DNA of 34,816 nucleotides from Paludibacter sp. (GTDB lineage: Bacteria; Bacteroidota; Bacteroidia; Bacteroidales; Paludibacteraceae), in contig JAIFKQ010000065.1 in NCBI GenBank assembly GCA_020049515.1, forward strand, positions 1 through 34,816. Reading direction: 5' to 3'. A program made the position numbers and the translations under genes. This document shows positions 1-34,816 of this stretch, piece by piece. Each line of letters begins with the position of its first letter. The first letter of the stretch is position 1. The notes below the pieces were generated by a model. It ran no database searches. It worked only from the letters and a program-made list of their open reading frames with translations, and was not told the origin of the DNA.

Positions 1-32
1 ACTTATCGGAGCAGACTCATTTATCAATCATT

Positions 33-66
33 AAAAAGGCTATGAATTGTTTTTCATAGCCTTTTT
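33..66. terminator. Bidirectional hairpin terminator downstream of the hydrogenase operon
   Basis: AAAAAGGCTATG-N10-CATAGCCTTTTT inverted repeat. Confidence 0.8.
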
Positions 67-100
67 AAGTATTAGCTTCATAGCCAATTTATGTGCTGTT

Positions 101-712
101 TTATTGATCTTTGTAGTTTTCAAGAATTGCTTTAACACCATCTGGCGAAACTCGTCCGTACACTTTTTCACCCACCAAAACTACTGGTGCCAGACCGCAA
201 GCACCTACACAGCGCAGGCAATTGATAGAGTATTTACCATCGGCACTCGTTTCTCCAACTGTTAAATGCAGCTCTTTTTTGAACTCTTCAAGCACTTTTT
301 CAGCACCACGAACATAACATGCAGTACCGGTACAAATAGAAATTGGAAAGCGACCTCTTGGAATCATGGTGAAATACGAATAAAATGTCACCACGCCATA
401 CACGTGAGCTGCCGATACGCCTAATCCATTGGCAATTAGCTCCTGCACTTCTGCTGGAAGGTAGCCAAACTCATGTTGCGTTTCGTGAAGCACATTGATC
501 AATTCGCCAGGCTCGTTGTTAAAAGACCTGCAAATTTCCATGATTTTTTCAATCTTACTTTCCGATAATTTTACCTTAACATTTTTCTTGCTTTTTTCCA
601 CGCTACTGTATGTATTTATTACTGCGGGCTTGTGAATTTCGGTTACTGGCTTAACGGTTGTAGGCTCTACTGTTTTCTGAACAGGGGTGTCAGTTATTAT
701 TTTACTAATCAT
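101..712 (-). CDS. hydC: NADH-dependent [FeFe] hydrogenase subunit C (NuoE-like [2Fe-2S] protein) with ~45-aa N-terminal extension
   Basis: CTGTACYVRGAEKVLEE and CLRCVGACGLAPVVLV [2Fe-2S] motifs; adjacent to hydA and hydB. Confidence 0.9.
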   Translation of the reverse strand: MISKIITDTPVQKTVEPTTVKPVTEIHKPAVINTYSSVEKSKKNVKVKLSESKIEKIMEICRSFNNEPGELINVLHETQHEFGYLPAEVQELIANGLGVSAAHVYGVVTFYSYFTMIPRGRFPISICTGTACYVRGAEKVLEEFKKELHLTVGETSADGKYSINCLRCVGACGLAPVVLVGEKVYGRVSPDGVKAILENYKDQ

Positions 713-763
713 ATTTTTTGTTTTTATGATTTATCTGATATTAAGAAAAAATAAACTCGGAAA

Positions 764-2533
764 TTATTCAATTACTACGTCATTACTTTTATTAAAGTAA
801 TGTGTGTGAAGTAATTGATGTGATTTTTGCCCACAGGGTTCACCCAAAAACTCTTCATACAATTTGAGAATTTGCGGATTTTGGTGTGATTTCCGAATCG
901 TTTTTCCAGCATCTTCAGCGTAAATGGATGCAGCGCGTTTTTTTAGAATTTCGCTTTTCCCGTGGTGAAAAGGTTGACCGCCCCCACCTATACAACCTCC
1001 AGGGCAAGCCATGATTTCGATGGCGTGATATTTGGATTTTCCAGTCCTAATATCATTCAAAAGTGTACGTGCATTAGCTAACCCATGAGCAATACCTATA
1101 TTGATAGGTAGCCCGTCGAAATCAACAGTAGCCGAACGGATTCCGTCCATGCCACGCAATGCTTCAAATTCAACTTTCTCTAGTGATTTGCCAGTATGTA
1201 ATTCGTAAGCTGTACGACAAGCCGCCTCGATAACTCCACCCGTATTGGCAAAAATTACGCCCGCTCCCGATGATTCGCCAAGTGGATTATCAAAACTTTC
1301 GTTAGGTAAATCCATAAAATCGATATTAGATTGCTTGATAAAATGAGCCAACTCTCTTGTGGAAATAGAAAAGTCAACATCAGGGTTTCCATCAACTTTA
1401 AATTCCTCGCGTTGGCATTCGTATTTTTTTGCCAAACACGGCATAACCGAAACCACGATTAAATCTTTGCGATCTACCCCGATTTTGTCTGCAAAATATG
1501 TTTTTGCCACAGCGCCAAACATTTGCTGTGGCGATTTTGCTGTGGAAGGAATATCCAACATGTCTGGAAAGTTATGTTCGAAAAAATTTACCCAGCCTGG
1601 ACAACAAGAAGTTAGCATTGGCAATTTAACCGTAGTGTCACCACTCAAATGACGGTTTAATCGTCCCAATAATTCGGTTCCTTCTTCCATAATAGTCAAA
1701 TCGGCAGCAAAATCAGTATCAAACACATAATTAAAGCCTAAACGACGCAAAGCGGCAACCATTTTTCCTGTAACCGAAGTTCCAGCTTCAAGTCCAAACT
1801 CTTCTCCCAGTGCAGCTCGTACAGCAGGTGCTGTTTGTACAATAACCGTTTTTGTTTTGTCGGATAAAGCACGAAGTACATCGTTGGAGTGATCAACCTC
1901 TGTTAATGCGCCAGTAGGACAAACCGAAACGCATTGTCCGCAATAAGTGCAGGGCGATTTTTCCAAATCCATTTCAAATGCTGGTGCTACAACCGATTTG
2001 AAACCACGGTTTACTGCCGAAAGTGCACCAACAGTTTGAACTTCGTTGCACATCATTTCGCATCTGCGGCACATAATGCATTTATCCACATCACGAATAA
2101 TTGAAGGTGAAGTATCTATTCGGTAAGTTGATTTTTCGCCTTGATAAGGAATATCTCGAATGCCAAACTTAGTAGCAATGCTTTGCAATTCACAACTTCC
2201 CGATTTTGCACACACCAAACAATCGAATGGATGATCGGAAATCATCAGTTTTACAATCGTTCGGCGCGCATTCAGCACACGGATATTATGTGTGTTTACC
2301 ACCATCCCATCTGTGGCTTCAGTAGCACAAGATGGAGCCAAATTCTTGCGTCCTTCTACTTCTACTACGCAAACTCTACATCCACCAGGTTTGTTCTCTA
2401 TTTTCATGTCGCAAAGTTCAAAATGGCAAAGCGTAGGAATTTCAATGCCTATTTTCTTAGCCGCTTTCAGCACTGTGGTACCTTGCGCCACTTCTACCAC
2501 TTTATTGTCTATTGTTAGCTTAATCGTTTCCAT
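764..2533 (-). CDS. hydA: [FeFe] hydrogenase catalytic subunit
   Basis: H-cluster motifs TSCCPGW, MPCLAKKYE, MACPGGCIGGGGQP; N-terminal [2Fe-2S], His/Cys [4Fe-4S] and 2x[4Fe-4S] motifs. Confidence 0.96.
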   Translation of the reverse strand: METIKLTIDNKVVEVAQGTTVLKAAKKIGIEIPTLCHFELCDMKIENKPGGCRVCVVEVEGRKNLAPSCATEATDGMVVNTHNIRVLNARRTIVKLMISDHPFDCLVCAKSGSCELQSIATKFGIRDIPYQGEKSTYRIDTSPSIIRDVDKCIMCRRCEMMCNEVQTVGALSAVNRGFKSVVAPAFEMDLEKSPCTYCGQCVSVCPTGALTEVDHSNDVLRALSDKTKTVIVQTAPAVRAALGEEFGLEAGTSVTGKMVAALRRLGFNYVFDTDFAADLTIMEEGTELLGRLNRHLSGDTTVKLPMLTSCCPGWVNFFEHNFPDMLDIPSTAKSPQQMFGAVAKTYFADKIGVDRKDLIVVSVMPCLAKKYECQREEFKVDGNPDVDFSISTRELAHFIKQSNIDFMDLPNESFDNPLGESSGAGVIFANTGGVIEAACRTAYELHTGKSLEKVEFEALRGMDGIRSATVDFDGLPINIGIAHGLANARTLLNDIRTGKSKYHAIEIMACPGGCIGGGGQPFHHGKSEILKKRAASIYAEDAGKTIRKSHQNPQILKLYEEFLGEPCGQKSHQLLHTHYFNKSNDVVIE

Positions 2534-4409
2534 GTTGTACTTTTACTTTGTGTTCCAATTTAATACTAATTGCATCGAATGCACATTTTTCTTCGCAGGC
2601 ACCGCATTTGATACAAATATTCTGATCAATATAGTGTATCTGTTTTTTGTCGCCAATGATTGCATTTACAGGGCAGCTGCGTTTACAAGCAGTACAACCT
2701 ACGCAAAGACTATCCTCAATCACATAATACAACAAGGCTTTACATTGTCCAGCTCTACATTTTTTATCCTCCACATGCTCAACGTATTCGTCCCAGAAGT
2801 TCTCTAGGGTTGACAAAACTGGATTTGGTGAGGTTTGACCCAGTCCACACAACGATGTATCTTTAATTACCGAACTTAAATTTTTAAGTCTTTCCAAGTC
2901 TTCCATGCTCCCTTTTCCTTGGGTGATTCGTTCCAGCACTTCATACAAGCGTTTATTGCCAATTCGGCAAGGCGTGCATTTTCCACACGACTCCTCAACA
3001 ATAAAATCCAAGTAAAATTTGGCAACCGACACCATACAATCATCTTCGTCTAGCACAATCATTCCACCAGATCCCATCATAGATCCAACTTCAATCAAAT
3101 TATCATAATCAATGGGAGTCTCCAAATGCTTTTCGGTCAAACATCCTCCCGAAGGGCCACCCGTTTGTACTGCTTTGAATTTTTTGCCATCCTTAATTCC
3201 GCCTCCAATTTCAAAAATTATTTCGCGCAACGTTATACCCATTGGCACTTCAATTAAACCAACATTGTTGATTTTTCCTGCCAATGCAAATACTTTTGTT
3301 CCTTTCGATTTCTCTGTTCCAATGCTTGCAAACCATTCGGCTCCATTGTTTATAATCATTGGAATATTAGCAAAAGTCTCTACGTTGTTCACATTCGTAG
3401 GTTTGCCCAAATAGCCAGAAACAGAAGGAAATGGTGGTTTGAAAGTTGGTTCACCACGCATGCCCTCCATCGAGTGGATTAGTGCTGTTTCTTCCCCGCA
3501 AACAAATGCACCAGCACCGTATCGAAGTTGAATGTCAAAATCGAAACCTGAACCCAAAATGTCTTTCCCCAAAAATCCGATTTCACGCGCTTGGCTAATG
3601 GCTTTTTTTAGGCGAGAAATGGCAAGCGGATATTCAGCACGTATATAAACCAGTCCTTTTGTGGCACCTATTGAAAAACCACAAATAGCCATGGCTTCTA
3701 TTACAGAATGAGGATCACCTTCAAGTATGGCTCTATCCATAAATGCGCCTGGGTCACCTTCGTCGGCGTTGCACACCACAAATTTTTGGTCGGCTTCTAC
3801 TTTGCTAGTAATATCCCATTTTAAGCCAGTAGGAAAGCCACCACCACCACGTCCACGCAATCCCGATTTTTTGATAATGTCTATGGTTTGCTGTGCATTA
3901 AGCTGCGACAATACTTTGCCTAGTGCTACATAACCATCGTTTACTAAATAATCGGTCACATCCTCAGGGTTGATAGCCCCACAGTTGCGTAACGCAATAC
4001 GAAGTTGTTTTTTGTAAAAACCCATTTTTTCCGAATCGCTTACTTTTTCATTAGTTGCGGGGTCGGTGTAAAATAAACGATTAATTTTGTTGCCTTTAAC
4101 CAGATGCTCATCAATAATTTCGCGGGCATCGCCTGGTTTTACCTCGGTATAAAAGGTATTGTCGGGCAATACTTTTACAATTGGTCCTTTTTCGCAAAAA
4201 CCGAAACATCCAGTTTGTGTTACACGTATGTTTTGGTCTAGGCCTTTATCAATGATGATTTCTTTGAGCTTTTCATCTAACGATTTGCTCTCAGCTGCAT
4301 GACACCCTGTACCACCACATACATGAAGATGTTTGGTGTATTTTGCCCTCTCGGCAACCAACATCTCCTTCATTTTTTTAAGATCAGCAAAAGAATTTAC
4401 TTTTGTCAT
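2520..4409 (-). CDS. hydB: NADH-dependent [FeFe] hydrogenase flavoprotein subunit B (NuoF-like, C-terminal 2x[4Fe-4S])
   Basis: GLRGRGGGGFPTGLKW, ESCGKCTPCRIG, CVGCTACKRSCP / CIKCGACEEKC motifs; 14-nt overlap with hydA. Confidence 0.95.
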   Translation of the reverse strand: MTKVNSFADLKKMKEMLVAERAKYTKHLHVCGGTGCHAAESKSLDEKLKEIIIDKGLDQNIRVTQTGCFGFCEKGPIVKVLPDNTFYTEVKPGDAREIIDEHLVKGNKINRLFYTDPATNEKVSDSEKMGFYKKQLRIALRNCGAINPEDVTDYLVNDGYVALGKVLSQLNAQQTIDIIKKSGLRGRGGGGFPTGLKWDITSKVEADQKFVVCNADEGDPGAFMDRAILEGDPHSVIEAMAICGFSIGATKGLVYIRAEYPLAISRLKKAISQAREIGFLGKDILGSGFDFDIQLRYGAGAFVCGEETALIHSMEGMRGEPTFKPPFPSVSGYLGKPTNVNNVETFANIPMIINNGAEWFASIGTEKSKGTKVFALAGKINNVGLIEVPMGITLREIIFEIGGGIKDGKKFKAVQTGGPSGGCLTEKHLETPIDYDNLIEVGSMMGSGGMIVLDEDDCMVSVAKFYLDFIVEESCGKCTPCRIGNKRLYEVLERITQGKGSMEDLERLKNLSSVIKDTSLCGLGQTSPNPVLSTLENFWDEYVEHVEDKKCRAGQCKALLYYVIEDSLCVGCTACKRSCPVNAIIGDKKQIHYIDQNICIKCGACEEKCAFDAISIKLEHKVKVQHGND

Positions 4410-4648
4410 AGTTTAATTCGTTATCTCGTGTGTGTATTATTTTAGTTAAATATATTGTTCAATGCTTTGCGTCTATGTATATATGAAAGTGTTATTTGTC
4501 AAAATCCGAAAGTTTTTTACAAATCCGTTGTTGATATAAATAGTTTTTTTTTGCCCTAAGGAAATTAATGTATTGTCTGTTTTATTCAGTTAGCTAACTA
4601 ACCAGTGTGTTTCTATTTATCTTAGTGCTCAAAAGAAATCAACTTATC

Positions 4649-4679
4649 AGCTAAAACTTTTATTTTAGCTGTTTTTTTT
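4649..4679 (+). terminator. Orphan plus-strand intrinsic terminator-like hairpin
   Basis: CAGCTAAAA-N5-TTTTAGCTG followed by a T tract; no plus-strand CDS upstream. Confidence 0.6.
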
Positions 4680-4897
4680 ATAGAAAAGTAAAAAGTGAAC
4701 TTCAAAGAAAATGGACTGCTGACTGAAATGTCAATGGGCTAAATGTAGGACTATATAGATAGTAAATTTTTCTTTTATCAAAAATGCAATTCTATAGGGA
4801 TATAAGTAATTAATAATGAACAATTAATAATTAGTAAGACATAGTAAATGAGTAACTTTCGAATTAACAAATATATCAATAAATAATTTCAACTACT

Positions 4898-4993
4898 TAC
4901 TAGTGCTGTGTTAATTTTAAATTTTAAAATTATGTGCATCAACAACTTAAAAACTAATCAATACGTCATAAATTACCTAACATAACACTAGTA
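4898..4993. repeat. MITE-like 96-bp element with 16-bp terminal inverted repeats (TACTAGTGYTRTGTTA)
   Basis: Left end TACTAGTGCTGTGTTA, right end reverse complement TACTAGTGTTATGTTA (14/16 identical); reverse complement aligns with 9103-9190. Confidence 0.65.
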
Positions 4994-5195
4994 GAAAAAA
5001 TAAGCTGCAAGTTTGCTAAATTACCAGCAAATTTCACTAAATGCTGTTATTTTTAAATTTCCCACAAAAATAATACTTTGAATTGAACAACACAAGGCAT
5101 TACGGAAAAATTTCTTTAATCAAATGATAAATAAAATCAATCCTCTTTAATCATTTAGTATTCCAATAAAAAAGCGACTTTAAGGATGAAAAAAA

Positions 5196-5220
5196 GGGCA
5201 GCAAATTTTCATTGCTGCCC
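5196..5220 (-). terminator. Terminator of miaB
   Basis: GGGCAGCAA-N7-TTGCTGCCC with T tract on the minus strand. Confidence 0.85.
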
Positions 5221-5241
5221 CAAAATAAAATAATAATAGAT

Positions 5242-6609
5242 TTATTCCACCACTTCGCCAATAAGGGCAGCAGATGAAGCACTCAACACTCGAATTTGAA
5301 TGGTTTCACCAATTTGGCGGCCAATTCTTGGAAATATAACCACTTTGTTTTGCGATGTTCTACCAAAAAGTTGTTCTTTCGACTTTTTCGAAAAGCCCTC
5401 CACCAATACTTCAAACGTTTTTCCAATATCATTTTTGTTGCCTTGATGGGTAATTTCACGCTGTACTTCGATGATTTCGGCCAGACGTCGCAATTTTTCT
5501 TCCTCTGGAATATTGTCGGGCAATCGTTTGGCCGCAAAAGTGCCAGGTCGCTCGGAGTATTTAAACATATAGGCCAAATCAAATTTCACTTCGCGCAACA
5601 ATGCCAAAGTTTCCTGATGATTTTCTTCTGATTCGTTGTGAAACCCGCAGAACACATCTGTACTGATAGAAGCTTCTGGTAAAATGCGATGAATGGCAGC
5701 TACGCGCTCCAAATACCACTCGCGGGTGTAATTTCTTTTCATCAGTTTTAGCACATTATTGCTTCCCGACTGCACAGGAAGGTGAATGGATTTGCAAAGA
5801 TTGGGATACTTTGCAATGGTTTCGAGCATGCGGTCGCACATATCTTTGGGATGGGGAGTCGAAAATCGGAATCGAATTTCGGGTGCAGCTTCCGCCACTA
5901 TCCGCAATAAATCGGGAAATTCAATCAGTGATTCGTCCTCGTTTTCAAACTTGTACGAATTTACATTCTGACCAAGCAAGGTCACTTCTTTGTAGCCCTT
6001 TGATTGTAAATCCTTTAGCTCGTTCAAAATACTATTTACGTCGCGGCTGCGTTCCATTCCACGGGTATATGGTACAATACAATAAGTACAAAAGTTATTA
6101 CAGCCTCGAGTTATAGAAATAAAACCAGAAATGGATTTGCCAATTCGTGTTGGCAAAATATCGCTGTAAGTTTCAGTGGTTGATAATTCCACATTGATGG
6201 CTTTGTTGCCACTTTCTACAATTCCAATCAAATTTGGAATATCCAAATAGGCATCTGGTCCCACAACGATATTAACGCCGTGATCGTTGATAAGCTCCTC
6301 TTTTACGCGCTCGGCCATACAGCCTATTACGCCTACTATGAGCTTTTTGTTTTTGCGTTTTAATGCTCCAAAAGATTTGAGGCGGTTTATCACTTTTTGC
6401 TCAGCATTATCCCGTACCGAACAAGTATTTATAAATATAGCATCTGCTTCGGTAATATTCTCGGTCAAAGCAAACCCATCCATTTCCATGATTGATGCCA
6501 CTACTTCACTATCAGCCACGTTCATTTGGCAGCCATAAGTCTCTATAAAGAGCTTTTTGTCGTTCAAAGCGGATTTAAAGTCCGATGAAGCAACAGTTTG
6601 TTCGTTCAT
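5242..6609 (-). CDS. miaB: tRNA-2-methylthio-N6-dimethylallyladenosine synthase MiaB
   Basis: KLFIETYGCQMNVADSE; radical SAM ITRGCNNFCTYCIVPYTRG; C-terminal TRAM-like region. ATG at 6609 preferred over the ORF-track start 6663 because TAnnTTTG promoter (caaaggta, 6642-6649) lies between them. Confidence 0.93.
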   Translation of the reverse strand: MNEQTVASSDFKSALNDKKLFIETYGCQMNVADSEVVASIMEMDGFALTENITEADAIFINTCSVRDNAEQKVINRLKSFGALKRKNKKLIVGVIGCMAERVKEELINDHGVNIVVGPDAYLDIPNLIGIVESGNKAINVELSTTETYSDILPTRIGKSISGFISITRGCNNFCTYCIVPYTRGMERSRDVNSILNELKDLQSKGYKEVTLLGQNVNSYKFENEDESLIEFPDLLRIVAEAAPEIRFRFSTPHPKDMCDRMLETIAKYPNLCKSIHLPVQSGSNNVLKLMKRNYTREWYLERVAAIHRILPEASISTDVFCGFHNESEENHQETLALLREVKFDLAYMFKYSERPGTFAAKRLPDNIPEEEKLRRLAEIIEVQREITHQGNKNDIGKTFEVLVEGFSKKSKEQLFGRTSQNKVVIFPRIGRQIGETIQIRVLSASSAALIGEVVE

Positions 6610-6806
6610 ATTTTTTTGTTTTATAGTTGTAATTAGAACTACAAAGGTACATTTTATAATCAAATTAAAAAAATAATAACCGTTATGTTTATTTAACGTA
6701 TAATTAGTGTAAACCCTAAGTGGCTGTATTTGTATTATTTATATGCAAAAAATAGGAGAAAAAGTCATACCTGCGATTAATAAGACGAATAAATATCAGA
6801 TTGAAG

Positions 6807-6926
6807 TTTGCACAATCAAAAAAAAAATATCACTTTTGCAGAGTAAACAAACAGATAAATTTTTCATAGTTAAGGTTTAGGTTAAAATGTGCAATGGGTG
6901 GCTGTGAAGTTACCCATTGTTTTGTT
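6807..6926 (+). ncRNA. Candidate small RNA gene, copy 1 (promoter, ~80-nt transcript, terminator)
   Basis: TTTG(6807-6810)-N20-CACTTTTG(6831-6838); conserved leader AAACAAACAGATAAATTTTTCATAGTTAAGGTTTAGGTTAAAATGTG; hairpin CAATGGGTGGCT-GTGA-AGTTACCCATTG plus T-rich tail. Confidence 0.7.
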
Positions 6927-7007
6927 ATAGCTACAACGTTAATTTTTATTCAAAAAATCAATTTTTGAGTGAGTTGAAAATTTTTAATGAAAATAATTCA
7001 TCAATTA

Positions 7008-7128
7008 TTTGGTAGTTTAAAATATTATTCTCACTTTTGCAGTGTAAACAAACAGATAAATTTTTCATAGTTAAGGTTTAGGTTAAAATGTGCAATGGGT
7101 GGCTGTGAAGTTACCCATTGTTTTATTA
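7008..7128 (+). ncRNA. Candidate small RNA gene, copy 2
   Basis: TTTG(7008-7011)-N20-CACTTTTG(7032-7039); leader and hairpin (7093-7120) match copy 1. Confidence 0.7.
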
Positions 7129-7220
7129 TAACACTTTTGTTAATCTCCTAATATACTGTCCTTATTTCTGTAATCGAAAAAAACCAATGTAATTTTTAAT
7201 TGAAAATATTATCCTAATTG

Positions 7221-7340
7221 TTTGGTGTTATAAAATATTATTCTCACTTTTGCATTGTAAACAAACAGATAATTTTTTCATAGTTAAAATTTTGGAATAT
7301 ATTGGCAATGGGTGGCTGTGAAGTTACCCATTGTTTTTTC
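7221..7340 (+). ncRNA. Candidate small RNA gene, copy 3 (diverged 3' leader)
   Basis: TTTG(7221-7224)-N20-CACTTTTG(7245-7252); AAACAAACAGATAATTTTTTCATAGTTAA then divergence; identical hairpin 7306-7333 plus TTTTTT. Confidence 0.68.
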
Positions 7341-7419
7341 AATTATATTTAATTAGTAATAATCTTAGGTGATACTTAAAAATATACTGTATTTTTGTAT
7401 TACACAAAATAAAATATTT

Positions 7420-7839
7420 ATGGATAGTATAGGCGATTATATATATTTGATTATTTTGGCATTGGCCGGATTAAGTGGGTTGTTTAAAAAGAAAAAAGAA
7501 ACAGGCGCTTCAACTCCAACTTCAAGCAAAAAATCTTGGGAAGATGTTTTGCGTGATTTAGTTCCAATAGAAGAAGAACTCAATATTGAACCAGAAGTAG
7601 TACCGAATGTAGTTTCCACAGTTCCTCCTATAACTTATCAGAGTTATGAAACTGCTCCAGATCCTTTAGTATTGCGCGCTAAGAAACCAGTGTCAAATAT
7701 GGTTTCAGCCAAAAATCCTATTGTAACTGAAAGAAAAATAGATACAACAAATAGTTCTCAAACTGAATTTAATTTTAGTACATTGGATGATGCCAAAAGA
7801 GCATTTGTTTATTCTGAGATTTTTAATAGAAAATACTAA
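7420..7839 (+). CDS. Hypothetical protein, short N-terminal hydrophobic segment then KKKKE basic stretch and low-complexity region
   Basis: ORF 7369-7839; ATG 7420 preferred because a TATTTTTG promoter box lies at 7390-7397. Confidence 0.55.
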   Translation: MDSIGDYIYLIILALAGLSGLFKKKKETGASTPTSSKKSWEDVLRDLVPIEEELNIEPEVVPNVVSTVPPITYQSYETAPDPLVLRAKKPVSNMVSAKNPIVTERKIDTTNSSQTEFNFSTLDDAKRAFVYSEIFNRKY

Positions 7840-7926
7840 GGAGTATTGCTGGATGTATTAAATAATTTCAAATTAACGTATGCCAGCACCAATTTATCCC
7901 TAAGTATGCTTTTAAACACAAATATA

Positions 7927-7961
7927 TTTGTGTTTTAATACCTTTAAAGCTAGTATATTTG
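7927..7961 (+). promoter_or_regulatory. Bacteroidetes-type promoter of the greA leader
   Basis: TTTG 7927-7930, N23, TATATTTG 7954-7961. Confidence 0.65.
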
Positions 7962-7992
7962 CACTACAAAAATAGATGAGATAAATCAGAAT

Positions 7993-8028
7993 GAGAGTTC
8001 CGGCCAATTATTGTCGGAATTCTTTTTT
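7993..8028 (+). terminator. Leader terminator/attenuator hairpin upstream of greA
   Basis: GAGTTCCGGC (7995-8004) pairs with GTCGGAATTC (8013-8022), 10 bp including G-U pairs, followed by TTTTTT. Confidence 0.75.
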
Positions 8029-8071
8029 GTTATAGAGATAAAAAATAATAAACCTTAAAAGGAAAACTGTT

Positions 8072-8542
8072 ATGGCAACAAATTATATGACCGCCGAAGG
8101 TTATAAGAAATTGGTAGATGAATTGAATGAACTTGAAAGAGTACAACGCCCATCTATATCCAAACAAATTGGAGAAGCGCGCGACAAAGGAGATTTGTCT
8201 GAAAATGCAGAATACGATGCTGCTAAAGAGGCGCAAGGAATGCTCGAAATGAGAATCTCTAATCTGAAAGGCATGGTTACATCTGCCCGTATGATAGATC
8301 AATCGAAAATTAATACCAAAGAAGTTCAAATATTGACTCGTGTGAAAATAAAAAACACTAAAACCGAGCAAATTATGACTTATATGATAGTATCTGAAAG
8401 TGAAGCAAATTTTAAAGAAGGCAAATTATCTGTTACAACGCCTATTGCTAAAGGACTACTTGGAAAAAAAGTGGGTCAAAAAGCCACTGTTACTGTACCA
8501 TCGGGCGTAATGGAGTTTGAAATAATTGAAATATCACTCTAA
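8072..8542 (+). CDS. greA: Transcription elongation factor GreA
   Basis: MTAEGYKKLVDELNELERVQRP, EARDKGDLSENAEYDAAKEAQG. Confidence 0.96.
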   Translation: MATNYMTAEGYKKLVDELNELERVQRPSISKQIGEARDKGDLSENAEYDAAKEAQGMLEMRISNLKGMVTSARMIDQSKINTKEVQILTRVKIKNTKTEQIMTYMIVSESEANFKEGKLSVTTPIAKGLLGKKVGQKATVTVPSGVMEFEIIEISL

Positions 8543-8611
8543 AAGCTCATATTTCAGTGCTGCTTTTCCTTTCAATTGTTTAATGTAAACGATTCAATAG
8601 TAAATCAATAT

Positions 8612-9004
8612 ATGGCAACTATATTTAGTAGAATAATAGCTGGAGAAATTCCTTGCTATAAAATTGCGGAAAACGAGAAATTCTTTGCGTTTTTAGATAT
8701 AAATCCACTCTCTAAAGGTCATGTTCTTGTTGTTCCCAAATTGGAAGAAGATTATATTTTTAATTTGGATGACAACACACTTAGTGAAATGATTGTTTTT
8801 TCAAAAAAAATAGCTCAAGCCCAAAAAAAAGCCATTGCATGTCAACGTATTGGTCTAACTGTGATAGGGTTGGAAGTGCCACACGCACATATACATCTTA
8901 TTCCAATTAATGAAGAAAATGATATGAATTTTCAACGCCCAAAATTGAAAATTAGTGCAGAGGAGTTGGACGATATTGCTAGTGTTATTAGAAAACAACT
9001 TTAG
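8612..9004 (+). CDS. HIT family hydrolase
   Basis: IFSRIIAGEIPCYKIAENEKFFAFLDINPLSKGHVLVVPK and HAHIHLIP histidine triad; ATG 8612 preferred over the ORF-track start 8576. Confidence 0.92.
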   Translation: MATIFSRIIAGEIPCYKIAENEKFFAFLDINPLSKGHVLVVPKLEEDYIFNLDDNTLSEMIVFSKKIAQAQKKAIACQRIGLTVIGLEVPHAHIHLIPINEENDMNFQRPKLKISAEELDDIASVIRKQL

Positions 9005-9102
9005 TACTTAAATTTTTTAAATTTGCGTGTCCTTTTTTTACGCTATTTTCACTTCCTTTTATTATATCAACCCGTTAAATGATTGATTGAATAATAATTA
9101 AT

Positions 9103-9190
9103 TACTAGTGTTATGTAAGGAAATTTGTGATGTATTGAATAATTAGTGAATTGTTGCTGAACAGACTTTTAATATATTAAAATTAATAAT
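9103..9190. repeat. Second, one-end-degraded copy of the MITE-like element (inverted relative to the first)
   Basis: TACTAGTGTTATGTAAGGAAATTTGTGATGTATTGA...; about 56/70 ungapped identity with the reverse complement of 4993-4924 by hand count. Confidence 0.6.
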
Positions 9191-9319
9191 TAGCTGGATT
9201 TATCTATTTTTTTATAACTTCAATTTGGCACTTCTGAATAGCCAGTTAATGTTCAAATACTTCCAATACTGGCAGCTAAAATACTCTATTTTTTATTAGA
9301 TTCAATTCCCAACTAGCAA

Positions 9320-9360
9320 AACACCACAGTTGAATGATTTTCAAGTGTGGTGTTTTTTTA
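9320..9360 (+). terminator. Strong intrinsic terminator ~310 nt downstream of the HIT gene
   Basis: ACACCACAgTTGA...TCAAgTGTGGTGT followed by TTTTTTT. Confidence 0.8.
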
Positions 9361-9855
9361 TTTCCAAAAAATTGCACTACCTCTTTTTCAACTGCTTTAA
9401 TACAATTTTTGCAAACTATGAAGACAAATACAATCGATAAAGTTTTTTAACAATAGATACTCGCTGATATATAGGACTTTAACCATTAGGGGCTGGACGT
9501 TTGAAAATTAGACTGTTGTATCGTTCATATTTTTCACTTGTTTCATTATTTCTCAAATCTCGAATGTAAAAATAATTTCATGCTTTTTTTCATTCTTTTT
9601 TTTCTATCTGTTCAAACTTTCTGGATAGCAGAATATTAACCGATTAGGGTGCTTTTTCAGGTTTGTTTAGAGCCTGCGTTTTTGAAATTATTTTTTAGCT
9701 AATGGGTAGCTCCAATGGTTACTAATTTTTAATTTTGCCTAACTGTTTTTTTATTGCGAAAGACTATTGTGAAAAATAATTTCAGGTTTGTGATAATTTC
9801 TCCCTTTTAATATGTATTTTTGTTGCGTTTATTTATTAAAACTCCCTAGTAGTAT

Positions 9856-10926
9856 ATGATTTTTCGTACAAAACTTATATTGTTTTATCTTACTGTTAGC
9901 ATTAATATTTTCACACAAAATCTTGAATGGAAAGCTGGTTTAAACTATTTTTTTGATAATACCGAATATGAAAAATCAACGTTAACTCAAGATCAAACCA
10001 TGAATGGGGTTCATTTATCTCCAGAGTTAGGTATGTCATGGGATACAGCACATGCTATATTTGGAGGCATTGATGCATTGAAAATTTCGGGAACCAATTC
10101 ATTTGTCGATAAAATAGATTTAATTGCTTATTATCAATATAGCTCACCCTATATTCATTTTCAAGCAGGTGCTTTTCCCCGTGCAAATTTGCTTTCCAAT
10201 TATTCCGATTTTTTTTATCAAGATTCTGTTCTCAATTTTCGACCAATTATGCAAGGCTTCTTTGTCCGGGCTGGCAATAATAAAGCCTTTTATTCCCTTT
10301 GGCTCGATTGGATAAATCATCAAACTACTACCGAAAGAGAGGCTTTTTACGTTGGTGCGTCGGCACATAAATCTTTTGGTTATTTGTTTGCTGATTTTGA
10401 ATCGTATATATTTCATTATGCCAATGTAAATCCTAGCAACCCACTTTATCATGTGTGCGATAATGGTTTGGCACATTTATCTTTTGGTACCTCTTATGCT
10501 AATAAACAAGGTTTGGACACTTTATTGTTTGCCGTAGGTGTGCTGGCTGGTTTTGAAAGAGACCGCGGTTTGGGCGATGCTGGCAACATTCCGTTGGGTG
10601 CGGTGGTTCGGCTTAATGTAGAATATCGAGGTTTAGGGCTAAAAAACACACTGTATTTGGGCAATCCTCGCTTGGTAATGTATAATAAATATGGAGGAAA
10701 CTTATATTGGAGCAATCCGTTTTTACGGTCTGGTTCGTATTTGCAAACTAAACTCTATTTGACTGTACATAAAAGTCAGTGGTTGCAAAGTAAAGTGGGG
10801 GTTAATCTACATTTCTCGGAAAAGAAACTTTTTTTTGAACAAACTTTTTCGGTGGTTGTCTCCCTTAATAGTTTAACGAAATCTAAGGGTGAATCAATCT
10901 CCGTTTTTAAATATAAACAAAACTAA
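9856..10926 (+). CDS. Hypothetical secreted/outer-membrane beta-barrel-like protein
   Basis: N-terminal hydrophobic segment and many alternating aromatic beta-strand-like segments. Confidence 0.6.
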   Translation: MIFRTKLILFYLTVSINIFTQNLEWKAGLNYFFDNTEYEKSTLTQDQTMNGVHLSPELGMSWDTAHAIFGGIDALKISGTNSFVDKIDLIAYYQYSSPYIHFQAGAFPRANLLSNYSDFFYQDSVLNFRPIMQGFFVRAGNNKAFYSLWLDWINHQTTTEREAFYVGASAHKSFGYLFADFESYIFHYANVNPSNPLYHVCDNGLAHLSFGTSYANKQGLDTLLFAVGVLAGFERDRGLGDAGNIPLGAVVRLNVEYRGLGLKNTLYLGNPRLVMYNKYGGNLYWSNPFLRSGSYLQTKLYLTVHKSQWLQSKVGVNLHFSEKKLFFEQTFSVVVSLNSLTKSKGESISVFKYKQN

Positions 10927-10968
10927 ATTTGCACAAAGGATTTATCAACAACCTCAAATTATTTATCT

Positions 10969-12507
10969 ATGCTAGTAAAAACTTTTGGAGCAGCCGTTCA
11001 AGGTATCAATGCCACTATAGTAACCATTGAAGTTAATGTAAGTAAAGGCATTCGTTTTTTGCATGTTGGGTTGCCCGATAATGCGGTAAAGGAAAGTCAT
11101 GAACGAATTGCATCTGCTTTGGTTTATACAGGTCATACGTTTCCACGCAAGCAAATAGTTATTAATATGGCTCCTGCCGATATTCGCAAAGAGGGTTCGG
11201 CCTACGATTTGCCCTTAGCTATTGGTATTATGGCTGGCGACGAAACGTTAAAATCGGAGGAGCTAGAAAAGTACGTAATTATGGGCGAATTGTCATTAGA
11301 TGGTAGTTTGCAGCCCATAAAAGGAGTTTTGCCCATTGCCATTAAAGCGCGAGAAGAGGGATACAAAGGTTTTATTTTGCCCAAACAAAATGCGCGCGAG
11401 GCTGCCGTAGTTAATAATTTGGAGGTTTATGGCGTAGAAAGTATCAAAGAAGTGATAGACTTTTTTAATGGTAAATGTACTTTAGAGCCTACCATTGTAA
11501 ACACCCGCGAAGAGTTTTTTAGCAACCTTAATATGTTGGAAATTAATTTTGCTGATGTGAAAGGACAAGAAAATGTGAAGCGGGCGTTGGAAGTGGCTGC
11601 TTCGGGTGGACATAATATAATAATGGTTGGACCTCCTGGTGCAGGTAAATCAATGTTGGCCAAGCGATTGCCGACTATTTTGCCTCCGCTATCGTTGCAA
11701 GAAGCGTTGGAAACCACCAAAATTCATTCAGTAGTTGGAAATCTGGATAGCAACACCTCACTCATTTCGCAAAGACCATTCAGGAGTCCGCACCATACTA
11801 TTTCGGATGTTGCACTTGTTGGCGGTGGGGCATTTCCACAGCCAGGAGAAATTTCACTGGCTCATAATGGAGTGCTTTTTCTAGACGAGCTTCCTGAGTT
11901 TAAACGAACTGTGTTAGAAGTAATGAGGCAACCCCTCGAGGATAGAAAGATCTGTATTTCGAGGGCTAAATTTTCTATTGAGTTTCCAGCTAGTTTTATG
12001 TTGGTGGCTTCCATGAACCCTTGTCCGTGTGGTTATTACAATCATCCCGACCGCGATTGTGTGTGCGGGCCTGGCGTTGTGCAAAAATACCTAAGCCGCA
12101 TTTCTGGACCTTTGCTCGACAGAATTGACATTCACATTGAGATTGTCCCTGTTCCTTTCGAGAAATTGGCCGACATGAAAGATGCCGAAAGTAGCGAGGA
12201 CGTACGCAATAGAGTAATAAAAGCCAGGCAAATTCAGGAACAGCGCTTCAAAGATATTGATGGAGTATATTGTAATGCCCAAATGTCGTCGAAACAGCAA
12301 CGTACATTTGCCCAACCTGACAAAGCTGGATCCGAATTGCTTAAAAATGCGATGCTGAGATTAAATTTATCGGCACGTGCTTACGACCGAATTATCAAAG
12401 TAGCCCGAACCATTGCCGATTTGGAAGATTCGGAGAATATACTATCTAATCATATTGCTGAAGCTATTAACTATCGAAACTTGGATAGAGAAGGATGGGC
12501 GGGATAA
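10969..12507 (+). CDS. YifB/ComM family Mg-chelatase-like AAA+ ATPase
   Basis: Walker A GPPGAGKSMLAKRLPTILPP; RPFRSPHHTISDVALVGGG; LFLDELPEF; MNPCPCGYYNHP. Confidence 0.95.
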   Translation: MLVKTFGAAVQGINATIVTIEVNVSKGIRFLHVGLPDNAVKESHERIASALVYTGHTFPRKQIVINMAPADIRKEGSAYDLPLAIGIMAGDETLKSEELEKYVIMGELSLDGSLQPIKGVLPIAIKAREEGYKGFILPKQNAREAAVVNNLEVYGVESIKEVIDFFNGKCTLEPTIVNTREEFFSNLNMLEINFADVKGQENVKRALEVAASGGHNIIMVGPPGAGKSMLAKRLPTILPPLSLQEALETTKIHSVVGNLDSNTSLISQRPFRSPHHTISDVALVGGGAFPQPGEISLAHNGVLFLDELPEFKRTVLEVMRQPLEDRKICISRAKFSIEFPASFMLVASMNPCPCGYYNHPDRDCVCGPGVVQKYLSRISGPLLDRIDIHIEIVPVPFEKLADMKDAESSEDVRNRVIKARQIQEQRFKDIDGVYCNAQMSSKQQRTFAQPDKAGSELLKNAMLRLNLSARAYDRIIKVARTIADLEDSENILSNHIAEAINYRNLDREGWAG

Positions 12508-12540
12508 TTTCTTTAAAGTTGAATATAAGAAGATTTGAAG

Positions 12541-12586
12541 ATTGCAACTTTTCCAAAGTTTCATTTGACTTTGGAAAAGTTACAAT
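12541..12586. repeat. Long palindromic stem-loop between convergent yifB and lipA
   Basis: ATTG-c-AACTTTTCCAAAGT-N8-ACTTTGGAAAAGTT-a-CAAT. Confidence 0.8.
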
Positions 12587-12657
12587 CGGAATTTTAGGGA
12601 CTTTATCGTTAAAAATGCAGCTAGTGTTATGAGACACTTACAGCGGTTTTCGCAAAT

Positions 12658-13503
12658 CTATTCCACATGTTTTTCGGCACCATAAGATGACCTCACCAGT
12701 GGGCCACTTTCCACATATCGGAAGCCTTTTTTCAATCCTATTTGTTTGTATTCTGCAAACTTTTCGGGCGTAATATATTCTTTTACACCTACATTGTAGC
12801 GCGAGGGTTGCATGTATTGTCCAATGGTGAGAATGGAGCATCCTGTAGCCAACGCATCATCCATTAAAGCTAGAATTTCCTCTTCTTTTTCGCCCAATCC
12901 AAGCATAATTCCTGTTTTTGCAGCCACTTTTTGCGACGCAATATACGCCAATACTTGTAGGCTGGTATCGTATTGCGCTTTGGTACGAATTTCGGGTGTC
13001 AATCGGCGCACTGTTTCTAGGTTGTGCGAAATGATATTTGGTTTTTCAGCAATAATCAGGTCTAACAAGGCTGTTTTTCCGTCAAAATCAGGTATCAATA
13101 CTTCCAAAGTAGTTTCTGGGTTAACCTTTTTTATGGCACGAATGGTTTCGGCCCAGTGATTGGCGCCACCGTCGGGCAAGTCGTCGCGGTCAACGGACGT
13201 AACTACTGCATGGCGTAAATTCATTAATTGAACTGATTCGGCAAGTTTCGTTGGTTCTTGCGGGTCAACTAGTTGTGGCCGACCGCTTTTTACATTACAA
13301 AAAGCACAAGAGCGTGTGCAAACATCACCTAAAATCATAAAAGTGGCAGTTCCTCTGTTCCAGCACTCGCTGATATTGGGGCACTTACCGCTTGTGCATA
13401 TTGTGTGGAGACCGTGTTCTTGTACCACTTTGTTCACATGTACATATTCGGCATTACTATGTAGATTGGTTTTTAGCCATTCGGGTTTTCGAAGATAAGT
13501 CAT
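12658..13503 (-). CDS. lipA: Lipoyl synthase
   Basis: CTSGKCPNISECW, CTRSCAFCNVKSG, C-terminal RSSYGAEKH. Confidence 0.95.
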   Translation of the reverse strand: MTYLRKPEWLKTNLHSNAEYVHVNKVVQEHGLHTICTSGKCPNISECWNRGTATFMILGDVCTRSCAFCNVKSGRPQLVDPQEPTKLAESVQLMNLRHAVVTSVDRDDLPDGGANHWAETIRAIKKVNPETTLEVLIPDFDGKTALLDLIIAEKPNIISHNLETVRRLTPEIRTKAQYDTSLQVLAYIASQKVAAKTGIMLGLGEKEEEILALMDDALATGCSILTIGQYMQPSRYNVGVKEYITPEKFAEYKQIGLKKGFRYVESGPLVRSSYGAEKHVE

Positions 13504-13627
13504 CAGATTTGTTTGTTTTTTTTAATTGATTTGCAAAGGTAGAACATTTTTTGAACCAAGATGTTCTGACGCATTTTTAGATTTAATTTTATTGAAAATA
13601 AAATTGGAAGTAGTTTGTTGAAAAAAA

Positions 13628-13650
13628 AGTGAAGCTATTACAGTTTCACT
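13628..13650 (-). terminator. Terminator of the PorT-like gene
   Basis: AAGTGAA/TTCACTT stem with T tract on the minus strand. Confidence 0.6.
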
Positions 13651-13683
13651 TCTTAAAAAAAATGACAAGCTAAATAATTAAGC

Positions 13684-14328
13684 TTAAAACATGTAAACGA
13701 AATTTACCGTTGTTACTCTATTCGTTGAATTAGTAGGCTGCGGTAAAGTTGAATTAATCAAAGCCGTATTTTTTATTCCTTGGCTAAAAGTCGCGCCCAG
13801 TTGAATCTTACGGAATAACTCTATCCCTGCTCCAAAATTATATCCATAATCGGCACGTTCCATGAAGCTTCCAAATACTTCTTCATAGCTTGTATTTGCT
13901 GTTTCATTTACCATTTTGGCACTCAAGGCATAACCGCCATAAATACCTCCAAATCCATAAACTCCAATGAAACCAATTGATAATCTATATCTTATATTCA
14001 ATGGAATTTCCAAATAGTTTATTTCTCTATAGCCTTCCTTATAAACATTATCTAAATCGATACTGTCAATTTTGAATGTACTTCCTTTTTGAGAAATTAA
14101 AGCCCCAATTTCCATTCCCAAACCTGATTTTTTCGGCATAAGTTGGTAAACTAACCCTATTTGATAGCCTTGTAAGTTATTGGAATTATAAGCAGCTGTA
14201 ATATTTGGTTGGCTGAAAGATTTGATTTCGCTGGCTCTGTTCATTCCTGCTTTCAACCCAAATTGAGCATAAACGATTGAACTAGAAAGCAATACTAAGA
14301 TGATAAGATTGATTCTTAAAACTGTCAT
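13684..14328 (-). CDS. PorT-like outer-membrane beta-barrel protein
   Basis: Signal peptide LIILVLLSSSIVYAQFGLKAGMN; barrel-like strands; C-terminal NFVYMF. Downstream ATG 14328 preferred over 14364. Confidence 0.75.
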   Translation of the reverse strand: MTVLRINLIILVLLSSSIVYAQFGLKAGMNRASEIKSFSQPNITAAYNSNNLQGYQIGLVYQLMPKKSGLGMEIGALISQKGSTFKIDSIDLDNVYKEGYREINYLEIPLNIRYRLSIGFIGVYGFGGIYGGYALSAKMVNETANTSYEEVFGSFMERADYGYNFGAGIELFRKIQLGATFSQGIKNTALINSTLPQPTNSTNRVTTVNFVYMF

Positions 14329-14415
14329 GATATATGTGATAGAAATGAGATAGTGCAAACGCAATAATTATACCAAAATATTGGTTGGTTCTGCTTGGTT
14401 AGTATTGTTTTATAA

Positions 14416-14458
14416 AAAAATCCAATTCGCAATTATTAAAATTGCTAATTGGATTTTT
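14416..14458. terminator. Bidirectional terminator downstream of typA
   Basis: AAAAATCCAATT...AATTGGATTTTT. Confidence 0.8.
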
Positions 14459-14479
14459 CGTATGTGTTGAAATGACAAA

Positions 14480-16279
14480 TTATTTTCTTGTCATTCTTTT
14501 GCGTTCATTTTCGTCGAGGTAGATTTTACGCAATCGGATACTTGTTGGTGTAAGTTCCACATATTCATCTTCTTTGATGTACTCCAATGCTTCTTCCAAA
14601 CTGAAAACGATTGGCGGAATTAATTTTGCTTTATCGTCGGCACCAGAAGCACGCATGTTGGTAAGTTTCTTTGGTTTGGTTACATTTACTACGATGTCAC
14701 CTTCCTTTGAGCTCTCGCCAACTACTTGTCCAGCATATATATCATCTTGTGGAAACACAAAGAATCTACCACGGTCTTGCAATTTATCCAATGAATAAGC
14801 AAATGCTTTGCCATCTTCCATTGAAATAATAGAACCGTTATTCCGTTTTTCGATATGCCCTTTATAGGGCTGATATTCCAAGAAACGGTGTGACATAATT
14901 GCCTCGCCAGCCGAAGAAGTAAGCACTGCATTACGCAATCCGATAATACCACGCGAAGGAATTAGAAATTCCAATTGAATACGGTCGTTTACCACTTCCA
15001 TCGTCAACATTTCGCCTTTGCGGATGGCTACCATTTCAATCACTTTTCCAGAACAATTTTCTGGTAAGTTAACTGTAAGTTGTTCAATTGGCTCGCAACG
15101 AACGCCATCAATTTCCTTGAAAATTACTTGTGGTTGACCCACTTGCAACTCAAAACCTTCACGACGCATGGTTTCAATTAAAACCGACAAGTGAAGCACT
15201 CCACGACCAAAAACTTGCCAAACATCCGATTCCATGTTTTTTTCAACACGTAATGCCAAGTTTTTATCCAATTCTTTTGTCAAGCGGTCTTGAATGTGAC
15301 GTGAAGTTACAAACTTTCCCTCTTTTCCAAAAAATGGTGAGTTATTGATAGTGAAAACCATGCTCATGGTTGGCTCATCAATAGCAATAGGGGTAAGTGG
15401 CTCTGGGTTTTGTAAATCGCAAATAGAATCACCAATTTCAAATCCGTCAATTCCTACCAATGCACAAATATCACCCGATTTTACTTCTGTGGCACGCGTA
15501 CGTCCCAACCCTGTAAAGGTGTGCAATTCTTTTATCCGGCATTTAATAGGTGTTCCGTCACGTTTCACTAAATTTACGTCCATGCCTTCGCGTAAAGTAC
15601 CACGATGTACACGTCCCACAGCAATACGACCTACATAAGATGAAAAGTCGAGTGAAGTGATTAACATTTGTGGTGTTCCTTCAAGGTATTCTGGTTCGGG
15701 GATATGTGCAATAATGGCATCAAGCAATGGAACAATATTGTCGGTAGGTGTATTCCAATCTTCCGACATCCAATTATTTTTGGCAGAACCATAAATAGTA
15801 TGAAAGTCCAATTGATTTTCGGTAGCATCCAAGTTGAACATTAAGTCAAATACCGCTTCATGCACTTCGTCTGGGCGACAGTTTGGTTTATCCACTTTGT
15901 TGACAACCACGATTGGTTTAAGTCCAATTTGTAAGGCTTTTTGCAACACAAAACGAGTTTGTGGCATTGGTCCTTCAAAGGCATCAACCAAAAGAAGTAC
16001 GCCATCGGCCATGTTTAACACACGTTCCACCTCACCACCAAAATCGGCGTGACCCGGTGTGTCAATTATATTAATTTTATATCCAAGATAGTCTATAGAT
16101 ACGTTTTTTGCTAATATGGTAATACCTCTTTCGCGTTCTAGGTCGTTGTTGTCCATAATTAACTCGCCCGCGGTTTCGTTGTCGCGGAATAAATGTCCGG
16201 CCAATAACATCTTGTCAACCAGGGTCGTTTTGCCGTGGTCAACGTGGGCAATAATAGCGATATTTCTAATTTTTTGCAT
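14480..16279 (-). CDS. typA: Ribosome-associated GTPase TypA/BipA
   Basis: [53 protein letters not shown]. Confidence 0.96.
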
Positions 16280-16441
16280 GTAATACTATCTTTTTTTTTG
16301 AGGGTACAAAGGTAGTCAAAATAATTCAATTAGCATTTTATTTCGCAATCTATCTGAATGATACGAAGTAATCATTGAATCGTTTTTTTGTTTAAACTGA
16401 TGCTTTTGTCATTTCTTTTATCAAAAACCCGAAATAATCTA

Positions 16442-16471
16442 TTGTTGTTTGAAAAAAAAGAAGTACTTTTG
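16442..16471 (+). promoter_or_regulatory. Bacteroidetes-type promoter of rplS
   Basis: TTG 16442-16444, N19, TACTTTTG 16464-16471. Confidence 0.65.
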
Positions 16472-16556
16472 CCCTCCAAATTTAGCGTAATCTCTGACAG
16501 AATATAGAGTGGTCTGTGAATATTGCGCCAATTATTTTATAAAAAAAAGAACAATA

Positions 16557-16904
16557 ATGGACTTTATTAAAATTGCTGAACAAGCATTTCTAGTTGAAAA
16601 AAACCATCCTGCTTTTAAAAGTGGTGATACAGTTACAGTTGCTTATCGTATTATTGAAGGTGCAAAAGAGCGTATTCAAGAGTTTCGTGGTGATGTAATA
16701 AAAATTGTTGGACACGTTGGAAACAAACGTTTTACTGTTCGCAAAATTTCGAGTAATATCGGTGTAGAACGTATTTTTCCCTTAGATTCACCTTTTATTG
16801 AAAGTATTGTGGTAAATAAACATGGTAAAGTACGTCGTGCTAAATTGTACTATTTACGTGCTCTTACTGGTAAAAAAGCTAGAATCAAAGAAAGACGCGT
16901 ATAA
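16557..16904 (+). CDS. rplS: 50S ribosomal protein L19
   Basis: [54 protein letters not shown] 16557. Confidence 0.95.
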
Positions 16905-16938
16905 TTACCGTTTTCATTTGACAAGAAATAATAAAAAA

Positions 16939-16970
16939 GAAATTCGTTTATCGGGTTTCTTTTTTTTTTC
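16939..16970 (+). terminator. Terminator of rplS
   Basis: GAAATTCG-TTTAT-CGGGTTTC (with G-U pairs) plus long T tract. Confidence 0.65.
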
Positions 16971-17085
16971 TGCATTTTTTTGAATAATTAAAATATCAAC
17001 CTAACTATTTTAAATTTAATGACTTATTGAAGAAAATGATTTTTTTTCTGAAATTTATAGTAGAATTAAAGCGTAAAATATTTTT

Positions 17086-17118
17086 TTTTGACTAGTGGTA
17101 AACATTGAGTTATATGTC
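17086..17118 (+). promoter_or_regulatory. Putative ECF-sigma autoregulatory promoter
   Basis: TTTTGACTAGTGGTA (17086-17100) - N15 - GTC (17116-17118); same motif and spacing at 20091-20123. Confidence 0.7.
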
Positions 17119-17139
17119 ATACTATTGACTTCAACAATA

Positions 17140-17173
17140 TTGATAGATTATTTGATTAGAATAATTACCTTTG
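17140..17173 (+). promoter_or_regulatory. Putative housekeeping promoter of the sigma operon
   Basis: TTG 17140-17142, N23, TACCTTTG 17166-17173. Confidence 0.5.
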
Positions 17174-17222
17174 TCCTGAAAAAAAATCGAAAAGTAGTTT
17201 ATTAAAAATTGGATAACAATCT

Positions 17223-17783
17223 GTGGAAGAAGTGATAACATTGTTGCGCGAGGGCAATCACAACGCATACGAACATCTTTTTGAGACGTTGTATGAACCG
17301 CTATGCCGGTATGCTTATTCCATTTTGCGGGATGGGGCTGAAACGGAAGATGCTGTTCAACGAATTTTTTGTAAATTGTGGGATCAGCGAGCAGATTTAA
17401 CTATTAATAGTTCTATTAACTCGTATCTCTATCGGATGGTTCATAACGATTGCTTGAATAAAATACAGCAGCAAAACTCCCATAAGGAGCATAATTTGAA
17501 TTATATTGCATCTATACCCGATTCAAATGATTCAGTATCAGATTATATTGGCTCAAATGAATTGCAAGCGACTATAGATAGAGCATTGGAAACATTACCT
17601 CCACAATGTAAGCGCGTATTTGAAATGAGTAGAAAAGAGCAACTCTCCTATTCAGAAATAGCCCAACAATTGGGTATTTCTACCAATACAGTGGAGAATC
17701 ACATTGCCAAGGCACTAAAATTATTACGAGTGGAGTTAAAAGACTTTCTAACGTTATGGATACTTTTTCAGTTTTTAAAATAG
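17223..17783 (+). CDS. ECF-type RNA polymerase sigma-70 factor (GTG start)
   Basis: EHLFETLYEPLCRYAYSILRDGAETEDAVQRIFCKLW; LPPQCKRVFEMSRKEQLSYSEIAQQLGISTNTVENHIAKALKLLR. Confidence 0.93.
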   Translation: MEEVITLLREGNHNAYEHLFETLYEPLCRYAYSILRDGAETEDAVQRIFCKLWDQRADLTINSSINSYLYRMVHNDCLNKIQQQNSHKEHNLNYIASIPDSNDSVSDYIGSNELQATIDRALETLPPQCKRVFEMSRKEQLSYSEIAQQLGISTNTVENHIAKALKLLRVELKDFLTLWILFQFLK

Positions 17784-17790
17784 ACCAGCC

Positions 17791-18798
17791 ATGAAACCAA
17801 ACATCGATCTATTATTAGCTAGGTATTTTGGGGGCTCTAGTACTCCCCAAGATTTGGAGGCATTAGAGCAATGGCTTGCCTCATCGCCTTTAAATGAACT
17901 TGAATTTGAACGTTTGACAACTCTTTATCAGCGCTTACGTTCTCCGCAACTAGAAATGGCAATGCCAAATACAGCCGTTGCTAAAGCTAAATTTATGGCT
18001 TATATGCTCTCAGAAAAGCAAACTGTAAATATAAAAGATGCATCATTTCCCAAAACAATTTTATTTAAACGTTGGATGTTGGTGGCAGCAAGCGTAGCAT
18101 TGATTCTTTCACTTTCAATTGTTTTTTGGAAATTACCACAAGCACAGCACGATGTGGTTTTTGCCACTCAAGCTAAGCCATTGCAGCGTGTTTTGTCTGA
18201 CCAAACGGAGGTGAAACTGTCTGAATTGAGTAAAATTACTTACAGTTCCAATTATGGAAATGAAGCTAAAAATATTTTTTTGGAAGGTGAAGCTAGTTTC
18301 GAAGTGGGTCATGCCGGAAATGGAACTTTACGGGTGTGTGCCGACGAAACTTTTATTGAAGATATTGGTACTGTTTTTGAGGTATCTGCCTACCCAGATA
18401 GTAGTTACATAACTGTAAAAGTAAGTACAGGGCAAGTGCATTTTTATACCAAAACGAATAAAGGATTAGTAATAGCTGCCAACGAGACGGGGGTTTACGA
18501 TAAAAAAACAAAAACATTCAAATTGTTGGTGCCTTCGGTCGAATCTATTGAAAAAATAGGGATGCACGCTAATTTTAATGCAATGATATTGAGCGAGGTA
18601 GTTGAAATTATTACCAAAGTATATCATGTAGATATCCGTTTTGCAGACCCGAATATTGCTATGCGTAAAATCACCGTTAATTTCGACGGGGAAAATCTTG
18701 ATATGGTGCTTCAAATTATTGCTGAAACCTTGGATTTGACAATACTAAAGGAGGAGAATACTTATCTATTGAGAAATAAGAAATTCAATGCGCAGTAA
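17791..18798 (+). CDS. FecR family anti-sigma factor
   Basis: N-terminal RYFGGSSTPQDLEALEQWL; single TM WMLVAASVALILSLSIVFW; FecR region FLEGEASFEV; C-terminal ITVNFDGENLDMVLQIIAETLDL. Confidence 0.92.
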   Translation: MKPNIDLLLARYFGGSSTPQDLEALEQWLASSPLNELEFERLTTLYQRLRSPQLEMAMPNTAVAKAKFMAYMLSEKQTVNIKDASFPKTILFKRWMLVAASVALILSLSIVFWKLPQAQHDVVFATQAKPLQRVLSDQTEVKLSELSKITYSSNYGNEAKNIFLEGEASFEVGHAGNGTLRVCADETFIEDIGTVFEVSAYPDSSYITVKVSTGQVHFYTKTNKGLVIAANETGVYDKKTKTFKLLVPSVESIEKIGMHANFNAMILSEVVEIITKVYHVDIRFADPNIAMRKITVNFDGENLDMVLQIIAETLDLTILKEENTYLLRNKKFNAQ

Positions 18799-18858
18799 AA
18801 AAGTATTAAATTATATTAGTCATAAATCCCAAACAATAAATTGCCTACATTCTAGTGT

Positions 18859-19974
18859 ATGAATCTGTCCTTAAGATATTTATTTTGTCTTTTAATTATT
18901 ACGCCCGTTTTTGTAATCGGCCAAAGTTTAAATGTTGATAAATTAGTATATTTTCCGAAGGGTAAGATGAGCCTAAAGTCGGTTTTGAAAACTATGAGTG
19001 TGCAAACTGGCTGCGTTTTTTCGTATGACCCCACCAAAATCCCCGAACAGCAGTCAATCATTATTTCATCTAGCAATCCATTAAAACTACAAGAAGCACT
19101 TCAGATTTTTTTACCCGTAAATGTGAAGTATAAACTGCGCGGTAAATATATTGTGTTGCAAAAAGGGACATCCCAGAACCTCAGTACCATGAAAATGCAA
19201 TCTGCTTTGCCAGCTGTGGATTCCAGTCAAATGAAAGCTGTATTGAAAATTACTGAAACACAAAAAATAAACAATACAGTAGATTTGTTAGTAGATATTC
19301 CTCCCAGTGTATTGCAGAAAATCGATACTGTTTTGTCAAATAGACCGTTGGAGATATCCGAAACAATTCATCAAACAGATAGTTCAAGCATCAATGCATC
19401 GGTTAGTGCACGAAAGGTCACCAGTCCTTCGTCGGTCATTTCAAACGAAGCTGCATCTACGGAATCTAGTGGACAAAATATTGTTAGTAAATCCGAAATA
19501 GCTAAGGTGTCAAACTCTAATGTTGTTAATTTTGTTTCTCAAAAAGGTTTCTTGGAACTGGAGTTAGCTACTTACAACAAAATAAATTCATTTTCATTTC
19601 GTGCAGGTGCTCATAGCGTGTATTTGATACTTTCAATAGCCAATTACCCATCTAATTTCTACATGTTGGGTATAGGCGCTGGTATGGAAATGAAATTAAA
19701 TGATCAGTTTGGGTTTAATTTAGAACTTGTAAGAAACACCCTAGTTAGTGGTAAATCCTATAAAATTGGCGTAAGGGGTACTATGACGCAATTTCGACCA
19801 GAACTAAACTATAGAATTGGTGAAAATTTTAAGGTTTTTGGAGCGCCTACTATACATTCGTATAAAACAAGTTACCTTAATAAAGAAACCAAGGCGTTGA
19901 TAGATTTTCCGAAAAACGGGGGATTTGGAATAATTCTTGGGGTTAGAGTTGACATGATAGGGATATTATTTTAA
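18859..19974 (+). CDS. STN-domain protein with linker and C-terminal small beta-barrel-like domain; putative surface sensor
   Basis: Signal peptide; STN region MSLKSVLKTMSVQTGCVFSYDPTKIPEQQSIII...KYKLRGKYIVLQ; Ser-rich linker; final ~150 aa barrel-like ending in F. Confidence 0.72.
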   Translation: MNLSLRYLFCLLIITPVFVIGQSLNVDKLVYFPKGKMSLKSVLKTMSVQTGCVFSYDPTKIPEQQSIIISSSNPLKLQEALQIFLPVNVKYKLRGKYIVLQKGTSQNLSTMKMQSALPAVDSSQMKAVLKITETQKINNTVDLLVDIPPSVLQKIDTVLSNRPLEISETIHQTDSSSINASVSARKVTSPSSVISNEAASTESSGQNIVSKSEIAKVSNSNVVNFVSQKGFLELELATYNKINSFSFRAGAHSVYLILSIANYPSNFYMLGIGAGMEMKLNDQFGFNLELVRNTLVSGKSYKIGVRGTMTQFRPELNYRIGENFKVFGAPTIHSYKTSYLNKETKALIDFPKNGGFGIILGVRVDMIGILF

Positions 19975-20090
19975 AATGATATGAATTCATTGTTTTTTGA
20001 TAATTAAATCTAAGTTTGTTATGTATTTCTTTTTCAGCTGTTTAATTGTATTTCGTAGAAAAATGCGTAGAAAATGATATTTTTTTTTCA

Positions 20091-20123
20091 TTTTGACTAG
20101 TGGTAGTTTTAGTTTTGTTTGTC
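20091..20123 (+). promoter_or_regulatory. Putative ECF-sigma promoter of the lipoprotein pair
   Basis: TTTTGACTAGTGGTA (20091-20105) - N15 - GTC (20121-20123). Confidence 0.7.
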
Positions 20124-20178
20124 TTAGAATTATAAGACATAATAAAAGCATTCACTAACCAATTAAATTTTAGAAAAA

Positions 20179-21021
20179 ATGAAAACAAGAAAATTTTGGG
20201 TTTTACCTACAGCCGTATTTAGTTTAGCAATTTTCGTATCTTGTCAATCAAATGACATGGATCAGCTCACCAATGCATCTGATGCAAGTGTTACCATTTT
20301 AAATACTGTGAGTAACGATGCTCAAGCCGCTAGCATCAGTCAAGAGGTGATAAGCAGTGTTGCCGAGTACACTCCCAATTTCGATTCGGGAAGTTACGGT
20401 GCGGTGGGTATGCAAAAAGTGAGTGTAAAAAACTCAGTAACCATTACATTGGATGATCCAGAGTCCAATACATTTCCAAAAGTTGTGACTATTGATTTTG
20501 GAACTTCAGGTTTTGTGGGTAGAAGACTTAATGTATTGAAGGGAAAAATTATTGTTACTATTCAAGCTAGAAATTCAAGAACTTACACCTACGATAACTT
20601 TACAATTAATGAGAATCAGCTAAAAGGCTATAAATCTGAAATTTTTAATGGAGTAGATACTTGGTATTACAGCGAAAAAGATACAATTGTACGAGTGGAT
20701 GGAAAGAAAATTATTCGTAACTCGGAACGTACTCATGTATTAATAGACTTTAATCAAACTCCCTTTGTTTACAGTGATGACACGTATTCGATAACTGGAA
20801 CGGTGAATGGAATGAATGAAAATGGAAGGTTTTATACCATGAGTGCCAATGAAAGCGAACCACTTATAAGCTATACTGGCTACAATTACTTTATTAAAGG
20901 CAAACTAACGCTTTCGTCTGAAGGAAAAACAGCTGTAGTGGATTACGGTGATGGAACGCACGACAGTTTGGCAACAGTAACAATGGACGGAGAAACGAAA
21001 GAAATAAATTTAAATAAATGA
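20179..21021 (+). CDS. Secreted lipoprotein, paralog 1
   Basis: Lipobox SLAIFVSC; PKVVTIDFGTSGFVGRRLNVLKGKIIVTI; DDTYSITG; VVDYGDGTHD. Confidence 0.8.
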   Translation: MKTRKFWVLPTAVFSLAIFVSCQSNDMDQLTNASDASVTILNTVSNDAQAASISQEVISSVAEYTPNFDSGSYGAVGMQKVSVKNSVTITLDDPESNTFPKVVTIDFGTSGFVGRRLNVLKGKIIVTIQARNSRTYTYDNFTINENQLKGYKSEIFNGVDTWYYSEKDTIVRVDGKKIIRNSERTHVLIDFNQTPFVYSDDTYSITGTVNGMNENGRFYTMSANESEPLISYTGYNYFIKGKLTLSSEGKTAVVDYGDGTHDSLATVTMDGETKEINLNK

Positions 21022-21092
21022 TTTTTTCAAATTCAATTCAAATTCAAAAAAACAACTAAATAATTCAATTCAAATTTTCAAATTACAAATTT

Positions 21093-21935
21093 ATGAAAGC
21101 AACAAATTTTTTTGCAACAATTGCAATCGCTTTTGGAATGATTACTCTGATTACGTCTTGTAATAGTGAAAACTCGTTGGCCTCAACGCAGGCTTTGTCC
21201 ACAACTGCTACAGAAGAATCTCAGGCCGCCAATGTTAGCAATGAGGTAATTAGCTGTGCCGATGATTATACTCCGAGCTTCCCTGCAGCCCAAATGGTAA
21301 AGGGTTTTGCAAAAGCCGATTCGGTAAAAGTGACAGTGGATCAACCTGATGCCACTTCTTACCCCAAAGTAATTACTATCGATTTTGGCACAACAGGTTT
21401 TACAGCTAAACGAGGCAATGTGCTTAAAGGGAAACTAATTGTTACCATTAATAAACAAATGCATCTTGCTGGCTCTTCTCGAGTTTTTACATTCGTTGAT
21501 TTTTCGGTAAATGGCAATGCATTAACGGGCTCTAAAATAGTTACATATAATGGAATTGTATCCGAGAAACACAGTTGGAGTATTGTTGCAAACGATACCA
21601 TTACTCGAACTGATGGAAAAAAGGTGATATGGATTTCCAATCGTACTCGCACACTGATAGATAATAATATGACTCCTCTCATTTTTTGGGATGACACCTA
21701 TTCTATCACAGGTTCTTCTAATGGAAAAAATGCAAATGGAAAAGAGTACTCAATGATTATCGACGACAACAATCCACTAATTTTTCATGCAGACTATCCT
21801 CATTTTACTAAAGGTACAGTATCTATTACGACCGAAAATAATGCTGCTGTGATAGATTACGGAGATGGTACAAAGGATGCACAGGCTACTTACACGATAA
21901 ATTTTGTGACTAAAGAATTTACATTGAACAAGTAG
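21093..21935 (+). CDS. Secreted lipoprotein, paralog 2
   Basis: Lipobox ITLITSC; PKVITIDFGTTGFTAKRGNVLKGKLIVTI; DDTYSITG; VIDYGDGTKD; same length (280 aa) as paralog 1. Confidence 0.8.
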   Translation: MKATNFFATIAIAFGMITLITSCNSENSLASTQALSTTATEESQAANVSNEVISCADDYTPSFPAAQMVKGFAKADSVKVTVDQPDATSYPKVITIDFGTTGFTAKRGNVLKGKLIVTINKQMHLAGSSRVFTFVDFSVNGNALTGSKIVTYNGIVSEKHSWSIVANDTITRTDGKKVIWISNRTRTLIDNNMTPLIFWDDTYSITGSSNGKNANGKEYSMIIDDNNPLIFHADYPHFTKGTVSITTENNAAVIDYGDGTKDAQATYTINFVTKEFTLNK

Positions 21936-21985
21936 ATTGTTAATTGCTCGGCTATTTTGATGTGTAAATGGATATATTGAACAAG

Positions 21986-22023
21986 AAAAGGTTTGCTAGG
22001 AAGAGTTCTAGCAAACCTTTTTT
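21986..22023. terminator. Bidirectional terminator between the lipoprotein genes and ald
   Basis: AGGTTTGCTAG-N8-CTAGCAAACCT with T tract. Confidence 0.85.
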
Positions 22024-22068
22024 AGTTAGATTTTTTTTGAATGGGTTATTATTTGGGAAAACCTATTT

Positions 22069-23238
22069 TTATACTTTTATGATTTCATTTTGTTGTTTAT
22101 AAATGTTTTTTGGCATCTCAATGTCTGTTAATATAGTCTCTACTTCTTGGTATGGCAAACCCCATGCTTCCGCCACAGCTTTATATACAATCCTTCCGCT
22201 AACAATACTTAGTCCTTTTCTTAACTCAATATTTTTCACACATGCTTTTCTCCATCCTTCGTTTGCCAATTGCAATGCATAGGGTAATGTGGCATTGTTT
22301 AATGCTAATGTAGAGGTGTAAGGCACTGCTCCTGGCATATTAGCAACGCAATAATGCACAATATCATCTATTATGAAAGTCGGATTTTCGTGTGTAGTTG
22401 GGGTACAAGTTTCAATACAGCCACCTTGGTCCACAGCCACATCCACTATTACACTACCTGGTTGCATTAGTTTAAGCATTTCCCGTGTAATAAGATGTGG
22501 TGCTTTTGCTCCAGGAATTAATACCGCCCCTATAACTAAATCGGCAGTGGTAATGGTTTTTTTTATGTTATAGATGTTTGACATTAAGGTTGTTACATTT
22601 GCTGGCATTATGTCGTCAAGCTGTCGTAACCGAGCCAAGCTTATATCAATAATAGTTACTCGAGCTCCAAAACCAGCGGCCATTTTTGCGGCCTGAGTGC
22701 CCACTATTCCGCCACCTAAAATCACTACATTGGCAGGCGAAACTCCAGGAACTCCTCCCAAAAGTATTCCTTTTCCTTTGAGTGGTTTTTCTAAGTACTT
22801 AGCGCCTTCTTGAATAGACATTCGGCCTGCAACTTCTGACATTGGTACTAATAATGGCAAGCTGCGATCTGCTTTTTCGACTGTTTCGTAGGCCAAGCAA
22901 ACTGCACCACTTTTCATCATAGCATGTGTTAATACCTCGGACGAAGCAAAGTGGAAGTATGTGAAAATCAATTGGTCTCTTTTGATTAATGTGTACTCCG
23001 AAGCGATGGGCTCTTTTACTTTAATTATCATTTCGGCAATTTTATATACAGCCTCAATGGTTGGTAAAATTTCCGCACCTGCCTCCTCGTATGATTTATC
23101 GCTAAACCCACTGTTTTCTCCAGCTTTTGTTTGTATGTAAACAACATGGCCATGTTGTGTAAATTCAGAAACACCTGCTGGCGAAAGTGCCACCCGGTTT
23201 TCGTTGTTTTTTATTTCTTTTGGGATACCTACTTTCAT
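22069..23238 (-). CDS. ald: Alanine dehydrogenase
   Basis: MKVGIPKEIKNNENRVALSPAGV; VVILGGGIVGTQAAKMAAGFGARVTIID; NMPGAVPYTSTLALNNATLPYAL. Confidence 0.95.
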   Translation of the reverse strand: MKVGIPKEIKNNENRVALSPAGVSEFTQHGHVVYIQTKAGENSGFSDKSYEEAGAEILPTIEAVYKIAEMIIKVKEPIASEYTLIKRDQLIFTYFHFASSEVLTHAMMKSGAVCLAYETVEKADRSLPLLVPMSEVAGRMSIQEGAKYLEKPLKGKGILLGGVPGVSPANVVILGGGIVGTQAAKMAAGFGARVTIIDISLARLRQLDDIMPANVTTLMSNIYNIKKTITTADLVIGAVLIPGAKAPHLITREMLKLMQPGSVIVDVAVDQGGCIETCTPTTHENPTFIIDDIVHYCVANMPGAVPYTSTLALNNATLPYALQLANEGWRKACVKNIELRKGLSIVSGRIVYKAVAEAWGLPYQEVETILTDIEMPKNIYKQQNEIIKV

Positions 23239-23269
23239 AATGAGGATGTTTTTTTTGATTGATTTTATA

Positions 23270-23352
23270 ATACAAATATAATGTAAAAAGAAATAATTTG
23301 TTCAATAGTAGTCATATTTAGATAATATCACTATATATGATTATATTTGTAT
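23270..23352. promoter_or_regulatory. Divergent ald/lrp promoter region with inverted 13-bp ATTATATTTGTAT copies
   Basis: ATACAAATATAAT 23270-23282 and ATTATATTTGTAT 23340-23352; each contains TATATTTG. Confidence 0.6.
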
Positions 23353-23434
23353 GATTTTTTTCTTTTTTAGGCGTTTCTGCCTTTACAAAAAAGAAAAAAA
23401 TACTAGCATTAGATTTTTAATTTTTAATTTTTCA

Positions 23435-23899
23435 ATGATGAATATAGATGAAACCGATAAAAAAATCTTGCAATTACTGCAAGTTGATGCACATTTAACG
23501 CTCAAAGATATAGCTAATCAGGTTAATTTATCATTAACTCCTGTTCATGATAGATTGAAACGGTTAGAAAAAGAGGGAGTTATTGAAAAATATGTAGCGC
23601 TTTTGAATAAAAAAAAGCTCGGAAATCAGTTGACGGTGTATTGTCAAGTAACACTTATCAAACAAACCATCGATTTATCGGAGGCTTTTAATGAGGCTAT
23701 TTTTAATCTACCAGAAGTTATTGAATGCAATTTTGTTTCGGGCAGTTCGGATTATATTCTCAAAGTAGTTTTGCCCGACATGGAAAGTTATCATAATTTT
23801 CATCAGAAAAAACTTTCAATTTTACCACAAGTAGCATTAATTAATAGCTTTTTTATTATTACCGAAGTGAAAAATACTACCGTTTTACCTATTTATTAG
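23435..23899 (+). CDS. Lrp/AsnC family transcriptional regulator
   Basis: MNIDETDKKILQLLQVDAHLTLKDIANQVNLSLTPVHDRLKRLEKEGVIEKY; in-frame ATG 23435 preferred over 23351. Confidence 0.92.
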   Translation: MMNIDETDKKILQLLQVDAHLTLKDIANQVNLSLTPVHDRLKRLEKEGVIEKYVALLNKKKLGNQLTVYCQVTLIKQTIDLSEAFNEAIFNLPEVIECNFVSGSSDYILKVVLPDMESYHNFHQKKLSILPQVALINSFFIITEVKNTTVLPIY

Positions 23900-24201
23900 G
23901 TTTCAAAATAGTATCAAAAGTTATCCTCGCCAATAGCCTTTTGTATGTTTTCGTTGTAACCAATTAAAGTGTTGTTACCTGTTTTTTTCTGGCTTTAGAA
24001 TTAATGATTTTTCTACAGTATAAGTTTGAGTTGTAGAAGCAAGTTTTTTTTTATATTTATTCACTCACTAGGTTTTTATAAAATGAAAAAAAAGGATATA
24101 AATATCTTTTACGTTTTATTCTATATAAAGTCAATTGCTTTAATTGCTTATTCTTGTTTACAATTTTGTACCTTTGCAAGTTCAAAAAAATAAACCCAAC
24201 A

Positions 24202-27048
24202 TTGACTACAAAAACCTACATACACCCACCCAAAACGACTGAAATAGTAGAAGTTATAGGTGCTCGGGTTCATAATTTGAAAAACATTGATGTTTCTATT
24301 CCGCGTGATGCTCTAACAGTAATAACTGGTTTGAGTGGTAGCGGCAAATCATCATTGGCTTTCGATACTATTTTTGCGGAAGGGCAACGCCGTTATATAG
24401 AGACCTTTTCGGCCTACGCTCGTAGTTTTTTGGGAACAATGGAACGCCCCGATGTAGATAAAATAACGGGCTTGAGTCCAGTTATTTCTATTGAACAAAA
24501 AACTACAAATAAAAATCCTCGTTCTACAGTAGGCACAACTACAGAAATTTACGACTTTCTGCGTTTGCTTTATGCGCGTGCGGGGCAAGCTTATTCGTAT
24601 ATTACTGGTGAGAAAATGGTAAAATACTCTGAGGATCAAATTGTTGATTTGATTCTGAAAGAGTACGAGGGCAAAAAAACATATTTGTTGGCACCATTGG
24701 TTCGTGGCCGTAAGGGTCATTACAAGGAATTGTTTGAACAGGTGCGCAAAAAAGGATATTTACACGTCCGCATTGATGGCGAAATACGAGAAGCTACTCA
24801 CGGTTTGAAGCTGGACCGATATAAGAACCATGATATTGAAGTGGTGATTGACAAGCTGTTAGTAACCGAAAAAGACCGCAAACGACTTAAAGAATCCATG
24901 CAAAAAGCCATGCAGCAAGGTGGTGGTATTATCATGTTGCTCGACAAAGACAGTGATAAGTCGCGCTATTTCAGCAAAATGCTTATGTGTCCAAGCAGCG
25001 GCATTTCGTATGACGAGCCTGCACCGCACAATTTTTCGTTCAACTCGCCTCATGGAGCTTGTCATCACTGCAAAGGGCTTGGGTTTGTGAATCAAATAGA
25101 TATGGACAAAATTGTGCCCGATAAAACACTCAGTATTTATCAAGGCGGAATTGCGCCCTTGGGCAAGCATAAAAGCAGCACCATTTTTTGGCAAGTAGAA
25201 GCCATTCTGGAAAAATACGAACTTACCCTCAAAACACCGATTTCTGAGATTCCAGAAGAGGCAATGGACGAAATAATGAACGGCACGGAAGAACGGTTGC
25301 ACATTAAAAACCAGGCCATTGGCACCAATTATTTTTTGAATTACGATGGGATTCTAAAATATATTGAGATGCAAGCCGAAACGGGTGCTTCTGCCACCGA
25401 ACAAAAATGGGCTAATCAGTATTCAAAATCCATAAAATGTCCTGAATGCGAAGGCGCTCGATTGCGTAAAGAATCGCTCTATTTTAGAATGCACGATAAA
25501 AATATTGCACAACTTTCAGCCATGGATATTGCCGAATTATCGGCATGGTTGGAAAATGTAGAAGATTATTTATCGGAGAAACAAAAAACCATTGCTGCCG
25601 AAATATTAAAAGAAATTCGTACCCGACTCCAATTTTTGTTGGATGTGGGGCTCACTTACCTTTCGCTCAATAGGAGTTCGCAATCACTTTCAGGAGGTGA
25701 AAGTCAGCGTATTAGGTTGGCTACACAAATTGGTTCGCAGCTGGTAAATGTGCTCTACATTTTGGACGAACCGAGCATTGGTTTGCATCAGCGCGACAAT
25801 CAGCGGTTGATTCGTTCGCTGAAACAGTTGCGCGACACCGGCAATTCGGTCATTGTGGTGGAGCACGATAAAGACATGATGATGGCGGCTGATTATGTGG
25901 TAGATATGGGTCCACACGCTGGCCGCTTGGGTGGTGAAATTGTTTTTGCTGGCACTCCACAGGAAATGATGCAGGCCGATACACTTACGTCGGCTTATCT
26001 AAATGGTACAAAAAACATTGAAATTCCTGAAAAGCCACGTCCAGGAAATGGACTGAATTTAACTATTAAAGGAGCACGAGGCAATAACCTGAAAAATATA
26101 AATGTTACATTTCCGCTCGGAAAAATGATTTGCGTAACGGGTGTTTCGGGAAGTGGAAAGTCAACATTGATAAATGAAACGCTGCAACCTATTCTGAGTC
26201 AGTACTTTTATCGTTCGTTGCAAGATCCATTGCCTTATGATAGTATTGAAGGAATTGATAATATAGACAAAGTGGTGGAAGTGGACCAGTCGCCCATTGG
26301 CCGTACGCCTCGCTCCAATCCAGCTACTTACACGGGTGTTTTTTCGGATATTCGCAACGTATTTGTTACGCTACCCGAAGCAAAAATTAGGGGCTATAAA
26401 CCGGGTCGCTTTTCATTCAACACTACCGGCGGCCGGTGCGAAGTGTGTGGCGGAAATGGTTACAAAACCATTGAAATGAATTTTTTGCCCGATGTATATG
26501 TTCAGTGCGAAAGTTGTAGCGGAAAACGGTATAATAAAGAAACATTGGAGGTACGCTTCAAAGGAAAATCAATAGCCGATGTGTTGGACATGACCATCAA
26601 TCAAGCGGTAGAATTTTTCGAAAATCAACCTTCTATATTGCATAAAATCAAAACTTTGCAAGATGTGGGGTTGGGTTATATCAAACTTGGACAGTCTAGT
26701 ACCACGCTTTCGGGCGGCGAAAGTCAGCGGGTGAAATTGGCTACAGAGCTTGCCAAGCGCGATACCGGAAAAACCTTGTATATTTTGGACGAACCGACTA
26801 CTGGCTTGCATTTTGAAGATATTCGGGTATTATTGGGCGTACTTAACAGGCTGGTAAACAAGGGAAATACTGTAATTGTTATTGAACACAACATGGATGT
26901 GATAAAAGTGGCCGATCACCTAATAGACATTGGCCCCGAAGGTGGGAGCAAGGGCGGCTACTTGATATGTGCTGGCACCCCACAAGAAATAGCCAAAAAT
27001 AAGAAAAGCGAAACCGGAAAGTTTTTGAAATTGGAATTGAACAATTAA
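24202..27048 (+). CDS. uvrA: Excinuclease ABC subunit A (probable TTG start)
   Basis: [37 protein letters not shown]; two LSGGESQR signatures; [27 protein letters not shown] promoter box at 24169-24176 argues against the 24154 start. Confidence 0.95.
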
Positions 27049-27147
27049 TTTTAATTGTTTTCTTCAAGTGAATTGTCGTATCTTTGGTGTCGCAATTTTA
27101 CTATTTTCATTTTTAAGTTCTTTATAAATAATTTAAAATCAACTATT

Positions 27148-27354
27148 ATGCACCCCAAATTAAAACCAGTAATATACGGATTAGGTGTTTTTACAGTTTA
27201 TGTACTACTTACTTATGTGCTTCGTATTATTTTCAAACGTACGACTAGCGATGCAACAATTTTTGGTGTTTATTCAACCAACGATTTGTTAATTGGCTTG
27301 TTATTGGCAGTGGTCTTAACTTTTTCTCACCAAAGAAGAAAGACTATCAAATAG
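27148..27354 (+). CDS. Small membrane protein (68 aa, about 2 TM)
   Basis: Hydrophobic segments VIYGLGVFTVYVLLTYVL and LLIGLLLAVVLTF; ATG 27148. Confidence 0.6.
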   Translation: MHPKLKPVIYGLGVFTVYVLLTYVLRIIFKRTTSDATIFGVYSTNDLLIGLLLAVVLTFSHQRRKTIK

Positions 27355-27380
27355 TTAATCTGTTCAATATTGTTAAGGTT

Positions 27381-28409
27381 ATGAATCCAAGGGAAATAAT
27401 AAAAAAAGCGGGATTTCTTTTGGATTTAATTCCAACAAAGTTGCTGATTGGTGCTACGAATAAAAAAATTTTGCTGCCATTTTATCATGCAGTAAGCAAT
27501 GAAAAATTACATCACATTGATAATTTATATTCAAGTAGAAATGTAGAATTGTTTATTGAAGATTTAGAATTTTTCTGTAAATACTTTAAAGCCATAACAA
27601 TAGATGAGCTTTACCAAATAATAGTTGACAATAAAAAAATAAGCCAACCCGTTTTTCATTTAACTTTTGACGATGGATTGAGAGAAGTTTATACTGTAAT
27701 AGCCCCCATATTGGCTAAAAAAGGTATTCCAGCAACTTTTTTTGTAAATACTGATTTTATTGATAACAAATCGTTATTTTTTCGATATAAAATAAGTTTA
27801 ATTATTGATCGGATCAATAAAAATGCTGATTCAGAATTGCTTAATAAATTAGCATTATTGTTTGAAATACAAGATAATAGCTTGAAAACTATTGTATGTG
27901 AAATAGAGCAATTGCAATTTTCAGACCTTGATTTGATAAATGAAATAGGTGCTTTGTTAAACATTGATTTCAAGGCATTTTTATCAAAAGTACAGCCTTA
28001 TTTGAACACTAAGGAAATAAATGAATTGAAAGATAAGGGTTTTACTTTTGGGTCGCATAGTTTAAATCATCCATTGTTTAAAAATTTGAATTTCGAAGAG
28101 CAAAAACGACAAATTTCAGAAAGTTTTTCCTTTTTATCAAAACAATTTGGGTGTAAAAATAAATATTTTTCATTTCCATTTTCCGATGATAAAGTTAGAA
28201 ATAACCTCTTTAAATGGATGTATGATGTAGAAAAATGTAGATTAACGTTTGGCATTTCGGGGTTGAAAAGGGATGCGAACAAATTTCATCTTCACAGGAT
28301 TCAGATGGAGAATAATTTTGATTCGGCAGAAAAAATTGTAAAAACAGAGTATTTATACTATATATTAAAAATTGCGTTGTTTAAAAATAAGATAAAGCGT
28401 TATGATTAA
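27381..28409 (+). CDS. Polysaccharide deacetylase family protein
   Basis: LPFYHAVSNE, FHLTFDDGLREVYTVIAPILAKKGIPATFFVNT, FGSHSLNHP. Confidence 0.88.
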   Translation: MNPREIIKKAGFLLDLIPTKLLIGATNKKILLPFYHAVSNEKLHHIDNLYSSRNVELFIEDLEFFCKYFKAITIDELYQIIVDNKKISQPVFHLTFDDGLREVYTVIAPILAKKGIPATFFVNTDFIDNKSLFFRYKISLIIDRINKNADSELLNKLALLFEIQDNSLKTIVCEIEQLQFSDLDLINEIGALLNIDFKAFLSKVQPYLNTKEINELKDKGFTFGSHSLNHPLFKNLNFEEQKRQISESFSFLSKQFGCKNKYFSFPFSDDKVRNNLFKWMYDVEKCRLTFGISGLKRDANKFHLHRIQMENNFDSAEKIVKTEYLYYILKIALFKNKIKRYD

Positions 28410-29160
28410 ATCCACCTATAAAAAAGTGTTTTCAGCAAAATCAAGATTGAATTTTCACTTCATTTACAATAAGTTACGTGGTCCATTTTATTATGGGAAT
28501 AATTATCACTGCAATTGTTGTAATCATAATTTCAGCACTTTTATACCCAAAGGGCGCATATTGCGTAATAATGCCGAATGCCCTAATTGCGGCTCACTAG
28601 AGCGGACTAGGCTGCTAATGTTGTACCTTCAAAATAATACCGATATTTTCAGTAAGAGCCTGAAAGTGTTACATATAGCACCAGAAAAATGTTTAAATAA
28701 AGTATTTAAAAAGCTCAACATCGAATATATTGATGGAGATTTAGACCCATTGATGGCTACGCACATAGTTGACGTTACAGACATTCAGTATCCAACCAAT
28801 TATTTCGATATTATTATTTGTTCACATGTGCTTGGACATGTCCCCGATGAACCAAAAGCCATATCAGAATTACATAGAGTGCTGAGCTCCAACGGAATTG
28901 CATTAATAATGACATTGATAAATCCTAAAAATGCATCTACCTTTGAGGATAAAAATATAATTTCGGTATCGGATAGAGCTACCAACTATGGAGAGCCAGA
29001 TTTGTGTAGATTGCATGGTTTGGATTTTAAAGTTAGACTTGCCAATAATGGATTTAAAGTAGAAGTGATTGATTATAGAAATGATATTGACACTACATTG
29101 GCACAAAAACTTAGTGTAGGCGATGGAGATAGGGAGTTGATTTTTAGATGTAGTAAGTAA
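28402..29160 (+). CDS. SAM-dependent methyltransferase with N-terminal zinc ribbon
   Basis: CNCC...CPNCGSLERTRLLMLYL; VLHIAPEK; YFDIIICSHVLGHVPDEPKAISELHRVL; 8-nt overlap with the preceding gene. Confidence 0.85.
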   Translation: MIKSTYKKVFSAKSRLNFHFIYNKLRGPFYYGNNYHCNCCNHNFSTFIPKGRILRNNAECPNCGSLERTRLLMLYLQNNTDIFSKSLKVLHIAPEKCLNKVFKKLNIEYIDGDLDPLMATHIVDVTDIQYPTNYFDIIICSHVLGHVPDEPKAISELHRVLSSNGIALIMTLINPKNASTFEDKNIISVSDRATNYGEPDLCRLHGLDFKVRLANNGFKVEVIDYRNDIDTTLAQKLSVGDGDRELIFRCSK

Positions 29161-29252
29161 ATATTGAAATGATTGATGATGAGATAGTTAGTGTTGAATA
29201 TATTAGGAGTAGTTATTTTTTTCTAAAAATTGCCTGTTGAAATAAAAGAAAA

Positions 29253-30566
29253 ATGATTGAAATAATAAGATACATATTAGGTTTTTTGATTGGTGATAAT
29301 GCTTCACCCGAACTTGTTGAACAGATTGGCTATACAGCCAATAGATCTGATTTTAAGCATTATAAGTTAGTGATTATTCCGTCCAATTTTTTTGATAATA
29401 CTATATACGGCAGCGAATTATCCATTCCACAGTTGCCACTACCAGTATGGGAAGAGGTGCCGCTAATTTTTGGTAAGCCACGGTCTGAAATGGTAGGTGA
29501 AACAATGGTTTTACATGCTGATTTGATAGCTAGTACTTATTTTTTGATTTCGCGCTACGAAGAAATGGTGCGGCGCGATGTGCGTGATACCCATGGTCGG
29601 TTTCCAGGCATAGAATCATTGCCTTATAAAGCTGGTTTTATCGATTCGCCAATAGTAGAGGAATATGGAAAAAAACTTAGACTGAAGCTTGCCGAAGTAG
29701 GATTAATACTACCCGAGCCACCGCAAAAAATACAGAAAATTTACTTAACACATGATTTAGACCAACTAGCGCATTATAGAAATATCCGTGGCTTTATGGG
29801 TGGGCTTTTACGGGGTTTAAGAAGGCCAAAAGAAGGCAATAGGGCGATAAAAAGTTTTTTTGGTGGACTTAGATTTGATCCATGGTACACTTTTCCGTGG
29901 TTGTTTAACATGAATAGTACCGTGCTAAAAGTGGTTGGTAGCGAGCGCTGCGAATCTATTCTTTTTGTGAGGGCAGGCGGCGGACTTCGAAAGGAGGATA
30001 AACCAATATTGCTTTTTCATACGCCAGATTTTCAATCACTTATAAAGCTTTGCAAACGAAAAAAGATAACATTTGGGTTGCATGCCAGCTACGAAGCAGG
30101 ATTATCACCAGACAAAATTTTGGATGAAAAGAAGAACTTAAATCGAATTACTAAATCGAAAATTGCATTAAATCGTCATCATTTTTTAAATACACGCCAA
30201 CCCGAAGATATGTTGGCTTTGATAAAAGCTGGTATAACTGATGATTTTACAATGGGTTACGCTGATGTGGCTGGTTTTAGATTAGGAACATGCCGACCTG
30301 TAAAATGGATTAATCCACTTACAAAACAAATTACAACGCTCACTTTACATCCGTTGGCAATTATGGATAAAAGCCTGAGTGATAAACGCTACATGTATTT
30401 GAATGCCCACGAAGCTTATCAATATTGTGAGCAATTGATAAATGTGGTAGAAAGTTGGAATGGTGAATTGGTGCTGCTTTGGCACAATACATCGGTAGAA
30501 AAAACTCCGGAACTATATCATCGTAAATTGTATGAAAATTTAATTGAACATTTAAAAACGAAATGA
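29253..30566 (+). CDS. Polysaccharide deacetylase-like protein (DUF7033-type N-terminal region)
   Basis: STYFLISRYEEMVRRDVRDTHGRFPG; KIYLTHDLDQL; FGLHASYEAG; ELVLLWHNTS. Confidence 0.78.
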   Translation: MIEIIRYILGFLIGDNASPELVEQIGYTANRSDFKHYKLVIIPSNFFDNTIYGSELSIPQLPLPVWEEVPLIFGKPRSEMVGETMVLHADLIASTYFLISRYEEMVRRDVRDTHGRFPGIESLPYKAGFIDSPIVEEYGKKLRLKLAEVGLILPEPPQKIQKIYLTHDLDQLAHYRNIRGFMGGLLRGLRRPKEGNRAIKSFFGGLRFDPWYTFPWLFNMNSTVLKVVGSERCESILFVRAGGGLRKEDKPILLFHTPDFQSLIKLCKRKKITFGLHASYEAGLSPDKILDEKKNLNRITKSKIALNRHHFLNTRQPEDMLALIKAGITDDFTMGYADVAGFRLGTCRPVKWINPLTKQITTLTLHPLAIMDKSLSDKRYMYLNAHEAYQYCEQLINVVESWNGELVLLWHNTSVEKTPELYHRKLYENLIEHLKTK

Positions 30567-30632
30567 ACAACTTAGACAAAATAAAATTATTGAATACTCA
30601 ACGAAATACTTAACTAAGAACTAACCTCTCTC

Positions 30633-30680
30633 TTCCCCCGCAATTTATCCCGTCGTAAACGGGAGTTGGTTAGGGGGCTT
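30633..30680. repeat. REP-like palindromic intergenic repeat, copy A
   Basis: TTCCCCCGCAATTTATCCCGtcgtaaaCGGGAGttGGTTAGGGGGCTT; matches reverse complement of 33447-33493. Confidence 0.8.
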
Positions 30681-30691
30681 ATAAAATCAAA

Positions 30692-31786
30692 ATGAAAAAA
30701 CGCATTATTATTTCTGTTACCAGCGATTTAAGTACCGACCAAAGGGTGCTGAAAGTTGCTCGTACATGCTTTAATAATGGTTTTGATGTATATCTGGTTG
30801 GCCGAAAACTTAAAAATAGTCACCCTTTATTTTTGCCTTTTAAGTATAAAAGAATGAGGTTGATATTTGTTAATTCGGCTTTTTTTTATGCTGAATATAA
30901 TATTCGGCTTTTTATTTTCCTGTTATTTTCGAAGGCGGATATTTTTTTATCTAACGACACTGACACTTTGTTGGCTAATTTTATAGCAGCAAGTATTCGT
31001 CGTAAAAAGTTCATTTTTGATGCGCATGAGCTGTTCCCCGAAGTTCCCGAATTGACCGAACGACCAAAAGTGAGAATGTGTTGGGAAAAATTGGAGGATT
31101 GGATTTTTCCTTATCTAACACACTCATATACAGTTTGTAACTCTATTTCCGATTATTATCAAAAAAAATACGGTATTTCCATGAAAGTGGTGCGAAATGT
31201 TCCTTATTATCGTTATGCTGAAAAACAAGAACCAAAAATTAGCTATCCAAATCAGAAAATAATTTTATATCAGGGAGCAATAAATAAAGGAAGAGGTTTG
31301 GAATGGGTGTTGGAGGCAATGCCTTTTATTGAAAATGCTAAATTGGTAATTATTGGCGAAGGTGACATCCGCGGTGAATTAGAAGCGCTCACTAAAAAGC
31401 TGAAACTTGAGCAAAAAGTTGTTTTTTTAGGGAGAATTGCAGCTGATAAACTACATGAATATACTCCTTCGGCAGCTATTGGGTTATGTCTGCTCGAAGA
31501 GTTGGGATTGAGCTATTATTTTTCATTGCCCAATCGTATTTTCGACTGCATTCAGGCGGGCGTTCCTATCTTGGCTACACGATTTCCGGAAATTACCAAT
31601 ATTGTAGAAACCCATAAAACTGGTGTGATGATTGACCATTACGAACCCCGTTTTTTGGCAGATACGATAAATGAAATGTTGAGAAATCCAATAAATACTA
31701 CTCATTTTGAAGATGTTGCAAAAGAATTTTGTTGGGAAAATGAAGAGAAAGTTTTGTTGAATGTAATATATAAAGCAATGAATTAA
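30692..31786 (+). CDS. Glycosyltransferase family 4 protein
   Basis: SVTSDLSTDQRVLKVARTC; KFIFDAHELFPEVPEL; ILYQGAINKGRGLEWVLEAMPFI; GLCLLEELGLSYYFSLPNRIFDCIQAGVPILAT. Confidence 0.88.
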   Translation: MKKRIIISVTSDLSTDQRVLKVARTCFNNGFDVYLVGRKLKNSHPLFLPFKYKRMRLIFVNSAFFYAEYNIRLFIFLLFSKADIFLSNDTDTLLANFIAASIRRKKFIFDAHELFPEVPELTERPKVRMCWEKLEDWIFPYLTHSYTVCNSISDYYQKKYGISMKVVRNVPYYRYAEKQEPKISYPNQKIILYQGAINKGRGLEWVLEAMPFIENAKLVIIGEGDIRGELEALTKKLKLEQKVVFLGRIAADKLHEYTPSAAIGLCLLEELGLSYYFSLPNRIFDCIQAGVPILATRFPEITNIVETHKTGVMIDHYEPRFLADTINEMLRNPINTTHFEDVAKEFCWENEEKVLLNVIYKAMN

Positions 31787-31854
31787 TTTGATTGGTATAT
31801 TTCACCAACAATAGACTTTATATAGATTAATTTTATATGTGCCCAACAATAAAA

Positions 31855-31960
31855 GATTTACCACTAAGATACTAAGGACACAGAGTCCCGATAGCTATCG
31901 GGGTAAGGGTACTCTAAGGTCTTAGTGCTAAACTTCTTATTTTTAATTGCGTAGCAATTC
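31855..31960. repeat. Nested palindromic intergenic repeat
   Basis: Outer inverted TTTACCACTAAGA...TCTTAGTGCTAAA; core CCCGATAGCTATCGGG (31887-31902); adjacent AATTGCGTAGCAATT. Confidence 0.75.
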
Positions 31961-32093
31961 ATTCTATATAAACTTTAATATTTAAACATGAATGGAAGAA
32001 TTTGCTGACGGAGAATTAAAGGTATTTATCTATGCAGTATTCGAAAATTCGTAATAGAGCTCAAATAAGTCATATCATTTTTAATGTAAATAT

Positions 32094-32990
32094 ATGCTTT
32101 CTATACTCATTCCCACTTTTAACTACAATATTACACAACTAGTTGCTGTTTTACATCAACAAGCTGTTGCTACTTTCATCGATTTTGAAATTGTGGTAAT
32201 GGATGATGGCTCGGTTACTTTTAAAGACGAGAATAGGAAAATTGAATTGTTCAAAAATTGTAGGTTTATTGAGCTGCCCTCCAATGTTGGACGATCGAAA
32301 ATAAGAAACCTATTGGCAGATGAGGCACAATATGACTACCTTATCTTTCTAGATTGCGATGCTGATATAAATCATACCGACTTTATTGATAGGTATTTAT
32401 CGTTATGCGACCAGCTGGTAGTTGCCGTTGGTGGTAGAACTTATGATAAAAATAGCACAAACCCAAACTATAGTTTAACACTTAAATACGGTCGCGTAAG
32501 AGAAGGCCATCTTGCTTCATTGAAGGAAATGAGAGTGCGTCAGAAAACATTCACAACACCAAATTTCTTGATTTCTAAGTCTATCTTTAATGAAATTAGG
32601 TTTGACGAAACCATAAAAGGCTATGGACACGAAGATACCGTTTTTGGCGTGATGCTTCATCAAAAAAACATAGAAGTTTTATTTGTTGATAATCCAGTCG
32701 TGCATAAGGGGTTGGACGATAATGGAACATTTTTGAGAAAAACAGAAGAAGGAATTGCAAATTTGTTTTTGTTGTACCAACGCAAAAAATATCCTTATTT
32801 GGAGAATGATTCAAAGATTCTGTCAACATTTATTAGAATAAAATTCTTACGTCTTCAATATCCAATAAAATATCTATTCTTAATTTTTAAATCACTTATG
32901 GTCAAAAATCTTGTAGGTAGTGAGCCTTCATTATTTCTTTTCGACATATATAAATTGGGTTATTTGTGTAAAATAGCTTCTCGTAGGTGA
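32094..32990 (+). CDS. Glycosyltransferase family 2 protein
   Basis: MLSILIPTFNYN; EIVVMDDGS; NVGRSKIRNLLADEAQYDYLIFLDCDADI; GYGHEDTVFGVML. Confidence 0.9.
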   Translation: MLSILIPTFNYNITQLVAVLHQQAVATFIDFEIVVMDDGSVTFKDENRKIELFKNCRFIELPSNVGRSKIRNLLADEAQYDYLIFLDCDADINHTDFIDRYLSLCDQLVVAVGGRTYDKNSTNPNYSLTLKYGRVREGHLASLKEMRVRQKTFTTPNFLISKSIFNEIRFDETIKGYGHEDTVFGVMLHQKNIEVLFVDNPVVHKGLDDNGTFLRKTEEGIANLFLLYQRKKYPYLENDSKILSTFIRIKFLRLQYPIKYLFLIFKSLMVKNLVGSEPSLFLFDIYKLGYLCKIASRR

Positions 32991-33173
32991 CATATTGTCA
33001 CAATAATTAAGCCGTTTTTCTTAAAGAGGGCCTTTATCTGATAATAATGGCAGATAATTTCATTGGCACAAAATATGTAAAGAGTAAACTTTGAAATCAA
33101 GATATAAAAATACAGTTATATATTATTTAGCTGAAAATTCATCATTTATTTAATCAATTAAAAATATAATAGC

Positions 33174-33443
33174 ATGAACATTAAACCATTAGCCGACCGC
33201 GTGTTGGTATTACCTGTTGCGGCAGAAGAAAAAACAATTAGCGGCATTATTATTCCCGATGCAGCCAAAGAAAAATCCTTGAAAGGCGAAGTGCTTGCCG
33301 TAGGTAAAGGAACGAAAGACGAAGAAATGGTAGTTGAAGTTGGTAACACCGTATTGTATGGAAAATATGCTGGTACCGAATTGGAGTGGGAAGGTGTTAA
33401 GTATTTGATTATGAAACAATCAGATATATTGGCTGTTATTTAA
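33174..33443 (+). CDS. groES: Co-chaperonin GroES
   Basis: [46 protein letters not shown]. Confidence 0.97.
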
Positions 33444-33446
33444 GAG

Positions 33447-33493
33447 AAGCCCCCTAACCCCCTCCCGATAAATCGGGATAAATTGCGGGGGAA
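33447..33493. repeat. REP-like palindromic repeat, copy B, between groES and groEL
   Basis: AAGCCCCCTAACCCCCTCCCGATAAATCGGGATAAATTGCGGGGGAA; internal TCCCGATaaATCGGGA. Confidence 0.85.
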
Positions 33494-33590
33494 TTGAATT
33501 AGTACGGTTATTGATTTTTTTATTTCAAATAATAAATCGATTGCAATACTTTGGTGTTTTAATAGTAAATAGTAAATGAAAAAATAGTAA

Positions 33591-34816
<1,226 letters not shown>

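Follow-up and report, generated by a model that had tools for sequence, protein, structure and literature searches.

Three tandem copies of a ~200-bp unit were identified in a 34,816-nt stretch of Paludibacter DNA (referred to here as the window), and each of them carries a small RNA (sRNA) gene of its own. With their homologues in other genera, these genes form a real and old family of intergenic sRNA genes that has been tandemly amplified in Paludibacter. We propose, with a probability of about 0.6 for the explanation as a whole, that the three copies are independent genes of a family related to FopS and GibS, that their products would pair with and block mRNA start codons, and that the tandem arrangement would raise dosage. 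To our knowledge, few Bacteroidota sRNAs are known beyond a handful of Bacteroides species.

Layout of the array and its promoters

The array lies between the divergent gene miaB and a small gene that is followed by greA (8072, plus strand). Direct-repeat comparison recovered three repeats of 150 nt each at spacings of 201 and 213, in agreement with the unit starts 201 and 213 bp apart of the original prediction, which had been made by reading this DNA. Within each copy the order is promoter, GTAAACAAACAGATAAA (GTAAACAAACAGATAAT in copy 3), a 26-nt leader TTTTTCATAGTTAAGGTTTAGGTTAA, a 13-bp terminator hairpin and a T-run. The features are given below, where R1 is a model built solely from the miaB-linked family.

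5242-6609, minus strand: miaB, tRNA methylthiotransferase, divergent neighbour and locus marker across the order
6807-6838, plus strand: copy 1 promoter (-33 TTTG at 6807-6810, N20, -7 box CACTTTTG at 6831-6838)
6842-6927, plus strand: copy 1 sRNA gene, ~85 nt (start and end deduced from the -7 box and the T-run, respectively; fold)
6842-6931, plus strand: copy 1 match to model R1, 94.9 bits
6860-6885, plus strand: copy 1 conserved 26-nt leader, putative seed (found unchanged in 117 or more contig stretches)
6891-6920, plus strand: copy 1 terminator hairpin, 13 pairs, then a T-rich tail (fold; covariation in homologues)
7008-7039, plus strand: copy 2 promoter TTTG-N20-CACTTTTG (pattern scan)
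7043-7128, plus strand: copy 2 sRNA gene, ~85 nt (R1 match 7043-7132, 96.1 bits, E 2e-15)
7061-7086, plus strand: copy 2 conserved 26-nt leader, putative seed (exact leader matches elsewhere)
7092-7121, plus strand: copy 2 terminator hairpin (terminator scan, fold)
7221-7252, plus strand: copy 3 promoter TTTG-N20-CACTTTTG (pattern scan)
7256-7341, plus strand: copy 3 sRNA gene, ~85 nt, diverged (R1 match 7256-7345, 78.6 bits)
7274-7299, plus strand: copy 3 leader (5′ half TTTTTCATAGTTAA intact; 3′ half AATTTTGGAATA instead of GGTTTAGGTTAA)
7304-7335, plus strand: copy 3 terminator hairpin (terminator scan, fold)

The promoter pattern TTTG-N20-CACTTTTG was confirmed with a spacing of 20 in all three copies and occurs nowhere else in the window; a scan of both strands of the whole window for TTTG-N19..21-[CT]ANNTTTG returned only 6807, 7008 and 7221. 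With a promoter of the Bacteroidota housekeeping type (-33 TTTG, -7 xAnnTTTG), each copy would constitute an independent sRNA gene, the product of which is predicted to consist of a mostly single-stranded 5′ part with a nearly invariant 26-nt seed, followed by an intrinsic terminator. Each copy folds into a hairpin of 13-14 bp with a tail (z about -3). Terminator-like sites in the region amounted to the three of the array and an unrelated fourth at 7993, against 0.4 expected from shuffles of the region. The hairpin had been described as identical in its core, and the stretch from GCAATGGG to CCCATTGTTTT is indeed the same in all three copies; the predicted transcript, originally put at ~80 nt, was corrected to ~85 nt.

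Other claims of the original prediction held in part. Near-identity of the copies applies to copies 1 and 2 (87/90 positions) and not to copy 3 (only 73-74/90), part of whose divergence falls in the 3′ half of the 26-nt segment, elsewhere the best conserved; with half of its seed lost, copy 3 may be decaying or retargeted. The spacers are diverged, as claimed, on the 3′ side. Upstream, the 67 nt before copies 2 and 3 agree at 53/67 positions, which indicates that the promoter region was duplicated as part of the unit.

Tandem copies recur in several Paludibacter genomes at differing spacings, and the suggested roles of dosage or redundancy are reasonable on this ground; the tandem copies of Paludibacter would raise the amount of sRNA. 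In one genome (L068) the units share long near-identical spacers, and this tandem is a recent duplication. Separately, the window encodes at 7369-7839, between the array and greA, a poorly conserved protein of ~140-156 aa, which shows 32-47% identity in other Paludibacter and was not detected at this site in Bacteroides.

Conservation, linkage to miaB and hairpin covariation

Exact matches to the leader TTTTTCATAGTTAAGGTTTAGGTTAA were found in species-representative genome contigs, in at least 117 stretches, almost all of them Bacteroidales. Among the matches listed are Bacteroides (including B. fragilis, B. salyersiae, B. gallinarum and B. congonensis), Phocaeicola, Mediterranea, Barnesiella, Prevotellaceae and Paludibacter, together with a single match labelled Roseburia that is probably a binning error. 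Of 36 genomes of the same genus, most contain the exact 26-nt segment, which also occurs in two further families of the order, and the nearest relatives of the window among named contigs are Paludibacter metagenome assemblies. Among the matches listed, a -7 TTTG box is found 15-27 nt upstream of the leader at 116/119 homologous sites, and 75 of the 117 stretches listed have a divergent miaB nearby, several others ending at a contig edge. An annotated miaB adjoins the homologues in B. finegoldii and P. distasonis.

Since an exact-match search makes identity of the 26-mer true by construction, this bias was controlled by sampling miaB loci across the order by protein search alone (68 loci/upstream regions, window excluded). 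Scanning with a covariance model revealed the sRNA in 11/68 loci (genera), all among the closer MiaB relatives, and the leaders of these 11 loci carried 0, 0, 0, 0, 0, 0, 0, 1, 1, 1 and 2 changes. Across the order, a model match was obtained under strict filters in 43/247 genomes, a lower bound whose weak end may include FopS-like relatives, and no credible family member outside the Bacteroidales was found among the 299 phylum genomes scanned. The miaB-linked sRNA family, present in many gut as well as environmental members of the order, is widespread, not universal, in the Bacteroidales. This genome carries 3-4 copies and most genera sampled gave one match, so that multiplicity would not seem to be a family trait.

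Weak R1 matches outside the order (L276-L279) were considered and none was counted, L278 and L279 being gene starts read backwards. These reversed gene starts, and with them L272 from the genome of the window itself, pass for weak members under the sRNA model on account of its anti-start seed, which calls for caution in genome-wide scans with models of this kind. The phage collection searched contained no match to the sRNA, and the plasmid collection gave two matching records that resemble chromosomal pieces with miaB. No report of the sequence, or of an sRNA near miaB, was found in the open-licence literature searched; the B. thetaiotaomicron orthologue may already be named with a BTnc number.

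Several variants were observed around the leader. In L062, L073, L074 and L191 a 5′ hairpin GTGTGTGCTCCTAAAGCACACA replaces the GTAAACAAACAGATAAA leader before the same 26-nt segment. A fourth copy of the 26-nt leader in the genome of the window (G000:C3:23214-23300; L011, L270) has a 5′ hairpin TTGGTTTTGACC/GGTCAAGCCAA and a different terminator, and a short TonB-receptor-like match lies ~700 bp away on that contig. The constant part is the seed, and the flanks are exchangeable. At its 3′ end the contig of L043/L197 runs, within the sRNA hairpin, into the sequencing-adapter sequence AGATCGGAAGAGCACACGTCTGAA, an assembly artefact in a public genome.

Across 58 diverse sequences, 13/13 hairpin pairs show pair-keeping changes on both sides. 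The covariation score of the hairpin was 0.707; shuffles gave 0.283, and sliding the hairpin no more than 0.27. Of the hairpin cells, 92.7% were paired (71% in shuffles, no more than 63% after sliding). What is conserved in the hairpin is its shape, and in the leader its sequence, as would be expected of an sRNA that combines a seed with a terminator. Taken together, the conservation, the miaB synteny, the -7 box and the covariation establish a real, old, intergenic sRNA gene, and strongly support the earlier proposal of self-contained sRNA genes under selection on promoter, leader and hairpin. One orthologous locus across many Bacteroidales genera provides a fixed reference point, and the same sRNA is open to deletion and study in several cultivable genera, namely Bacteroides, Phocaeicola and Parabacteroides.

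Relationship to FopS

FopS is a 14-member sRNA family of B. thetaiotaomicron that pairs with susC-like mRNAs at the start codon and so represses them, and it binds, and is antagonised by, the RRM-1 protein RbpB (PMC11697453). A scan at the Rfam gathering level, a check proposed with the original prediction, detected no family in the window, nor over the sRNA in 18 loci with homologues, and below the cut-offs it disclosed FopS as a distant relative. More specifically, FopS (RF04319, cut-off 56) scored 30.8, 30.3 and 20.5 bits on copies 1, 2 and 3, and 29.6 bits on the B. salyersiae homologue. In the other direction, the next matches of model R1 in this genome after its own members include bona fide FopS genes, at 38.1 bits (E 7e-4) and 31.6 bits (E 0.014). 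The kinship with FopS is thus reciprocal. Five FopS genes score above the Rfam cut-off in this genome; four of them are tandem (G000:C64:802-2076; L005-L008), lie downstream of an argC-like coding sequence and have one promoter apiece. The genome also encodes one RRM_1 protein, of the RbpB family.

Any RNA that evolved to cover a start codon would acquire UUUUUCAU and letters like it, and the likeness could therefore be convergence between unrelated families that use the same principle. The part most similar to FopS is exactly the anti-start segment, and the weak matches in this genome and outside the order (L272, L278 and L279) are reversed gene starts, both of which fit convergence. The likeness, however, also spans the GGTTAA end of the seed and the GTGA(A) loop of the terminator, and overall length and order of parts are alike as well. 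Of common ancestry and convergence, we regard convergence as possible but doubtful on these sequences, and kinship with FopS as probably the better account.

A putative anti-start seed and its proposed mode of action

Read as its reverse complement, the leader gives TTAACCTAAACCTTAACT-ATG-AAAAA, which has the form of a typical Bacteroidota gene start. From the complementarity of the leader to CCTTAACT-ATG-AAAAA, an idealised start region, the seed is predicted to pair over mRNA start codons, probably those of exported or envelope proteins that start Met-Lys-Lys, and a FopS-like block of translation initiation would be the best mechanism: the paired seed would keep ribosomes from entering, as FopS does. 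At 472 gene starts, the leader favoured starts over internal ATGs (difference -0.11 kcal/mol, vs +0.52 +/- 0.28 for shuffled seeds; 0/40 shuffled seeds as low), a preference that is modest and based on crudely called starts. Several of the top-pairing genes look like lipoproteins or exported proteins; SusC-like transporters, of which just 2 scored above cut-off in this genome, were pooled into this test. No specific target emerged: near-perfect complements were no commoner than in the reversed-pattern control in 40 Paludibacter genomes with the sRNA genes set aside, and 6/20 inspected sites were true gene starts, in unrelated genes.

These last counts would suit a second reading, by which the 26 nt are mainly a protein-binding site, for instance for the RRM-1 protein RbpB, so that the sRNA titrates the protein and mRNA pairing is secondary. 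Twenty-six conserved nucleotides in a row are more than is usually required for pairing with a few targets that change, FopS RNAs are bound by RbpB (PMC11697453), and an RRM_1 protein is present in this genome. Against this, the segment matches a start region well in antisense, ATG and lysine codons included, its pairing with gene starts is relatively better than that of its shuffles, and the equivalent FopS segment is a proven mRNA seed. We consider a mainly protein-binding role unlikely, and start-region pairing the best reading of the segment. The near-invariance of the seed raises the question of whether an sRNA can act generally on start regions or is fixed by a protein partner.

A decoy or sponge function, put forward in the original prediction from the tandem, near-identical copies, found no support and is very improbable: the leader lies antisense to start codons and is like FopS, a repressor that binds mRNAs, with the same polarity as the FopS seed and no complementarity to it, and most genera sampled have a single match. 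Least probable of all is a role in cis, as an attenuator or leader for the gene downstream, or as the beginning of a small opposite-strand gene, which the leader read backwards (ATGAAAAAT...) and the gene beginning at 7420 might recall; every copy has its own promoter and terminator, the downstream gene changes between genera while the sRNA stays, the opposite-strand frames differ in length with early stops that vary by copy and species, and a T-run lies 3′ of the hairpin on the sRNA strand only.

In a wider form of the start-codon-pairing reading, which we offer tentatively and hold to be less probable than its alternatives combined, the sRNA would be an order-wide core sRNA, vertically inherited beside miaB, that regulates envelope-protein translation in general through one nearly invariant anti-start seed, and whose duplication might have given rise to the lineage-specific paralogues FopS and GibS.

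Comparison with known sRNA families

MasB (BTnc201) and BatR (BTnc167) are characterised Bacteroides sRNAs that likewise bind in or near mRNA 5′ regions; MasB is ~100 nt long and narrowly conserved (PMC10994844), BatR is 154 nt long and processed (PMC10861873), and neither was found here by any search. BTnc231 (RF04180) matched the same segment weakly, at 23.6 bits and below its cut-off of 80.4, and differs in its model length of 154 nt. GibS (RF04182) shares an R1-type seed and scored 28.5 bits on the B. salyersiae homologue (cut-off 115). It is ~145 nt long and has additional hairpins as well as a second seed, R2 (PMC7366714), whereas the window sRNA is ~85 nt long and falls outside GibS.

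The closest resemblance is to FopS. Both have a single-stranded 5′ seed with UUUUUCAU(A/G)GU ... GGUUAA antisense to the start codon, a length of ~65-85 nt and a GUGA-loop terminator, both may come in paralogous, sometimes tandem copies, and both families occur in this genome. The FopS form, a single-stranded 5′ part and one intrinsic terminator in ~65-70 nt, is seen in the window sRNA at ~85 nt, and the window copies have a FopS-type sigma-ABfr promoter, with the -7 box CACTTTTG instead of TAnnTTTG. Unlike FopS, the window sRNA has UAAGGUUUA rather than AUUAGAUUUAA in the middle of the seed and an extra 5′ leader of ~15 nt before it, its copies do not preserve the FopS R1′ segment in full, and the miaB-linked sRNA is mostly single-copy at a fixed place beside miaB. 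As the window copies score below the FopS cut-off, we file them outside FopS; they look like a sister family, which on sequence would be a relative of FopS without an Rfam entry. FopS itself extends to Paludibacter, beyond the Bacteroidaceae in which it was described (PMC11697453).
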